A DNA stretch of 64,000 nt from contig NZ_CP126279.1 of the NCBI RefSeq assembly GCF_003234815.2, positions 2,604,001-2,668,000 of the forward strand, read 5' to 3'. The translations under genes were made by a program, and so were the position numbers. Shown here one piece after another: positions 1 through 64,000 of the stretch; within the stretch, counting starts at the first letter, position 1, and every line of letters starts with the position of its first letter. The notes under the pieces are model-generated. The model was not told where the DNA came from and searched no databases. It saw only the letters and a list, made by a program, of their open reading frames with translations. The stretch comes from Curtobacterium sp. MCBD17_035 (GTDB taxonomy: Bacteria > Actinomycetota > Actinomycetes > Actinomycetales > Microbacteriaceae).

Positions 1-366
1 CGTGAGCGACGCGAGCCGGTCGGGAGCCCGCTGCGCGAGCCGCCAGGCGACCAGCCCGCCCCAGTCGTGGCCGACGAGGTGGACCCGCTCTGCGCCCAGT
101 CGGTCGGCGAGCGCCAGGACGTCGTCGACGAGCCAGTCGCGCCGGTACGCGCGGCGTCCCTCCGGCCGCGCCCCGACCGCGTACCCGCGTTGGTCCGGCG
201 CGACGACGCGGAGGCCCTCGGCCGTCAGGAGCGGCGTGACCGCCCGCCAGGTGCTCCGGTCGGCGGGGAACCCGTGGAGGAGGACCGCGACCGGACCGTC
301 TTCTGGGCCGCTGTCGTCGACGTCGAGGACGAGGCCGCCGCGGCGGAGCTGGTCGATGCGGGTCAT
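1..366 (-). CDS. Alpha/beta hydrolase, C-terminal part beyond the window
   Basis: Read on the minus strand from ATG at 364-366, the frame stays open to the left edge (122 codons). It begins MTRIDQLRRGGLVLDVDD and then shows the alpha/beta hydrolase pattern: an oxyanion-hole HGFP at about residues 31-34, DQRG at about 59-62, and the start of the nucleophile-elbow region with VGHDWGG at about residues 97-103. GHDWGG is typical of the epoxide hydrolase / haloalkane dehalogenase branch, where the central Asp is the nucleophile. The acid and His of the triad lie outside the window, so the substrate cannot be inferred. The opposite strand is also open here but its translation is low-complexity and Arg-rich, so I take it to be a shadow. 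Confidence 0.8.
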   Translation of the reverse strand, partial: MTRIDQLRRGGLVLDVDDSGPEDGPVAVLLHGFPADRSTWRAVTPLLTAEGLRVVAPDQRGYAVGARPEGRRAYRRDWLVDDVLALADRLGAERVHLVGHDWGGLVAWRLAQRAPDRLASLT

Positions 367-1086
367 GCCGCCACGGTAGGCCGCCCACGAGTGGCGGTCC
401 GGCCGAACGGGGTACGTGCGAACTGGGAGCGACGGCGCAGCGGCCCATCGGGCGGCCTGCTGTGGGAGCGGGAGGAAGATCCGACGCCCTCGACCTGCCG
501 GGAGGACCGGATCGGGAGGGGTGGGGGCTCGGCACCCGAAGCCGAGCCCACCACCGGCGGCACCCGAATCGCCGCTCGTAACCACGGGCCCCGAAGCCCG
601 GATTGGTTGCGAGCATATTGGGACGGCCGTGTCCGCCGCAGCTCCCGCACGTCCCCAGACCAGAGGTAGAACGAGTGTTCTGTACCCCGCCAGAGGGTGC
701 CGTTGGTCGGAACACGCGCCGTTCATCCGCCGAGCGGCGGCGGATGCGTCCCCCAGCCGCACGGTACGGATTCTGGACCGACACAGGTCACGCACGTCAC
801 CCCGGCACGCACGACGCGCCGCCCTCTTCCAGTCCTGCCCCGATGGTGCTAGAGTTCGGAGCTGGCGTTCTGCCGCGGACCCATCTCATCCGCCCCGCCG
901 CCTGCTCCGTACCGGCTCCATCGAGTCGCATTCCACCGGGGCCCCGTCCCGCCGATCATGGCCGGACAACCCACGCCGACCTCCGGCGTGTGCGATCCGA
1001 GTGCCCGCCCGGCCAGCGCCCTGTACAAGGGATCGAGGCCAGCGCACCGCGCTCGTCGCCAACGAACCATCGGAAAAGACAGCACC
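367..1086. other. Gene-free 720-bp spacer with a hairpin and a promoter candidate
   Basis: I see no convincing gene. Open frames on both strands are Arg/Pro-rich and resemble nothing. An inverted repeat at 521-532 and 541-551 (GTGGGGGCTCGG / CCGAGCCCACC) could form a stable hairpin. TTCCAG at 827-832, 17 bp, then TAGAGT at 850-855 is a plausible sigma-70-type promoter reading toward the gene at 1087. That would leave a leader of roughly 220 nt. Confidence 0.4.
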
Positions 1087-1377
1087 ATGACCAGCACCAT
1101 CGACTTCATCCAGATCAGCGGGACCGTGCTCGACGCGCCCGTCCTGACCACCGACGACCTCGTCGAGTTCGTCGTCGCCGACGACGTCTCCCGTCGCGAG
1201 TTCCTCGTCCGCCTCCCCCGCACCGAGCTCGGCGCGCACGTCGTCGCCGGCGCCCACGTGCAGGCCGCCGGCGCCGCCGGCTGGGTCGTCCCGGGCCGTC
1301 CCTGGCGGCACGAGCCGAGCCGGACGATCCTGCAGGCGCATGACGTGCAGCTCGCGGCGCTCGCCTTCGCGGCCTGA
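1087..1377 (+). CDS. Small uncharacterised protein, possible OB fold
   Basis: 96 residues from ATG at 1087, starting MTSTIDFIQISGTVLDAP. I chose this ATG over an upstream in-frame ATG at 958, because the extra 43 residues are low-complexity and conserved-looking sequence begins at FIQISG. The pattern of alternating hydrophobic strands (SGTVLDAPVLTTDDLVEFVV, then EFLVRLP, then HVQAAGAAGWVVPG) resembles the OB fold of single-strand DNA-binding proteins, but the aromatic DNA-contact residues are not evident. No function can be assigned. It converges on the operon ending at 1498. The region upstream holds only a weak GGAAAAG ribosome-binding site. Confidence 0.65.
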   Translation: MTSTIDFIQISGTVLDAPVLTTDDLVEFVVADDVSRREFLVRLPRTELGAHVVAGAHVQAAGAAGWVVPGRPWRHEPSRTILQAHDVQLAALAFAA

Positions 1378-1476
1378 CGGCACCGTGCGACCCGACGGCA
1401 CCGTTCCGCCCGACGGCGCGGTGCCGACGGTACCGTTCCGCCCGACGCCGCGGTACCGCCCGACGGCACCGTGACA
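1378..1476. repeat. Degenerate short repeats between convergent genes
   Basis: The spacer between two convergent genes repeats the motif CCCGACGGCACCGT, alternating with CGGTACCG, about five times with small changes. Adjacent copies are partly self-complementary, so the block could act as a two-way transcription terminator. No T-tract is present. Confidence 0.55.
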
Positions 1477-1497
1477 CGCGCCCGGCCCTGAGCGGGT

Positions 1498-3687
1498 TCA
1501 GTCGGCGCGGAGCACGCGTGCAGCGACGTCGGGTGGACACCGATCCTCGACGCGGTACATCCCCCGGGCGTGCGCGACCGGCACCCACGGCAACCACCGA
1601 CGGTTGAGGCCGAACCCCCGACGCGGGGCGAACGACCAGTGCTCCTGCTGCCACCCGACCCCGCGGAGGTCGAACGCGTGCTCGACCGTCGCGAACATCG
1701 TGGTCGTGCCGTGTGTGACCACGCGAGCGACGTCGAGCCAGTGGTCGTCGTGCGTCAGCGCGAACAGCCGGGCGAACACCGAGGCGTTCACGGCGAGGAA
1801 CCCGTCCGTCATCGACACCCCGGACGCGATGAGCTGGTGTCCGATGGTCGAGACCCCGTGCTTCCAGTGGAGCAACCCTGGATCGGCGTCCTCCGGCATG
1901 GGCACGTCCCAGACGTAGATCCACGTCTCGGCGACCGAGGCCGCGGAGGCGGCCCGGTCCAGCCATTCGGCCCCGCCGGTCGCGTCGTACAGGTCGAGGA
2001 ACCCCTCGGCGGCCAGGACCGCGGCTTCCTTGTCCACCACGTCGGGATTGTCGAGGGTGCCGCCGGCGTACCACCCGCGGCGTCCGTACTCCCGCCAGAC
2101 GAACTCGGCGGCACGCACGGCGCCGGCGAGCGCCTCCTCCGACCCCACGGCGACGAGGAACGGCACGACGGTGGCGGTCCCGGACGGCGAGTCGTCGAGC
2201 ACCTCGCCGGTGCCGGCCACCCAGGCGCGCGGGAGGGAACCGTCGAGGGCCTGGTTCCGGAGCAACCAGCTCGCTGCCGTCGTGACCCAGGCGGCCCAGG
2301 ACGGGTGTTCCTCGCCGTGACGGCGTTCGAGCGCCAGGGCGTCGAGCACCGCGAGCGCTCCCTCGGCCACGGCGCGGGCGTACACCGCCGGCTGGTCCCG
2401 GAACGTGCGGTACGTGGTCGTCGCACCCGTCACGGTGTCGAACCCCTCGCCAGCGGGCGGGTCCAGGGCGAGCGTGACGAACGAGTCGATGATCGCCAGA
2501 CCGCTCGCCCGGTACCGCTCAGCCACGGCGCCGTCATCGGTGCTGTCCGCCTCGCGGAGCAGGACGACGGCCGCGTCCGTGTTCGCCCCGACGAACCCCA
2601 TCACCGCGGCGGTCGCCTCGTCCGTCCGCTGCGGAACGACCGCGTCCGCCTCGAGCGGGACCCCGGTCCGGCCGCCGACCGCCACGACCTGATCGGCCAG
2701 GACGGCCGCCGCGCTGCGCACGACGTCCGCGATGTCCGCGCTGCGCACGGCCGGGGCGAAGCGGTCCCAGACCCAGCGCCAGGTCTGCCGGACGACGTCG
2801 GGGAAGTCGGTCGAGCCTCCCGTCCGCACCGCGACGGCGTACTCCTGGGTCGCGCCGTCGTCCAGGGGGTGGAAGCGGCGCCGCCACGCGTCGAGCTGGA
2901 GGAGCGGAAGACCGCCGCTGCTGTAGGTGACGGGTCCTTCGGTGCCGGGGAACCACACGCCGAGCTCCACGCGGTCGCCGGTGCTCCGCGCGCCGATGGA
3001 GGCGAACGCGAGCCGCGGGTCGACGATCGTCTCGCCACCGTCCTCGACCATCCCGTCGGCGGCGATGGTGTCACCGCGCGGGTCGCGGTGGGCGATGGCC
3101 GCCCAGCCTCCGTCCTCGAGTCGGATGCCGAACAGCGGTGCCGCGGCACGGTCCTCCCGGACGATCGCGGTGGTGACCCCGGCCCGCCGTGCGTGCACGC
3201 CGGCGATGGCGAGCGGCGCGACCTGTGGCGCGTTGCCGTAGGCGACGCCGGGGCAGAACGGCTCGACGCGCTCCCACGGCGCGGCCGCGTCGACCTCGAC
3301 GACGACCGCCGTGCCGTAGCCGCGGGCGGGCCCCTGGCCGCCGCGGACCGTGACCCGGCGGGCCATGCGGACGTCGTCGCCGTCGGTGTCCCACCGGTCC
3401 TCGACCTGGAGGACCGTCCCGCCCCCGACGTCGATGCGTGCGGTGCCGACGAGGCCGTCCGCCGTGACCGTCAGCGACTCGTAGGGCGCGCGGTGCTCGG
3501 TCTCGACGCCGGTGCCCGTGTCCGCGTCCGTGTCCGCGTCCGTGTCCGTGTCCGTGTCCGTTCCGGGCTTCCACGTGAGCACCACGACGGGCGCCGCCGC
3601 CACGAGCGCCGGACCGCCCACACCGGGGGTCGCGATGCGGACGCCGAGCCCGCCCGGGACGTCGGTGGCCTCGACGCGCGTGGTCAT
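1498..3687 (-). CDS. Large uncharacterised protein of the arabinofuranoside operon, possible glycoside hydrolase
   Basis: 729 residues from ATG at 3685-3687, which overlaps the stop of the upstream permease by 4 nt (ATGA), so the two are translationally coupled. The N-terminal third looks beta-rich. From about residue 330 onward the chain is helical, with repeated Trp/Tyr-rich helix pairs (WRWVWDRF, WASWLL-like and LLHWKHG segments) resembling an (alpha/alpha)6 barrel. The ending WQQEHWSFAPRRGFGLNRRW is striking, but I cannot assign a CAZy family or catalytic acids. There is no signal peptide, so it should be cytosolic. As last gene of a GH127/ABC-transporter operon it most likely processes an arabinose-containing oligosaccharide. 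A (Asp-Thr)n tract near residues 42-57 is encoded by a hexamer repeat. Confidence 0.8.
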   Translation of the reverse strand: MTTRVEATDVPGGLGVRIATPGVGGPALVAAAPVVVLTWKPGTDTDTDTDADTDADTGTGVETEHRAPYESLTVTADGLVGTARIDVGGGTVLQVEDRWDTDGDDVRMARRVTVRGGQGPARGYGTAVVVEVDAAAPWERVEPFCPGVAYGNAPQVAPLAIAGVHARRAGVTTAIVREDRAAAPLFGIRLEDGGWAAIAHRDPRGDTIAADGMVEDGGETIVDPRLAFASIGARSTGDRVELGVWFPGTEGPVTYSSGGLPLLQLDAWRRRFHPLDDGATQEYAVAVRTGGSTDFPDVVRQTWRWVWDRFAPAVRSADIADVVRSAAAVLADQVVAVGGRTGVPLEADAVVPQRTDEATAAVMGFVGANTDAAVVLLREADSTDDGAVAERYRASGLAIIDSFVTLALDPPAGEGFDTVTGATTTYRTFRDQPAVYARAVAEGALAVLDALALERRHGEEHPSWAAWVTTAASWLLRNQALDGSLPRAWVAGTGEVLDDSPSGTATVVPFLVAVGSEEALAGAVRAAEFVWREYGRRGWYAGGTLDNPDVVDKEAAVLAAEGFLDLYDATGGAEWLDRAASAASVAETWIYVWDVPMPEDADPGLLHWKHGVSTIGHQLIASGVSMTDGFLAVNASVFARLFALTHDDHWLDVARVVTHGTTTMFATVEHAFDLRGVGWQQEHWSFAPRRGFGLNRRWLPWVPVAHARGMYRVEDRCPPDVAARVLRAD
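3517..3561. repeat. Coding hexamer microsatellite (GTCCGT/GTCCGC)
   Basis: Seven or so tandem copies of a 6-bp unit lie inside the 729-residue gene. Because the unit is two codons long, changes in copy number would lengthen or shorten an Asp-Thr/Asp-Ala tract without shifting the frame. Confidence 0.8.
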
Positions 3688-4583
3688 CCCTTGATGCCGC
3701 TCGACGCGATGCTCGGCACGATGAACCGCTGGAACACGAGGAACATCGCCACGACGGGCAGGGTGAGCAGCACCACGCCCGCCATCTGCACCGTCGGCAG
3801 CGTGTAGTTCTGCGACTGCAGGCTGTTGAGGCCGAGCGTCAGGACGTACATGTCCTTGTCGCTCGTCATCGTCACCGGGATGAGGAAGCTGTTCCACGTC
3901 CACGTGCCGGCGAGGATCGCCTGCGTGGCGATCGCCGTGACCGACAGTGGCAGCCCGATCCGCAGGAAGATCCGGAAGCGGTTCGCGCCGTCGAGCGCCG
4001 CGGCCTCCTCGAGGTCCTTCGGGATCGTGCCGAACGACTGCCGCATGAGGAAGATGAGGAGCGGGTTGACGATGAACGGGATGATGAGCGCCGCGTAGGT
4101 GTTCAGCCAGCCGAGCTTGACGATCTGCAGGTAGAGCGGGATGAGGTACGCCTGCAGCGGCACGAGCAGGATCACGATGATGCCCGTGAACACGACGCGC
4201 TTGCCGCGGAACTGCAGACGGGCCAGCGCCCAACCCGCCAGGGTGTTCACGATGACGGCGCCGGCGACGACGCAGCCCGTGACGATCGCGGTGTTCGCGT
4301 ACCAGCGTCCGATCGGGGCGTGCGTGAACACGTACGTGTAGTTCGACAGGGTCAGGTGTGACGGCGGGACGATCGAGAAGAAGTCCGCTGGCGACAGGAA
4401 CGAGCAGTACAGCACGAACAGCAGCGGGGCGACCATGATCAGTCCGAACACGATGAGGAACGTGTACCGGGCGGACCGGGCGACCGTCTGCTGGGTGCGG
4501 TGCGAGCGCATCGGGCGACCGGTGCCGCTGGTCGGTGTGCTCGGGCGGGTGACCGCGGTGCGCTGCGTCGAGGTGGCGCTCAT
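3684..4583 (-). CDS. Carbohydrate ABC transporter permease, MalG type
   Basis: 299 residues with six predicted membrane helices. The EAA loop reads EEAAALDGANRFRIFLRIGLPLS (contact site for the ATPase). The N-terminal 40 residues are Thr/Ser/Arg-rich and cytosolic. ATG at 4581-4583 overlaps the stop of the MalF-type gene by 4 nt, and its own stop overlaps the next gene by 4 nt, so the three are tightly coupled. With its partner it forms the pore of a CUT1 importer. No ATPase gene is in the operon. In actinobacteria a shared MsiK-type ATPase encoded elsewhere usually serves such importers, which is an inference here. Confidence 0.93.
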   Translation of the reverse strand: MSATSTQRTAVTRPSTPTSGTGRPMRSHRTQQTVARSARYTFLIVFGLIMVAPLLFVLYCSFLSPADFFSIVPPSHLTLSNYTYVFTHAPIGRWYANTAIVTGCVVAGAVIVNTLAGWALARLQFRGKRVVFTGIIVILLVPLQAYLIPLYLQIVKLGWLNTYAALIIPFIVNPLLIFLMRQSFGTIPKDLEEAAALDGANRFRIFLRIGLPLSVTAIATQAILAGTWTWNSFLIPVTMTSDKDMYVLTLGLNSLQSQNYTLPTVQMAGVVLLTLPVVAMFLVFQRFIVPSIASSGIKG

Positions 4584-5524
4584 GCGTCCTGCTCCTTCGG
4601 GCCGAGGAGCCGGCTGACGACGCCGGCGAGGATCACGATGGCGAGCAGGATCACGGTCGCCGCCGAGGCGTACCCGATGTTGCTCAAGCGGAACGCCTGC
4701 TGGTAGATGAAGATCACGATCGTCGAGGTCGCACCGGCCGGGCTCCCGAGCACGGTGCCGCCGGAGATGACGTACGCCTGGTCGAAGACCTGGATCGCCT
4801 GGATGATCCCGGTCAGCACCACGAACGCGGTGAACGGACGCACGCCCGGCAGCGTCACGCTGAGGAACTGACGGAAGGCGCCCGCACCGTCCATCTCGGC
4901 GGCCTCGTACAGGTCCGCCGGGATCGTCTCCATGCCCCCGACGAAGATCACGATGTACAGCCCGACGAACATGTACACGTACACGATCACGAGGAACCAC
5001 AGCGCCAGGCCGGGGCTCGCGTACCAGGTCGCGTTCGGCAGGCCGAACAGCGACAGTGCGGTGGACGCGATGCCGCCCTTGACGAACAGCTGCATGAAGA
5101 TCGTCGTGATCGCGACGGTCGATGTCATGTAGGGCACGAAGTACGCGGTGCGGAGTGCGCCCTTGCCGACGGTGGCACCGCGCAGGACGGCGGCGACGAC
5201 GATCGCCAGGACCGTCTGGGCCGGGACGACGCCCGCCACGAAGGTCGCCGTGATCCCGAGGGAGCGGCCGAACGCCGGGTCGGCGAACAGCTGCCCGAAG
5301 TTCTGCAGCCCGACGAAGCTGCGCTGGTCGAAGTCGAACTTTCCGACCTGCTGCACGCTGAGCACGACGGACTGCGCGATCGGGTAGGCGAACCACCACA
5401 GCAGCAGGACCACCGCGGGGGCGAGCATGAGCCACGCGGCCGGGTTGTCGGTCCGGAGCCAGGCGCGGCGGCGCGACGACGTGGGCCGTCGCGCCGCCCT
5501 GATGGAGCTCTTGATGGCACTCAC
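4580..5524 (-). CDS. Carbohydrate ABC transporter permease, MalF type
   Basis: 314 residues, starting MSAIKSSIRAARRPTSSRRR, with a positively charged N-terminus followed by six membrane helices (first WLMLAPAVVLLLWWFAYPI). The EAA loop is YEAAEMDGAGAFRQFLSVTLPG. It begins 9 bp after the solute-binding protein stop and overlaps the MalG-type gene by 4 bp. It forms the transmembrane heterodimer of a CUT1 sugar importer. Substrate is inferred from the adjacent GH127 gene to be an arabinose oligosaccharide or a glycosylated peptide fragment. Confidence 0.93.
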   Translation of the reverse strand: MSAIKSSIRAARRPTSSRRRAWLRTDNPAAWLMLAPAVVLLLWWFAYPIAQSVVLSVQQVGKFDFDQRSFVGLQNFGQLFADPAFGRSLGITATFVAGVVPAQTVLAIVVAAVLRGATVGKGALRTAYFVPYMTSTVAITTIFMQLFVKGGIASTALSLFGLPNATWYASPGLALWFLVIVYVYMFVGLYIVIFVGGMETIPADLYEAAEMDGAGAFRQFLSVTLPGVRPFTAFVVLTGIIQAIQVFDQAYVISGGTVLGSPAGATSTIVIFIYQQAFRLSNIGYASAATVILLAIVILAGVVSRLLGPKEQDA

Positions 5525-5533
5525 GCCGCTCGG

Positions 5534-6799
5534 CTACTTCCCGTACTTCTGCTGGAGCTGGTGCAGCAGGGCCGTGGAGCTCGTCGCCTTCTTCGCGACG
5601 AGCTGCTGGAACCCGTTGACCAGGTCGTTGCCGAACTCGGTCGACTTGGTCGGGTAGTCGAGCGACTCGCCCTTCGCCAGCACCGAGTTCGTGAACGCCG
5701 CGTACTGCGGGGTGTCCTGGCGGTACTGGCTGATGTACTTCGTGGCGGCCGGGACGTACCCGAGCTTGGTCGTGATGATCGCCTTCTGCGAGTACGAGTC
5801 GGTCATCGCGGCGATGACGGCCATGTCGACCGCCTTGTCCTTCGACTTCTGGGCGATGCTGAAGCCACCGCCGTAGGTCGCCACCGTCGACGAGGACGCC
5901 GTCTTCCCGGGGAGCGTCGTCAGCGTGTACTTCGTCGACGGGTCACTCGTCTGCATGAAGCCGATGTACCAGGGGCCGGCGTCGGACATGGCGGCGTTCC
6001 CCTTGCCGAAGGCCTCGCCATCCCAGGTCGCCCCGAGCTGCTCGGCGCTCTCGGCGTCGCCGTTCTTGAACATGGTCAACAGTTGGTCGAGCGCCTGCAC
6101 GTTCTGCTTCGAGTCGATCGTCGTGCCGCCGTGGTAGCCGCCACCGTTCGCGATCATGTACTGCGTCAGGTGGAACAGGTTCTCGAGCAGCACCACGCCG
6201 GGCTTGCCCGTCTTCGCCTTGACCTGCGTCGCGGCCGTCGCGATCTCGGCGAGGGTCTTCGGGGTCGAGGTGACGCCCGCCTCCGCGAGCACGTCCTGGT
6301 TGTAGGCGTAGCCCGAGTTCTGCAGGTACGACGGCACCGCGTAGAGCTTGCCGCCGATCTTCCAGCCGTTCACGAGCGCCTTCGGGAACGCGCTGAGCTG
6401 GACATCGGTCTTCCCGATCACGTCGTCCATCGACGCGATCGCCCCCTCGGTCGCGTACTCGGCGACCGGTGCCGAGTTGTCCCAGAGGGTGATGTCCGGG
6501 GCCGTGCCCGCGGCGAACTGCGTCGGCAGCTGGTTCAGCTGGTCGTCGTAGGTCGGGTAGACGTGCGTCTTGATCGTGACGCCGGGCAGTTCCTTCTCGG
6601 CGTGCTTGATGATGTCCGACATGTAGGTGTCGACGACGCCGCCGCCGGAGTACCCGACGGTGACGGTGCCCTTGAGGGACGAGCTCGAGCCGGAGCCCGA
6701 GCCGCCCGAGCTGCCCGAGCTGCTGCAGCCGGTGAGCACGAGCGCCGCGGCGATGCCGAGCGCTCCCACTCCGGTGACGGTTCGCGTTCGCTTGATCAT
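5534..6799 (-). CDS. Extracellular solute-binding lipoprotein for sugars
   Basis: 421 residues from ATG at 6797-6799, supported by a strong AAGGAGG about 8 nt upstream. A lipoprotein signal ends in the lipobox LTGC (Cys at about residue 25), followed by a Ser/Gly linker and the family-1 solute-binding fold (GTVTVGYSGGG, APDITLWDNSAPV, AMSDAGPWYIGFMQ). It should be anchored to the outer face of the membrane and hand sugar to the two permeases encoded just downstream. The gap after the GH127 gene is only 56 bp, consistent with one transcript. Confidence 0.93.
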   Translation of the reverse strand: MIKRTRTVTGVGALGIAAALVLTGCSSSGSSGGSGSGSSSSLKGTVTVGYSGGGVVDTYMSDIIKHAEKELPGVTIKTHVYPTYDDQLNQLPTQFAAGTAPDITLWDNSAPVAEYATEGAIASMDDVIGKTDVQLSAFPKALVNGWKIGGKLYAVPSYLQNSGYAYNQDVLAEAGVTSTPKTLAEIATAATQVKAKTGKPGVVLLENLFHLTQYMIANGGGYHGGTTIDSKQNVQALDQLLTMFKNGDAESAEQLGATWDGEAFGKGNAAMSDAGPWYIGFMQTSDPSTKYTLTTLPGKTASSSTVATYGGGFSIAQKSKDKAVDMAVIAAMTDSYSQKAIITTKLGYVPAATKYISQYRQDTPQYAAFTNSVLAKGESLDYPTKSTEFGNDLVNGFQQLVAKKATSSTALLHQLQQKYGK

Positions 6800-6855
6800 G
6801 ATGGGCCTCCTTGCCCTGGCGTGATGACGGGTGGTGCTGCTGGTTCGGGTTCGGG

Positions 6856-8790
6856 TCAGGCCTGCGCGGTGGCGGCGTCCGCCAGCGGGAGCCAGACGCG
6901 CATGGTCGACGGACCGCGCTCGGCCCACTGGTGGTACGGGCGGAGCCGGACGGTTCCGGGGCGCTGCGCGTCGTGCGCGGGCGAGGCGGCGTACGGCCAG
7001 TCCCGCTCGGGCGCGTCGACGGCGACCGCGTCGAGCGCCGCGTCGGTGGCGCCGTCCGCGGTCGGCTCGGCCCCCGGGAGGACCTGGATCACGTCGACCC
7101 GATCGGCGTCCTGGTCGATCGACTCGGCGCAGAGCACGAGCGGCCCGCGCTCCACCGCGACCGTCCCGCGGAGCGCGTCGATCCGTTCGTCCGGGGCCAC
7201 GAGCCGCGGCTGCGTCGGGAGGTCGAGGGTGACGTCGTCGCCGGCACGCCAGGCGCGACGGATCACGACGGACCCGCCGTCGACCGTCTCGGCTCCCTCG
7301 CCGGCGTCGACGGTGGCGCTGCCAGCGGCCCAGCTCGGCACGCGGAGGGTCAGGGTCCACGGCTCGGGCGCGTCCTCGGCGACGACGACCCGCACGCGGC
7401 CGTCGAGCGGGTAGTCCGTGGCGACCTCGAGGCGGACCGTGCGGCCGTCGGGCAGCGTCGTGTCGATCCGGCCCTCCGCGTACTGGTGCAGTTGCAGGCC
7501 GTCGTCGTCCACCGTCGCCACGTACGCGGTGAGGCTGGCGAGGGTGCGCGCGACGTTCGTCGGGCAGCACGACACCGCGAACCACGGCGCACGCTGGCTC
7601 GACGCGGCGCGCTCGCTCGGCTCGTCGACCGCGGCCGGGGTGCCGGGCACGTTCCGCTGCAGCGGGTTCACGTAGAAGAACGCGGTGCCCTGCTCGTCCG
7701 GGCTCGTCGCGATGACGTTGTACAGCGTCCGCTCGATGAGGTCGGCGTACCGCTCCTCACCGTCGGCGAGCAGGAGCCGCCAGCTGAACATGATCGACCC
7801 GACACCGGCGCAGGTCTCGGAGTAGGCCCGATCGGAGGGCAGTTCGAAGTCGTCGCCGAAGGACTCGCCCTCGTGCCGCGACCCCATGCCACCGGTCAGG
7901 TACGTGCGGTGCGCGACCGTGTTGTGCCACTGCGTCCGGAGCGCGTCCGACAGCTCGGCGTCGCCCCGGTCCACGGCGAGGTCGACCGCGCCGGCCGCCA
8001 GGTAGAGCGCGCGGACCGCGTGGCCACGGAGCACGTCTGCGTCGCGCACGTGCAGGTCGTCGAGGAAGTACGACGCGGGCACGTCGGGATCGTGCAGCGT
8101 GCCGTCCCCGCGGCGCTCGATGAACAGCGCCGCCTGCGTCCGGTACCGCTCGTCACCGGTCACGCGGGCGAGCTCCACGAGCGCGACCTCGATCTCCGGG
8201 TGGCCGCACACGCGCTGGTCGCCGTCCGCGCCGAAGACGTCACACACGTGGTCGGCCACGCGGATCGCCGCCTCGACGAACGCGTCGCGGCCGGCGGTGC
8301 GGGCGCGCGCCACAGCGGCCTGGATCATGTGCCCGGCGCAGTAGAGCTCGTGGCCCCACTCGAGGTCGGACCAGCGCGGCTGCTGCCTCGGGCCTCCGAA
8401 GCGCGTGTTGAGGTAGCCGTCCTCCTGCTGGGCTGCGACGACACGGGCCGACAGGTCCTGGAACGTCTGCTCCACCCAGGCATCACCCGAGCGTCCGGAC
8501 TCCCACGCGAGCGCCTCGAGGAGCTTGTAGATCTCCGAGTCGGCGAACTCCCGACCTGCGGACGGAGCCTCTCGCCCCTCGGCGGCGCGGTCGAAGTTGC
8601 CGACCCAGCCGAGTCGCTCCATCCACTCGAGGCAGTGGCGGAGCGTGGCGCGGGCGTTCGTCGCCTGGCGGTCACCCCAGAAGCCGCCCGTGATCGCGAC
8701 GTCGGTCATGGGGACGGGGCGGAGGCGGCCCGTCGTCGGCGCGACCACGAGGCCGCGCTGCGAAGTGGGGGTGGTGCTGATGTCGGTCAT
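6856..8790 (-). CDS. GH127 beta-L-arabinofuranosidase
   Basis: 644 residues, no signal peptide. The features that define GH127 are present: GESFGDDFELP with the likely acid/base Glu309, SETCAG with Glu325 and Cys327, and SCCPTN with Cys408-Cys409. Spacing matches Bifidobacterium HypBA1, where Glu322 is acid/base, Cys417 the nucleophile, and Glu338, Cys340, Cys417 and Cys418 bind zinc. The enzyme would release L-arabinofuranose from beta-1,2-arabinosides as found on plant hydroxyproline-rich glycoproteins. It is the first gene of the operon, with a promoter region shared with the divergent LacI-type regulator. Start ATG at 8788-8790 has AAGGA at suitable spacing. Confidence 0.93.
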   Translation of the reverse strand: MTDISTTPTSQRGLVVAPTTGRLRPVPMTDVAITGGFWGDRQATNARATLRHCLEWMERLGWVGNFDRAAEGREAPSAGREFADSEIYKLLEALAWESGRSGDAWVEQTFQDLSARVVAAQQEDGYLNTRFGGPRQQPRWSDLEWGHELYCAGHMIQAAVARARTAGRDAFVEAAIRVADHVCDVFGADGDQRVCGHPEIEVALVELARVTGDERYRTQAALFIERRGDGTLHDPDVPASYFLDDLHVRDADVLRGHAVRALYLAAGAVDLAVDRGDAELSDALRTQWHNTVAHRTYLTGGMGSRHEGESFGDDFELPSDRAYSETCAGVGSIMFSWRLLLADGEERYADLIERTLYNVIATSPDEQGTAFFYVNPLQRNVPGTPAAVDEPSERAASSQRAPWFAVSCCPTNVARTLASLTAYVATVDDDGLQLHQYAEGRIDTTLPDGRTVRLEVATDYPLDGRVRVVVAEDAPEPWTLTLRVPSWAAGSATVDAGEGAETVDGGSVVIRRAWRAGDDVTLDLPTQPRLVAPDERIDALRGTVAVERGPLVLCAESIDQDADRVDVIQVLPGAEPTADGATDAALDAVAVDAPERDWPYAASPAHDAQRPGTVRLRPYHQWAERGPSTMRVWLPLADAATAQA

Positions 8791-8814
8791 TCGTGCGTCC
8801 TTGCTGCAAATCTC

Positions 8815-8828
8815 CGGAAAGCTTTACG
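8815..8828. promoter_or_regulatory. Near-palindrome in the GH127 leader
   Basis: CGGAAAGCTTTACG is a 14-bp palindrome with one mismatch, located 25 bp before the GH127 start codon. The half site CGGAAAGCT recurs at 8861-8869. It could be a regulator site or simply part of the leader. Confidence 0.35.
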
Positions 8829-8829
8829 A

Positions 8830-8859
8830 ACCGTAACTGCCGGGTCTCGATTGCGTCAA
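8830..8859 (-). promoter_or_regulatory. Promoter candidate for the GH127 operon
   Basis: On the minus strand TTGACG (8859-8854) and TTACGG (8836-8831) or TACGGT (8835-8830) are separated by 17 or 18 bp. The -35 matches the consensus well and the -10 is weak. It sits beside the operator pair at 8869-8914, so repressor binding upstream could control it. Confidence 0.45.
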
Positions 8860-8880
8860 GCGGAAAGCTGCCGGTACTGT
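8851..8880 (+). promoter_or_regulatory. Promoter candidate for the LacI-type regulator
   Basis: TTGCGT (8851-8856), 18 bp, TACTGT (8875-8880) reads toward the regulator at 8956. The -10 lies inside the first operator copy, which suggests autoregulation. Confidence 0.35.
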
Positions 8881-8914
8881 TTGCGGCAACGGGTTGCCGG
8901 TACTGTTCACGGCA
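8869..8914. promoter_or_regulatory. Twin operators of the LacI-type regulator
   Basis: TGCCGGTACTGTTTGCGGCA at 8869-8888 and TGCCGGTACTGTTCACGGCA at 8895-8914 differ at two positions. Each is an interrupted palindrome TGCCG-N10-CGGCA. Their starts are 26 bp apart, about two and a half helical turns. The position between divergent regulator and operon makes them the best candidates for the regulator's binding sites. Confidence 0.7.
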
Positions 8915-8955
8915 GCGGGGTCGACGCCTCGGGCGGTCGGACAAGAGGGGGCTGC

Positions 8956-9972
8956 GTGAAGGAACGGCAGAAGGCGGCCACGCTCACGGATGTCGCACGA
9001 GCCGCAGGGGTCTCGATCGCCACCGCCTCGCGCGCGCTGAACGGGCGGGGCGAGGTCCGCTCCGAGACCCGCGACCGCGTGTTCGCCGTCGCCGAGCGCC
9101 TGTCGTTCCGGCCGAACGTGCTCGCGCAGAACCTGCTCGCAGGGCGCACCGGCACCGTCGGCCTCATCACCTCGGACCTCGAGGGCCGCTTCTCGCTCCC
9201 GATCATGATGGGCGCCGAGGACGCGTTCGGCGCCGGTGCCACCCAGATCTTCCTGTGCGACGCCCGTGGCGACACGATCCGTGAACAGCACCACGTCCAG
9301 GCGCTGCTGTCACGCCGGGTCGACGGCCTCATCGTCGTCGGGTCGAGCACCAACCCGCGCGCGTCGCTCGGCGACGACCTGCCGGTCCCCGTCGTCTACG
9401 CGTACGCACCGTCCGAGGACCCCGCGGCGCTCTCCGTCGTCAGCGACAACGTGCAGGGTGGCCGGGTCGGGATGCAGCACCTCATCGACGCCGGACGACG
9501 GCGCATCGCGCACATCACCGGCGAGATCGAGTACCACGCCGCCCGCGACCGCGCGCGCGGTGCCCTCGATGCGCTCGACGACGCGGGCCTCGAACTCGCG
9601 GGCGGACGCGTCCTGCACGGCACCTGGAACGAGGCCTGGGGTCGCGGTGCCGCCCGCATGCTCCTCGAGTCCACGCCCGACGTCGACGCGGTCTTCTGCG
9701 GCAGCGATCAGATCGCGCGCGGCGTCGTCGACGTGCTCCACGAGCTCGGGCGCGACGTCCCCACCGAGGTCGCCGTGCTCGGCTTCGACAACTGGGGCGT
9801 CGTCACACAGAGCTCACGCCCGGAACTGAGCAGCGTCGACATGCAGCTCCAGGAACTCGGCCGCATCGCCGCGAACCGGCTGTTCGCCGCGATCGACGGC
9901 CAGGACGACGGCGGGCGTACCGAGGTGCCGTGCCGGCTCGTCGTGCGGGGGTCGACGGCGCCGATCGACTGA
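8956..9972 (+). CDS. LacI-family transcriptional regulator
   Basis: 338 residues from GTG at 8956, preceded by GAGGGGG. The N-terminal helix-turn-helix and hinge are clear (TLTDVARAAGVSIATASRALNG, then RPNVLAQNLLAG). The rest is the periplasmic-binding-protein-like sugar domain (GLITSDLEGRFSLPIMMGAE, CGSDQIARGV, VLGFDNW). It is divergent from the arabinofuranoside operon and most likely represses it until a sugar ligand binds. Two near-identical sites lie between them. I rejected a longer in-frame extension far upstream because it is antisense to the GH127 gene. Confidence 0.93.
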   Translation: MKERQKAATLTDVARAAGVSIATASRALNGRGEVRSETRDRVFAVAERLSFRPNVLAQNLLAGRTGTVGLITSDLEGRFSLPIMMGAEDAFGAGATQIFLCDARGDTIREQHHVQALLSRRVDGLIVVGSSTNPRASLGDDLPVPVVYAYAPSEDPAALSVVSDNVQGGRVGMQHLIDAGRRRIAHITGEIEYHAARDRARGALDALDDAGLELAGGRVLHGTWNEAWGRGAARMLLESTPDVDAVFCGSDQIARGVVDVLHELGRDVPTEVAVLGFDNWGVVTQSSRPELSSVDMQLQELGRIAANRLFAAIDGQDDGGRTEVPCRLVVRGSTAPID

Positions 9973-10001
9973 GCGAATCCGCCGGCGTGCACAGCGGATG
10001 C

Positions 10002-10028
10002 GCGCTGCACGCGCTGCACGCGCTGCAC
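10002..10028. repeat. Three tandem 9-mers (GCGCTGCAC)
   Basis: Three perfect copies lie just after the LacI-type gene, followed by the complementary GCGCGTGCAGC, so the block can also fold back on itself. Confidence 0.75.
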
Positions 10029-10039
10029 GCGCGTGCAGC

Positions 10040-10076
10040 CGACAAGTGCGCCATCTCGACGACGGCGCAGTTGTCG
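10040..10076. terminator. Two-way terminator-like hairpin
   Basis: CGACAAGTGCGCC (10040-10052) pairs with GGCGCAGTTGTCG (10064-10076) with one mismatch, loop 11 nt. It lies between a plus-strand gene ending at 9972 and a minus-strand gene ending at 10162, where a shared terminator is expected. There is no T-tract. Confidence 0.55.
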
Positions 10077-10161
10077 TCGACGCGCGCGGTCGCGGCGACA
10101 TGCCGGACGGGAGGGCCGGGGCGGGCTCGACGCGGGCCTCCCGGCCGTGATCATGGGTACG

Positions 10162-10626
10162 TCAGTACTCGCCCTTGATCACGAAGAACGAGCCGCGGAT
10201 CTCGCCCGCGAGCTTCGACCGCTGCCGGGCGAACTTGAACTTCGACGCGAGCTCATCGGGGACGTCCATGCCCTGCGAGAGCTTGAAGCCGACCGCCCGC
10301 TTGCCGCCGTCCTCGATGCTGTACATCACGTTGATCGCGAGGCCCGACTCGTAGAACACGTACGTCATCCGGAGGCCGTCGACCACGAAGTCGGTGGCCT
10401 CGAGCGGACGTGACGCGATCACGATGTCGCGCTCCTCAGCGAGGATCCGCGTCACCCGGTCGACCGCGTCGGGGGCCTCGTCCGCGGGCGACGTGACGAA
10501 CTCGTGGTCGTACTTGTTCTTGTAGTACCGGGCCTCGTTCGCGCGGAGGCCGGCGAGCGCCTCGGCCACCGGCGAGGACTCGAGACCGGCCGTGCTGACG
10601 TCCACGAAGTCGACGACGTTCGACAT
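10162..10626 (-). CDS. Uncharacterised 154-residue protein
   Basis: Start ATG at 10624-10626 with GAGGAGG upstream. An in-frame extension to 10845 exists but lacks a ribosome-binding site. The protein starts MSNVVDFVDVSTAGLES and contains ARYYKNKYDHEFVTSP and NVMYSIEDGGKRAVGFKLSQG, with no signal peptide or membrane segment. I do not recognise the family. Composition and codon use are like the host chromosome, so it looks native. It is separated from both neighbours by hairpin-rich spacers and is probably monocistronic. Confidence 0.8.
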   Translation of the reverse strand: MSNVVDFVDVSTAGLESSPVAEALAGLRANEARYYKNKYDHEFVTSPADEAPDAVDRVTRILAEERDIVIASRPLEATDFVVDGLRMTYVFYESGLAINVMYSIEDGGKRAVGFKLSQGMDVPDELASKFKFARQRSKLAGEIRGSFFVIKGEY

Positions 10627-10826
10627 GCGTTCCTCCTCGTTCGGGTGGGTGGGCACCACGGTAGTGCTGATCCACCAGGGTCGGGGATCATCCACAGACG
10701 CAGTAGGGCTCTCCGCGACCGACACCCCATGGACGTCCGGGTGTGGGCGGTGATCGAGCACCGCATCCCCGCGGTGATCATCGCGCTCGTGGACTGAGCG
10801 GCACCGCGGCGCCCACCCGGATGGTC

Positions 10827-11561
10827 TCAGCCCCGCTCGCTCCACAGCAGCCAGACCCGGGCGGCGAGCGCGCGGTAGCGGAGGGCCGGACCGGCCGTCG
10901 AGGCATCGAACCAGGCGACGAACTCCTCGTGGATGATCCGCTGGACGTCGTCCACCGACGTCGCGTCCGGCAGGCGCAGCGCGATCGTCTCCGCTTCGGG
11001 CCGGTACTCGTCGGTGTTCGTCTCGAACGCGATGCCGACCGGATCGGCAGAGAACAGGATCGATTCGAGCTCGGGCACGAACGCCGCCGGGTCCGGAGTG
11101 GGCTGGGGGTGCGACGACCGGGAGGCCCGGAACAGTCCGGCGAGCCCGGACCGCGGGCGGCGTGCGGCTTCCGGCCCGGCTCCTGGCACAGTGGCGGTCG
11201 TCGCCTCACGTTCGGGGTCACCCGCCACGGTGTCGGGCGCGAGCGGGTCGCTCGTGCCCGCGATCCGCAGAGCATCGTCCCGCAGCGCAAGCTCGGCGAC
11301 GAGCAGCAGGTGTACGTAGTACACCCGGGCAGCCTCGGGGAACGCGATGAGCGATGCCGACAGTCCGTCAGCGCACTGCCGGAGCCCGCGGACGGCCTCC
11401 GGCGCGAGGACACCCCCAGCGGACACCTCGGTCGCCCAGCCGACGATGTCCGAGTCGATCATGACGGCGTCCACGAGACCGTACTGTTCGCCGCGTTCCA
11501 CCGCGTCGGGGAACGGCGCTGCTCGGTGCGCGGCGAGTGCGACATCCAGGTCAGTGCTCAT
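10827..11561 (-). CDS. Uncharacterised 244-residue protein
   Basis: Start taken at ATG 11559-11561 (MSTDLDVALAAHRAAPFPDAVERGEQYG). A second ATG 36 nt upstream is also possible, since neither has a clear ribosome-binding site. The N-terminal half is helical (GLRQCADGLSASLIAFPEAARVYYVHLLLV). A disordered Pro/Ala/Ser stretch follows at about residues 130-160, and the C-terminal part ends with paired helices (FVAWFDASTAGPALRYRALAARVWLLWSERG). No catalytic motif is visible and I do not know the family. It lies just outside the island, immediately next to the displaced ychF end. Confidence 0.7.
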   Translation of the reverse strand: MSTDLDVALAAHRAAPFPDAVERGEQYGLVDAVMIDSDIVGWATEVSAGGVLAPEAVRGLRQCADGLSASLIAFPEAARVYYVHLLLVAELALRDDALRIAGTSDPLAPDTVAGDPEREATTATVPGAGPEAARRPRSGLAGLFRASRSSHPQPTPDPAAFVPELESILFSADPVGIAFETNTDEYRPEAETIALRLPDATSVDDVQRIIHEEFVAWFDASTAGPALRYRALAARVWLLWSERG

Positions 11562-11636
11562 CCGGAGGAGCCTAGTGCGGCGAGCACACCACGCCACGCC
11601 TCACCGTGCGCTTCGCCGTGGGGCCCGAGTCGCGGG

Positions 11637-11944
11637 TCACGACTCGTTGTTGCAGCGGAACTCCACCACGTCGCCGTCCTGCATGACGTAGTCCTTGCCC
11701 TCGATGCGGGCGACCCCACGGGACCGTGCCTCGGCGATCGACCCCGCGGAGATGAGGTCGTCGAACGAGATCACCTCGGCCTTGATGAAGCCCTTCTCGA
11801 AGTCGGTGTGGATGACGCCCGCGGCCTGCGGCGCCTTCCAGCCCTTGCCGATCGTCCACGCGCGGGACTCCTTGGGACCGGCGGTCAGGAACGTCTGCAG
11901 CCCGAGGGTGTCGAACCCGATGCGGGCGAGCTGGTCGAGCCCGA
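11637..11944 (-). pseudogene. Displaced 3' fragment of ychF
   Basis: About 290 bp match 24020-24308 with roughly nine mismatches by eye (about 97 percent). On the minus strand the frame encodes the C-terminal TGS part of YchF but ends EFRCNNES-stop instead of EFRFNN-stop. Similarity breaks off at about 11944, just after a shared 21-bp stretch ending GAGCCCG. It has no start codon and cannot make YchF. It is most likely the original 3' end of the chromosome's ychF, pushed away when an incoming element supplied a new one. Confidence 0.88.
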
Positions 11945-11948
11945 CAGG

Positions 11949-11983
11949 CTGGCCTGGTCGACACGAGGCGTCGACCAGGCCAG
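11949..11983 (-). terminator. Strong hairpin after the aldo/keto reductase gene
   Basis: CTGGCCTGGTCGAC (11949-11962) pairs perfectly with GTCGACCAGGCCAG (11970-11983), giving a 14-bp stem with a 7-nt loop. It lies 66 bp past the stop of the aldo/keto reductase gene and begins within 5 bp of the end of the ychF duplication, so it could equally be part of the element boundary. Confidence 0.6.
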
Positions 11984-12049
11984 AGCGGTTCTCCCCTCCG
12001 TTCGGCGCCCGAAGAGCTCGTCACGCACCACGTGTCATCGGGGAGCGTC

Positions 12050-12997
12050 TCAGGCAGTCGCGGCCGCGCGCGATCCCTGCACGCGCTCGGCGAACGCGTC
12101 GATGCGGGCGATGTCATCAGGCGTGAGGACGACGTCCGCCGCGGCCACGTTCTCCGCGACCCGGTTCGCATTGCGCGACCCCGGGATCGGGACGAGGTCG
12201 TCGCGCTTCGCGAGGATCCACGCGAGTGACAGCTGCGAGAGCGAGATGCCCTTGTCGTCCGCGATTGCCGACAGCCCCTGGGCGACGGCGACGTTCGCGT
12301 CGAAGTGCTCCGGTGCCCACCAGTCGAGCATGTGCCGGATGTCGTCGGACGGGTAGTCGGAGCGAGGGCGGACGGCTGCACTCAGGAAGCCGCGCGCCAG
12401 CGGCGAGTACGCGACCACACCGATGCCGAGCTCATCGACGACGGGCAAGAGCTCCTCGGACTCTCGGGCGAACACGGAGTACTCGGTCTGGAACGCCGAG
12501 ATCGGGTGGACGGCGTTCGCCCGGCGGAGCTGCTCGGCATCGGTGTTCGACAGCCCCAGGTAGCGGACCTTCCCAGCCTGGACGAACTCCTGCATCACGC
12601 CGACGACGTCCTCCACGGGCACCGCGGGGTCATGGACGTGCTGGTACAGGAGGTCGATCGAGTCGGTGCCGAGGTTCCGGAGGCTCGCCTCGACCACCTC
12701 GCGGATGTGCTCCGGGCGCGAGTCCGGCGTGTAGGCACCACGGGCGAAGCCGAACTTCGTCGCGATGGTGACCTCGTCGCGGATCGGAGCGAGGGCGGTT
12801 CCGAGCAGGCGTTCGCCGACGCCCCACCCGTACAACTCTGCGGTGTCGAAGTGCGTGACCCCGAGTTCATGCGCGTGCCGGATGGCGGCGGTCGATTCGG
12901 TGTCGTCGCTCGGCCCGTAGGCGAACGCCGTGCCCATCGCGCCGTAACCGACAGCACTGACGACCAGACCTTGGTCGCCGAGGATGCGCTGCTGCAT
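12050..12997 (-). CDS. Aldo/keto reductase
   Basis: 315 residues covering the whole (beta/alpha)8 barrel. The tetrad is Asp51, Tyr56 (FDTAELYG), Lys81 (TKFG) and His120 (YQHVHDP). The NADPH site near the C-terminus reads IPGSRNANRVAENV. The sequence resembles the AKR13 group, which reduces small aldehydes and ketones. The physiological substrate is unknown. It is divergent from a TetR regulator at 13097 with a 17-bp palindrome between them, so it is probably derepressed by a small molecule, perhaps a toxic carbonyl. It lies in the outer segment of the island. Confidence 0.92.
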   Translation of the reverse strand: MQQRILGDQGLVVSAVGYGAMGTAFAYGPSDDTESTAAIRHAHELGVTHFDTAELYGWGVGERLLGTALAPIRDEVTIATKFGFARGAYTPDSRPEHIREVVEASLRNLGTDSIDLLYQHVHDPAVPVEDVVGVMQEFVQAGKVRYLGLSNTDAEQLRRANAVHPISAFQTEYSVFARESEELLPVVDELGIGVVAYSPLARGFLSAAVRPRSDYPSDDIRHMLDWWAPEHFDANVAVAQGLSAIADDKGISLSQLSLAWILAKRDDLVPIPGSRNANRVAENVAAADVVLTPDDIARIDAFAERVQGSRAAATA

Positions 12998-13042
12998 GTG
13001 GTTCCTTCCGTGTGGAGAGCAAGAGGTCAGTGTACGCCCTTC

Positions 13043-13059
13043 GTGTCAGACTCTGACAC
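13043..13059. promoter_or_regulatory. Perfect 17-bp palindrome, probable TetR operator
   Basis: GTGTCAGACTCTGACAC is fully symmetric about a central C. It lies 38 bp before the TetR start codon and 46 bp before the aldo/keto reductase start codon, the usual place for a site controlling both divergent promoters. Confidence 0.75.
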
Positions 13060-13096
13060 TCTAGGCCCACGGTGTCAGCGGCAGTAGGATGACCCC

Positions 13097-13696
13097 GTGA
13101 GCGAGACGACGAGCCGGACGGGGTTGCGGGACATCACCCGCGACGCCGTGCGTTCTCGGATCGCCGCGGTGGCCGTCGCTCGGTTCGACGCGGAGGGTTT
13201 CGACAGCGTGACCGTCGAGCAGATCGCGGCCGAGGTCGGCATCTCCGCCCGGAGCTTCCACCGCTACTTCCCCGCGAAGGAGGACGCAGTGATCGGCGAT
13301 CCGGCTCGCCACCGAGACGACCTCGCCGACGCGCTCCGCGCCCGACCAGCGGGCGAACCTGTTTGGGACGCGCTCCGCGAAGCGTTCGTCGTGATGCTCG
13401 AACGCGGCGGCGCGGACTCCGACGCCGGCCGTCAATCGGTCCGCGTGATGCTGCGCACGCCGTCGCTCCGTGCCCGCAACCTCGAGAAGCACCTGTCCTG
13501 GGCCGAGGTACTCGTGCCGCTCACAGCTGAACGCATCGCCCGCGACGACGCTGACCTCCGCGCCCGGACGCTCGTGCACGCCGCGCTCAGCTGCTTCGAC
13601 GTGGCGATCAGCATCTGGGCCGTGGAGGACACCCCCGGCGTCCTCCCCGTCGATCTGCTTCGCCGGACCTTCGACACGCTCGACGCCAGCTCCTGA
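13097..13696 (+). CDS. TetR-family transcriptional regulator
   Basis: 199 residues from GTG at 13097 with AGGA upstream. The N-terminal DNA-binding domain is typical (AAVAVARFDAEGFDSVTVEQIAAEVGISARSFHRYFPAKEDAV). The C-terminal ligand domain is helical and not specific. By position it controls the aldo/keto reductase gene and itself through the palindrome at 13043-13059. Confidence 0.92.
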   Translation: MSETTSRTGLRDITRDAVRSRIAAVAVARFDAEGFDSVTVEQIAAEVGISARSFHRYFPAKEDAVIGDPARHRDDLADALRARPAGEPVWDALREAFVVMLERGGADSDAGRQSVRVMLRTPSLRARNLEKHLSWAEVLVPLTAERIARDDADLRARTLVHAALSCFDVAISIWAVEDTPGVLPVDLLRRTFDTLDASS

Positions 13697-14145
13697 CGCC
13701 GCTCACGGATCTGTGCTCATCCGATCCGCCGGTCGACGTCGGGGAGCTGCCAGGTCCGTGATCAGACGAGCCGGCTGATCGGCCTCGCTACCCGTGCGCG
13801 AAGGCCCGCCCCGCGTGACAGTCGCGGCGGTCGCGGTCGTCGAGCCGATCCAGGAGGACCGTGCTGTGCCTCCAGGACCGTTGTGCGCCAGCCTGTCGGG
13901 AATGTCCGCCCCACCCCGAGCCGCGGCGCAGAGACCGCGACGTCGACGAGTCCGCGAGGTCGTGGGACCGCCGGCAGGGTGATGCGGCCGCCGCGGCCGT
14001 CGGGGGGACCGAGAGCGAACCGTCGCGGTGACCTCGGGGTTGCAAAACCGAGGCAGATGATCCATCCTCCCGGACGAGGGCTGAGCGGAGCGGAGCGGAG
14101 ATCGCCACTTACACTGATCTGCACAACGTCAGAAGTGGAACCGTC
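13697..14145. other. 449-bp spacer inside the island, no gene seen
   Basis: Open frames here are antisense, Arg-rich and without ribosome-binding sites. A small (GCGGA)n run lies at about 14085-14099. I see nothing else that I can name. Confidence 0.4.
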
Positions 14146-14352
14146 ATGCTGCTCTTGTTCACCTGGCTCCTGGGGGCCGCCGTCGGTTTGTGGCTGATGT
14201 ACGTCGTCATTCGAGCCGCCGTGCTGAACGCCCTGAGCAGTCACTACAAGACCGTTCGGTGGTTCGAGGCGACCGGCGAATGGGACTACAACAAGAGCGG
14301 CTCGCTCGCACCGCAGCCCATCCCCGCCTCCGAGCACAAACCCGTCGAGTAG
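14146..14352 (+). CDS. Small single-pass membrane protein
   Basis: 68 residues, MLLLFTWLLGAAVGLWLMYVV as one membrane helix, then a short cytosolic tail ending ASEHKPVE. The hydrophobic N-terminus followed by a polar tail is more ordered than a random frame would give. A weak AGAAGTGG precedes the ATG. It lies in the outer island segment, and its function is unknown. Confidence 0.55.
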   Translation: MLLLFTWLLGAAVGLWLMYVVIRAAVLNALSSHYKTVRWFEATGEWDYNKSGSLAPQPIPASEHKPVE

Positions 14353-15026
14353 CCCCCCTCGGGGCATTGGCTGGGCGAGCGGTCCGTCAGGTCCCACCGC
14401 AGTCATCGGGCCGGAGCGCCGTCACGCCTCCGCCACCAGTACGACGGACGCCACCAGGACACGACGTCGGGGTCGCGAGGCCGTGTCCCCTCCGGCTCAG
14501 TCTCGAACGCGTCGGTCAGCGGTTCGATCGGCCGCCAGCGACCCAGCACACGAACGGGTAGAACGGCGTGGGGCTCGTGTCACGGCGCATGACTAGTTGT
14601 TGAACCGGAACGTCGGACGGGCAAATGGGGACATCGATCCACCGTAGCAGGCTTGATTCCGTGGGCAAGTAGGCGCGGTCGGCGCGCTCTGCGTCGGCCG
14701 GTGTTAGGAGCTACGACGGACTGAATCCGGACTAGATGTGGCCTACTCGGCCACCGACACGACCAGGCAGAACACAGTCGTTGTACTGGGACAAACTGAA
14801 TCGACGCAGCAGACCAGTGGCCCAGCTGACTTCTCAACCCCCGCCGAGGCACAAGCGGTCCGCTCCCCAACTCAGCTTCGAAACGGCAACACTCGTGCCT
14901 CGTCAGTAACGCTGTTGCGACAACCCCGCTTATCGCGCCAGCGACTCTGATTCTTGGCGGGTTACCACTCAGCGTGACTCAAGGTGCTCGCTTCCGCCCA
15001 AGGGAACCGACTGCCGAAGCTGTCGC
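14353..15026. other. 674-bp spacer holding the inner element boundary
   Basis: No gene is evident. The ychF-like remnant at 14593-14610 lies here. To the right of it the sequence becomes visibly less GC-rich, which fits the edge of a separately acquired element. Confidence 0.45.
14593..14611 (-). repeat. Attachment-site-like remnant of the ychF end
   Basis: Read on the minus strand the bases encode F-R-F-N-N-stop, the exact C-terminus of YchF at 24009-24026. At DNA level 15 of 17 bases match (AGTTGTTGAACCGGAAC against AGTTGTTAAAGCGGAAC). It is the expected far end (attR) of an element whose integrase lies beside the intact ychF end. Confidence 0.6.
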
Positions 15027-15833
15027 CTATTCCGACCGCTCAGCACCCTGCCTCCATGATCCTGGCTTAGCGGTCGCCTTTAGGTAGTAAACCGTGCCAC
15101 CTCCCAGGCCGCCGCCAGAAGCGATCGTCTCACCACCCTCGCGGTCACGAAGCTTTGGGAGGATGGTTTGAACCCTTGATTGAGACGCACTAAGCACATA
15201 TTCGACCTCCGAACGCCATCTCGTTCCATTCAGGCTCGAGTACTCCACCACTATCAGAACAGGGAGGCCGCTCGAGCCGAGCGCGCTCAGCGCCGTTAGC
15301 GCTGATCCTCCAAAAAAGGACAGAGCAACGTCGGTAGGCTCATGGTCCCCTGTAGCGAGCGGCAGAGCAATTGGCACCTCGCCCGACTTCACGTTTTCAG
15401 CCTGGTTGAGGGCCTTAACGGCGACGTTGAGCGCTGGGTCCCGGGTTTGATTCGACAGCGAGACACTTATCACGATCGCAAGCTGCAGCTGGTCACCCAA
15501 CCATTCGGACCTTTCGATCCGCGCATCTCTTTCAGCCACGTGACCGACCACATAGGGCCGCAAACTCAGACGCTCGTTTTGAGCAACTAGTTCACGATGG
15601 TCGAGGTCCGTCTTCCGCTCGTTCACGTCGAAGACCAGGACCACCGCCACAGCTGCAACCGCTACTCCCGAGAAAAGCGCAGAACCCGCACCGAACATGT
15701 CCCCGACTTGCCCGAACTTGGCAGATTCGCCGTCGGGCACGAACCTTGCGAGAACCCAGACTAGACCCCATACCGCGATCCAAGCGATCAGGGCAGCGAC
15801 GGACGCCCAAACCACCGCAGTGCGCATCTTCAT
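15027..15833 (-). CDS. Two-TM membrane protein coupled to the DUF262 gene
   Basis: 268 residues. Two membrane helices lie at about residues 8-30 (VVWASVAALIAWIAVWGLVWVLA) and 46-68, with FGQVGDMFGAGSALFSG between them. A charged segment follows (DVNERKTDLDHRELVAQNERLS), then a roughly 180-residue beta-rich cytosolic domain. The GDMFGxxxALFSG pattern resembles the start of predicted two-TM effectors and putative AbiC-like abortive-infection proteins. This is recollection, not a search. Its ATG overlaps the DUF262 stop by 4 nt, so the pair is translated together. It would be the membrane effector or sensor of a two-gene system. Confidence 0.85.
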   Translation of the reverse strand: MKMRTAVVWASVAALIAWIAVWGLVWVLARFVPDGESAKFGQVGDMFGAGSALFSGVAVAAVAVVLVFDVNERKTDLDHRELVAQNERLSLRPYVVGHVAERDARIERSEWLGDQLQLAIVISVSLSNQTRDPALNVAVKALNQAENVKSGEVPIALPLATGDHEPTDVALSFFGGSALTALSALGSSGLPVLIVVEYSSLNGTRWRSEVEYVLSASQSRVQTILPKLRDREGGETIASGGGLGGGTVYYLKATAKPGSWRQGAERSE

Positions 15834-17368
15834 GACAGCCTCGCCAACAGTCTCTCCGCAAGCAGATTCGCCCGCTCTTGAACATCGTCATCATCGCCGA
15901 GCGAATAAATGCCTCTCGGAAAGCCCTGGCTTCTTAACGCGCCCTCATGGAGGATCTCCGACGGCGCCTGACCAAGAGTTCGTCCCTTCCGTATCAGGCG
16001 AACCGACTCCTTCCCGATGAATACGAGACCAGCGACTGGCACGTCACCATCGGTTAACGCCTGCCCGCGCCCAAGAGCCGTGGAAGAGACTTCAACGACC
16101 GACTCCGTTAGTGGCTCGTCGGTAACAGGATCGCGATCCTCGTGCAGCACGGCGAGGCCGCGTAAGCCAAGCCGAAGGATCTTATTGCGTCGCGATTCGT
16201 CGAGCAGAGCAGCACCTAGGGCGGGAACGACAACCTCGGCCGAAGGGGCAAGAGGCTCGCCGTCGCGAGTGTCAGTCAGGACTTGGGTATTCGCTCCCTG
16301 CGCATACGTTTGGAGAGCGACTGAGGACCAATACCATCGTGTGATGGCAGCTCTCGATACTCCGGCATCGAGGAAATACGCTACGCCGAGAACCATTGCA
16401 TCAGTAGGCACTCCGCCCGGTCGCACACCAAATTCAGACGACATAAAGTCCAACGCGCTCGCGTACGACGAAACCGCGCGGTTCCACATTTGCGAGACGG
16501 AGTCCGGCGGGATGTTCAGCACATCTCGCTGGCGCACACCGGTAACACGTCTGGACGCGGGGCGCGATTTAGTCTTTGCATCAATATCGCGCTGCCACAG
16601 GGCAACGAGCTTCAACACCTCTAACCCATTGACCTCAAAGCGCTCAAGCAGTTCGGAATTCGCCTTCGCAAACTCCCACTCATCTCGCAGATTGAAACCC
16701 GACGGAAAGAGGACAGCTACCATTAAGTCAAAGGAGTTCAAGCGCACTCCCGTGCGATTCAGCGTCTCAAAGATCCGAGTCAGAGCCTCGAGACTAATTG
16801 CCTGTTCCATTACAATTGCAGGTAAGGTGTACGATGCGCGGTTATCTTCGTCTGTGAAGACTTGGCGGGTTTCGAGCATCCAGGCAGACATCCGTGCATC
16901 AACGACTTGAATCGCCGCGTCGAACTTCGCCGGATCCAAGAGCGACTCGAACGCGACCCGTCTCGACACTGCCGCCTCGAATGAGAAAGACTTGCGGGGC
17001 GCCCACTTGAGGCTTGGGTCGCCATCCTCGGTCGTATCGTTGAAATCGGCGAAGTACACCGTTTCGCTCGTCCCGGTTAGCGCGTGGTAGAGCGCAGTTA
17101 CGCGTTGCTGCCCATCGAGGAGATAAAGCTCCACCTCGTCCTCGTAGACCTCGGGTGCACCGTCGATCGGCCGGATCCGGAACGGCTGGGGTCCTTCGAG
17201 CACCAGCAGCGAACCGACTGGCCAGCCGTTTAGGACACTATCGAGCAACTCGATCACCCGACCCGGTTCCCAGACGAAGGGCCGCTGAAATTCCGGTAGC
17301 GCTAGCAAACCGCTCCGCGCCAGGCGGAGGAGCTCAGTGACGCTGAAGTCCCGCGATCTATGTTGCAT
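15830..17368 (-). CDS. DUF262 (GmrS-like) protein
   Basis: 512 residues. The N-terminal DUF262 domain (ParB/sulfiredoxin-like nucleotide-binding fold) is unmistakable: LPEFQRPFVW at 24-33, LLDGQQRVTALYHAL at 83-97 and IFETLNRTGVRLNSFDLMVAV at 199-219. In GmrSD relatives a C-terminal DUF1524 HNH nuclease follows. Here the C-terminus keeps a PSEIL motif at 469-473, like the PSEYL of those nucleases, but I see no HHIFP-type histidines, so the nuclease looks lost or degenerate. It is coupled to a two-TM protein. One leucine codon, at 16055-16057, is TTA. It probably senses infection through a nucleotide or modified DNA, but this is inference. Confidence 0.92.
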   Translation of the reverse strand: MQHRSRDFSVTELLRLARSGLLALPEFQRPFVWEPGRVIELLDSVLNGWPVGSLLVLEGPQPFRIRPIDGAPEVYEDEVELYLLDGQQRVTALYHALTGTSETVYFADFNDTTEDGDPSLKWAPRKSFSFEAAVSRRVAFESLLDPAKFDAAIQVVDARMSAWMLETRQVFTDEDNRASYTLPAIVMEQAISLEALTRIFETLNRTGVRLNSFDLMVAVLFPSGFNLRDEWEFAKANSELLERFEVNGLEVLKLVALWQRDIDAKTKSRPASRRVTGVRQRDVLNIPPDSVSQMWNRAVSSYASALDFMSSEFGVRPGGVPTDAMVLGVAYFLDAGVSRAAITRWYWSSVALQTYAQGANTQVLTDTRDGEPLAPSAEVVVPALGAALLDESRRNKILRLGLRGLAVLHEDRDPVTDEPLTESVVEVSSTALGRGQALTDGDVPVAGLVFIGKESVRLIRKGRTLGQAPSEILHEGALRSQGFPRGIYSLGDDDDVQERANLLAERLLARLS

Positions 17369-17685
17369 TGTTTGCGCACTCCCTCATCAGCCGCTCCATC
17401 GCGGCGACACTATCGCATTTGACTACTGACAAGCAGCACGGAGCGGGGTGCGCGACCGGTAGGACGCTAGGCACGAAGCGATACTCGGTACGACTGCGGC
17501 ACCTGGCAGCGAGGCGGAAGGATGTGCTCACGGCAGTCAACCAGCGACCGCTGCAACGGGGGCGTCGTTCCGAATGACCGGCTCCCGCGCGCCCCGACAA
17601 GGGCGCGCAGAACGGAGGGACGGTCGAGGCCCGGACCTCGGCAGCGACGCCACGACGATACGGTCTCACTCAGGAATTCCGACCG
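17369..17685. other. 317-bp spacer between two defence-like genes
   Basis: No convincing gene. A hairpin with arms 17587-17594 (GCGCGCCC) and 17601-17608 (GGGCGCGC) lies about 80 bp past the SIR2-STAND stop and may terminate that transcript. The remaining 220 bp should hold the promoter of the DUF262 operon, but I see no clear -35/-10 pair. Confidence 0.45.
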
Positions 17686-20103
17686 TCACAGAGATGCCTG
17701 CACGACCGCATTAGTTGCGATGTAGCGCTGGACCGTGCCCCACGCCTCCTGGACATCGAGCTGACGCCGATGAATACCTGCACCCATTCGACCGAAATAC
17801 AAGAGGTCGTCCCGCAGGGCCCTTTGCTCCTCGTTGCCCAACCGCTGCTCCTGCAGCCAACGAAGACCGAAGTTGAGAAAAATTGCAAACGTATGCGGTG
17901 AGTTACTGGCAGTGTTTCGCATGATCGGTTTGAGCAGCCCGAATGCCTCTTCAACAAGCGAATGAGCGTCCGGACCCTGCAAGTCGTTCAGCGCCTTCTT
18001 GAGCAGGAGCAATGCCCAAGCCGTGTCGATTTGAACGTCCTCAGGGGCGAGAACGCGTGCTTGACGCAGGAAGTTCTCGGCAAGGACGAGGTCTCCAAAG
18101 TCCGTTTCAAAGCTTCCCCGCTGGAGCCAGAAGTGCGGGTCATCCGCAAGCCACTGCTCAGCCGTACCGTAGATGCGCTGCACCACGGAGTTCTCGCCCA
18201 CGAAGCTCTTGAGATTGTTGTGGCTTAGCAGACGAATCAGAATCCGCCCGTAGCGCGTCCGACGAACACTGGCGCGATCATAGTGTCCGGCAACGAGGAA
18301 TAGTAGGTCCTCGATCCAGTGCTCCAGCTGCCCCTCACTTCGGAAGTAGTCGACTGCCGACTCTGCAACCACTCGGTGGCGTGTGCGGTAGCGAGAATGT
18401 TCCGCGACGAGAAGATGCGCGGTTTCGAGCCGTCTCAGCGCAACCAGGGCCTCATTCGGTTCATAGTTACGGCCCGCCGCGTACAGCACGTCCTGACGAG
18501 ACAGGGGTCGATTATCCGCCCATGCAGCAGTGCAGACCGCGCCGTAGAGTGCAACTTCGGCGCCTTGAAGCGACCGGCATTCGCTCGCCACACGCTCCTG
18601 AAAGCGTTCGCCTGACGTGGCCTCGATTAGGGTGACTAGCAACTGCCTATCAGCGTGCTTCGTGATTCGTTCGATGCGCTGTTGCACGCTCAGGCCAAGG
18701 AGAGCGCCTAGTCGGTGGCCACGACTAAGTTGCCCCAGCAAGGCCGTAGCGTCGCTATCCGTGAGGCGGGCCTGGTCGAGTGTTGCATCAACTCTTAGCC
18801 GATCTTCGTACCGCAACTGCACATAGCGCCCACTTCGTGCCGCGACTACGGTGACCAAGGAGTCAGACTCTTGGGACAAGCTCCTGAGCAACTCGGGAGC
18901 CTGGTCGGCGAACCGGTCTACATCATCGATGAAAAGATAGTCCGCCTTCCGATTGACGGCTTCACGACGGATCTGCGCCATCGGGACTTCGCTCTCCCGG
19001 CCGAGCCACAGGACAGTGTTTCCGCGAGCCGCAAACGTTGCAGCAGCCTTCATCAGGGAAGTTGTCTTTCCGGACCCCGCGCTTCCCGTCACCGCGATAG
19101 CACCGCCAGTCACGGCGTGAATCTGAGCTGTCAGCGCGTCATCAAACTCGAAATTGGCCGCGTACCCGTTGACTACGTCTGCCCACTGTGGCGTAGTGCC
19201 CAGCAGATAGTTTGGACTACCGGCCGGAGCAGCACGAACCGCTTCTGACACATCGATGAGTGCGGCTTCAGCTCGAACCACCTCCTCTGCCCTCTGAGCA
19301 GCAACGAGGCCCGGCGCAAATGGCGCGATACTGGTCTCGAAGAAGTTCTCTTCGGTCTCCGCGATGTGCACAAAGTTCAGCCTGGCCAGCGTCGCCTTGC
19401 GCCCGCGGTCCAGCTTCGGCGAGACAAGCCATGAGCGCGGTCGTAGTTCATTGTTGTTCCCACGCTCGCCGCGGAGTTGCAGGTAGTGCCAAAGAGGAGG
19501 CTCGTCGAGTACCGAACCAACTACAACCACGGGGCGCGTGGTTAGGTCTGTGACAAACTCTTGATACCAGGTATCAGTTCGCGCCGTTCGGTCCGCGTAG
19601 TCCCATTGGCTGAAAGTGAGGTCAGGGAAATCACCAAGGCGACCGTTCACGTGCACCACGGCGAGCTTATCCCCATCCACGACCCCAGGGCTGGTATTCA
19701 ACGCAGAAATGATCTGCATAGCTCGCCCCCCGGATTGGTCGCGGATTACTTCGTCGCCGTCGTCAATGTTGAGCGTGTAAATGCGATGCCAAGGAAGCGA
19801 ATACCAGGTCTGATACCGAGCCGGAACGAGTCCGGGATCGATCTTGAAAAGTCGATCAAGTTGGTCACGCAGGAGTGTCGGCGAAGTGCGCAGCGCCTCT
19901 GCGTATACCAAGCTGAGGGGCGTTTCAGCCTCGAACGGTTCATCCCTGAACGCAATTGGCCAGATACTTTCCGCGAGCTCCGGACCGAGCGGCAGCGGCT
20001 CGCCATCATGGTCGGTCAGTCCTCTTGAAAACCCCGCGCCCGTGAGCAACACCGCCTGGCCTCGTGCGATCGCGTTCACGATCGCCGCACCATGCTCCGT
20101 CAT
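17686..20103 (-). CDS. SIR2-STAND-like protein with C-terminal helical repeats
   Basis: 805 residues if started at the ATG at 20101-20103, which has AAGGGGG 7 nt upstream. An ATG 15 nt earlier has none. Residues 1-270 are SIR2-like: LLTGAGFSRG (21-26 core), YTLNIDD (Asn112, Asp114) and VVHVNGRLGD (His151 as the HxxG base). Residues 330-480 are a P-loop NTPase with Walker A GSAGSGKTT (Lys346) and Walker B YLFIDDVD (Asp393-394). The remainder is helical and TPR-like (AEQWLADDPHFWLQRGSFETDFG). SIR2-STAND proteins such as Avs5 detect phage proteins and destroy NAD+. By architecture this one likely does so too. What it senses is unknown. Confidence 0.9.
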   Translation of the reverse strand: MTEHGAAIVNAIARGQAVLLTGAGFSRGLTDHDGEPLPLGPELAESIWPIAFRDEPFEAETPLSLVYAEALRTSPTLLRDQLDRLFKIDPGLVPARYQTWYSLPWHRIYTLNIDDGDEVIRDQSGGRAMQIISALNTSPGVVDGDKLAVVHVNGRLGDFPDLTFSQWDYADRTARTDTWYQEFVTDLTTRPVVVVGSVLDEPPLWHYLQLRGERGNNNELRPRSWLVSPKLDRGRKATLARLNFVHIAETEENFFETSIAPFAPGLVAAQRAEEVVRAEAALIDVSEAVRAAPAGSPNYLLGTTPQWADVVNGYAANFEFDDALTAQIHAVTGGAIAVTGSAGSGKTTSLMKAAATFAARGNTVLWLGRESEVPMAQIRREAVNRKADYLFIDDVDRFADQAPELLRSLSQESDSLVTVVAARSGRYVQLRYEDRLRVDATLDQARLTDSDATALLGQLSRGHRLGALLGLSVQQRIERITKHADRQLLVTLIEATSGERFQERVASECRSLQGAEVALYGAVCTAAWADNRPLSRQDVLYAAGRNYEPNEALVALRRLETAHLLVAEHSRYRTRHRVVAESAVDYFRSEGQLEHWIEDLLFLVAGHYDRASVRRTRYGRILIRLLSHNNLKSFVGENSVVQRIYGTAEQWLADDPHFWLQRGSFETDFGDLVLAENFLRQARVLAPEDVQIDTAWALLLLKKALNDLQGPDAHSLVEEAFGLLKPIMRNTASNSPHTFAIFLNFGLRWLQEQRLGNEEQRALRDDLLYFGRMGAGIHRRQLDVQEAWGTVQRYIATNAVVQASL

Positions 20104-20317
20104 GATCACCCCCTTCATCGTTTCGCTGATGCTAAGCGCAGCCCGGAGCTACGGGGAGGATCACGACCCCCAGACCCGCGCGCACCGTGAGATGCAGCAC
20201 GTACCGATCACTCAGAGCGACCGGGGGGCACCCCTAGCCTCCGCACCTCGGCAGCACTGCAGATCACCGCGACGTGCCTTGCCAGGGTCGTCACACCCTC
20301 GACCTAGACTGTCGCCC
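20104..20317. promoter_or_regulatory. Divergent promoter region, SIR2-STAND and methyltransferase
   Basis: 214 bp separate the two divergent start codons. TAGACT at 20305-20310 ends only 7 bp before the methyltransferase ATG, with TTGCCA 20 bp further up. That spacing suggests a leaderless message, common in actinobacteria. No obvious control-protein box is seen. Confidence 0.35.
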
Positions 20318-21256
20318 ATGACCCTGATCCCTCGCCCGGACCCTCGGGTCAGCACCGCCACGTCGACCGTGCACCACGGCGACGCGTACGACCTCCTGCC
20401 GGAGATCGAGGCCAACTCGATCGACTTGATCCTCACGTCCCCGCCCTACTGGGGGCTTCGCGACTACGGCATGGAGCACGACAACGGGGTGCTCGACGCG
20501 TGGATCGCTGAGGGCAACAGCGCCGACGACATTCCCCCGTATGACTGGTACCGAACTAACGGTGGTGTGCTCGGCCTCGAACCGCGTCCGGAGTGGTTCG
20601 TCGGGCATCTTGTCGAGATCTTCCAGCGCGGTGCTCATGCGCTCAAGGCGTCAGGCAGCATGTGGATCAACATCGGCGACACCTACTTCGCGCGTTGGGC
20701 GAGCATCCGTAACGACGGACGCCAGGGCCTCGGCGGCAATCCACGAGCGCGACGGCGCGCGCCGATGGGCGGATTCCGACAGGAGAAGCAGCTCCTGATG
20801 ATTCCCGCCCGCTTCGCGATCGCCATGCAGGACAAGCGGTGGATCTTGCGCAATGACGTGATCTGGCACAAGCCGAACGTCCCGCCCCGCCCCGAGAAGG
20901 ATCGACTCAGGCTGTCCCACGAGCACTTTTTCCACTTCGTCAAGCGACCGACCTCGGGCCGTGCCAAGTACTTCTACGACTTGGATGCCGTCGAGGACGG
21001 CGCACGAGACGTAATCACGACCAACGTGCGCGCGGGACAGGACGGGCACTCCGCAACCTTCCCCCGCGACCTCATCACGCCGCGGATCCTCAGCTCGTGC
21101 CCGGAAGGTGGGACCGTGCTCGACCCGTTCTGCGGCACAGGTCGCTCTCTCACCGTGGCCACGGAGAACGGGCGCAACGCGATCGGCTTCGACCTGAACG
21201 AGAACTTCTCCGCGGTGGCTCGCGCCAACGCTCAAGGGAGCTCCATCGATGGCTAA
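20318..21256 (+). CDS. Site-specific DNA methyltransferase (amino-methylating, permuted)
   Basis: 312 residues from ATG at 20318. The catalytic motif IV TSPPYWG is at 40-46 and the AdoMet-binding DPFCGTGRS lies near residue 275, so the order is permuted as in beta-class N4-cytosine / N6-adenine methyltransferases. DLILTSPPYWGLRDYG and FFHFVKRP are typical of this class. A longer upstream extension overlaps the divergent SIR2 gene and is rejected. Its last 8 nt overlap the restriction gene, so it is expressed with it and should protect the host from that enzyme. Recognition sequence unknown. Confidence 0.92.
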   Translation: MTLIPRPDPRVSTATSTVHHGDAYDLLPEIEANSIDLILTSPPYWGLRDYGMEHDNGVLDAWIAEGNSADDIPPYDWYRTNGGVLGLEPRPEWFVGHLVEIFQRGAHALKASGSMWINIGDTYFARWASIRNDGRQGLGGNPRARRRAPMGGFRQEKQLLMIPARFAIAMQDKRWILRNDVIWHKPNVPPRPEKDRLRLSHEHFFHFVKRPTSGRAKYFYDLDAVEDGARDVITTNVRAGQDGHSATFPRDLITPRILSSCPEGGTVLDPFCGTGRSLTVATENGRNAIGFDLNENFSAVARANAQGSSIDG

Positions 21257-22382
21257 CGTGCAACGCGAGGCAGGCAACGTTCTCGCCGAGTGGTTCGGAC
21301 ACCGGATCTACCCGGTCGCAGCGGACGATGACGAGGCGCGCATGGCGCAGGATTCCCAGACATGCCCGTTCCTGACACAGCTCACCGGTCGGACCTGTGT
21401 CTGCGTGAAGAGTGCGAAGAAGGTCGGCGGGTCTAACAACGGAGTCTCGCGCGGCGTGTGCACCATCAGCAGCACGAGCAACGGCATTCGCCAGGACTGG
21501 CTCGTTTGCCCGTTCCGCGCGCTTGACGTCGACTTGCTGGCGGACGCCGCAAGGCGCTTGTTTGGGGCCCGGACCGACCAGGAGGTCGCTCTCGTGCCGG
21601 TGACGTCTCTGGTCGAGGCCGATGCCGTCGACTCTCTCAAGGAAACGATCCGAGCTGGCGGCATCGGCGTCGCGTACTTCCAGAGCAAGCTGGGAGGTGA
21701 GATCAGCGTCGCGTCGACCGGTCGATCGCCCGAGCTGAACTTCGACGCGACGATGGTGAAGCTGTCCCTCGACGCGAACGGGCTCCTCGACGTGGATCGG
21801 TATGCCATCTTCGAGATCCAGACGATGGACTTCCACGGCACCTACAAGCGAGCCGTCGACAACCTGTCGAACGCAAGCCACCTGCACCGAGAGGATTTCG
21901 CCAGCACAATCAACCAGCACCCCGAGTGGTTAGCCGAGGGGGTCGAGGGTCCGAACATCTCGAACGCGTTCAAACGAACGTTCTACCAAATGATGTTCAA
22001 GTTCCAGATCGGTGCTCATGGCCGCGCAGCTGGATGCGTTCTCGCTATCCCTGAGGCCGTCTGGGACAGCTGGCAGCGGTTCCTTGGAAAGCCCGATTTG
22101 ATCCCTGTCGACGACGGCACCTGGCGGCTGCTCGGCTCCCCTTCGGACGAGCACCCCCCAGCTTGGATCTACGTCTTCGATCTGGACGCTGAGTCCGGTG
22201 TCACTCCGAATCCCGTCTGCCTCAAGAAAGTCATTGGTACGACGGCCGCGGCTCTGTCGCACTTCACGCTTGATGTCGCGCCCGAGGCTGCCCTTGAGGC
22301 TGGTGGGAGCGTGGATCGGTTGCTCGAGACGATCCGGATGCGCCTGGCACGATTCTTGCCCGAGGTAGCAGCGACGGCTTGA
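21249..22382 (+). CDS. NotI-family restriction endonuclease
   Basis: 377 residues. Two features point to the NotI group: a Cys cluster (Cys39, Cys50, Cys52, Cys71, Cys87, of which four would bind the metal as in the Fe-Cys4 site of NotI), and the PD-type active site FDATMVK ... FEIQTMD (Asp166, Glu189, Gln191), equivalent to Asp160, Glu182 and Gln184 of NotI. NotI and EagI cut GC-rich sites (GCGGCCGC, CGGCCG), so a GC-rich target is likely in this high-GC host. It is translated from an 8-nt overlap with the methyltransferase gene and is terminated by the hairpin at 22396. No frameshift or missing catalytic residue is visible. Confidence 0.85.
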   Translation: MANVQREAGNVLAEWFGHRIYPVAADDDEARMAQDSQTCPFLTQLTGRTCVCVKSAKKVGGSNNGVSRGVCTISSTSNGIRQDWLVCPFRALDVDLLADAARRLFGARTDQEVALVPVTSLVEADAVDSLKETIRAGGIGVAYFQSKLGGEISVASTGRSPELNFDATMVKLSLDANGLLDVDRYAIFEIQTMDFHGTYKRAVDNLSNASHLHREDFASTINQHPEWLAEGVEGPNISNAFKRTFYQMMFKFQIGAHGRAAGCVLAIPEAVWDSWQRFLGKPDLIPVDDGTWRLLGSPSDEHPPAWIYVFDLDAESGVTPNPVCLKKVIGTTAAALSHFTLDVAPEAALEAGGSVDRLLETIRMRLARFLPEVAATA

Positions 22383-22395
22383 GCACGGATGGAGG

Positions 22396-22426
22396 GGGGC
22401 CCGAGCGGGTCATGCGCTCGGGCCCC
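22396..22426. terminator. Two-way terminator after the restriction gene
   Basis: GGGGCCCGAGCG (22396-22407) and CGCTCGGGCCCC (22415-22426) form a perfect 12-bp stem with a 7-nt loop, between the convergent stops at 22382 and 22430. Confidence 0.75.
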
Positions 22427-22429
22427 GCT

Positions 22430-23011
22430 TCATGCGGCGATCTGCCTCCGCTCGCGATGTGCTCCGTCCTGTCGGGAGCAAAGGGCATTTGGAGTGCCCG
22501 GGTCAATCGGTTCTGCGCAGACGACGCATGACACAGGTATCGCGACCGTCGGCCAGGTGAGCCTGGCTGTTTCTTCCTCCACCTCCCTTGTCCTGGCCTG
22601 GCCTTTCCTGTCCTCTCCTTGGTGGTGACCGATCACGTGATCGATCACGTGTGTTGCCGTTCCGGAGGTCCGACGCTTCCGAGCGACATCGCGCGCCTTC
22701 TGGCTGCTCTCCCTGCTCTTGCGTCGCTTGTCGCTCAGCTGCGCAGCGGTCGTCTGGGTTTCGTCCCAGCTAGTAACCCGGTAGCCGATGCCGTCGACCC
22801 CCCAAAGGCCGGCCAGGACGAGTTCCTGGACCGCGCTTGCCTCCGCCGCGACGGGATGCAACCAGCGGAGCTGTCCGGGCGCGATGTAGCCATCCGACTG
22901 CTGCTCGTTGCTGAGCATGAGGCCGCACGTGAAGATCCGCCAGGACGTGTCTGACAGCCCGTCCATGCGCGGGTCGTGGAGCCAGCGGGACGGCAGACGA
23001 GAATCGACCAC
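22430..23011 (-). CDS. Phage-type protein with C-terminal Cys motif, possible replication factor
   Basis: 193 residues from GTG at 23009-23011. The beginning (MVDSRLPSRWLHDPRMDGLS, then TSWRIFTCGLMLSNEQQSDGYI) resembles winged-helix proteins of actinophages and integrated plasmids that act in replication. This is recollection only. A lysine/arginine-rich linker follows, and the C-terminus has CVVCAEP ... ALCSRQDGAHRERR, which could bind zinc. It is the only clear phage-type gene left beside the integrase. Codon use is mixed and it carries an internal GATCACGTGATC repeat. Confidence 0.65.
   Translation of the reverse strand: MVDSRLPSRWLHDPRMDGLSDTSWRIFTCGLMLSNEQQSDGYIAPGQLRWLHPVAAEASAVQELVLAGLWGVDGIGYRVTSWDETQTTAAQLSDKRRKSRESSQKARDVARKRRTSGTATHVIDHVIGHHQGEDRKGQARTREVEEETARLTWPTVAIPVSCVVCAEPIDPGTPNALCSRQDGAHRERRQIAA
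22631..22653. repeat. Tandem GATCACGTG palindromes
   Basis: The perfect 12-bp palindrome GATCACGTGATC at 22631-22642 is followed directly by GATCACGTGTG. It encodes HVIDHVIGHH in the minus-strand gene but may also be a protein-binding site such as an iteron remnant. Confidence 0.6.
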
Positions 23012-23199
23012 CTACCGGCCTCCCAGTGTCGGATCTACCCCGCGTTGCGTGAGCGCTCGGTTGATCATGCCGGTCCGCGTCGGGTGGAGCGGTCGATCCG
23101 GTGGGCAGCTTCGAGCAGACGGACAGCGACGCGGCGAGCGCCGTCGGTCGTCAGCTCGGGCATAACCGAGAGGCCCATGTTGAGGCCTGAATCAAGACG

Positions 23200-23986
23200 A
23201 TGAGTCTCACTCTCGCTCCGAGCACCATCCGAACCCGTGTCAACAACGTGCGAGCAGCCCTACGCGCCGCGGTGAGGGACAAGGTGCTCGCCGCCGATCC
23301 GTCCAACGGAGTCACACTCCCGCGCGCGCGGAAGGCTGAACACGCGATGCGCATCCCGACTCCTGCGACCGTGGGTATCGTCATGGCCGCGGCAGAGGAA
23401 TGGTTCCGACCTTTCATCGCGCTCTGCGCCTTTGCCGGGCTACGCCTCGGGGAAGCCGCGGCAGCGCAGTTCTCGGATATCGACTTCCTAAGACGCCAGC
23501 TGCACGTTCAGCGACAGGTACAGCGGGCCACCGGCGGGGAGGTTCGAATCACACCCCCGAAGTACGGGTCGGAACGGGTCGTTCACCTTCCCGACGAGCT
23601 GGTGACGATGCTCGCTCAGCATGCGAGCCTCGTCGGCACGCACGGCGACGAGCAGTGGATGTTCCTCGGCGACCACGGGAATCCCCCCTCACCAGAACAC
23701 CATCCACTACTGGTGGACCAAGACGCTCCCTGCCGCCGATGCCGAGCCGACGCGCCTGCACGACTTGCGGCACTTCTATGCCTCGGGACTCATCGCAGCG
23801 GGATGCGACGTTGGGACAGTTCAGCGAGCCCTCGGGCACGCGAAGGCGACAACCACGTTGCAGACCTACACACACCTCTGGCCGACGGCCGAGGACCGGA
23901 CCCGGACAGCAGCCGCAGGCATCATGACCGCCGTTTTCGCGGCTCCCGCGGACTCAATCCGGACTGGGACTACCGAAACCGCGTGA
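23200..23986 (+). pseudogene. Tyrosine recombinase (integrase), truncated and frameshifted
   Basis: The catalytic domain is recognisable: AGLRLGEAAA with the first Arg, then in another frame LHDLRHFYASG (HxxR), ALGHAKATTTLQTYTHLW with the His and the Tyr nucleophile. The frame changes at a run of six C at 23683-23688. With five C the product reads GDHGNPPHQNTIHYWW without interruption. The arm-binding N-terminus is also missing: an in-frame TGA stands at 23188-23190, and the first residues (LAPSTIRTRVNNVRAALRAAV) already belong to the core-binding domain. It ends 22 bp before the ychF stop, as expected for an integrase beside its attachment site. The C-run could be a sequencing error, but the missing N-terminus cannot. 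Confidence 0.88.
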
Positions 23987-24008
23987 ATCCCAGTGTCTGA
24001 CTGGGGGG

Positions 24009-25082
24009 TCAGTTGTTAAAGCGGAACTCCACCACGTCGCCGTCCTGCATCACGTAGTCCTTGCCCTCGATCCGGGCGACGCCGCGGGCCCGAGCCTCGG
24101 CGATCGACCCCGCGGAGATGAGGTCGTCGAACGAGATCACCTCGGCCTTGATGAAGCCCTTCTCGAAGTCGGTGTGGATGACGCCCGCGGCCTGCGGCGC
24201 CTTCCAGCCCTTGCCGATCGTCCAGGCGCGGGACTCCTTGGGACCGGCGGTCAGGAACGTCTGTAGCCCGAGGGTGTCGAACCCGATACGGGCGAGCTGG
24301 TCGAGCCCGGACTCCGGCTGCCCGGTGGCCTCGAGGAGCTCCTGCGCCTCGTCCGGCTCGAGGTCGATGAGCTCGGACTCGATCTTGGCGTCGAGGAACA
24401 CGGCCTGCGCGGGGGCGACGAGCGCGGCGAGCTCCGCCTTGCGGGCGTCGTCGGTGAGCACGGCCTCGTCGACGTTGAACACGAAGATGAACGGCTTGGC
24501 CGACAGGAGCCCGAGCTCCTTGATCGGGGCCAGGTCGATGGACGTGGCGGACAGGAGCGTGCCCTGCTCGAGCGCGGCACGGGCCTCCCGAGCGGTCTCG
24601 AGGACCGCGGGCTCCGCCTGCTTGAGCTTCACCGTCTTCTCGTACCGCGGCAGGGCACGGTCGATGGTCTCGATGTCGGCGAGGATGAGCTCGGTGTTGA
24701 TGACCTCGAGGTCGTCGCGCGGCGAGACCTGGCCGGACACGTGCACGACGTCGTCGTCGGCGAAGCCGCGGACGACCTGCGCGATGGCGTCGGCCTCGCG
24801 GATGTTCGCGAGGAACTTGTTGCCGAGACCCTCGCCCTCGCTCGCGCCCTTGACGATGCCCGCGATGTCGACGAACGACACGGGAGCCGGCAGGACCTTC
24901 TCCGAGTGGAAGAGGTCCGCGAGCTGCTGCAGGCGCGGGTCCGGCAGGTTGACGACGCCGACGTTCGGCTCGATGGTCGCGAACGGGTAGTTCGCCGCCA
25001 GGACCTGGTTCTTCGTCAGGGCGTTGAACAGGGTCGACTTGCCGACGTTCGGGAGTCCGACGATCGCGATGGTGAGTGCCAC
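24009..25082 (-). CDS. ychF: Ribosome-binding ATPase YchF
   Basis: 357 residues, the usual family length, from GTG at 25080-25082 (VALTIAIVGLPNVGKST, equal to the normal MALTIAIVG start). Motifs: G1 GLPNVGKST, G3 DIAGIVKGASEGEGLGNKF, the ATP-type G4 NVDE in place of NKxD, and a C-terminal TGS domain ending DGDVVEFRFNN. YchF hydrolyses ATP, binds ribosomes and is linked to stress responses and translation fidelity. Its 3' end is the insertion target of the island, yet the protein is complete, because the element supplies the last part. A displaced copy of the end lies at 11637-11944. Confidence 0.96.
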   Translation of the reverse strand: MALTIAIVGLPNVGKSTLFNALTKNQVLAANYPFATIEPNVGVVNLPDPRLQQLADLFHSEKVLPAPVSFVDIAGIVKGASEGEGLGNKFLANIREADAIAQVVRGFADDDVVHVSGQVSPRDDLEVINTELILADIETIDRALPRYEKTVKLKQAEPAVLETAREARAALEQGTLLSATSIDLAPIKELGLLSAKPFIFVFNVDEAVLTDDARKAELAALVAPAQAVFLDAKIESELIDLEPDEAQELLEATGQPESGLDQLARIGFDTLGLQTFLTAGPKESRAWTIGKGWKAPQAAGVIHTDFEKGFIKAEVISFDDLISAGSIAEARARGVARIEGKDYVMQDGDVVEFRFNN

Positions 25083-25098
25083 GACGGACAAGCCTAAC

Positions 25099-25195
25099 GG
25101 CGGCGGCCGGGAGGAACGGCGCGGGTCCGCCCCGCACTTCCGGTCCGGCGGCGGCCGGGAGGGACGGTGCGGGCCCGCCCCGCACCTCCCGGTCC
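25099..25195. repeat. Tandem repeat of 48 and 49 bp
   Basis: Two copies start GGCGGCGGCCGGGAGG at 25099 and 25147 and end TCCGGTCC or CCCGGTCC. Both carry the CGGGAGG ... CCTCCCG-like arms of the dispersed palindrome family, and a third partial copy follows. They lie upstream of ychF and of the exonuclease gene. Confidence 0.75.
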
Positions 25196-25261
25196 GGCGG
25201 CGGGCGACGGACGCGGCGTGTGACACGAGGGGATGTCGGAGCGTCGTGCGAGCATGGCGAC

Positions 25262-25876
25262 GTGCCCCTGGACTTCACCGCGATCGACTTCGAGACGGCC
25301 AACGGATCGAGCGCCTCGGCGTGTTCGGTCGGACTCGTCAAGGTGCGCGACGGCGTGGTCGTGGAACGGGCCTCCTGGTACATCCGGCCGCCGGTCGGGC
25401 ACGACGCGTTCCTCGAGTGGAACACGCGGATCCACGGCATCGTCGCCGAGGACGTCATCGACGCCCTCGGCTGGGCCGAACAGTACGTCGAGCTGTGTGC
25501 CTTCGCCGGCGAGGACGTCCTGACGGCCCACAACGCCCGGTTCGACATGGGCGTCATCGCGGGCGGGTGCGCGGCCACGGGGATCGACGTCGTGGCCCAC
25601 CGGCACCTCTGCAGCCTGCAGGTCGCCCGACGCACCTACCAGCTCGATTCCTACCGGCTCCCGATGGCTGCGGGCGCGGCCGGGTTCGACGGCTTCCGCC
25701 ACCACGACGCCCTCGCCGACGCCGAGGCCTGCGCCGCGATCATCGTGCACGCTGCCGCGCAGCACGGCGTCGACTCGCTCGAGGGGCTGTCGACGGCCAC
25801 GAACGCCAAGCTCGGGACGGTCCAGGCGCGGACGTCCGAGCCCCGCGGCGACCGCGCGATGGCGTTCGCCGACTGA
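25262..25876 (+). CDS. DnaQ-like 3'-5' exonuclease
   Basis: 204 residues from GTG at 25262 (VPLDFTAIDFETANG). The DEDDh signature is present: DFET near residue 9 (Exo I), HNARFDMGVI (Exo II) and HHDALADAEACAA (Exo III). It resembles the epsilon-like exonuclease domain proteins that work as single-domain enzymes on DNA or RNA ends. I chose the GTG because upstream sequence in this frame consists of the tandem repeat. It runs in the same direction as rmuC, 73 bp ahead, and may be cotranscribed with it. Confidence 0.9.
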   Translation: MPLDFTAIDFETANGSSASACSVGLVKVRDGVVVERASWYIRPPVGHDAFLEWNTRIHGIVAEDVIDALGWAEQYVELCAFAGEDVLTAHNARFDMGVIAGGCAATGIDVVAHRHLCSLQVARRTYQLDSYRLPMAAGAAGFDGFRHHDALADAEACAAIIVHAAAQHGVDSLEGLSTATNAKLGTVQARTSEPRGDRAMAFAD

Positions 25877-25949
25877 GTTCCCGCTCGGGTCACCCGCCCG
25901 CAGCGTGGCCCCGCAGCCGGTGTCGGGGGTCGCTGCCACGCTCGGGGAC

Positions 25950-27245
25950 ATGGACGCTCTCCTGCTCGTCGTCGGACTGCTCGTCGGGGCCGCGCTCGGC
26001 GCCCTCGTGGCGTGGTCGGTGGTGCGTGGTCGCACCGGCGCCGACCTCGCGACCGCCCGGGCGACGGCCGACGGTCTCCGCGCGCAGCTGGACCGTGCCG
26101 TCGCCGACGCTGCCGCGCACGACGCCGAGCGGGCACAGGAGCACGCCGACCGCCTGGCCATGCAGGACGCCCAGTACCGCCGGCAGGTCGAGTCGCTCGA
26201 GCGCCGGGCCGCCGAGCTCGAGCACATCGTCTCCCGCATGCACGGTGCCGACACGACACGCACCGAGCAGGAGTCCCGCGTCCTCACGGCGCTCGGGCCG
26301 GTCGCGGCCACGCTCGAGCAGATGCAGCGGACGGTGACGGCGCTCGAGCGCAGCCGCGGGGAGCAGTACGGCGCGCTGTCGGCACAGCTCCGTGCCGCGG
26401 TCGAGTCGGAGGAGCGACTGCGCGCCACCGCCGAGACCCTCGCGAGCGCGTTGTCGTCGAACAGCACCCGCGGCGTGTGGGGCGAGACCCAGCTGCGGAA
26501 CGTGGTCGAGGCCGCGGGGCTGCTGGAACGCGTCGACTTCGACGTCCAGTCGAGCGTCACCACGACCGCGGGGGCCGCCCGTCCGGACATGGTCGTGCAC
26601 CTGCCGGGCGGCAAGTCGATCGCCGTCGACGCGAAGGTCCCGTTCAGCGCCTACCTCGAGGCCACGAGCATCCCCGAGACCGCCACGGGTGAGGCCGCCG
26701 CCCGACGCCGGGCACTGCTCGACCAGCACGTCCGCGCCGTCCGCGCCCACGTCGACGCCCTGGCCGCGCGTGAGTACTGGTCCGGGTACGACGCCTCACC
26801 CGAGCTGACGATCGCGTTCATCCCGTCCGAGTCCCTGGTGTCGAGTGCACTGGCCGCGGATCCGGGGCTGCTCGACCACGCGTTCCGGAAGCGGATCGCA
26901 CTCGCCTCGCCGGTGACGCTGTGGTCGGTCCTCAAGACCGTCGCGTTCAGCTGGCAGCAGGACGTCGTCACCCTGGAGGCCCGCGAGCTGTTCCGCGTGT
27001 CCCGCGAGCTGTACGGGCGGCTCGCGACGATGGCCGGGCACGTGGACAAGCTCGGTCGGACGATCCGCGGGACCGTGGTCGACTACAACCGCTTCGTCGG
27101 TTCGCTCGAGCGGCAGGTGCTGCCGTCGGCCCGTCGCCTGTCGCTGCTCGACGAGGCCAAGGTGATCGCCGAACCCACCCCCGTCGAGGACGAGCCCCGC
27201 CTGCTCACCGCGCCGGAGCTCGTCGCCGCGGTCGACGACGACTGA
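25950..27245 (+). CDS. rmuC: DNA recombination protein RmuC
   Basis: 431 residues from ATG at 25950. One N-terminal membrane helix (LLLVVGLLVGAALGALVAWSVV), a long coiled coil at about 30-165, then the RmuC nuclease-like domain (GVWGETQLRNVVEAAGLLE, RPDMVVHLPGGKSIAVDAKVPFSAYLEA). RmuC lowers inversion at short inverted repeats. The conserved D-x-K of the PD-(D/E)xK-like fold is in VDAKVPF. An upstream in-frame start is 45 nt earlier, but the membrane helix begins naturally at this ATG. Confidence 0.94.
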   Translation: MDALLLVVGLLVGAALGALVAWSVVRGRTGADLATARATADGLRAQLDRAVADAAAHDAERAQEHADRLAMQDAQYRRQVESLERRAAELEHIVSRMHGADTTRTEQESRVLTALGPVAATLEQMQRTVTALERSRGEQYGALSAQLRAAVESEERLRATAETLASALSSNSTRGVWGETQLRNVVEAAGLLERVDFDVQSSVTTTAGAARPDMVVHLPGGKSIAVDAKVPFSAYLEATSIPETATGEAAARRRALLDQHVRAVRAHVDALAAREYWSGYDASPELTIAFIPSESLVSSALAADPGLLDHAFRKRIALASPVTLWSVLKTVAFSWQQDVVTLEARELFRVSRELYGRLATMAGHVDKLGRTIRGTVVDYNRFVGSLERQVLPSARRLSLLDEAKVIAEPTPVEDEPRLLTAPELVAAVDDD

Positions 27246-27289
27246 CAGCGACCGGCCACCGGCGACGGCGACGGGTCGCTGAGCTCGGT

Positions 27290-27345
27290 GAGATCGCAGT
27301 TGTTGCCGTTCCGACGGTGGTCAGAACGGCAACAGGTGCGATCTC
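27290..27345. repeat. Dispersed palindromic repeat, copy 1
   Basis: Arms 27290-27311 and 27324-27345 share GAGATCGCA-N3-GTTGCCGTTC and its complement, with mismatches only in the N3. It lies between convergent rmuC and glpX and may terminate both. Related copies lie at 39281-39335 and 44807-44865. Confidence 0.85.
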
Positions 27346-27361
27346 GCGAGGGGGGTGGGGG

Positions 27362-28348
27362 TCAGAACCACTTCTCGACGCGGTGGTCGGCCTGGATCCG
27401 GCGGACCGTACCGGAGTGCGAACGGAGCACGATCGAGTCGGTGTGGATGACACCGCGGGAGCGCCGGACGCCGTCGACGAGCACGCCGTCGGTCACACCC
27501 GTCGCCACGAAGAACGTGTTGTCGCCCGTGACCAGGTCGTCCTGGTCGAGCACGCGGTCGAGGTCGTGCCCGGCGTCCATGGCCTTCTGCCGCTCGTCGT
27601 CGTCCTTGGGCTGCAGCTGCCCAAGGATCACACCGCCGAGCGCCTTGATCGCGCAGGCGGTGATGATGCCCTCGGGCGTCCCGCCGACACCGACGCACAT
27701 GTCGATCTTCGATCCGGGCATCGCCGCCGAGATCCCGCCGGCGACGTCACCGTCGAGCAGCAGCCGCGTGCCGGCACCCGCCGCGCGGATCTGCCGGATG
27801 AGCTCCTCGTGCCGGGGACGGTCCAGGACGGCGATCTGCATGTCCTCGATGTCCTTGTGCTTCGCCTTCGCCAGCGCACGGATGTTCTCGCCGACGGGCT
27901 TGTGCAGGTCGAGGACCCCGCGCCCCTCGGGGCCGGCCGCAATCTTGTTCATGTAGAACACCGCCGACGGGTCGTACATCGACCCCCGGTCGGAGACCGC
28001 CATCACCGAGATCGCGTTCTGTCGCCCGGCCGCGGTGAGCGATGTGCCGTCGATCGGGTCGACCGCGATGTCACACGCGGGTCCGTGCCCGTTGCCGACG
28101 TGCTCGCCGTTGAAGAGCATTGGCGCCTGGTCCTTCTCGCCCTCACCGATCACGACGACACCGTCGAAGTTGACCGTGCCGAGGAACTTGCGCATCGCGT
28201 CGACCGCCGCACCGTCGGCGAGGTTCTTCTCACCCCGCCCCACCCACGGCTGCGCGCGGATCGCCGCCGCCTCGGTCGCACGCACGAGCTCGAGCGCCAG
28301 GTTGCGGTCGGGCTGGAGGAACAGGGCACCGGTGTCAGTCGCATTCAC
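27362..28348 (-). CDS. glpX: Class II fructose-1,6-bisphosphatase GlpX
   Basis: 328 residues from GTG at 28346-28348. Metal and substrate motifs are present: [32 protein letters not shown], and [12 protein letters not shown]. It removes the 1-phosphate of fructose-1,6-bisphosphate in gluconeogenesis. It is divergent from fructose-bisphosphate aldolase (28527), so the two neighbouring steps share one promoter region of 178 bp, which holds a CGGGAGG-type palindrome near 28439-28478. Confidence 0.96.
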
Positions 28349-28526
28349 CCGTCCAGCGTACCGAGCCCCTTCCCAGTGGACGTTCGGGCGTCCCAGAGCT
28401 GAGCGACAGCTGTCGTCCGGAGCCGGACGGCGCGCCGGGCGGGAGGCCGCCCTCGACCACCTGTGACCGGCCTCCCGGCCCCTGGCTACGATCGTGGACG
28501 GATCGACACGTCGAAGGAGAGCCGAG

Positions 28527-29555
<1,029 letters not shown>

Positions 29556-29557
29556 GC

Positions 29558-30823
29558 GTGACCGACCCCGACGCCCTCGTCCCCGACTTCGCGTCGTTCG
29601 TCGTCGACGCGCCCACGGCCCTCCACGCCGCCGACGCTGCGGCCCGCCGGCTCGTGGCGGCCGGGTTCACACAGCTCGACGAGCTCGACGACTGGCCGAC
29701 CGACGCCGGCGCGTACGTCGTCGTGCGCGACGGCGCCGTCATCGCATGGCGACTGCCGGCGAGCGCGACGCCCACCACCCCGTTCCGCATCGTCGGCGCC
29801 CACACGGACTCCCCCGGGTTCCGCGTCAAGCCGAACCCGGTGGTCCGGACCGCGGGGTGGGAGCAACTCGACGTCGAGGTGTACGGCGGACCGATCCTCT
29901 CGACCTGGTTCGACCGCGACCTCCGCATCGCCGGACGCGCGGTCCTCGCCGACGGCAGCACGACCCTCGTGGCGACCGAGGCCGTCGCGCGCATCCCCAA
30001 CCTGGCGATCCACCTGGACCGCGGGGTGAACGAGGGCGCGGCGATCGACCGACAGCGACACGTGTTGCCCGTGGTCGGTACCGACGGCGGCACCCTCGGC
30101 GGGCCGGACGTCGTCGAGTGGCTCCGCGCCCGGATCCCCGGCGACGTCGTGGCCTGGGACCTGTTCCTCGCCGACACGCAGGCCCCGGCCCGCATCGGCA
30201 TCGACGGCGCGTTCCTGGCGTCCGGGCGCATGGACAACCTGACGAGCGTGCACGCCGGGCTCCGTGGGGTCGTCGCGGCGCCGGGGGACGCCGACCACGT
30301 TCCCGTGTTCGCGGCGTTCGACCACGAGGAAGTGGGCTCCGCAACCCCGTCGGGTGCGTCCGGACCCTTCCTCGAGGACGTCCTGCGCCGTGTCCAGGCC
30401 GGACTCGGCGCGACGGTCGGCGAGGCGGCGCGGGCGTTCCGCGCGTCGTGGCTGCTCTCGAGCGACGCCGGACACCTGGTGCACCCGAACCACGGCGAGA
30501 AGCACGACCCGGCGAACCGGCCCCGACCGGGCGCGGGTCCGTTGCTCAAGATCAGCGCGAACCAGCGGTACATGACCGACGCCCGGGGCGAGGCCGTGTT
30601 CGCCGCCGCATGCGCCGCGGCCGGCGTCGCGTACCAGCCCTTCGTCAACCACAACGGCATCCCCGGCGGCTCGACCATCGGTCCGCTCGCCGCGACCCGG
30701 CTCGGGATCCCCACCGTGGACATCGGCGTCGGGCTGCTGTCCATGCACTCGGCGCGGGAGCTCGTGCACGTGGACGACCTCGCGGCCCTCCACGCGGCGG
30801 TGGGCGCGTTCCTGGTCGGCTGA
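29558..30823 (+). CDS. M18-family aminopeptidase
   Basis: 421 residues from GTG at 29558. M18 motifs: VGAHTDSPGFRVKP (first zinc His and Asp), SGRMDNLTSV (bridging Asp), AAFDHEEVGSATPSGA (catalytic Glu), SSDAGHLVHPNHGEKH, and HNGIPGGSTIGP with the last zinc His region. It is a cytosolic metallo-aminopeptidase, in this family often with acidic-residue preference. Its start is 2 bp after the aldolase stop, an operon that probably reflects convenience rather than a shared pathway. Confidence 0.94.
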   Translation: MTDPDALVPDFASFVVDAPTALHAADAAARRLVAAGFTQLDELDDWPTDAGAYVVVRDGAVIAWRLPASATPTTPFRIVGAHTDSPGFRVKPNPVVRTAGWEQLDVEVYGGPILSTWFDRDLRIAGRAVLADGSTTLVATEAVARIPNLAIHLDRGVNEGAAIDRQRHVLPVVGTDGGTLGGPDVVEWLRARIPGDVVAWDLFLADTQAPARIGIDGAFLASGRMDNLTSVHAGLRGVVAAPGDADHVPVFAAFDHEEVGSATPSGASGPFLEDVLRRVQAGLGATVGEAARAFRASWLLSSDAGHLVHPNHGEKHDPANRPRPGAGPLLKISANQRYMTDARGEAVFAAACAAAGVAYQPFVNHNGIPGGSTIGPLAATRLGIPTVDIGVGLLSMHSARELVHVDDLAALHAAVGAFLVG

Positions 30824-30844
30824 GGCCGGCGCGGTCCGGCCGCT

Positions 30845-30888
30845 GATCGGCGCGGTGCGGCCACCGGATCGGCGCGATGCGGCCACCG
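30845..30888. repeat. Tandem 22-mers between convergent genes
   Basis: GATCGGCGCGGTGCGGCCACCG at 30845-30866 is repeated at 30867-30888 with one change, and a third partial copy follows. It lies between convergent stops at 30823 and 30926. Confidence 0.8.
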
Positions 30889-30925
30889 GATCGGCGACGC
30901 TCGGCCGCTGGTCCGTGGCGCTCGG

Positions 30926-31657
30926 TCAGAGTCCGCTGTGCGTGACCATCCAGGTGACGTACGCGGGGTCGTGCGCGAGCACGACGACGTAGACGACGAC
31001 CGAGAACGCCCCGGCGACCGCACCACCGACGAGCGGCACCCAGAACGTGACCCGGCGACGGCGGAGGCGCGCCACCGACCACCACACCGTGCCGATCAAC
31101 AACACGAGGTCCACGACGGCGCACAGCGCGCTCGCGGGCACGAGCGCCTCCGGGTGGGCGAGTTGGGTGTAGCGCGCGGCGATCTGGTCGGCGATGGTCG
31201 CGGCGGTGTGACTGATGCCGAAGAGCTGCTGCACGACGGTCGTGAACCCGAACGCCAGCAGCAGCACCGTCAGGAGCAGGTCTCCGGGGGACGCACCGAA
31301 CCGGCCGGACGTCGGCACCGCGGGACGGGATCGCCCCGGTGCACGGCCGGGAGGCCCGACCCGGCCCACCGGAACCGGCCTTCGTTGGTCGTCGGCCTCG
31401 GCCCGGCGGCGTTCCGCCGCCTCGCGTTCGCCGCGTGCGCGCTCGACCTCGACCGGATTGACCCAGCCCTCGGGCGCGTACTCGCCGTACTGCGGGGCGG
31501 GCCGACCGACGGTACGGCCGGCAGCGTCGGCCGGATCCGGACGGCGTTCGGGAGTGGGACCATCGCCGGACGCGGGAGGGGCCTCCCGGCCGACGGGATC
31601 GGAGGGCCGACCGCCGGACGCGGGAGGGGCCTCCCGGCCGTCGGTCGCGTCGCTCAC
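30926..31657 (-). CDS. Uncharacterised membrane protein with repetitive N-terminus
   Basis: 243 residues from GTG at 31655-31657, whose first bases overlap the ispH stop by 4 nt. The first 110 residues are polar and disordered, with GREAPPASG repeated twice, then a stretch rich in Arg/Glu ([25 protein letters not shown]). Three membrane helices follow ([65 protein letters not shown]). It is like DUF6264-type proteins of Microbacteriaceae, by recollection. Coupling to ispH suggests coexpression, but no function is known. Confidence 0.85.
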
Positions 31658-32721
31658 CGGGTACGGCCACCCAGGGCGCGCGCGTCGCGCTGTCCCGTCG
31701 CGTCCGTGCGGAGCTCCTTCGGCAGCGAGAACATGAGGTCCTCGTGCGCGGTGACGACCTCGTCCACCGTGCCGAAGCCGGCGTCCGCGAGCTGTTCGAG
31801 CACCTCGCGCACCAGGACCTCGGGGACGGAGGCGCCGGAGGTGACGCCCACGGTCTGCACGCCGTCGAGCCACTCCTGTTGGATCTCCTCGGCGTAGTCG
31901 ACGCGGTGCGCGGCCTTGGCACCGTGCTCGAGCGCGACCTCGACCAGGCGGACGCTGTTCGACGAGTTCGCGGAACCGACGACGATCACCAGGTCGGCGT
32001 CGGCCGCCACCTTCTTGATCGCGACCTGGCGGTTCTGCGTGGCGTAGCAGATGTCGTCGGACGGCGGGTTCTCGATGAGCGGGAACTTCTCGCGCAGCAG
32101 GCGGACGGTCTCCATCGTCTCGTCGACGCTCAACGTGGTCTGCGAGAGCCAGACGAGGTTCGTCGGGTCCGGGACCTCGAGCGCGGCGACGTCCTCCGGA
32201 CCGTTGACGAGGATCGTGCGCTCCGGGGCGTGCCCCATCGTGCCCTCGACCTCTTCGTGTCCGGCGTGACCGATGAGGATGATCGTGCGGTCGGCCTTGG
32301 CGAACCGCAGGGCCTCGCGGTGGACCTTCGTGACGAGCGGGCAGGTCGCGTCGATCGCGTGGAGGTCGCGGTCGGCCGCCCCCTGCACGACCGCGGGCGA
32401 GACCCCGTGGGCGCTGAAGACGACGTGCGCGCCGTGCGGGACCTCGGCGACGTCGTCGACGAACACGGCGCCCGCCTGTTCGAGCGTCGACACGACGTGG
32501 ACGTTGTGGACGATCTGCTTGCGGACGTACACGGGCTGCCCGTACTGCTCGAGCGCCTTCTCGACCGCGATGACGGCACGGTCGACCCCGGCGCAGTACC
32601 CGCGAGGGGCGGCGAGGAGGACCTTCTTGGTGCCGGCGACCGGTTCGTCCCGGAGTCGGCCGCGAGCCGCCGGGACGCGGGGCGGCGCGAGCTGCACGGT
32701 GCGTCCGTTGGTGATCGTCAC
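31654..32721 (-). CDS. ispH: 4-hydroxy-3-methylbut-2-enyl diphosphate reductase IspH
   Basis: 355 residues. The three iron-sulfur cysteines are Cys43 (GYCAGVDRA), Cys127 (DATCPLV) and Cys225 ([10 protein letters not shown]). [10 protein letters not shown] and [13 protein letters not shown] are the substrate motifs. It makes IPP and DMAPP in the last step of the MEP pathway, which fits uppS found elsewhere in this window. The first about 30 residues before [15 protein letters not shown] are an extension. The gene is divergent from xseA, 168 bp away. Confidence 0.96.
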
Positions 32722-32889
32722 GCGTCGATCCTAGGTGCCGACGCTGACACGTCCCCTGGGCGTCCGCCCTGGGCGGAACCGGTGTGGAGGAACGCCCCGG
32801 ACGACCGAGACCGTCCGGGGAACGGGGGATGATGGAGACCCTCCGACGACCGGCGGCACGACGTCGGCGCACGACGACAGGAGCAGTGC

Positions 32890-34281
32890 ATGGCGATCGA
32901 CCAGGGCCCCCCGACCGCGGACAACCCGTGGCCGGTCGCGCTGCTCGGCGCGAAGCTCCGGGACTGGATCGACCGGCTCGGCACCGCGTGGGTCGAGGGC
33001 GAGATCACGCAGTGGAACGTGGCCGGCGGCAACGTCTACGGCAAGCTCAAGGACTGCGAGGTCGACGCCACCGTGTCGTTCTCGATCTGGTCGAGCGTCC
33101 GTGCGCGGGTCCCGTCCGACCTCGGGCAGGGCGACCGTGTCGTCGCCGCGGTCAAGCCCAACTACTGGGTCAAGGGCGGCTCCCTGACGATGCAGGTCGT
33201 CGAGATGAAGCACGTCGGACTCGGGGACCTGCTCGAACGCCTCGAGCGGCTCCGCGCCACCCTGCTCGCCGAGGGGCTGTTCGACGCCGCGCGGAAGCGC
33301 CCGCTGCCGTTCCTGCCCCGGCGGATCGGACTCGTGACGGGCAAGGACTCCGACGCCGAGAAGGACGTGCTCCGCAACGCGCAGCTCCGCTGGCCGCAGG
33401 TCGCGTTCCGCACCGTGCACGCCGCCGTGCAGGGCGCCCGCACCGTGGCCGAGGTGACCGCGGCGATCCAGACCCTCGACGCCGACCCGGAGGTCGACGT
33501 CATCATCGTCGCGCGTGGTGGCGGTGACTTCCAGAACCTGCTCGGATTCAGCGACGAGGGCCTGGTCCGCGCCGCCGCCGCGTGCACGACGCCGATCGTC
33601 TCGGCCATCGGGCACGAGGCCGACCGCCCGCTGCTCGACGAGGTCGCGGACCTCCGTGCGTCGACCCCCACCGACGCCGCCAAGCGCGTCGTGCCCGACG
33701 TGGCCGAGGAGCTCGCGAACGTCCGCCAGGCCCGCGCCCGGATCGGACTCCGCCTGTCGCACACGCTCTCGGTGGAGGCGGACCGGATCGCCGCGCTCCG
33801 GTCCCGTCCCGCGCTCGCGTCCACCGCGTGGCTCGTCGACACCCGGGCCGAGGAGGTCGCGCGCGACCTGTCCCGCAGCCGCGAGCTCCTCGAGCGGACG
33901 ATCGAGCGCTCCCACCACGAGGTCGGGCACCTCACCGGTCGGCTGCGGGCGCTGTCGCCGCGGGACACCCTCCGGCGCGGCTACGCGATCGTCCAGACCG
34001 CCGACGGCGCGGTGGTGCGCTCGTCCGCCGAGGTCGCGACGCCGACCTCGGTACGGGTGACGCTCGGCGACGGCACGGCGGTCGGCACCATCACCGCCGA
34101 CGGACCCGGTCCGCAGGGCGCGCGTCCGGCGCCGGGCGACGCCGCGGCGTCCGACGGGGCCGAGTCCGACGGGGCCGAGTCCGACGGGGCGGAGTCCGAC
34201 GGGGCCGAGTCCGACGGAGTGGGTCGGGACGATCCCCAGCTCGACGCCGACGACGCCGTGCTGTCACCGGGTGCTCGGTAG
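32890..34281 (+). CDS. xseA: Exodeoxyribonuclease VII large subunit
   Basis: 463 residues. The N-terminal OB fold (WVEGEITQWNVAGGNVYGKLKD) is followed by the catalytic domain (RRIGLVTGKDSDAEKDVL, VDVIIVARGGGDFQNLLGFSDE, TPIVSAIGHEADRPLLD, DLRASTPTDAAK) and a coiled coil. With XseB it degrades single-stranded DNA from both ends. The C-terminal 45 residues are a disordered acidic tail with AESDG repeats encoded by four 15-mers, which other members lack. xseB follows 9 bp later. Confidence 0.96.
   Translation: MAIDQGPPTADNPWPVALLGAKLRDWIDRLGTAWVEGEITQWNVAGGNVYGKLKDCEVDATVSFSIWSSVRARVPSDLGQGDRVVAAVKPNYWVKGGSLTMQVVEMKHVGLGDLLERLERLRATLLAEGLFDAARKRPLPFLPRRIGLVTGKDSDAEKDVLRNAQLRWPQVAFRTVHAAVQGARTVAEVTAAIQTLDADPEVDVIIVARGGGDFQNLLGFSDEGLVRAAAACTTPIVSAIGHEADRPLLDEVADLRASTPTDAAKRVVPDVAEELANVRQARARIGLRLSHTLSVEADRIAALRSRPALASTAWLVDTRAEEVARDLSRSRELLERTIERSHHEVGHLTGRLRALSPRDTLRRGYAIVQTADGAVVRSSAEVATPTSVRVTLGDGTAVGTITADGPGPQGARPAPGDAAASDGAESDGAESDGAESDGAESDGVGRDDPQLDADDAVLSPGAR
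34156..34215. repeat. Four tandem 15-mers in xseA
   Basis: GGGGCCGAGTCCGAC occurs at 34156, 34171, 34186 (one change) and 34201. Five codons per unit keep the frame. Confidence 0.9.
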
Positions 34282-34290
34282 GATCGGACG

Positions 34291-34539
34291 GTGCCAGCAC
34301 CAGCCGCTTCCGGAGCCGACCAGGGGTCGGACGTCGCCTCGCTGAGCTACGAGGCCGCTCGCGACGAACTCGTCCGCGTCGTGTCCGAGCTCGAGCAGGG
34401 CTCCGCGACACTCGAACGGTCGCTCGCGCTGTGGGAGCGGGGCGAGGCCCTGGCCGCTCGGTGCGAGGAGTGGCTCGTCGGCGCCCGGGCACGACTCGAC
34501 GCGGCACGCAACGGCGTGCCGCCCGAGGACGACCGATGA
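34291..34539 (+). CDS. xseB: Exodeoxyribonuclease VII small subunit
   Basis: 82 residues from GTG at 34291 with AGGA 7 nt upstream. The family signature is present: LSYEAARDELVRVVSELEQGSATLERSLALWERGEALA. It forms the helical accessory arm of ExoVII. The stop overlaps the next ATG by 4 nt. Confidence 0.95.
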   Translation: MPAPAASGADQGSDVASLSYEAARDELVRVVSELEQGSATLERSLALWERGEALAARCEEWLVGARARLDAARNGVPPEDDR

Positions 34540-35192
34540 GCGACCAACACCCGCAGAGCGCGCCGGTCGTCGCCGAACTCGGACGCCCCGAGACCGCCGA
34601 GGAGACCCGGATCCGCAAGGAGGACGCCCGTCGCGTCCGCCGGCAGCACCAGACGGCGCTCAACCTCGTGCTGTCCCTCGCGGCCTCCCTGGCCGTCGTG
34701 CTCGCACTCGTCGCGATCGTCGCCCGGCCCGATCACCCGTCGAGCACGTCGACCCACGTCGACTACCGGTCGGTCGCGGCGCAGGCCGACGTCCCGCACG
34801 TGACCCTGGCCGCGCCACGACTGCCGTCGGGGTACTCGGCGAACCGCGCGGACTTCCAGGACGACACCGCCGACGGGGTCGACGTCTGGACCGTCGGACT
34901 CATCACCCCGGACGACCAGTACATCGGCGTGCACCAGGGCATCAGGGCGAACCAGACGTGGGTCGCCAACCAGCTCGACGAACACGCCGCCACCGGCTCA
35001 CGCACCATCGACGGCACGAAGTGGGCCGTGTACGACCGGCGCGACGAGGGCAAGGGCGCCGGGAACGAGGCCTACTCGCTCGTCGCGACGTTCGGTGCGA
35101 GCACCGTCGTCCTGGCCGGCACGGCGGACGACGCCTCGTTCCGCACCGTCGCACACCGCATCGCCACCCAACTGGAGGACCAGAACCGATGA
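34536..35192 (+). CDS. DUF4245 membrane-anchored protein
   Basis: 218 residues from ATG at 34536, coupled to xseB. One N-terminal membrane helix at about 43-62 (LNLVLSLAASLAVVLALVAIVA) leaves an extracytoplasmic domain of about 155 residues (PHVTLAAPRLPSGYSANRADF, DGTKWAVYDRRDEGKGAGNEAYSL). This is the DUF4245 family, common next to xseB in actinobacteria. Its role is not known. Its stop overlaps the carbonic anhydrase start, so four genes from xseA on appear to be one operon. Confidence 0.88.
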   Translation: MSDQHPQSAPVVAELGRPETAEETRIRKEDARRVRRQHQTALNLVLSLAASLAVVLALVAIVARPDHPSSTSTHVDYRSVAAQADVPHVTLAAPRLPSGYSANRADFQDDTADGVDVWTVGLITPDDQYIGVHQGIRANQTWVANQLDEHAATGSRTIDGTKWAVYDRRDEGKGAGNEAYSLVATFGASTVVLAGTADDASFRTVAHRIATQLEDQNR

Positions 35193-35848
35193 GCCGCGCC
35201 GCCAGCACCCCAGCCGAGGCCCTGCGCCTGCTCGTCGAGGGCAACGCTCGGTTCGCCTCCGACAAACGTCGCGTCGGTCGCACCGACCCCGAGCGCCGGA
35301 GCGAGCTGGCCGCGTCCCAGTCGCCCTTCGCGACCGTCCTCGGCTGTTCGGACAGCCGCGTGCCGTTCGAGCACGTGTTCGACGCCGGCATCGGCGACGT
35401 GTTCGCCATCCGGAACGCCGGGCAGATCGCGGACGACGTCGTGCTCGGGTCGATCGAGTTCGCGGTGGTCGCGCTCGGCACGCCGCTGGTGGTCGTGCTC
35501 CGGCACACCCGCTGCGGAGCGGTCAACGCCGCGTGCTCGGGCGAACCCGTGCCGGCGCCGCACCTCCAGGCCCTCGTGGACGCGATCGCCCCCAGCGTCG
35601 AGCGGGTGCGGTCCACGGTCGGCGCCGCCGCGGGAGCCCCGGCGCCGGACGCCGCCGCCGACACCGCCCTCGCCGTCGACCCGGAGGCCGTGGGTGCGGC
35701 CCACCTCGAGGCCACCATGCGGACGGTCATCGAGCGCTCCGGTGCCGTGTCGGACGCCATCGCCGAGGGTAGATTGGCCGTCGTCGGTGCGACCTACGAC
35801 CTCACGACGGGACTGGTCGACATCGACACCGTGGTCGGGGACGCCTGA
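35189..35848 (+). CDS. Beta-class carbonic anhydrase
   Basis: 219 residues from ATG at 35189. Zinc ligands Cys53, Asp55 and the partner Arg57 (LGCSDSR), then His106 and Cys109 (LRHTRCG). The IRNAGQ motif is also typical. It interconverts CO2 and bicarbonate. Between about 140 and 160 is an Ala/Pro-rich insert. The start overlaps the upstream stop by 4 nt. Confidence 0.94.
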
Positions 35849-35973
35849 GTCCTCCCGCCACGGCCGGGCCCCGCGCCCGACGCCTCCGTCGACCGGCGCG
35901 CATCGCCGCACTCGGCACCGCAGCCGACCGGCCGACCGCCGGGGACCGGCACCACAGGAAGGACCACGACGAC

Positions 35974-37410
35974 GTGACCGACACCACGACCTCCCCATCC
36001 GCCGACGGCAGCACGGCGGACAGCGGCGACTACCGCATCGAGCACGACACGATGGGCGAGGTCCGTGTACCGGCCTCGGCCCTGTACCGCGCACAGACCC
36101 AGCGGGCGGTCGAGAACTTCCCGATCTCGGGCAGTGGCCTCGAGCCGGCGCAGATCGTCGCCCTGGCCCGCATCAAGCGCGCGGCGGCGATCGTCAACGG
36201 GCAGCTCGGGGTCGTCGGGCCGGAGGTCGCCGAGGCGATCGTGGCGGCAGCCGACCGGATCATCGGCGGCGAGCACCACGACCAGTTCCCCGTGGACGTC
36301 TACCAGACCGGCAGCGGCACGTCGTCGAACATGAACATGAACGAGGTCCTCGCGACGCTCGCATCGGACGCCTCGGGGACCGCGGTGCACCCGAACGACC
36401 ACGTCAACGCGTCGCAGTCCTCGAACGACGTCTTCCCGACCTCGGTGCACATCGCGGTGACCGCGGCGCTCATCCACGACCTGGTCCCCGCGCTCGACCA
36501 CCTGGCCTCCGCACTCGAGGACAAGGCGGCGCTGTGGGCGACGGCCGTGAAGAGCGGCCGGACGCACCTCATGGACGCCACCCCGGTGACGCTCGGGCAG
36601 GAGTTCGGCGGGTACGCCCGGCAGATCCGACTCGGGATCGAGCGCGTGCAGGCGACCCTGCCGCGGGTGGCCGAGGTCCCCCTCGGCGGCACCGCGGTCG
36701 GCACCGGGATCAACACCCCCGCCGGGTTCCCGCAGCGCGTCATCGAGCAGCTCGCGTCCGACACCGGCCTGCCGATCACCGAGGCGGCCGACCACTTCGA
36801 GGCGCAGGGCGCTCGTGACGGCCTCGTCGAGGCATCGGGGGCGCTCCGGGTGCTCGCCGTGAGCCTGACGAAGATCAACAACGACCTGCGGTGGATGGGG
36901 TCGGGTCCGAACACCGGGCTCGGGGAGCTCCGGATCCCGGACCTGCAGCCCGGATCGTCGATCATGCCCGGCAAGGTCAACCCGGTGATCCCCGAGGCCA
37001 CGCTCATGGTCGCCGCGCGCGTCATCGGCAACGACGCCACCGTGGCCTGGGCCGGAGCCTCCGGCGCGTTCGAGCTCAACGTGGCGATCCCGGTCATGGG
37101 CACCGCGCTGCTCGAGTCCATCCGGCTCCTGACGAACAGCACGCGCGCGCTCGCCGACAAGACCATCGTCGGGCTCGAGGCCGACCTCGACCGAGCTCGC
37201 GGGTTCGCCGAGTCGTCCCCGTCCATCGTCACACCCCTGAACCGGGTGATCGGGTACGAAGCCGCCGCGAAGGTCGCCAAGTACGCCGTCGCCGAATCGA
37301 TCACGGTGCGCGAGGCCGTCGTCGCCCTCGGGTTCGTCGAGCGGGGCGAGGTCACCGAGGAGCAGCTCGACAGCGCGCTCGACGTGCTGAGCATGACGCA
37401 CCCGAACTGA
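35974..37410 (+). CDS. fumC: Class II fumarate hydratase
   Basis: 478 residues from GTG at 35974 preceded by AGGAAGGA. Motifs: [40 protein letters not shown], and the signature [15 protein letters not shown]. It hydrates fumarate to malate in the TCA cycle without a metal cluster. The first 20 residues are a Thr/Ser-rich extension. Confidence 0.96.
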
Positions 37411-37663
37411 CCCAGCTCGGACCGGACGAGGACCCGGGCGACCTCGACTCCCCCACCGGAGGCCGCCCGGGCTGCACACGCCGCGAGCCGGCGGAGGCCG
37501 TCCCCAGAGCCGGAACCGACCCGCGGCGTGTACGGATCCAGCATGGCGGGACGACCGACGCCGCCGACCCGTCCCTCCCGGATCTGTGGAGAGACGTGTC
37601 GGCGGCGCCGGTGTGGAGGAGGAGTCGGGCGCTCCGCCGGCTCGGCGCTCCGCCGGCGCGGCG

Positions 37664-39043
37664 CTACGCCAGCTCGGGCGAGTCGAGCATCTCGGTGACG
37701 AGCGCCGCGATGGCCGACCGTTCGGACCGCGTCAGCGTGACGTGCGCGAACAACGGGTGGCCCTTGAGCCGCTCGATGACGGAGGCGACGCCGTCGTGCC
37801 GACCGACGCGCAGGTTGTCGCGCTGCGCGACGTCGTGGGTCAGGACCACGCGCGAGTTCTGCCCGATCCGGGACAGCATCGTGAGCAGCACGTTGCGCTC
37901 GAGGGACTGGGCCTCGTCGACGATCACGAACGCGTCGTGCAGGGAACGCCCGCGGATGTGGGTCAGGGGCAGGACCTCGAGCATCCCGCGCTCCTGGACC
38001 TCCTCGAGGACGTTGTCCGACACGAGGGCACCGAGTGTGTCGAACACGGCCTGCGCCCACGGGTTCATCTTCTCGGCGGCGTCGCCCGGCAGGTAGCCGA
38101 GCTCCTGGCCACCCACCGCGTACAAGGGGCGGAAGACCATGACCTTCTTGTGCTGCTGCCGCTCGAGCACCGCCTCCAGACCGGCGCACAACGCGAGCGC
38201 CGACTTGCCGGTGCCGGCGCTGCCGCCCAGGGACACGATCCCGATCTCGGGGTCGAGCAGGGCGTCGATCGCGAGGCGCTGTTCCGCCGACCGGCCGCGG
38301 AGGCCGAAGACCTCACGGTCGCCGCGGACGAGCGCCACCGCTCCCGGCGTGTGGACGCGTCCGAGTGCCGACCCGCGCTCCGAGTGGATCACCACGCCCG
38401 TGTTGACCGGCACGCCGTCGAGGCTGGCGGAGCGGACCTCCTCGTGCTCGTAGAGGCCCGCCATCTGGTCGCCCGAGATCTCGAGCGTCGTGACGCCCGT
38501 GTAGCCGCTGTCGACCGCGAGTTCCGCGCGGTACTCCTCGGCCGGCAGGCCGATCGACGCCGCCTTGACGCGGAGTGGGAGGTCCTTCGACACGACGACG
38601 ACGTCGAGGCCGTCGTTCGCCAGGTTCATGGCGACCGCGAGGATCCGGGAGTCGTTGTCGCCGAGCTGCAGCCCCGACGGCAGCACGGTCATGTTGGAGT
38701 GGTTGAGCTCGACGCGGAGCGAACCGCCCTCGCCGACCGCGACGGGGAAGTCGAGGCGCTCGTGCTCGACGCGGAGCTCGTCGAGGATCCGCAGGGCCTG
38801 CCGGGCGAAGTAGCCGATCTCGGGGTCGTTCCGCTTCGACTCGAGCTCGCTCACCACGACGACCGGCAGCACGACGGCGTGCTCGTCGAACCGGAACAGG
38901 GCGCGCGGATCGCTGAGCAGGACGGACGTGTCGAGCACGTAGGTCCGTTGCGCGATACCGGCGGACGCATCGGCGGCCCGTCCCGAGCGGGGTGCGGCCC
39001 CCGCTGTCGAGGACGTTCCACGCGAGGTGTTCTGAGAGGTCAC
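37664..39043 (-). CDS. PIN-PhoH protein
   Basis: 459 residues from GTG at 39041-39043, which has GGAG 5 nt upstream. Extensions further upstream are Arg-rich and cross the palindrome at 39281, so I rejected them. Residues 30-180 are a PIN nuclease domain ([13 protein letters not shown] with the first Asp, [12 protein letters not shown] with later acids). Residues 240-459 are a PhoH ATPase (Walker [16 protein letters not shown], Walker [12 protein letters not shown], then [13 protein letters not shown]). PIN-PhoH proteins unwind and cut RNA. The exact substrates in actinobacteria are unclear. Confidence 0.93.
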
Positions 39044-39280
39044 GACCACTCCATCCCCGGGCCGCGTTCGACCCGGTCCTTGTCCTCGGAACGGCCACGA
39101 CGCGGTCTCGAAGCTCCGCCGGTGGCCGCTTCGACCGGGCACGATGCCCGATGTCGCGAATCTACGTCCGCCCACCGACACGCTCCCGGGGACACGCGGC
39201 GGCTCCGGGTTACGAGGGCGTGAACGCTCGTCACTCGTGCCCCAGGCCGCGCCGGGCCGGCCCGGCCCGGGCCATTCCGT

Positions 39281-39335
39281 GAGATCGCAGTAGTTGTCGT
39301 TGTGACGGCGCGAGAACGACACCTACTGCGATATC
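39281..39335. repeat. Dispersed palindromic repeat, copy 2
   Basis: Arms 39281-39301 and 39315-39335 match with two mismatches and begin with GAGATCGCA. It lies between the end of the aminotransferase-like gene and the start of the PIN-PhoH gene. Confidence 0.8.
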
Positions 39336-39350
39336 GCGGAGGTTCGGGGC

Positions 39351-39431
39351 CGGAAGCCGGACGCCGGAAGCCGGACGCCGGAAGCCGGACGCCGGTCGCC
39401 GGAGGCCGGTCGCCGGACGCCGGACGCCGGA
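39351..39431. repeat. Tandem 14-mers, then degenerate copies
   Basis: CGGAAGCCGGACGC is repeated perfectly at 39351, 39365 and 39379. Shorter CCGGACG/CCGGTCG copies run on to 39431, just before the stop of the aminotransferase-like gene. Confidence 0.85.
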
Positions 39432-39436
39432 GCGGG

Positions 39437-40546
39437 TCAGACCATCGTCGCGAAGGACACGAGCGCGTCCCGCAGCATCGCCAGGGTCTCGTTGGTCGTC
39501 GAGACGAAGACCGACACACGCAGCGTCCCGGCGCGGGTCGTCGCGGTCACGCCGTGGTTGTGGAGCGACGCGGCGAGCGCGGTCAACCGCTCGGGTGCGG
39601 GCCGGAGCACGACGATGCCAGCGCGCTCACGGCGGTCGCGCGAGGACTCGACGACGACGCCGAACTCGTCCGCCAGGTCGAACACCCGCTCGGCCCGCTC
39701 GGCGACGGCGGCCTCGACCGCGGCGACACCGACGCCGGACAGGGACTCGAGGGAGACCGCGAGCCGCGCCTGCGCGACCGGGTCGATGCGCGTCATCTGG
39801 TACGCGGCGGCGCCCGGCGCGACGGTCGGGACCTCGCCGGGCTCGCCGACGGTGCCGGCGGGCCCGGAGAGCGCGGGCTGCAGCCGCTCGAGCGCGCGGT
39901 CGCTGAACGACACGAACCCGGTCCCCCAGCCGGCGTGCAACCACTTCTGGCCGCCGGTGGCGATGACGTCCGCGACCTCGTACGGCTCGTCGACGGCGCC
40001 GAAGCCCTGGATCGCGTCGACGATGAGCAGGCGGTCCCCGATCACGTCGCGGATCGCCGCGAGGTCGGCTCGGTACCCCGTCCGCCAGTCGACGAGGCTG
40101 AGCGCGACCGCGGCGACGTCGTCGCTGAGGCGCGAGGCGATGAGGTCCGGCGTCATCCACCCCGCGCCGGACTCGATGACGAGCGGCTGCACGCGCCCCG
40201 TGGCGGCGGCGGCGCTCGCGAGCGCGAGCGGCAACGACGGGTACTCGTCCGCGGCGACGAGGACACCGCCGGTCAAGCCGAACGCGGTGTGCAGGAGTCC
40301 GGGCGTCGTCGCGGTCTGCGAGACGACCTGGTCGTCGCGACGGCGGACCAGGCGCGCGGCGACGGTGCGCACCCGCGCGTCCTGCTCGTCGAGCACCTCC
40401 ATGGCGCCGAAGCGGACGTGCTCCTGGATGGTGCCGAGCACGCGCTGCTCCTCGAGCACCGCGGTCTGGACCGGGCCGAACGCCGCGTGGTCGAGGTACC
40501 CCGGCTCCTCCTGGAATCCGGCGGCGTACTCGTCGATGGTGGTCAC
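39437..40546 (-). CDS. PLP-dependent aminotransferase, class V
   Basis: 369 residues from GTG at 40544-40546, with AGGAG 10 nt upstream. Typical fold-type I motifs: GYLDHAAFGP at the start, SLVDWRTGYRADL, LLIVDAIQGFGAVD (Asp contacting the PLP ring), and GGQKWLHAGWGTGFV with the Schiff-base lysine. It is in the broad group of cysteine desulfurase / isopenicillin-epimerase-like enzymes, but no cysteine desulfurase catalytic Cys loop is visible. Substrate unknown. It precedes the tandem repeat and has its own promoter region. Confidence 0.87.
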   Translation of the reverse strand: MTTIDEYAAGFQEEPGYLDHAAFGPVQTAVLEEQRVLGTIQEHVRFGAMEVLDEQDARVRTVAARLVRRRDDQVVSQTATTPGLLHTAFGLTGGVLVAADEYPSLPLALASAAAATGRVQPLVIESGAGWMTPDLIASRLSDDVAAVALSLVDWRTGYRADLAAIRDVIGDRLLIVDAIQGFGAVDEPYEVADVIATGGQKWLHAGWGTGFVSFSDRALERLQPALSGPAGTVGEPGEVPTVAPGAAAYQMTRIDPVAQARLAVSLESLSGVGVAAVEAAVAERAERVFDLADEFGVVVESSRDRRERAGIVVLRPAPERLTALAASLHNHGVTATTRAGTLRVSVFVSTTNETLAMLRDALVSFATMV

Positions 40547-40757
40547 GTCCGGTGGTCTCCTGGTTCTGGTCCGCCGACCGTCCCCATCCCCGGTCGATGC
40601 GTCCTCATGGACGCGAGCGCTGTGAGTGTACCGAGAACGCGCTGGTGCCGCTGCACCGGAGCCGCAGAGCGCACGCACCGGCGATCCGGCAGGGTCGGGA
40701 GGACCGTGGCCGGGCCGACGCGATCCGGCCGGACCGCAGTCGGGAGGCCCGCAGCCG

Positions 40758-41537
40758 TCAGCCGCCGAACCGGCGCGACCGCCGCCCGAAGTCCCGCACC
40801 GCGCGGAGGAAGTCGACCTCGCGCAGGTCCGGGTAGAACGCCTCGACGAAGTAGAACTCGCTGTGTGCGCTCTGCCAGAGCATGAAGTCGGACAGACGCT
40901 GTTCGCCCGACGTCCTGATGACGAGGTCCGGGTCGGGCTGTCCCTGCGTGTAGAGGTGGTCGCCGATGAGCTCGGGCGTCAGCACCTCGGCGAGGTCGTC
41001 GAGCGTCCCGCCGCCCGCACCGTGCGCCCGGACGATGCTGCGCATGGCGTCCGCGATCTCGCGCCGGCCGCCGTACCCGACGGCGAGGTTGACGTGCAGC
41101 CCCGAGTGCTCGGCGGTCTCGGCCTCGGCACGCTCGAGCGCGCGGACGAGTTCCGGCGGCAGTCCCTCGTTCGACCCGACGTGCTGCACCCGCCACGTTG
41201 GATGGGCCGCCAGGTTCGCGGCGAGTTCGGCGATGATCCCGGTGAGTTGTCGGAGCTCGTCCGAGTGCCGCCCCGTCAGGTTGTCGGCGGACAGCAGGTA
41301 CAGCGTGACGACCTGGACGCCGAGGTCGTCGCACCAACCGAGGAACTCCGGGATCTTCGCGGCTCCGGCCCGGTGGCCGTGCGCGGCCGTCTCGAGCCCG
41401 AGCTGCTTCGCCCATCGGCGGTTGCCGTCGACGATCATCGCGACGTGACGTGGGGTGGCGGCGATCTGCGCGCGGATGCGGCGCTGGTAGGCGCGGTAGA
41501 CCAGGCCTCGCCCTGTCCATCCCGCCCTGGCGCTCAC
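40758..41537 (-). CDS. uppS: Polyprenyl diphosphate synthase (cis-prenyltransferase)
   Basis: 259 residues from GTG at 41535-41537. Motifs: HVAMIVDGNRRWAK (catalytic Asp), LYLLSADNLTGR, VGYGGRREI, and PDLVIRTSGEQRLSDFMLWQSAHSEFYF. It makes the long-chain polyprenyl carrier lipid for cell-wall precursors. The order uppS - hemolysin III - small membrane protein - mca matches mycobacteria (Rv1086 to Rv1082). Confidence 0.95.
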   Translation of the reverse strand: MSARAGWTGRGLVYRAYQRRIRAQIAATPRHVAMIVDGNRRWAKQLGLETAAHGHRAGAAKIPEFLGWCDDLGVQVVTLYLLSADNLTGRHSDELRQLTGIIAELAANLAAHPTWRVQHVGSNEGLPPELVRALERAEAETAEHSGLHVNLAVGYGGRREIADAMRSIVRAHGAGGGTLDDLAEVLTPELIGDHLYTQGQPDPDLVIRTSGEQRLSDFMLWQSAHSEFYFVEAFYPDLREVDFLRAVRDFGRRSRRFGG

Positions 41538-41616
41538 GCGACAACGCTAGTGCACGGACCTGCACCCGGGATCCGGCCGACGCACGCACGACGGCCGGGT
41601 CGCCTACCGTTGGACC

Positions 41617-42342
41617 ATGACCGATCCCAGCCCGGACGCGCTCCCGCACGTGCCGTTCGTCGAGGAAGCCGAGGAGGCCCGGGACGCGTCGGTCGCGTCG
41701 GCGCCGGTCCCGCCACCCGCCTGGCGTGGGTGGATCCACCTCGGGGCGTTCCCCGTCGCGGCCGCGCTCGGCATCGTGCTCGTCTGCCTGGCTGCGACCC
41801 CGGCGGCGAAGGCCGCGAGCGCCGTGTTCACGGCGGCGTCCCTCGTGCTGTTCGGTGTCTCGGCGACCTACCACCGGTTCCGGTGGAGCCCACGCGTCAA
41901 GGGCGTCCTCAAGCGGATCGACCACACGAACATCTTCTTGCTCATCGCCGGCACGTACACGCCCGTCGCGGTCTGTGCGCTCGGCGACCGCGACGCGACC
42001 GTGCTGCTCGTCGTGATGTGGAGCGGCGCGGCCCTCGGGATGGCGTTCCGGGTGTTCTGGGTCGGAGCCCCGCGCTGGCTCTACGTGCCGCTGTACGTCC
42101 TGCTCGGGTGCTCCGCGCTGTTCTACCTGCCGCAGCTGTTCGCCGCCGACACGGCGATGATGGTCCTCGTCCTGACGGGCGGGCTCGCGTACGTGCTCGG
42201 TGCGGCCGTGTACGGGTTCAAGCGGCCCGACCCCGCGCCGCGCGTCTTCGGGTTCCACGAGGTGTTCCACGCCTTGACCGTCGTGGCGTTCGTCGCGCAG
42301 TGGACGGGCGTGCTCGTCGTCGCGCTCCATCCGGTGCGCTGA
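41617..42342 (+). CDS. Hemolysin III / PAQR-type membrane protein
   Basis: 241 residues with seven predicted membrane helices. Conserved residues of the family are present: SATYHRFRWS, HTNIFLLIAGTYTPV, and FGFHEVFHALTVVAF with the metal-binding His residues. It is divergent from uppS by 79 bp. The name hemolysin III is historical. Bacterial TrhA-type members affect membrane lipid balance. Confidence 0.93.
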   Translation: MTDPSPDALPHVPFVEEAEEARDASVASAPVPPPAWRGWIHLGAFPVAAALGIVLVCLAATPAAKAASAVFTAASLVLFGVSATYHRFRWSPRVKGVLKRIDHTNIFLLIAGTYTPVAVCALGDRDATVLLVVMWSGAALGMAFRVFWVGAPRWLYVPLYVLLGCSALFYLPQLFAADTAMMVLVLTGGLAYVLGAAVYGFKRPDPAPRVFGFHEVFHALTVVAFVAQWTGVLVVALHPVR

Positions 42343-42362
42343 CCGCGATCCGGCCGGAGGCC

Positions 42363-42743
42363 TCAGCCGCGCTCGGTGTCGTCCCCGACGTCCGCGCGTC
42401 CGGCGTCACCGGTCCCGCGGACGTCTCCGCGGCCTCCCGGGCCCCGGCTGTCGTCCTGACGGCCGCGGCCGTCGAGGTCCCCGACGCCGTCGGCGTCCTC
42501 GCCCGGGAGCTCGCCGCGGGCCTCGGCCTCGAGCCGTTCCCGGATCTCCGACCGGTACCGGGTCCGGCGGATGCGCCGGGTCATGTCGACGACGAGCGCG
42601 ATCGTCGCGACCGCGACGATCGCGATGACGACGAACCCCCACACGCCGGGCGTGACGTCGACGTCGGGGACCGTGGAGGCGGGCGTGGTCGGTGACGTGG
42701 CGGCCGCGAGCACGAGGGGCCCGGTCAGGACGGTGGCGCTCAT
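42363..42743 (-). CDS. Small membrane protein upstream of hemolysin III
   Basis: 126 residues. One membrane helix (VWGFVVIAIVAVATIALVVDM) follows a Thr/Pro-rich N-terminal 30 residues. The C-terminal 50 residues are charged and disordered. Its start overlaps the mca stop by 4 nt. By position it corresponds to the small membrane gene next to mca in mycobacteria (Rv1083). Function unknown. Confidence 0.85.
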   Translation of the reverse strand: MSATVLTGPLVLAAATSPTTPASTVPDVDVTPGVWGFVVIAIVAVATIALVVDMTRRIRRTRYRSEIRERLEAEARGELPGEDADGVGDLDGRGRQDDSRGPGGRGDVRGTGDAGRADVGDDTERG

Positions 42744-43624
42744 CGGCCGGACTCCTCGTCGATCCCCGCGAACAGGTCGGTCTCCGGCAGTGTCGTCGGC
42801 ACACGGGACTCGACGAGCTGGAAGTCCTCGGTCGGCCAGATGGCGGCGACGACGTCCGGGGGCCAGAAGAAGAAGCGGCTGTCGGTGGGCACCTGGCTGG
42901 CGTGGGCCCGCAGCGCGGCGTCACGCGCGGCCAGGTGCTCGGCCACGTGGACGTGGGAGGTCGACAGGTCCTCGCGCCCCTCGAACCGCTCGAGGAACGT
43001 CGCCATCTCGGCGAGCTCCGGCGCGTCCGGGTCGCGTTCGGCCATCGCCGCGTACATCGCGCGGAACCGATCCGGGTTGAACGTGCGCTCGTAGTAGAGC
43101 TTGTCGATGGTCCACGGGGCGCCCGCCTCGGGGTAGGCGGTCGGGTCGCCGGACGTGCGCCAGGCCTCCATCGCGATCTCGTGCGACCGGATGTGGTCCG
43201 GGTGCGGGTAGCCGCCGTTCTCGTCGTACGCGATCATCACGTGCGGACGGAAGCGCCGCACGATCCGGACGAGGACCGCCGCGCTCGTCGTGATCGGGAC
43301 GGTCGCGAAGGTCCCCGGCCGCACCGTCTCGCCCTTCTCGGCGTCGGGGAGTCCCGAGTCGTGGTAGCCGAGCCAGACGTGGTCGATCCCGAGGGCCGCC
43401 TGGGCCGCCGCCATCTCCGTCCGTCGGTGTCCGGCCATGTCGCGGTGCGCCCGGCTGCGCGCGGGTTCCGGGAGCTGCTCGTTGAGGATGTCGCCCGCCT
43501 CACCACCCGTGCACGAGACGACGAGGACCTGAGCGCCCTCCGCCACGTACTTCGCGTACGTCGCGGCTCCCTTGCTCGACTCGTCGTCGGGATGGGCATG
43601 GACCGCGATGAGACGCAGGGGCAC
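42740..43624 (-). CDS. mca: Mycothiol S-conjugate amidase Mca
   Basis: 294 residues from GTG at 43622-43624. The zinc motif is AHPDDESSKGAATYAKY, with a later YPHPDHIRSHEIA. Both are shared with MshB, but the length, the C-terminal WPPDVVAAIWPTEDFQLV region and the neighbours (DUF4307 and greA) favour Mca. It cleaves mycothiol conjugates to release mercapturic acids for export, and so detoxifies electrophiles. Its presence shows that the organism makes mycothiol. Confidence 0.93.
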   Translation of the reverse strand: MPLRLIAVHAHPDDESSKGAATYAKYVAEGAQVLVVSCTGGEAGDILNEQLPEPARSRAHRDMAGHRRTEMAAAQAALGIDHVWLGYHDSGLPDAEKGETVRPGTFATVPITTSAAVLVRIVRRFRPHVMIAYDENGGYPHPDHIRSHEIAMEAWRTSGDPTAYPEAGAPWTIDKLYYERTFNPDRFRAMYAAMAERDPDAPELAEMATFLERFEGREDLSTSHVHVAEHLAARDAALRAHASQVPTDSRFFFWPPDVVAAIWPTEDFQLVESRVPTTLPETDLFAGIDEESGR

Positions 43625-43720
43625 GACACTCCTCGATGCTGCCGGCGCTGGCCGGGCGGGCGAACCCCGCGAGGGGCCGGGTGAACTACCCTGGGACGAG
43701 GATAATCGTTCCAGGAGTCC

Positions 43721-44170
43721 ATGCTGTCCGCTTCGCACACCCCCACGCCAGGCCTCGGATCCGCACAGGGATCGGCTGCAGCCGCCCTCGACGACCGCTA
43801 CGGTCGCACCCCGGGGCGACGCCGACGGTCCGTCCTCGTCGCGGTCGCCGCGGCGATCGTCATCGTGGTCGTGTTCACGGTCTGGGTCATCTGGGCCGGT
43901 CCCGGCCAGACCGACCACGGCCTCGACTCCGAGGACGTCGGGTACCACGTGCAGTCGGACCGTGCGACGCTCGTGCACTCCCAGGTGTCCGTCGACCCCG
44001 GCAACCGCGTCGACTGCGCCGTGCAGGTGCTCGACAAGTCGTTCACCATCGTCGGGTGGAAGGTCGTCGACCTGCCGGCGAGCACCCAGCGCACGACCTC
44101 GATCGACACGGTCGTCAAGACGAGTTCCCGCGGTGTCACCGGCTTGATCAACACCTGCTGGATCCCTTAG
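43721..44170 (+). CDS. DUF4307 membrane protein
   Basis: 149 residues, ATG at 43721. A Ser/Ala-rich N-terminus, then RTPGRRRRSVLVAVAAAIVIVVVFTVWVIWAG as the membrane helix and an outside domain (VGYHVQSDRATLVHSQVSVDPG, FTIVGWKVVDLPAS). DUF4307 commonly stands between mca and greA (Rv1081c). It is followed by a strong terminator at 44192. Function unknown. Confidence 0.92.
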   Translation: MLSASHTPTPGLGSAQGSAAAALDDRYGRTPGRRRRSVLVAVAAAIVIVVVFTVWVIWAGPGQTDHGLDSEDVGYHVQSDRATLVHSQVSVDPGNRVDCAVQVLDKSFTIVGWKVVDLPASTQRTTSIDTVVKTSSRGVTGLINTCWIP

Positions 44171-44191
44171 TCTGCTCTGATTCGCCAAGCG

Positions 44192-44223
44192 AGACCGGCC
44201 CCTCCGGCCGGTCTCCTTTTTTT
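44192..44223 (+). terminator. Intrinsic terminator after DUF4307
   Basis: GAGACCGGCC (44192-44201) and GGCCGGTCTC (44207-44216) form a 10-bp stem with a 5-nt loop, followed by C and six T. It is the clearest Rho-independent terminator in the window. Confidence 0.92.
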
Positions 44224-44241
44224 CGGCCGAAGGGAACACCC

Positions 44242-44730
44242 ATGAGCAACGACACCCAGGTCACCTGGCTGACCCAGGAGGCGCACGACCGTCTCCAGGC
44301 GGAGCTCGAGCAGCTGCGCGGCCCCGCTCGCACCGAGATCGCGCAGCGCATCGAGGCCGCGCGCGAGGAGGGCGACCTCAAGGAGAACGGCGGCTACCAC
44401 GCCGCGAAGGACGAGCAGGGCAAGATCGAGGCCCGCATCCGTCAGCTCACCGAGCTCCTCAAGCACGCCACGGTCGGCGAGGCCGACTTCGACGGCACGG
44501 TCGAGCCCGGCACGGTCGTCACGGCCACGATCGCGGGTGACGACTCGACGTTCCTCGTCGGCAACCGCGAGATCGTCGCCGACGGCGCCGACCTCACGGT
44601 CTACAGCCCGTCGAGCCCGGTCGGCGCCTCGATCATGGGGCTGCGTGCGGGCGACGCGACGAGCTACACCGCGCCGAACGGCAGGGAGATCGCCGTCACG
44701 GTGCAGAAGGTCGAGCGGTACGAGCCGTAG
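44242..44730 (+). CDS. greA: Transcription elongation factor GreA
   Basis: 162 residues from ATG at 44242 with GAAGGGA upstream. The N-terminal coiled coil ends with the catalytic acids (REEGDLKENGGYHAAKDEQ), and the C-terminal FKBP-like domain reads SPVGASIMGLRAGD. It restarts backtracked RNA polymerase. It is the actinobacterial type with a slightly extended end (KVERYEP). Confidence 0.95.
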   Translation: MSNDTQVTWLTQEAHDRLQAELEQLRGPARTEIAQRIEAAREEGDLKENGGYHAAKDEQGKIEARIRQLTELLKHATVGEADFDGTVEPGTVVTATIAGDDSTFLVGNREIVADGADLTVYSPSSPVGASIMGLRAGDATSYTAPNGREIAVTVQKVERYEP

Positions 44731-44747
44731 GCGGCTCCCCCGATCCA

Positions 44748-44789
44748 CGTCGAACGCCCCCGTCGCTCCGCCGACGGGGGCGTTCGACG
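44748..44789 (+). terminator. Hairpin after greA
   Basis: An 18-bp perfect stem, 44748-44765 (CGTCGAACGCCCCCGTCG) with 44772-44789, loop 6 nt. No T-tract follows, but its place just after the greA stop suggests termination. Confidence 0.8.
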
Positions 44790-44806
44790 TCCCCGCATCT
44801 CCTCCC

Positions 44807-44865
44807 GCGAGATCGCACTCGTTGCCGCTCTGGTGCCTCCAGAGCGGCAACGAGTGCGATCTCGC
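44807..44865. repeat. Dispersed palindromic repeat, copy 3
   Basis: 27 bp at 44807-44833 pair perfectly with 44839-44865, with a 5-nt loop. The arm begins GCGAGATCGCACTCGTTGCC. It lies between convergent greA and ilvA. It is the most perfect copy of the family. Confidence 0.9.
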
Positions 44866-44926
44866 GGTATGGGGGCAGGCGGGCGGGAGGGGCGGGACCG
44901 GTCCGCACCGGCCCTCCCGACCGTCG

Positions 44927-46171
44927 TCAATGGCGGACGAGTGGACGGAACCCGGCCTCGCGCAGGCGCTCCGTGACCTCGGCCGCGTGCTCGGGCCCCC
45001 GGGCCTCGATGCTCAGCTCGAGCGCGACCTCGGTGATCTCGAGCCCCTGCCCGTGCCGCGTGTGCAGGACCTCGACGACGTTCGCACCGGCGTCCGAGAT
45101 CACCTGCGACACGAGGGCGAGCTGCCCCGGGCGGTCGGGGAGCATGATCCGGATCGCCACGTAGCGCTGCGCCGCGACGAGACCGCGCGTGATCACGCGC
45201 TCCATCATGAGCGGGTCGATGTTGCCACCGCTCAGCACCACCACGGTCCTGCCGGAGTCGCGGATGGTCCCGGCCATGATCGCCGCCACACCCACCGCGC
45301 CGGCCGGCTCGACGACGAGCTTGGCGCGTTCGAGCAGCACGAGGAGCGCCCGGGCGACGTCGTCGTCGGCGACGGTGACGATCTCGTCGACCAGGTCGCG
45401 GACGAGCGGGAAGTTGAGCTCGCCGGGTCGGGCGACCGCGATCCCGTCGGCGATGGTCGGGGTGGTCGTGATGGTGGTCGGCGCACCCGCCTCGATCGAC
45501 ACCGGGTACGAGGCCGTGTTCGCGGACTGGACGCCGACGACCCGGATCGACCGGCCCTGCCGCCGGGCGACGCCCTTGACCGCGAGCGCGACACCGGAGA
45601 CCAGGCCCCCGCCGCCGATCGGCACCACGACCGTGTCGACGTCCGGCACCTGGTCGACGATCTCGAGGCCGACGGTGCCCTGCCCGGCGATGATGTCCGG
45701 GTGGTCGAACGGCGGGATGAACACCGCGCCGGTCCGGGTGGCGAACTCCTGGGCAGCGGCCAGGGCCTCCTCGACGCTGTGGCCGTGGAGGACCGCGTCG
45801 GCGCCGTACTGCCGGGTCGCCTGCAGCTTCGGGAGCGCGACGCCGACGGGCATGAAGATCGTCGCCGGCACGCCGAGCTCACGGGCCGCCAGGGCGACCC
45901 CCTGCGCGTGGTTGCCGGCGCTCGCGGCGACGACGCCGCGCCGGCGCTCGTCGGCGTCGAGCGCCGCGAGCCGGTTGTACGCACCACGGATCTTGTACGC
46001 ACCGGTGCGCTGCAGGTTCTCGCACTTGAGGTGCACGGCCGAGCCGAGGATCTCGCCGAGGAACTGCGATGTCTCCATCGGGGTGACGCGCGCCACACCC
46101 TCGACGATCGCCCGTGCGGCCTCGACGTCGTCGAGGGTCGGGACCTGCGGCACGGTGCTGGGGATCGTCAC
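44927..46171 (-). CDS. ilvA: Threonine ammonia-lyase
   Basis: 414 residues from GTG at 46171. The PLP lysine is in GAYKIRGAYNR, the Ser/Asn loop is SAGNHAQGVA, the phosphate loop is PIGGGGLVSG. A C-terminal ACT domain follows at about 335-414 (RIMLPDRPGQLALVSQVISDAGANVVEV). It converts threonine to 2-oxobutanoate. The single ACT domain and length suggest the catabolic-type or minimal biosynthetic enzyme, with allosteric control possible. Confidence 0.94.
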   Translation of the reverse strand: MTIPSTVPQVPTLDDVEAARAIVEGVARVTPMETSQFLGEILGSAVHLKCENLQRTGAYKIRGAYNRLAALDADERRRGVVAASAGNHAQGVALAARELGVPATIFMPVGVALPKLQATRQYGADAVLHGHSVEEALAAAQEFATRTGAVFIPPFDHPDIIAGQGTVGLEIVDQVPDVDTVVVPIGGGGLVSGVALAVKGVARRQGRSIRVVGVQSANTASYPVSIEAGAPTTITTTPTIADGIAVARPGELNFPLVRDLVDEIVTVADDDVARALLVLLERAKLVVEPAGAVGVAAIMAGTIRDSGRTVVVLSGGNIDPLMMERVITRGLVAAQRYVAIRIMLPDRPGQLALVSQVISDAGANVVEVLHTRHGQGLEITEVALELSIEARGPEHAAEVTERLREAGFRPLVRH

Positions 46172-46228
46172 CCGACCATCATCGCGTGTCGGCGCACGTC
46201 CCGCGACGGGTCACCGTCGCGGGACGAC

Positions 46229-47584
46229 TCACTCGACGTCGACCGCGGTGCCCTTGTTGGCGGTCGGCTGCTTGTCACTGCCCGGTGCCGGCACGTCGTC
46301 GCCGATCTTGTGCCGGTGCCACCGCGACCGCGGGATGACCGTGGTGCCATGCTCGGGCTTGGCGTCGCGCACGTGGTCGGAGTCCATGTACTTCCAGCGC
46401 CCCTGCGCGACGGTCGTGACCATCGAGTTGAGCACGGCGATGAGCGGCACGGCGAAGAACGCGCCGGCGATGCCGGCCAGACCGGAGAACGCCGTGACGC
46501 CGAGCACGACCGCGAGCGGGTGCACCTTGACCGCGTTGCCCATGACGAGCGGCTGGAGGATGTGGCCCTCGATCTGCTGCACGAGCAGGACGACGCCGAT
46601 GACGAGCAAGGCTGCGACGGGGCCGTTGAAGATGAGCGCGACGAAGACCGCGAGGAAGCCGGTGACGATCGCGCCCACCACCGGCACGAACGCGCCGAGG
46701 AACACGAACACGGCGATCGGGATGACGAGCGGCAGCCCGCCGAAGAACAGGCCGACGAACCAGGAGCCGAACCCGATGCCCACCGCGTCGGCGAACGCGA
46801 CGAAGATCTGCACGCGCACGAAGCTCGAGAGCGTGATCCAGCCGGCGACGCCCGCACCGTCGACCGCCGCGCGGGCCTTGATCGGGAACACCCGAACCGA
46901 CCAGCGCCAGACGTTCTTGCCGTCGATGAGCAGGAAGATCACCGTGAACAGGATGACGAACAGGCCCTCGGCGACGTGCGTCAGGCTCGATCCGGCGCTC
47001 GCGACGCCTGACAGGATCGAACCCGAGTGCGCCTGGAGCCAGTTCGTGCCCTGGTCGAGGTAGCCCGAGATGTCCTTCTGCGTCACGCCGAGGCCCGCGC
47101 CCGCGATCAGGTCCTTGATGTTGTCGAACTGCGACAGCGTCTGCTTCTTGAGGGACGGGTAGGACGAGACGATCTGGCTCACGACGAGCCAGAGCAGTGC
47201 GGCGACCGCGGCGAGACCGCCGACCAGGCTGATGACGATCGCCGCCCACTTGGGCACGTGGTGCCGCTGCATCCAGTTCGAGATCGGGATGAGGAACGCC
47301 GCGATCACGATGCCGACGAGGAACGGGATGAGGATCTCGCTGAACAGCGTCATCAGCCAGATGAAGAGCGCGATCACGCCCACGACGACGAGGATCCGCC
47401 AGCTGAAGGCACCGGCGATCTGCATGCCGACGGGGACGTTGTCCTCGACGACCGACGCCGGGTGCCGTCGCGACGGGACCTGCTCTCGACCTGTCCGCGC
47501 CTGCTCGCGACCCGCGGGGCGCGACAGCGCTGGTGCCGGCCGCGTCGTCCGGGCGTCCGGTTGCTTCTTCTTGCCCCATGCCAT
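46229..47584 (-). CDS. AI-2E family transporter
   Basis: 451 residues from ATG at 47582-47584 (MAWGKKKQ). A charged N-terminus of about 60 residues leads to eight or so membrane helices (ILVVVGVIALFIWLMTLF, LIPFLVGIVIAAFLIPI, and others), with the family region VPVVGAIVTGFLAVFVALIFNG and GHILQPLVMGNAVKVHPLAVVLG. The family exports small solutes. The link to autoinducer-2 is from one member and should not be assumed here. Its end carries a polar tail. Confidence 0.92.
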   Translation of the reverse strand: MAWGKKKQPDARTTRPAPALSRPAGREQARTGREQVPSRRHPASVVEDNVPVGMQIAGAFSWRILVVVGVIALFIWLMTLFSEILIPFLVGIVIAAFLIPISNWMQRHHVPKWAAIVISLVGGLAAVAALLWLVVSQIVSSYPSLKKQTLSQFDNIKDLIAGAGLGVTQKDISGYLDQGTNWLQAHSGSILSGVASAGSSLTHVAEGLFVILFTVIFLLIDGKNVWRWSVRVFPIKARAAVDGAGVAGWITLSSFVRVQIFVAFADAVGIGFGSWFVGLFFGGLPLVIPIAVFVFLGAFVPVVGAIVTGFLAVFVALIFNGPVAALLVIGVVLLVQQIEGHILQPLVMGNAVKVHPLAVVLGVTAFSGLAGIAGAFFAVPLIAVLNSMVTTVAQGRWKYMDSDHVRDAKPEHGTTVIPRSRWHRHKIGDDVPAPGSDKQPTANKGTAVDVE

Positions 47585-47699
47585 TGCGCCAGTGTATGAG
47601 CGCGTGCCCGTTCGTGTTCCGATCCCGGAATACGATGCGCGCGTTCCGGACGACCGGGAGGCAGCGGGCACGTCGGAGGCCGCCGGTAGCGTTGCGGGC

Positions 47700-48959
47700 A
47701 TGGTCCGGACCGCACTCTCCGCCGCCCAGGCACGACGCGTCGCGCTCGGAGCGCAGGGCATCGGCCGCGCGGTGCCGGAGGGCGCGGTGTCGAGCCGGAC
47801 CATCCGCGCCCTCGTCGAGCGGCTGGGGCTCCTGCAGATCGACTCCGTGAACGTGTTCGAGCGGAGCCACTACCTCCCCGTCTTCGCCCGCCTCGGTGCG
47901 TACGACAAGGCCCTCCTCGACCGCATGACGATGACGAGGGGCGCCGCCCACCTGGAGTACTGGGCGCACGAGGCCGCGTTCATCCCCCGCGCGAGCTGGC
48001 CGCTGTTCCGGTGGGCGATGGACACGCGGCGTGCGCGGGACCACGCCGACCCCGACGGCTTCGCGGCCACCCACGCGCCACTCCTCCGGGAACTCCTCGC
48101 CGTGCTCCGCGCCGAGGGGCCCCTGCCCGCGAGCGCGGTGGAGCACGAGAGCAACGTGCGGCGAGGACCGTGGTGGGGCTGGAGCGACGTCAAGCGGGGG
48201 TTCGAGCACCTGTTCCGCTGGGGCGACGTCGTGAGCGCCGGGCGGAGCGGCTTCGAGCGCGTGTACGGCCTGCCGGACCAGGTGCTGCCGGCCGAGGTGC
48301 TCGACACGATCCCGGACGAGACCGACGCCGTCCGCACCCTCGTCGAGCGCTCGATCCGGGCCTCCGGCGTCGGGACGCTCGCGGACGTCGCGGACTACCA
48401 CCGCCTCCGGTCGGACCGGACGCGGTCGGCACTGCGCGACCTCGAGGACGCCGGGGTCGTCGTGCCCGTCGAGGTCGAGGGCTGGGGCCGCCCGGCGTGG
48501 ATGCACGCCGACGCCACGGTCCCCCGCCGTGTCGAGGCCGACGCCGTGCTCAGCCCGTTCGACCCCGTCGTCTGGTTCCGGCCGCGCGCCGAGCGCGTCT
48601 TCGGGTTCCACTACCGGATCGAGATCTACACACCGGCCCCGAAGCGCGTGTACGGCTACTACGTGTTACCGGTCCTGCAGGACGACCAGGTCGTGGGCCG
48701 GGTCGACCTCAAGAGCGACCGCCAGCACGGTGTCCTCCGCGTCCGGACGGCATGGGAGGAACCCGGCCGACACCTCGATCCCGGGCGTCTCGGCGCACTG
48801 CTGCTCCGCACCGCGGACTGGCAGGGACTCGACGCCGTGGCGGTCACCGACCGGGGAACAGCGGCAGCGCGGCTCGCGGACGCCCTCGGTGTGCCGCTCG
48901 TGCCGCACGAGGCCGCGGACGACGCCGAGGCCGCGGACTCCCCGCCGGACGGCCCCTGA
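47700..48959 (+). CDS. YcaQ-like DNA glycosylase (winged-helix family)
   Basis: 419 residues from ATG at 47700. The catalytic-type motif is LGLLQIDSVNVFERSHYLPVFARLG, with Q-x-D as in E. coli YcaQ, which opens DNA interstrand crosslinks. HEAAFIP, WWGWSDVKRGFEHLFRWG and RPAWMHAD are further family motifs. It likely repairs alkylated or cross-linked DNA. Codon 323 (48666-48668) is TTA, rare in such a genome. It is divergent from the AI-2E gene. Confidence 0.9.
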   Translation: MVRTALSAAQARRVALGAQGIGRAVPEGAVSSRTIRALVERLGLLQIDSVNVFERSHYLPVFARLGAYDKALLDRMTMTRGAAHLEYWAHEAAFIPRASWPLFRWAMDTRRARDHADPDGFAATHAPLLRELLAVLRAEGPLPASAVEHESNVRRGPWWGWSDVKRGFEHLFRWGDVVSAGRSGFERVYGLPDQVLPAEVLDTIPDETDAVRTLVERSIRASGVGTLADVADYHRLRSDRTRSALRDLEDAGVVVPVEVEGWGRPAWMHADATVPRRVEADAVLSPFDPVVWFRPRAERVFGFHYRIEIYTPAPKRVYGYYVLPVLQDDQVVGRVDLKSDRQHGVLRVRTAWEEPGRHLDPGRLGALLLRTADWQGLDAVAVTDRGTAAARLADALGVPLVPHEAADDAEAADSPPDGP

Positions 48960-48971
48960 CGACCGCACCCG

Positions 48972-49553
48972 TCAGAACTGCACGCGCGGGGGTTCGGCGA
49001 TCGCGGCGGGCTCCGCGGTCTCGAAGAACGGTGCCTCGCGGTACCCGCGGTTCCGCGCGACGGCGGAGCCCGGGAACACGCGGATCTTCGTGTTGAGCTC
49101 GCGGACGCTGCCGTTGTAGTAGCGGCGCGCCGACTGGATCTTGTCCTCGGTCGCGACGAGTTCCGACTGCAGCTGCAGGAACGCCTGGCTCGACTGCAGC
49201 TGCGGGTAGCCCTCGGCGATGGAGAACACGCGCTTGAGTGCCTTCTGCATGTGCCCCTCCGCCTCCGACGCAGCCGCGGCGTCGCCCGCGGTCAGCGTCT
49301 CGGCCCGGGCCTGCGTCACGGTCTCGAACAGACCGTTCTCGTGGGTGGCGTACCCCCGGACGGTGTCGACGATCGTCGGGACGAGCTCGGCCCGCCGGTG
49401 GAACTGCGTCTCGATCTCGCTCCACGCCTGGTCGACCCGGCCCTTCAGGGCCACGAGCGACCTCGACGTGGCCCAGACGGCGATGCCGACGACCACCAGC
49501 ACGACGACGACCACTCCGACGACGATGAGCGTCGTGACGAGACCGGTGTCCAT
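48972..49553 (-). CDS. lemA: LemA-family protein
   Basis: 193 residues from ATG at 49551-49553 with AAGGAG upstream. One N-terminal membrane helix (TTLIVVGVVVVVLVVVGIAVW), then the LemA helical region (RVDQAWSEIETQFHRRAELVPTIVDTVRGYATHE) and the end YYNGSVRELNTKIRVFPGSAVARNRGY. It is anchored to the membrane. Function is not settled. Promoter-region symmetry is noted at 49597-49613. Confidence 0.94.
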   Translation of the reverse strand: MDTGLVTTLIVVGVVVVVLVVVGIAVWATSRSLVALKGRVDQAWSEIETQFHRRAELVPTIVDTVRGYATHENGLFETVTQARAETLTAGDAAAASEAEGHMQKALKRVFSIAEGYPQLQSSQAFLQLQSELVATEDKIQSARRYYNGSVRELNTKIRVFPGSAVARNRGYREAPFFETAEPAAIAEPPRVQF

Positions 49554-49596
49554 GGCGAGTACTCCTTCTCCGCGACGGACACGCAGGCACATGTGT

Positions 49597-49613
49597 CCGT
49601 ATCGACTATACGG
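49597..49613 (-). promoter_or_regulatory. Inverted repeat over the lemA -10 region
   Basis: CCGTAT-N5-ATACGG (49597-49602 and 49608-49613) overlaps TATAGT (minus strand 49610-49605), a good -10. No consensus -35 stands 17 bp upstream, so an activator may be needed. Confidence 0.4.
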
Positions 49614-49774
49614 GCGGCACCAGGAGCGCTCGGCCGCCGGGGTACTGGCTCTCGGCTGATTCCCGCGCGCCGTTCGGCTGGTTCCCGGGCGCGTGGAGCC
49701 TTCGTCACGATTTCGCATCGGCTGGATCCGCCGAGCCGAGCGAGTGGTTGACGTCGGGACGCGGGTGACCTCGA

Positions 49775-52160
49775 ATGGGGGCAGTGGATCAGGGAACACG
49801 AGCGGGCCGGGGGGCCGTCGGGTGGCCGGTCGTCCGTCGACCGCCCGCTCGGCGCCGGCGCGCCCTGCGGGGGCGACGGGTCGCACTCGTCACCGCGGCG
49901 CCGCTCGCCGTCGTCGTGGCCCTGCTCGCCGCGGCGGCTCCCGCACGCGCCGCCTCGCCCGACGCGACGGCACGTGCTCCGATCACCACCACCATGTCCC
50001 GGGCCGTGCCGACCCAGCCGGCGGGCACACAGCAGGCGGCGCCTGCCGCCTCGGCGAGCCCGACAGCTCCGACGCCGGGTCGCACCGTCGATCGACGACC
50101 AGTCGGCCATCACCACCGGAACCGGCCGGTTCACGGGCCGCGGGACCCCGGACGACCGAGTGCGCGTCGCCGACCCGAGCACGCCCACGGCGTCGGTCTG
50201 CTCGACCACCGTGACGGGCGACGGGACGTGGGCGTGCACCGGACCGGTCCGCTCCGGGCCCCGCCAGGTCTTCACCGTCCTCGCCACGACGCACGACGAC
50301 CTGGCGCCCGACGACGCCGCACCCGTCGACGTCCTGACACCGCCGGTCGTCACGACGACGGGCCCGACGACCGGGGGCGTGACCGGCACGGGGTACCCCG
50401 GAGCGCGGGTGACGGTGGATGCCGGGAGCGCCTCCCGAACGGCCACGATCGCCTCCGACGGGTCCTGGTACGTCTCCTGGTCCGCCGGGCCCGACGCCCT
50501 GACGACGGGGACCTGGACGATGACGGCGACCCAGGCCGCGGATCCGGCGCTGGGGTTCGCCGCGACCGTGCGCAGCACGTCGTCGTCACCGGTGGCCGTC
50601 AGCGTCGACCGCACCGCGCCCGTCGCCCCGGTCCTCACGCGTCCCGCGGTCGGCACGCACGTCCGGGCGCAGCCAATCACCGTCGCGGGCACCGGCGAGA
50701 CCGGCGACACGGTCACGGTGTACGTCGACGGCAATCCGGTGTGCCAGAGCGCGGTCACCGCGACCCGCTGGTCGTGCACCACGGTCGGATCGAGCATCCC
50801 GGACGGCACACGCAGCTTCGCGGCGGGGCAGCGCGACGCGGCGGGGAACCTCTCGCCGGTGTCGGCCGGGCGCGCGGTGGTCGTCGGGGGCGCTCTGACC
50901 GACGCGCCGAGCGGCGGTCCGACGTCGTCCGGTGGTGACGGGGGCGGCACGTCCGGCGCGGCGCCTTCGTCACCGCACGCGACGGGACGGGCCGAACCGG
51001 GCCTCCCGGGCGGTTCGGTCCGTGGTGGCCCCGGGTCCGGCGGATCCGGGTCCGGCGCGTCCGGGTCCGGGTCCGGTACGGGCGGCGGACCCGGTGGCTC
51101 GACCGGCGACGACACGAGCGGTACCGGCGGTGGCGGTGCGGGCGCCCGACCCGACGACGGTTGGACGGCGGCGACCGCCTACGACGCACACGTGCCGAGC
51201 ATCCCGGCGAGCGTCTCGCTGCGGACCCTCGTGCTGGTGCTCGTCGGGGTCGCCGCGTTCCTCGTGCTCGTCGCGGTGCCGCTCACCCTGCTCGCCCGGT
51301 CCACCCGCGGCCGGTTCCGGTGGCGTCTCGCACGGTTGACCGGGCGGAACCGCCCCGTCGCCCCGACCGCCGAGGGCACGGGGGCGCTCCCGACGTGGGC
51401 CGCGGTGTCCGTGTCGGCCGGCGTCGCCAGCCTGCTGACGCTGTTCGCCACCGGCATCGCCGCGGAGCCGCGCTACGCCCGCCTCGCGATCGCGGTCGTC
51501 CTCGGGACCGCCGTGCTCGCGGTCGCCGTGGTGGTCGCCGCACGATGGAGCGCGGGACCGTCCCGCGACGCCGTCGTCGTCCGGGTCTCCCCGGCCCTCG
51601 TGGTCGCGGCGCTCGTCGCGTGCCTCCTCACCCGCAGCGCGCACCTCGCACCCGCGGTGCTGCTCGGCGTGCTCGTCGTCCCCTCGGTCGGCGGCGGTGG
51701 ACGCGATCCACTCCCGCACCGGCACGTCCGACTCCCGCGCAGGGTCGTCGCCCTGGGCACCGACGGGGCGAGCGCGAGGAGCGCGACCGTGCAGACGGGC
51801 GCGCTCCTCGCGCTCGCGGCGATCGGCTGGCTCCTGTGCAGCGTCAGCGCCGGAGCGGGGTTCTGGCACCAGTTCCTGTCCGAGTTCGCCACCACCCTCT
51901 GCGTCGGCGGCCTCGGGTCGGTCGTGACCACGCTCCTCCCCGTCGCCGGGTCGGCCGGCGCCGCACTGTGGGCGACGTCCCGCGCGCGCTACGCCGCCGT
52001 CGCGACCGTCCCCGTGGCGCTCGCGGTGGCCGTGTACTCGGGCTCGACCGGCACGCACCTGTCCCTCGCGACCGTCGGGGTCACCATGGGCGGCTGCGCC
52101 GCGGTGGCGGTCGCCGTCTGGACCTGGAGCCACGTCGTCGAGCCCGCCCTGCGCGACTGA
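49775..52160 (+). CDS. Exported Ig-like repeat protein with membrane C-terminus, apparent frameshift
   Basis: From ATG at 49775 the first frame gives a twin-Arg-rich signal peptide (RRVALVTAAPLAVVVALLAAAAPARAAS) and then runs out of meaningful sequence. The main frame takes over at about 50077 (APSIDDQSAITTGTGRFTGRG). Removing one G from GGG at 50077-50079 would join them (TPVAPSIDDQ). The mature part has Ig-like beta repeats (VTGTGYPGARVTVDAGS, ITVAGTGETGDTVTVYVDG), a Gly/Ser/Pro-rich spacer and six or so helices at the C-terminus. It is probably a surface protein. Phase variation, pseudogene or sequencing error are all possible. Confidence 0.75.
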
Positions 52161-52270
52161 CGGGAGGCCCGACCGGCCGTCCGCGGATCGACCCGCCCCG
52201 GCGGTCCCCCGCGATACGCTGACGGACGGTGCGCCGGAGCCCGCCGACGCGCCGACGAGCTGGAGCGACC

Positions 52271-53980
52271 ATGAGCACCGACACCGACCGCACACCGGAC
52301 ACGACGACGCCGTACGACCCCACCCGCTTCCGCGGGGTGTTCGAGGGGCAGTACACCTACGCCAACGGCTTCGCCCGCAACGTGCACCGGTTCGCCGATC
52401 GGCCGGCCCTGCGTGATCCGTCCTCCGGACGCTCCTGGACCTACGCCGAGCTCGGCGACGCCGTCGACCGCGTCGGTGGGTGGCTCGTCCGGAACGGCGT
52501 CGGACGCGGTGCCGTCGTCATGGCGGAGCTGTTCAACGGTCCGGAGCTCGCGATCGCGTACCTGGCGTGCCACCGCATCGGCGCCGTGTTCTCGCCCACG
52601 AACTTCCGCCTGGCCCCCGCCGAGGTCGCGTACATCATCGACGACTCGGCACCGGTCGTGCTCCTCCACGACGCCGCGCGGACCGGGGACATGACCGACG
52701 CGCTCGCCACCGCCACCCACGCTCCCGCGCGGGTCGTGGTGGTCGGGGCCGACGGGACGTCCGCGGACACCGAGTCGTTCGAGACCCTGCTGGCGGCCGA
52801 GCCCGTCACGCACCTCGAACTCGCGGAGCGCGACGACGCACGGCCGCGGACCACCTACGACGAGACCACACGCCTGTACACGTCCGGCACGACCGGACGG
52901 CCGAAGCCCGTGCCGCTGCCGAGCCTCGTCGAGGTGCTCAGCGCACACGACGTCATCATGCACTTCCCGCTGACGCCGTTCGACAAGACGCTCAACATGT
53001 CGCCGCTGTTCCACCGAGGTGGCCTGTACTCCGGCGGCCCCAACCCCGTGTTCTACGTCGGAGCGGAGCTCACCACCCTCCGGCACTTCGACGCGGACGC
53101 AGTGCTCGACCTCGTCGAGTCCGAGCGGCTGACGTTCCTCATCGGCGCCCCGACGAACCTCGTCCAGCTCGCCGACGCGCAGGAACGCCACGCCCGGGAT
53201 CTGTCGTCGCTCCACGGCATCGTCACGATGGGCGCACCGCTCGACCGTGCCGCCGCGCTGCGGTTCCAGGAGCTGCTGACCCCGCGGATCTTCAACGGGT
53301 ACGGCACCACCGAGACCTTCTGGAACACGTTCCTGCGGCCGGAGGACTTCCCCGACGGCGCTGGTTCCACCGGCCGTGCGTCCACCGACGACGACGTGGC
53401 GGTGGTCCAGGTGTACGCCGACCGCCTCGCCGATCCGACGGACACGGTCGCCAAGGACGGCACCGAGATCGGCGAGTTCGCGGTCCGCACCGTCAAGTCG
53501 GGCTACTCGTACCGGAACCCGCAGCTCGAGGACGAGAAGTTCTCGGACGGCTGGTTCTACCCGGGCGACCTCGCCACCTGGGACACCCAGGAGCGCGTGA
53601 CGATCGTCGGGCGCAAGGACGACATGATCATCTCCGGCGGCGAGAACGTCCACCCGGTGCAGGTCGAGGCCGTGCTCGGGGAGCACCCCGGCGTCGCCGA
53701 CTCGGTCGTCGTGGGCGTGCCCGACGAGCGGTGGGGCGAGGTCGTCACCGCCTACGTCGTCCGCAGGCCCGGCGACGGTCTGCCCGAGGACGACGCGGCA
53801 GCGGCAGCCGCGCTCGAGTCGTTCACCGGATCCCACCCCGCGCTCGCCCGCTACAAGCGCCCCCGGCTGTACCGGTTCGTCGACAGCATCCCCTACAACG
53901 CGACCGGCAAGAAGGTGCACTACGTCGCCAAGGCGACGGCGGCCGAGGACCACGCGGCCGGGCTGCTCATCGCGCCCTGA
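52271..53980 (+). CDS. Acyl-CoA synthetase (AMP-forming ligase)
   Basis: 569 residues from ATG at 52271 with TGGAG upstream. AMP-binding motifs: LYTSGTTGRPKPVPLP (P-loop), GYGTTETFW, DGWFYPGDLATWD, GRKDDMIISGGENVHPVQVEAV, and the lysine of NATGKKVHY. It activates a carboxylic acid with ATP and CoA, most likely a fatty acid. The first 25 residues are a Thr/Asp-rich extension. Next to it is a terminator hairpin at 53993. Confidence 0.93.
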   Translation: MSTDTDRTPDTTTPYDPTRFRGVFEGQYTYANGFARNVHRFADRPALRDPSSGRSWTYAELGDAVDRVGGWLVRNGVGRGAVVMAELFNGPELAIAYLACHRIGAVFSPTNFRLAPAEVAYIIDDSAPVVLLHDAARTGDMTDALATATHAPARVVVVGADGTSADTESFETLLAAEPVTHLELAERDDARPRTTYDETTRLYTSGTTGRPKPVPLPSLVEVLSAHDVIMHFPLTPFDKTLNMSPLFHRGGLYSGGPNPVFYVGAELTTLRHFDADAVLDLVESERLTFLIGAPTNLVQLADAQERHARDLSSLHGIVTMGAPLDRAAALRFQELLTPRIFNGYGTTETFWNTFLRPEDFPDGAGSTGRASTDDDVAVVQVYADRLADPTDTVAKDGTEIGEFAVRTVKSGYSYRNPQLEDEKFSDGWFYPGDLATWDTQERVTIVGRKDDMIISGGENVHPVQVEAVLGEHPGVADSVVVGVPDERWGEVVTAYVVRRPGDGLPEDDAAAAAALESFTGSHPALARYKRPRLYRFVDSIPYNATGKKVHYVAKATAAEDHAAGLLIAP

Positions 53981-53992
53981 CCCACTGCCCAC

Positions 53993-54036
53993 CGGTCGGG
54001 AGGCTCGGGACCGGCTCGCCCCGCGCCTCCCGACCG
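53993..54036. terminator. CGGGAGG-type hairpin between convergent genes
   Basis: CGGTCGGGAGGC (53993-54004) pairs with GCCTCCCGACCG (54025-54036). It is one of a family of CGGGAGG/CCTCCCG palindromes. It separates the ligase gene from the convergent DUF2335 gene. Confidence 0.7.
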
Positions 54037-54066
54037 CGCCGCTGACGGTGCTGCAGCCCCGAGACC

Positions 54067-54597
54067 TCAATGGTCGCCGTCGGCGGACCGACGAATCGCC
54101 GCGGCGAGCTGTGCCGCACCACCCAGGACGGCGGGGACCCCGACGGTGCAGGCCCACCCGGGGTCACCGGCGGCGATCAACACGACTGCGGCACCGAGTC
54201 CGCCGAGCGTCAGGGCCTGCGCACCGAACGCGCCGATGAGAACGGCTGTCGCTTCCGCGGCGCTCAGACGCTCGAGTGCGTCCGCGTCGACCGCCTCACG
54301 TCGGAGGTGAGCCTCGGCGATCCGCGCCGCAGCGCCGGGCACGACTGTGTCGTACTCGGCGAGTGTCCGCGGGGCAGGAAGCGGGCCGATGAACGATTCG
54401 GCTGCCGCCGCTACCTGGAGGCCCCCAACCGCGTCCTGTCGGTCGTCGTCCGTGCTCGCCTCGACGGAGTACGCCGAGTGCGTCGCCTCGATCTCACCGC
54501 CACTCGCATCGATGTGGCTCGCGCTGCATCCCCGGTGATCCCGACGTACACGCCGTGCCGGAACCCGTTCGCCATCCGGCTCATCATCGTCCCCCAC
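54067..54597 (-). CDS. DUF2335-like membrane protein
   Basis: 176 residues. The family pattern is [33 protein letters not shown], followed by two membrane helices ([46 protein letters not shown]). The first 65 residues are polar and unlike the family. The real start may lie further in, because a good GGAAGG ribosome-binding site at about 54610 leads into a different frame ([14 protein letters not shown]). Function of the family is unknown. Confidence 0.7.
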
Positions 54598-54712
54598 ACC
54601 ATGGTCCCCTTCCCCGTTCCGTGGCGAACGATCGTCGCACGAGCCGACCGCGGAAACCCAATCGGCGGTATACGAAATGCCGGTGATGTGCGCAATGTCC
54701 CGAAGGGCGGCG

Positions 54713-55813
54713 TCAGCGGTGCGCTGGGACGTCCGCGCGTGGTGTCACGGAGGCACGCGTGCCGGTCAGCCGCGAAGGCGCCGTGAACAGCCAGGGGAAC
54801 CGGAGCCGCTCGAGGACGATGCCGAGCAGGATCGGACCGACGACGCCCGCGAGCGTGCCGACGACCACGTGGACGACCGGGTCCTGGACGCCGAGGTGCG
54901 ACAGGACGATCCGGGTGCCCGACGCGAACGTGATGCTGGCGAGGAAGATCTCGAGCGTGCGGCGGCCGACCGCACCGACCCAGGTCAGCCATGACACGGC
55001 CGCGAGCAGCCGGGAGACCGCGATCACCGCCACGAGGCCGACCAGGGTCGTGAGCAGACCGAGCGCGACCGCCACCACCCCGTGGTGGTCGCCGGCACTC
55101 GGGGTCGGCGTGCCCTCGGACGTGCCGAACACCAGGGCGACGAAGGCGACGGTCCCGACGAGCGCGACGACACCCACCACGGGGAGCCGCACGCGCGCGA
55201 TGAACTCGATCACGCGGCGCGCGCCGATGCACACGCCGAGGAAGAAGAACACCCAGATCCCGAGGCCCTGGACGAGGGCGACCCCCAGGTCGGTGCCCCA
55301 GCCCGCGATGCTCACGACGAGCGCCCCCACGATGCTCGCGATCATGACGGCACGGGACCGCCACGGGCGGACGAGCGCGGCCACCGTCGACACGGCCACG
55401 AGCCACGGCAGGAACCAGAGCTGCCCGTCCGGGTGCAGCAGGTCGAGTGTGCTCGTGATGCTCGTGGGCGAGTTCACGAGGGCGCCGGCTGCCAGTTTCA
55501 CCACGCCCTGCACGAGCGACCACACGACGTAGACGTAGATGAACAGCACGTCGCGGCTGCGGAGGTACCGGCCAACGCCGTCACGATCGACGGCGCGAGC
55601 GACGAACAGGCCGCTGATGAACGCGAACACCGTGAGGTGCACGCTGTACAGGAGTCGGTCGGTGTCGATGTAGCCCACCGCGTGGCGGTCGAGGAGGTGT
55701 GCGGACGCCAGTCCGCGCAGGACGTGGCCGAGCACGATCATGGTGATCGCGATGCCACGGGCGATGTCGAGGGTCGCGTCTCGGGTCGACGCGGTTCGGG
55801 TTCGGGTCGTCAC
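54713..55813 (-). CDS. Acyltransferase family 3 membrane protein
   Basis: 366 residues from GTG at 55813 with about ten membrane helices. The family start is clear: RDATLDIARGIAITMIVLGHVLRGL (the conserved His near helix 1), then FISGLFVARAVDRDG and LHPDGQLWFLPWLVAVS. Such enzymes acylate cell-surface sugars or peptidoglycan. The substrate cannot be told from sequence. It is separated from the tRNA by about 50 bp. Confidence 0.9.
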   Translation of the reverse strand: MTTRTRTASTRDATLDIARGIAITMIVLGHVLRGLASAHLLDRHAVGYIDTDRLLYSVHLTVFAFISGLFVARAVDRDGVGRYLRSRDVLFIYVYVVWSLVQGVVKLAAGALVNSPTSITSTLDLLHPDGQLWFLPWLVAVSTVAALVRPWRSRAVMIASIVGALVVSIAGWGTDLGVALVQGLGIWVFFFLGVCIGARRVIEFIARVRLPVVGVVALVGTVAFVALVFGTSEGTPTPSAGDHHGVVAVALGLLTTLVGLVAVIAVSRLLAAVSWLTWVGAVGRRTLEIFLASITFASGTRIVLSHLGVQDPVVHVVVGTLAGVVGPILLGIVLERLRFPWLFTAPSRLTGTRASVTPRADVPAHR

Positions 55814-55866
55814 GATCCGCAGCCTAGGGGGTGACGGGCCGTCGCGGGGGCGCCGGCGGTGTTCGG

Positions 55867-55939
55867 TGCCCCCGGAGGGATTCGAACCCTCAACTCGGCG
55901 ATTTTAAGTCGCATGCCTCTGCCGTTGGGCCACGGGGGC
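55867..55939 (-). tRNA. tRNA with UAA anticodon, short variable loop
   Basis: 73 nt on the minus strand, from G at 55939 to A73 at 55867. Acceptor GCCCCCG/CGGGGGC pairs perfectly, T arm GAGGG-TTCGAAT-CCCTC is perfect, D arm GCC/GGC is short. The anticodon loop is CTTAAAA, giving anticodon UAA (codon UUA, Leu). The anticodon stem has a T-C mismatch at its base. The variable loop is only GAGTT, whereas tRNA-Leu normally has a long arm. CCA is not fully encoded. Identity as Leu rests on the anticodon and A73. Confidence 0.85.
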
Positions 55940-56080
55940 GGCGCGGGCCAGCCGCGCACCGAGCGTTGCTCGGGAACGCGTTCCAGCCTAGATCGTCGGC
56001 ACCCCGGACGCGGACGAGGCGGTCACCCCGTGGGGTGACCGCCTCGATCGTGGTCGATCCGCTGGCGCGGACGGAGTCGG

Positions 56081-57643
56081 CTACTCCGCCTTCGCGCTGA
56101 CCGGCGCCGACTCCGCGGCCGGCTCGGCGACGGGCTGGGCCGCGGCAGCGGCGTCGGCCTTCGGCGCGGCGGCCTTCTTGGCGGCCGGCTTGCGCGTGGT
56201 CGTCTTCGCGGCGGGCGCGGCGTCGTCCTTCTTGACGTCCTTCGAGACGTCGTCGGCGGGGGTCGCGTAGACCGGGCCCGACGCACCCTCGGGCGTACCG
56301 GCCTCGGGCATCGGGGGCTTCGGGCGCGACGCGAACGTCTCGAACGCGGCACGCGGGGTCTCGCGGTCGTCGAGCGAGACGATGTCGCGGCCGAACATCG
56401 TGCCGGTGAGCCAGTCGCCGACCACGCGGACCTTGCGCTCCCACGACGGCATGGCCAGGCCGTGGTACCCGCGGTGCGCGCCCCAGGCGAGGAAGCCCTT
56501 CATCGCGAACTTGCCCGACTGGAACACACCGATGCCGAGGCCGAGGCCCGCCACCGCGCCGAGGTTCTCGTGCTTGTAGTCCTTCGGCTCCTCACCGCGG
56601 ATGACCGCGACGAGGTTCTTCGCCAGCTGCTTGGCCTGGCGGACCGCGTGCTGGGCGTTCGGCACGCACATGCCGCCCACACCGCCGCCCGTGAGGTCCG
56701 GCACCGCCGCGACGTCACCGCAGGCCCAGGCGTCCGCGACGATCCCGTTGTCGTCCACGACACGGAGGTCCGGCTGCACACGGATGCGTCCGCGCGGCTC
56801 GAGCGGGAGGTCGGTGCCCTTGACCATCGGGTTCGCCATGACACCCGCGGTCCAGATGATGAGGTCGGACTCGACGGTCTGGATCTCGCCCTCGTTCGGC
56901 TTGAACTGGCAGACGCCGCCGACCGCCGAGGCGAGCTGCGTGTCGAGGTGGACCTCAGCGCCGCGCTCGGCGAGGTTCTTGAGCACCCAGTGGCTGGTCT
57001 CGAGGGAGACCTCGGGCATGATGCGCCCCATCGCCTCGACCAGGTGGAAGTGGGTCTCGTCGAACGAGATGGTCGGGTAGTTCCGGAGCAGGTTCGTGGC
57101 GAACGACCGCAGCTCGGCGAAGATCTCGATGCCGGCGAAGCCACCGCCGACGACCACGACGGTGAGGAGACGCTCGCGCTCCGGGCCGGCGGGCAGGTTC
57201 GCGGCCTTCGCGAAGTTCGTGAGGATCTTGTCGCGGATCGCGGCGGCTTCCTCGATGGTCTTGAGGCCGATGGCCTCCTCGGCGACGCCGGCGATCGGGA
57301 ACGTGCGCGAGACGGCACCGGCGGTCATGACGAGCGTGTCGTAGGTCTCCTCCCACGGCTCGCCGACCTGCGGCGTGATCGTCGCGGTCTTCGTGGCGTG
57401 GTCGACCTTGGTGACCTTGGCCGTGACGACACGGGTCTTGCCGAGGTGCCGACGGTGCGCGACCACCGCGTGCCGCGGCTCGATCGACCCGGCCGCGACC
57501 TCCGGCAGGAACGGCTGGTAGGTCATGTAGGGCAGCGGGTCCACCATCGTGACCTCGGCCTCGCCCGGGCGGAGCGCCTTCTCGAGCTTCCATGCTGTGT
57601 AGAAGCCGGCGTAGCCGCCGCCGACGATGAGGATCTTGGGCAC
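56081..57643 (-). CDS. Type II NADH dehydrogenase-like FAD oxidoreductase
   Basis: 520 residues. FAD site ILIVGGGYAGFYTAWKLE at the N-terminus, NAD site VVVVGGGFAGIEIFAEL at about 168, and AWACGDVAAVPDLTGGG for the FAD tail. MTYQPFLPEVAAGSIEPRHAV is typical of NDH-2. It passes electrons from NADH to quinone without pumping protons. After the ordinary domains the C-terminus has about 80 residues of Ala/Lys-rich low-complexity sequence, common in high-GC actinobacteria. There is no other NDH gene near. Confidence 0.92.
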   Translation of the reverse strand: MPKILIVGGGYAGFYTAWKLEKALRPGEAEVTMVDPLPYMTYQPFLPEVAAGSIEPRHAVVAHRRHLGKTRVVTAKVTKVDHATKTATITPQVGEPWEETYDTLVMTAGAVSRTFPIAGVAEEAIGLKTIEEAAAIRDKILTNFAKAANLPAGPERERLLTVVVVGGGFAGIEIFAELRSFATNLLRNYPTISFDETHFHLVEAMGRIMPEVSLETSHWVLKNLAERGAEVHLDTQLASAVGGVCQFKPNEGEIQTVESDLIIWTAGVMANPMVKGTDLPLEPRGRIRVQPDLRVVDDNGIVADAWACGDVAAVPDLTGGGVGGMCVPNAQHAVRQAKQLAKNLVAVIRGEEPKDYKHENLGAVAGLGLGIGVFQSGKFAMKGFLAWGAHRGYHGLAMPSWERKVRVVGDWLTGTMFGRDIVSLDDRETPRAAFETFASRPKPPMPEAGTPEGASGPVYATPADDVSKDVKKDDAAPAAKTTTRKPAAKKAAAPKADAAAAAQPVAEPAAESAPVSAKAE

Positions 57644-57679
57644 GAGTGATGTCTCCTTGGATGGGGGTTTGCCGAGAGT

Positions 57680-58228
57680 TTACTCTCTGCCTCCGCCCAC
57701 CCCGACTCCGCCGTCGTCCACCCCATCGTACGTCACGCAGGCGCACCGCTCGGGGCTCCAGGCCGCCCGTTCGAGCGCGAGGTCGCCGATCGGGTTCACG
57801 CCCGGCCCCGCGGCGAGGGCGTGCCCCACGAGCGCGTGCAGGCACTTCACCCGGTTCGGCATGCCACCCGCGGTGACCCCCGCGATCTCCGCGACGACCT
57901 CGATCGACTCGCGGTCCGCCAGGTACGCCTCGTGCGCGGCACCGTACGCGTCGGCCACGGACTGCTCCTCGAGGAGGGCCGCGAGCTCCGGCATCGCACC
58001 CGTCGCCTCGAGCGTCGACACCGCGGCCGTCGCCGCGGGGTGCGTCAGGTAGTACAGGGTCGGGAAGGGCGTGCCGTTCGACAACCGGGGCTGCGTCGCC
58101 ACGACCGTCGGCGCACCGCACACGCAGCGCGCCGGGATGCCGATGACGTCACGCGCGGGACGCCCGAGCTGGGCCGAGACGACGGCGACGTCACGGGCGG
58201 TGGGCGGATCGAACGGAGGAGTTGCCAC
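57680..58228 (-). CDS. DUF501 protein
   Basis: 182 residues. DUF501 features: DVAVVSAQLGRPARDVIGIPARCVCGAPTVVATQPRL with the CxC pair, LPNGTPFPTLYYLTHP-like segment, and GGMPNRVKCLHALVGHALAAGPGVNPIGD. In actinobacteria it is regularly next to the FtsB-like gene and eno, as here. No function has been shown. The 3' end is Gly-rich. Confidence 0.93.
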   Translation of the reverse strand: MATPPFDPPTARDVAVVSAQLGRPARDVIGIPARCVCGAPTVVATQPRLSNGTPFPTLYYLTHPAATAAVSTLEATGAMPELAALLEEQSVADAYGAAHEAYLADRESIEVVAEIAGVTAGGMPNRVKCLHALVGHALAAGPGVNPIGDLALERAAWSPERCACVTYDGVDDGGVGVGGGRE

Positions 58229-58311
58229 GGGACGGTGATCCTACCCGGTGCACGATCCGTCCTCGGGCCGTCCGGCGCTGGGTACCCGCAGGTCGGCGCG
58301 CGATGCCCGCG

Positions 58312-58353
58312 CGATCAGCGATCAGCGATCAGCGATCAGCGATCAGCGATCAG
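58312..58353. repeat. Six tandem 7-mers covering a stop codon
   Basis: CGATCAG is repeated six times without change (58312-58353). The last copy supplies the TGA stop of the FtsB-like gene (58350-58352). The remaining copies lie 3' of it, so copy number could change without touching the protein. Confidence 0.95.
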
Positions 58354-58925
58354 CGCCCGGCGCCCGTGCCCGCGGTCGCACCCGTGGTCGGCGTCCCACT
58401 GCCCGAGACGTCCGGGGCGACGAGCTCGGACGTCGTCTTCTCGGTCAGCCCGGACTCGAGCACCGACGACAACATCGCCTGCACCCAGTCGACCTTCGGC
58501 GTCTGGAGCTTCGAGCTCACGGGGGTGCCCGAGTCGGTCGTCACGGCACTGGTCGAGCCCGACGAGGACCCGCTCCCCGCGCCCATGACGAGGTAGCTCG
58601 TCTCGCCCGGGTACACGTACAGCAGGCGGTCGCGCGCCTGGGCCTCGATGTAGGCGGGGTCGTCCCACCGCGCCACGTCCCGCTTCTTCGTCGCGACGTC
58701 CGCACGCTGCGCGGCGACCTGCTGCTCCTTCTGCGCGATCTCCTGCTGCTGCTGGATCAGCGTCCGCAGCGACGGCGCGAGCACCACGACGAACAGCACG
58801 ACGATGCCGAGCATGAGGACGCTGAAGCCCGAGAACCGGATGTTCCGGAACCAGGCGCCGGACGGACTCGTGGCGGCGGGCATCGCTATCGGCACGCGAC
58901 GGACGCGGGGCTTCGTCGAGGGCAT
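58350..58925 (-). CDS. FtsB/DivIC-like septum formation protein
   Basis: 191 residues from ATG at 58923-58925. One membrane helix (SGFSVLMLGIVVLFVVVLAPSL) and a coiled coil (LIQQQQEIAQKEQQVAAQRADVATKKRDVARW), then the family motif WDDPAYIEAQARDRLLYVYPGET. It should join FtsL and FtsQ in the divisome. A long polar tail follows. Position between eno and DUF501 is conserved in actinobacteria. Confidence 0.93.
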   Translation of the reverse strand: MPSTKPRVRRVPIAMPAATSPSGAWFRNIRFSGFSVLMLGIVVLFVVVLAPSLRTLIQQQQEIAQKEQQVAAQRADVATKKRDVARWDDPAYIEAQARDRLLYVYPGETSYLVMGAGSGSSSGSTSAVTTDSGTPVSSKLQTPKVDWVQAMLSSVLESGLTEKTTSELVAPDVSGSGTPTTGATAGTGAGR

Positions 58926-59092
58926 GGAGCGACGATAACCCGGGCGCCGGTCCGGTCCGGGCAGCGGCACGGTCCGGACCCGTCCCCCATCCCACGCGCA
59001 ACCGACCACCGAGGACGCCGGGCACTGCCTCCCGCGCCCGTGCTCACACCGGTGATTCCACTGACGCGTCGTCCACCAGCCGACACACGGAA

Positions 59093-59130
59093 CGGCCCCT
59101 GGGCCTCCCGGTCGGGAGGCCCAGGGGCCG
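59093..59130 (-). terminator. Strong hairpin after eno
   Basis: 18 bp at 59093-59110 (CGGCCCCTGGGCCTCCCG) pair with 59113-59130, almost without loop. It lies 47 bp past the eno stop and belongs to the CGGGAGG family. Confidence 0.8.
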
Positions 59131-59176
59131 GAGCGGCATCCGCTGGTCCGACGGTCCGGACCAGCGGGTGCTCAGC

Positions 59177-60469
<1,293 letters not shown>

Positions 60470-60524
60470 CTAACAAGCGGTAGTGGTGGTTGGACGAATC
60501 CGGGACCGATCCTAGCGAGCGGGG

Positions 60525-61772
60525 TCACTCGAGCGGTCGGAAGGCGAGGTCCTCGAGGGTGCTGTCGGTGTCCACCGTCGCGAAGGCGGTGAACCCCGCG
60601 GCGGCGAGCCCGGCCAACAGGTTCTTCATGTTCTTGGTCCGGCGTTCGAGGCGCACCCGGGCGTGGCCGGCCAGGACGTCCTGCTTGAGCGCGGCGAGGC
60701 GGGCGGGCGGGACGTCGCGGTCGTGGACGAGCACGACGGCGTCGGCGGTGGCGTCCTCGGGCAGCGTCACGAGGTCGACGAGGCGCTCGAACCCGAGCGA
60801 GAACCCGACCGCGGGGACGTCCTGGCCGAGGAAGCGCCCGATCATGCCGTCGTACCGCCCACCACCGCCGAGGCTGTACCCGAAGTCGGGGTGCGCGACC
60901 TCGAAGATGGTGCCCGTGTAGTACCCCATGCCCCGGACGAGCGTCGGATCGAACTGCAGTCGCACGCCGGGCAGGGCCGCACGCAGGGCCTGCAGGTCCC
61001 CGAACGCCTCGGCGTCGAGCCAGTCGGCGCCCACGACGCTGTCCCAGTCGGCCGTCGCGAGGTCGCGCAGCACGGCCTCGAGCTCGGAGGCGTCGTGTCC
61101 GGCCAGCCCCGGCAGTGCCACGAGTTCGCGCGCGACGCCGTCGGGGCCGATCTTGTCGAGCTTGTCGACGACGACGAGGGCGGCGTCGGCATCGGGCCCG
61201 TCGACGCCCCACGAGCCGAGCAGCGCCACGAGGATCCGCCGGTCGTTGACGCGGATGGTGGTCCCGGTGATGCCGAGGGCGTCCACGGCGTCGGTCGTCG
61301 CGCGGATGAGTTCGATCTCGGCGAGCGGCCCGGCCTCACCGAGGATGTCGATGTCGCACTGCACGAACTGCCGGTAGCGGCCTTTCTGCGGACGCTCCGC
61401 GCGCCAGACGGGCGCGATCTGCACGGACCGGAACACCGTCGGCAGCTCGGAACGGTGGCTCGCGTAGAACCGGGCGAGCGGGACCGTGAGGTCGAACCGG
61501 AGTCCGAGGTCGGCCAGGTCGAGCGGCGCCTCGGCGACGCGGAGGTCCTCGACGGTGAGCCCCCGACGCATCACGGCGAAGGCCAGCTTCTCGTTGTCGC
61601 CGCCGAGGCCCGCGTGCAGCCGCGAGGCGTCCTCGACGACGGGGGTCTCGATCTCGTCGAAGCCGTGGCGCGTGTACACGCCACGGATCACGCCGAGCAC
61701 GTGGTCACGGCGCGCCTTCTCGGCTGGGAGGAAGTCCCGCATCCCGCGGGGAGCCGTCACGACAGTCGCCAT
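60525..61772 (-). CDS. hisS: Histidyl-tRNA synthetase
   Basis: 415 residues from ATG at 61770-61772 (MATVVTAPRGMRDFLPAEK). Class II motifs: RFDLTVPLARF, FRSVQIAPVWRAERPQKGRYRQFVQCDIDILG (motif 2), LVRGMGYYTGTIFEV (histidine-specific), and VGFSLGFERLV (motif 3). The C-terminal anticodon domain is shorter than in E. coli but typical in actinobacteria. Promoter-like TATCAT is at 61819-61814. I looked for a T-box and see none. Confidence 0.96.
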   Translation of the reverse strand: MATVVTAPRGMRDFLPAEKARRDHVLGVIRGVYTRHGFDEIETPVVEDASRLHAGLGGDNEKLAFAVMRRGLTVEDLRVAEAPLDLADLGLRFDLTVPLARFYASHRSELPTVFRSVQIAPVWRAERPQKGRYRQFVQCDIDILGEAGPLAEIELIRATTDAVDALGITGTTIRVNDRRILVALLGSWGVDGPDADAALVVVDKLDKIGPDGVARELVALPGLAGHDASELEAVLRDLATADWDSVVGADWLDAEAFGDLQALRAALPGVRLQFDPTLVRGMGYYTGTIFEVAHPDFGYSLGGGGRYDGMIGRFLGQDVPAVGFSLGFERLVDLVTLPEDATADAVVLVHDRDVPPARLAALKQDVLAGHARVRLERRTKNMKNLLAGLAAAGFTAFATVDTDSTLEDLAFRPLE

Positions 61773-61955
61773 GGCCCCATCTTCGCAGAGCGCTTGCCGC
61801 CGCGCCGTCGGCGATGATATGCTGTATTCCAGTCGATCACCGCTCCACTGATCCATCACGGTGGTCGATCGTCCGCCCGCGTGGCGGGCCGCGGGGGGCC
61901 AGTGCTGCGGACTCCCGCGTCCGGCGTGGCGGCTGCGTGCCGCGGTCGCCGCGCG

Positions 61956-61992
61956 GAGGGCGCCCTCCTTTTCGGGTTGGGAGGGCGCCCTC
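61956..61992 (-). terminator. Two 12-bp palindromes after mazG
   Basis: GAGGGCGCCCTC occurs at 61956-61967 and 61981-61992. Each copy is self-complementary and the two can also pair with each other over a 13-nt loop. It lies between the mazG stop and the hisS promoter. Confidence 0.75.
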
Positions 61993-62056
61993 ACCTCGTC
62001 GTGTCGCCATGCGTCCGACGCCCGGGCCCCAGGTCGCGCTCGGAGCCCCGCTGCAT

Positions 62057-62812
62057 TCAGCGCGACCGCTCGCGCTCCGTCGCGCGGCCAGCCGCCTCGA
62101 GCGCGACGACCGCAGCGCGGAGGCTCGCCACCGGATCGACCCCGTCCGCCCGGGCCGCCGCGATCCGGTCGAGGAGCTCACCGCCCCACGCGGGGTCGAC
62201 GGCACCGTGACCGTCCGCGCCGTCGGTCACCCCGGGCGTACGGTCCTGCCGAGCGGCGCCCGCGACGGCCTGCGCGAGGGGCACGGAACCGAGGCCGTGC
62301 TCGTCGATCCGCTCGAGGAGCTTCACGGACCGCTCGAGTGGGGGCATCGCCCGGGGCACGCCGTCGAACACGCTCGTGCGCGCTGCCTTCTCGGCCGACT
62401 TCGCCGCGCGCCACACCCGGACCACGTCGGCGAACGTCTCCGCGTGCTCGTCGCCGAACACGTGCGGATGGCGGCGGACCATCTTCTCGCGAGCGTGCTC
62501 GGCGACGTCGGCGAGCGTGAACGCGCCGCGACGCTCGGCGATCCCCGCGTGGAGCACGACCTGGTACAGCACGTCGCCGAGCTCCTCGCGGATCTCGACG
62601 TCGTCGTCCACGTCGATCGCGTCGACGAGCTCGTACGACTCCTCGACCGCGTACGCCGCCAGGCTCCGGTGGGTCTGCGCTCGGTTCCACACGCAGCCGT
62701 CGTCCGGCGCGAGCAAGCGATCGACCACCGCGGCGAGGGCCTGGACGGCTGCGGCTCGGTCGGCGGGGTCGGCCTGGTCCTCCTGATGCGGGGTCATGCT
62801 CCATCGTCGCAC
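62057..62812 (-). CDS. mazG: Nucleoside triphosphate pyrophosphohydrolase MazG
   Basis: 251 residues from GTG at 62810-62812. An ATG 15 nt downstream (MTPHQEDQAD) is equally possible, since neither has a well-placed ribosome-binding site. The MazG core is CVWNRAQTHRSLAAYAVEESYELVDAID ... REELGDVLYQVVLHAGIAE, with the EExxE and ExxD magnesium ligands. Only the first domain is clear, and the C-terminal part is shortened compared with the two-domain E. coli enzyme. It hydrolyses damaged or signalling NTPs. Confidence 0.92.
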   Translation of the reverse strand: MRRWSMTPHQEDQADPADRAAAVQALAAVVDRLLAPDDGCVWNRAQTHRSLAAYAVEESYELVDAIDVDDDVEIREELGDVLYQVVLHAGIAERRGAFTLADVAEHAREKMVRRHPHVFGDEHAETFADVVRVWRAAKSAEKAARTSVFDGVPRAMPPLERSVKLLERIDEHGLGSVPLAQAVAGAARQDRTPGVTDGADGHGAVDPAWGGELLDRIAAARADGVDPVASLRAAVVALEAAGRATERERSR

Positions 62813-62872
62813 CTCGCGTGTGGACGTCGAGCGGACGTGTAACGCCAGCGGGGCGGCCGGACACTACTCAGT

Positions 62873-63451
62873 GTGGAGGACGAACCGGACGACGGCCCGC
62901 TCTGGGTCCTGGCGCAGCGCAACGATGGCGCCGCCTTCGCTGCGCTGTTCGATCGGCACCGTCCGCGTGTCTACCGACGGGCGACAAGCCTGCTGCAGAC
63001 GCCGCACGACGCCGAGGACGTCACCGCCGCAGCGTTCTACGAACTCTGGCGGAAGCGGAGGACCGTCGTCCTGGTTGCGGGCTCCGTCGTGCCGTGGCTG
63101 CTGGTCACGACCGTCAACCTCGCGCGGAACCATCGTCGGGCGACCGCCCGGTACCGCCGGTTGCTCGACGAGCTCCCGCGGGACGACGACACGACGCCAG
63201 CGGTCGACGCGGAGGACCTCGAGGTCCGCGATCGCTTGCGCGCCTCCGTTCGCGCGCTCTCCCCGGTCGATGCAGCGCTCTTGGTCCTGACGAGCCTCGA
63301 GGGCATGCCGGTGTGGGAGGCGGCACAAGCGGTGGGCCTCAATCCGCCCGCCGCACGCGTCCGCCTCCACCGCATGCGCCGACGCCTCCGCGACGACCTG
63401 CACGACCTCGACCCGTCCATCCGAACCGCACCGGAAGGCAGCAACCCATGA
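62873..63451 (+). CDS. ECF-type RNA polymerase sigma factor
   Basis: 192 residues from GTG at 62873. Region 2 is FAALFDRHRPRVYRRATSLLQTPHDAEDVTAAAFYELWRKR. Region 4 is SPVDAALLVLTSLEGMPVWEAAQAVGLNPPAARVRLHRMRRRLRDDL. It is a small sigma-70 family factor, divergent from mazG. Its stop overlaps the next start by 4 nt, so the two are coupled, the usual sign of a sigma factor with its partner or anti-sigma factor. Confidence 0.92.
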   Translation: MEDEPDDGPLWVLAQRNDGAAFAALFDRHRPRVYRRATSLLQTPHDAEDVTAAAFYELWRKRRTVVLVAGSVVPWLLVTTVNLARNHRRATARYRRLLDELPRDDDTTPAVDAEDLEVRDRLRASVRALSPVDAALLVLTSLEGMPVWEAAQAVGLNPPAARVRLHRMRRRLRDDLHDLDPSIRTAPEGSNP

Positions 63452-64000
63452 GCATCGACATGCAGCCCCAGACCGCCCTCGCCATCCGAGCCGAGCTCGC
63501 TGCCATCGGGACGCGGGCCAGCGGCCTCCAACGCCGCCAGCGCCGAGCACGCGTCACGGCTGCCCTCGTCGGCGTCGCGGCGGTCGGTCTGACCACCAGT
63601 GCGGCAGCACTCGTGGCGTCTGGTGTGCCCGGGTCCACGACGACCGCCGCGATCGGGGCCGCCACCACGGCGACGCACACCGGGCCGGCCCTGGTCGACA
63701 TCGGGAAGGCGCCCGACAGGGCGGGCGCGGTGATCGTCGACATCACCTGCCTCAACCACGTCGGGATGGTGAAGGTGTCGACGGTCGACGGCGGCGGCGC
63801 CGGGTACAGCTGTCGCGACGGCGGCAGCATGCACGTCACGGATGGCCGAACACCAGCGGAGGGTCGGTCCCGGTTCAGCATCGAGGCCTCGCCGGGCACG
63901 CGGTGGCGCGCGGTCCTGCGGTACGCCAGCTCGGTCACGAGCGTGTGGGGCCTGAATGCCGAGGGACAGACGTACGGCGTCGAGAACGAGCACGGACACC
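63448..64000 (+). CDS. Membrane-anchored partner of the sigma factor, cut by the window edge
   Basis: From ATG at 63448 the frame is open to the end (184 codons). A short cytosolic N-terminus (MSIDMQPQTALAIRAELAAIGTRA) is followed by a membrane helix (ARVTAALVGVAAVGLTTSAAALVAS) and an outside domain with two Cys (ITCLNHVG, YSCRDGGS). It does not show the ZAS zinc motif of many anti-sigma factors. By position it may be an anti-sigma factor or a membrane protein controlled together with the sigma factor. Confidence 0.8.
   Translation, partial: MSIDMQPQTALAIRAELAAIGTRASGLQRRQRRARVTAALVGVAAVGLTTSAAALVASGVPGSTTTAAIGAATTATHTGPALVDIGKAPDRAGAVIVDITCLNHVGMVKVSTVDGGGAGYSCRDGGSMHVTDGRTPAEGRSRFSIEASPGTRWRAVLRYASSVTSVWGLNAEGQTYGVENEHGH

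Follow-up and report, generated by a model that had tools for sequence, protein, structure and literature searches.

A divergent actinobacterial SIR2-STAND protein, most likely a distant relative of Avs5, encoded in a genomic island of Curtobacterium

Avs5 proteins, which combine a SIR2 effector and a STAND NTPase in one chain, are known experimentally from Proteobacteria. Among other defence proteins with a SIR2 domain, Thoeris ThsA consists of SIR2 and SLOG domains in about 480 aa and acts with a partner, ThsB, and neither ThsA nor DSR2 is known to have a P-loop NTPase. Activation of Avs5 has been attributed to filaments, in work cited by PMC12700824. The accepted Avs5 clades, and the Avs5 proteins of Pseudomonas aeruginosa, share 18-21% mutual identity, and the NTPase of the latter has been described as nSTAND3 (PMC12931631). 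The same study reported that NG, a variant of the sirtuin HG motif, is found in Avs5 proteins about as often as HG itself, that PaAvs5-1 is more efficient with Asn than with His at the position concerned, where Ala or Gln abolishes defence, and that the protein additionally requires N110 and D112. The NG-type PaAvs5-1 hydrolyses NAD+, and NG is a working variant (PMC12931631).

The window, a stretch of 64,000 nucleotides from the chromosome of Curtobacterium sp. MCBD17_035, carries a gene for a SIR2-STAND protein which we consider quite likely to be a one-gene Avs5-like antiphage receptor, sensing a phage protein and destroying NAD+. Architecture, homology, motifs and genomic context were computed for this protein, while the steps of its activity are inferred. 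The SIR2-STAND, Avs5-like kind is already known, and what is new is the divergent actinobacterial lineage. It is missed by the standard defence-finding models and would extend the one-protein NAD-depleting design to Actinobacteria.

The open reading frame lies uninterrupted on the minus strand. Read from its first ATG it covers 17686..20118 (810 aa), and read from the second, at 20103, it covers 17686..20103, stop codon included (805 aa). Directly upstream of this second ATG the sequence is AAGGGGGTGATC, and direct reading of the minus strand at 20115-20101 gives AAGGGGGTG-ATC-ATG, a good, strong ribosome-binding site in which the Shine-Dalgarno-like AAGGGGGTG (20107..20115) stands 3 bases ahead of the start codon. 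Because this stretch precedes the ATG at 20103, the 805-aa form is probably the true protein, and residue numbers given here count from that codon. A preliminary description of the locus had proposed a single 805-aa chain ending at 20103; the intact frame and the ribosome-binding site bear this out, with the strand corrected to minus.

A SIR2 NADase-type effector domain occupies residues 1-255 (19339..20103, minus strand). Its Pfam score is sub-threshold (SIR2_2, 14 bits against a cut-off of 24.5), and judged by sequence profiles and the predicted fold the domain is nevertheless real. In phmmer searches of the PDB the SIR2-like entry 9jap was the best solved relative (1.9e-6), profiles built from the window protein and its relatives match the SIR2 domains of KomC, ThsA and DSR2, and the predicted domain aligns with SIR2 NADases at Z 18-20 across about 245 residues, the end of the domain (211-280) being modelled in part with low confidence. 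Three aligned motifs define the pocket. TGAGFS (21-26; 20026..20043, minus strand) carries the NAD-binding GAGxS motif as GAGFS at 22-26, TLNIDD (110-115; 19759..19776, minus strand) corresponds to TTNxD and has the TxNxD form in TLNID at 110-114, with N112 at the catalytic Asn position and D114 following (motif roles from PMC12931631), and HVNG (151-154; 19642..19653, minus strand) is the NG variant of the HG motif (PMC12931631). All three had been named in the preliminary description, together with Walker A and B motifs, and all five are present in the chain. It had also held that lack of the catalytic His and Asn would refute its reading of the protein as a SIR2-STAND-like immune sensor, and here the outcome is divided: the Asn is in place as N112, whereas the position of the sirtuin catalytic His is taken in the alignment by Asn153, followed by Gly154, the His of HVNG lying two residues earlier, so that HVNG does not represent the usual catalytic His-Gly pair.

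The NG variant is carried by most of the collected EfAvs5 group, others in the group having HG, and it occurs in PaAvs5 as well. Since NG works in Avs5, and since N112 and D114 correspond to N110 and D112, the residues needed by PaAvs5-1, the SIR2 pocket looks competent by analogy. It is also non-canonical, with Leu as the second residue of the TTNxD motif and NG in place of HG, and the protein offers a second natural test of this odd active site. The same deviations, NG for HG and TLNIDD for TTNYD, lend some weight to a different reading, in which the receptor is the same and the SIR2 domain works without bulk NAD+ hydrolysis, by producing a signal such as an ADP-ribose derivative, modifying a target or binding NAD+ as a switch. 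We regard this as unlikely, given that GAGFS, N and D are all retained in the window protein and in its orthologue (see below), and that NG is active, even preferred, in the NAD+-hydrolysing PaAvs5-1 (PMC12931631).

Downstream of the SIR2 domain, residues 297-443 form a STAND P-loop NTPase (18775..19215, minus strand), delimited with the help of the model and assigned by Pfam to nSTAND_NTPase5 (PF25199; 86 bits, the cut-off being 34; 2.1e-24; residues 303-432 when counted in the 810-aa form). Sequence and alignment place Walker A, GSAGSGKT, at 340-347 (19063..19086, minus strand) and Walker B, LFIDD within a wider LFIDDVD, at 390-394 (18922..18936, minus strand). A helical part then leads, in the model, to a winged-helix-like segment at residues 515-576 (18376..18561, minus strand) with three helices (515-530, 536-546 and 549-559) and a hairpin (strands 565-568 and 571-574), an assignment made from secondary structure, without separate superposition of the segment, at a pLDDT of about 68-86 over 515-574. 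The segment ends with R575-H576, and RH is invariant across the nSTAND5 relatives; by analogy, it may hold the position of an MHD-type motif. The remaining residues, 577-805 (17689..18375, minus strand; 577-803 in the model), form alpha-alpha, TPR-like repeats according to models and alignment, with pLDDT mostly 76-96 from residue 621 onward, and they are presumed to be the sensor of the phage ligand. They include DPHFWLQ (655-661; 18121-18141, minus strand), a motif shared with the EfAvs5 group. The earlier proposal of a P-loop NTPase and a helical-repeat C-terminus is thus backed by PF25199 and the model, and a segment of the winged-helix kind, whose absence after the NTPase had been put forward as grounds for rejecting the reading as a SIR2-STAND-like immune sensor, was found at 515-574.

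A SIR2 effector under a non-STAND sensor, as in defence of the DSR2 or ThsA type, would be a further explanation, and taken by itself the SIR2 domain fits DSR2, ThsA and KomC as well as it fits Avs5 (Z 18-20). The likeness to these three proteins lies in the SIR2 NADase fold; they lack a STAND NTPase and have other sensors. DSR2 passes from SIR2 to a helical C-terminus with no P-loop NTPase between, whereas the window protein has a complete one in mid-chain, and, as against ThsA, it has both NTPase and repeats. No TIR domain was found among the scanned genes of the island. With full-length fold matches that put Avs5 first and DSR2 far behind, this explanation is very improbable.

Full-length homology to a proven Avs5 is supported by sequence, profile and fold. 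BLASTP gave a single alignment, covering residues 12-686, to an EfAvs5-like plasmid protein (E 9e-12, 20% identity), the same level of identity as between accepted Avs5 clades, and profile-profile comparison with the EfAvs5 group extended over 683 columns (E 2.3e-35). Among solved structures, a fold search with an AlphaFold2 model built from 17 sequences (mean pLDDT 77.5, pTM 0.54) placed EfAvs5 first (9jap, entitled 'Helical structure of EfAvs5(SIR2-STAND)'; 1.1e-24) and the AVAST5 filament second (9nc9; 6.5e-16), with human SAMD9 (2.2e-14) and DSR2 (1.7e-7) as further matches; SAMD9 has also been reported as a structural relative of PaAvs5 (PMC12931631). VIA-align to EfAvs5 yielded Z 21.2 over 729 residues with a whole-chain rmsd of 23 A, which is large because the arrangement of the domains differs, though the domains themselves match. 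As the 17-sequence alignment held EfAvs5-like proteins, the likeness of this model to 9jap is not fully independent. For an earlier model, built from 5 sequences with no EfAvs5 sequence among them (pLDDT 49.5), 9jap was the sole match below 0.001; this model was too poor for judging domains and was replaced by the 17-sequence one.

The likeness to EfAvs5 and its group, found on plasmids and prophages of Enterobacteriaceae, extends over the whole chain, in the order SIR2, STAND NTPase and helical repeats, and includes GAGFS, H-x-N-G and PHFW[LV]Q in the repeats. The differences are the identity of about 20%, the NTPase, which is nSTAND_NTPase5 (86 bits) and not nSTAND3, the KSS found in the EfAvs5 group where the window protein has the RH winged-helix motif, and the separate clade. 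The 769-aa SIR2-STAND protein of the AVAST5 filament (9nah/9nc9) resembles the window protein in its whole-chain fold, second only to EfAvs5, and, by profile, in its SIR2 domain, and differs in that no significant full-length sequence match was found. SIR2-nSTAND5-TPR proteins (from a Klebsiella plasmid, L004, a prophage, L055, and L007, L009 and L057) share SIR2, nSTAND_NTPase5, repeats and the RH motif, with a profile-profile E of 8.3e-39; they mostly have HG rather than NG, carry longer TPR arrays and form a clade of their own. Within that group, the Klebsiella plasmid protein lies at L004 6903-10037, and the prophage protein (L055 4983-8090) has a cold-shock domain (PF00313) at its end; such a partner is unusual and suggestive of binding to RNA or single strands.

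Models of Avs5 in the narrow sense gave a different result. The window protein scored 14.1 bits with the NCBIfam Avs5 model NF041814, against a cut-off of 1000, had no match below 0.1 to the PADLOC Avs5 models, and reached 12.7 bits with nSTAND3 (PF20720), the NTPase type of P. aeruginosa Avs5, against a cut-off of 27.2; EfAvs5 itself is near-equal on nSTAND3 and nSTAND_NTPase5 (31.3 and 29.1 bits). As it fits neither these models nor the nSTAND3 type, we do not class the protein as a narrow-sense Avs5. The Avs5-type architecture claimed for it in the preliminary description stands on full-length homology and fold, with the limit that the NCBIfam and PADLOC models do not recognise the protein as Avs5. 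To conclude from the NCBIfam model that the protein is no Avs5 was rejected, as the model also misses the EfAvs5-like L065: none of the EfAvs5-like L065, L060, L061 and L062 exceeds its cut-off, and L065, L060 and L061 give no match whatever. The model likewise found nothing in 396 actinobacterial genomes, where the controls were silent too, so this is no evidence of absence. Avs5 will be undercounted in any survey based on this model. Sequence and model comparisons together suggest that the window protein most likely belongs to an Avs5-like sister lineage, as a divergent actinobacterial SIR2-STAND protein and a distant cousin of known Avs5. Among the sequences collected, a Providencia plasmid (L064 1-4967, NZ_CP012904.1) carries an ISEcp1-blaOXA-181 unit with a SIR2-family ORF on one side and, on the other, an ORF that matches the NTPase/sensor part of EfAvs5, which looks like an Avs5-like gene interrupted by the insertion.

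By analogy, the window protein very probably works like Avs5. In the resting cell the repeats would hold the NTPase closed; binding of a phage protein to the repeats would permit a nucleotide-dependent opening that leads to dimers and filaments, as in Avs5, whereupon the SIR2 sites of the assembled proteins would hydrolyse NAD+. The infected cell would then stop, and phage would not be made.

The gene is rare and patchy. Apart from the window protein there is a single close relative, so that, among 400 genomes from the family, two carry the gene, its own genome included, and it was found in none of 59 genomes of the same genus; no close relatives were found in phages or in viral contigs. An alignment of six relatives was too divergent for profile searches of genome contigs, for which a pair of sequences worked, and matches in two actinobacterial genomes were rejected as the P-loops of GspE and RadA. 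The close relative, an orthologue from another genus (G908), is intact, shows 49% identity over 798 residues and retains the catalytic and nucleotide-binding motifs, including GAGFS, N and D. A more remote one (G1323; L080 1330-3804, L082 1855-4326), from a different family within the order, keeps GAGSS, TLNVDD and HLHG, and its Walker A (L080) is without its Lys.

Five Micromonospora proteins (L035-L038, L006) share 26-28% identity over the body. They have kept the body made up of STAND and sensor parts, but GAGxS (now TSGIE) and TNxD (now CTGT/CTGS) are lost, and at the N-terminus they have gained a region of about 300 residues that matches nothing in Pfam. A VGDLT-like stretch in that region is perhaps a trace of a worn phosphoesterase. 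Because these proteins have lost the NADase motifs and kept the rest, the SIR2 fold can evidently serve without those motifs within the clade, which favours the reading without bulk NAD+ hydrolysis considered above. In a tree without the EcAvs5 and PaAvs5 clades, three groups are supported: the window protein with G908 and the Micromonospora proteins (100/99), EfAvs5 (100/99) and SIR2-nSTAND5-TPR (100/100); the window protein therefore falls outside the EfAvs5 clade. We tentatively entertain, as a possibility that is rather doubtful, that the window protein, its orthologue and the Micromonospora proteins constitute a receptor family of Actinobacteria that is separate from Avs5, with a conserved STAND-plus-sensor body and exchangeable outputs. 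The output of the window protein would then be a SIR2 NADase of the NG type, and that of the Micromonospora proteins a SIR2 fold without NAD motifs together with the N-terminal addition.

The window protein and its relatives occur in three separate defence neighbourhoods, in three separate lineages, and a defence role is therefore likely; the nSTAND_NTPase5 family is thereby tied to antiphage defence. In L041 8095-15350 the G908 orthologue lies directly downstream, on the same strand, of a QatABCD-like defence system, with matches to QatA (2.9e-47), QatC (4.8e-58) and QatD (7.1e-31) and a QatB-sized ORF between, and the G1323 relative adjoins an XhoI-type restriction-modification system and a large DISARM/BrxH-like helicase. 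In the window, the gene is flanked on one side by a DUF262/GmrSD_N protein of 512 aa (15830..17368, minus strand; ORF list and Pfam), whose gene overlaps by 4 bp a membrane-type ORF of 268 aa (15027-15833). On the other side, its start codon 214 bp from that of the SIR2-STAND gene, family matches identify a divergent type II N6/N4 DNA methyltransferase (20318..21256, plus strand), overlapped by 8 bp by a 377-aa ORF (21249..22382, plus strand) which had no family match in profile scans and is the probable restriction partner, by its putative role. The DUF262 pair and restriction-modification pair noted earlier are thus recovered through family matches, except that the restriction partner itself has none.

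These genes lie in an integrated island of about 12.4 kb (11947..24311) whose centre has a GC content of 60-65%, against about 72% in the surrounding chromosome. A 298-bp copy of the ychF 3' end, 96% identical, stands at 11646-11943 as a direct repeat of 24012-24309, complete ychF extends over 24009-25226, and, of eight genomes examined from the same genus, four have the gene that here lies beyond the copy (10159-10639) within 0.8-1.9 kb after the ychF 3' end. From this copy and gene order it follows that about 12.4 kb was inserted into the 3' end of ychF, which is re-supplied by the island.

The island integrase, next to ychF (23176-24000), has lost part of its 5' end and carries a frameshift that leaves the two conserved halves in separate ORFs (23200-24000 and 23621-23986), and the island is for this reason probably fixed, having lost the ability to move unaided. 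Such immobility would suit a protein without a part in phage defence, either an NADase for internal stress or plasmid exclusion or a decaying remnant, and this we consider distinctly improbable, with an intact reading frame, all motifs present, and an orthologue intact in another genus and in another defence neighbourhood. The island's site of integration carries other cargo in genomes of the same genus. At the same place G040 (L051) has an intact 370-aa relative of the integrase, with 84% DNA identity over 1935 bp including ychF, and a different cargo, of the AAA ATPase, AbiEii-like kind, while in G001 (L050) a DUF262 gene lies downstream of ychF. The ychF 3' end looks like a defence-island hotspot of the genus, whose members exchange defence cargo at this site.
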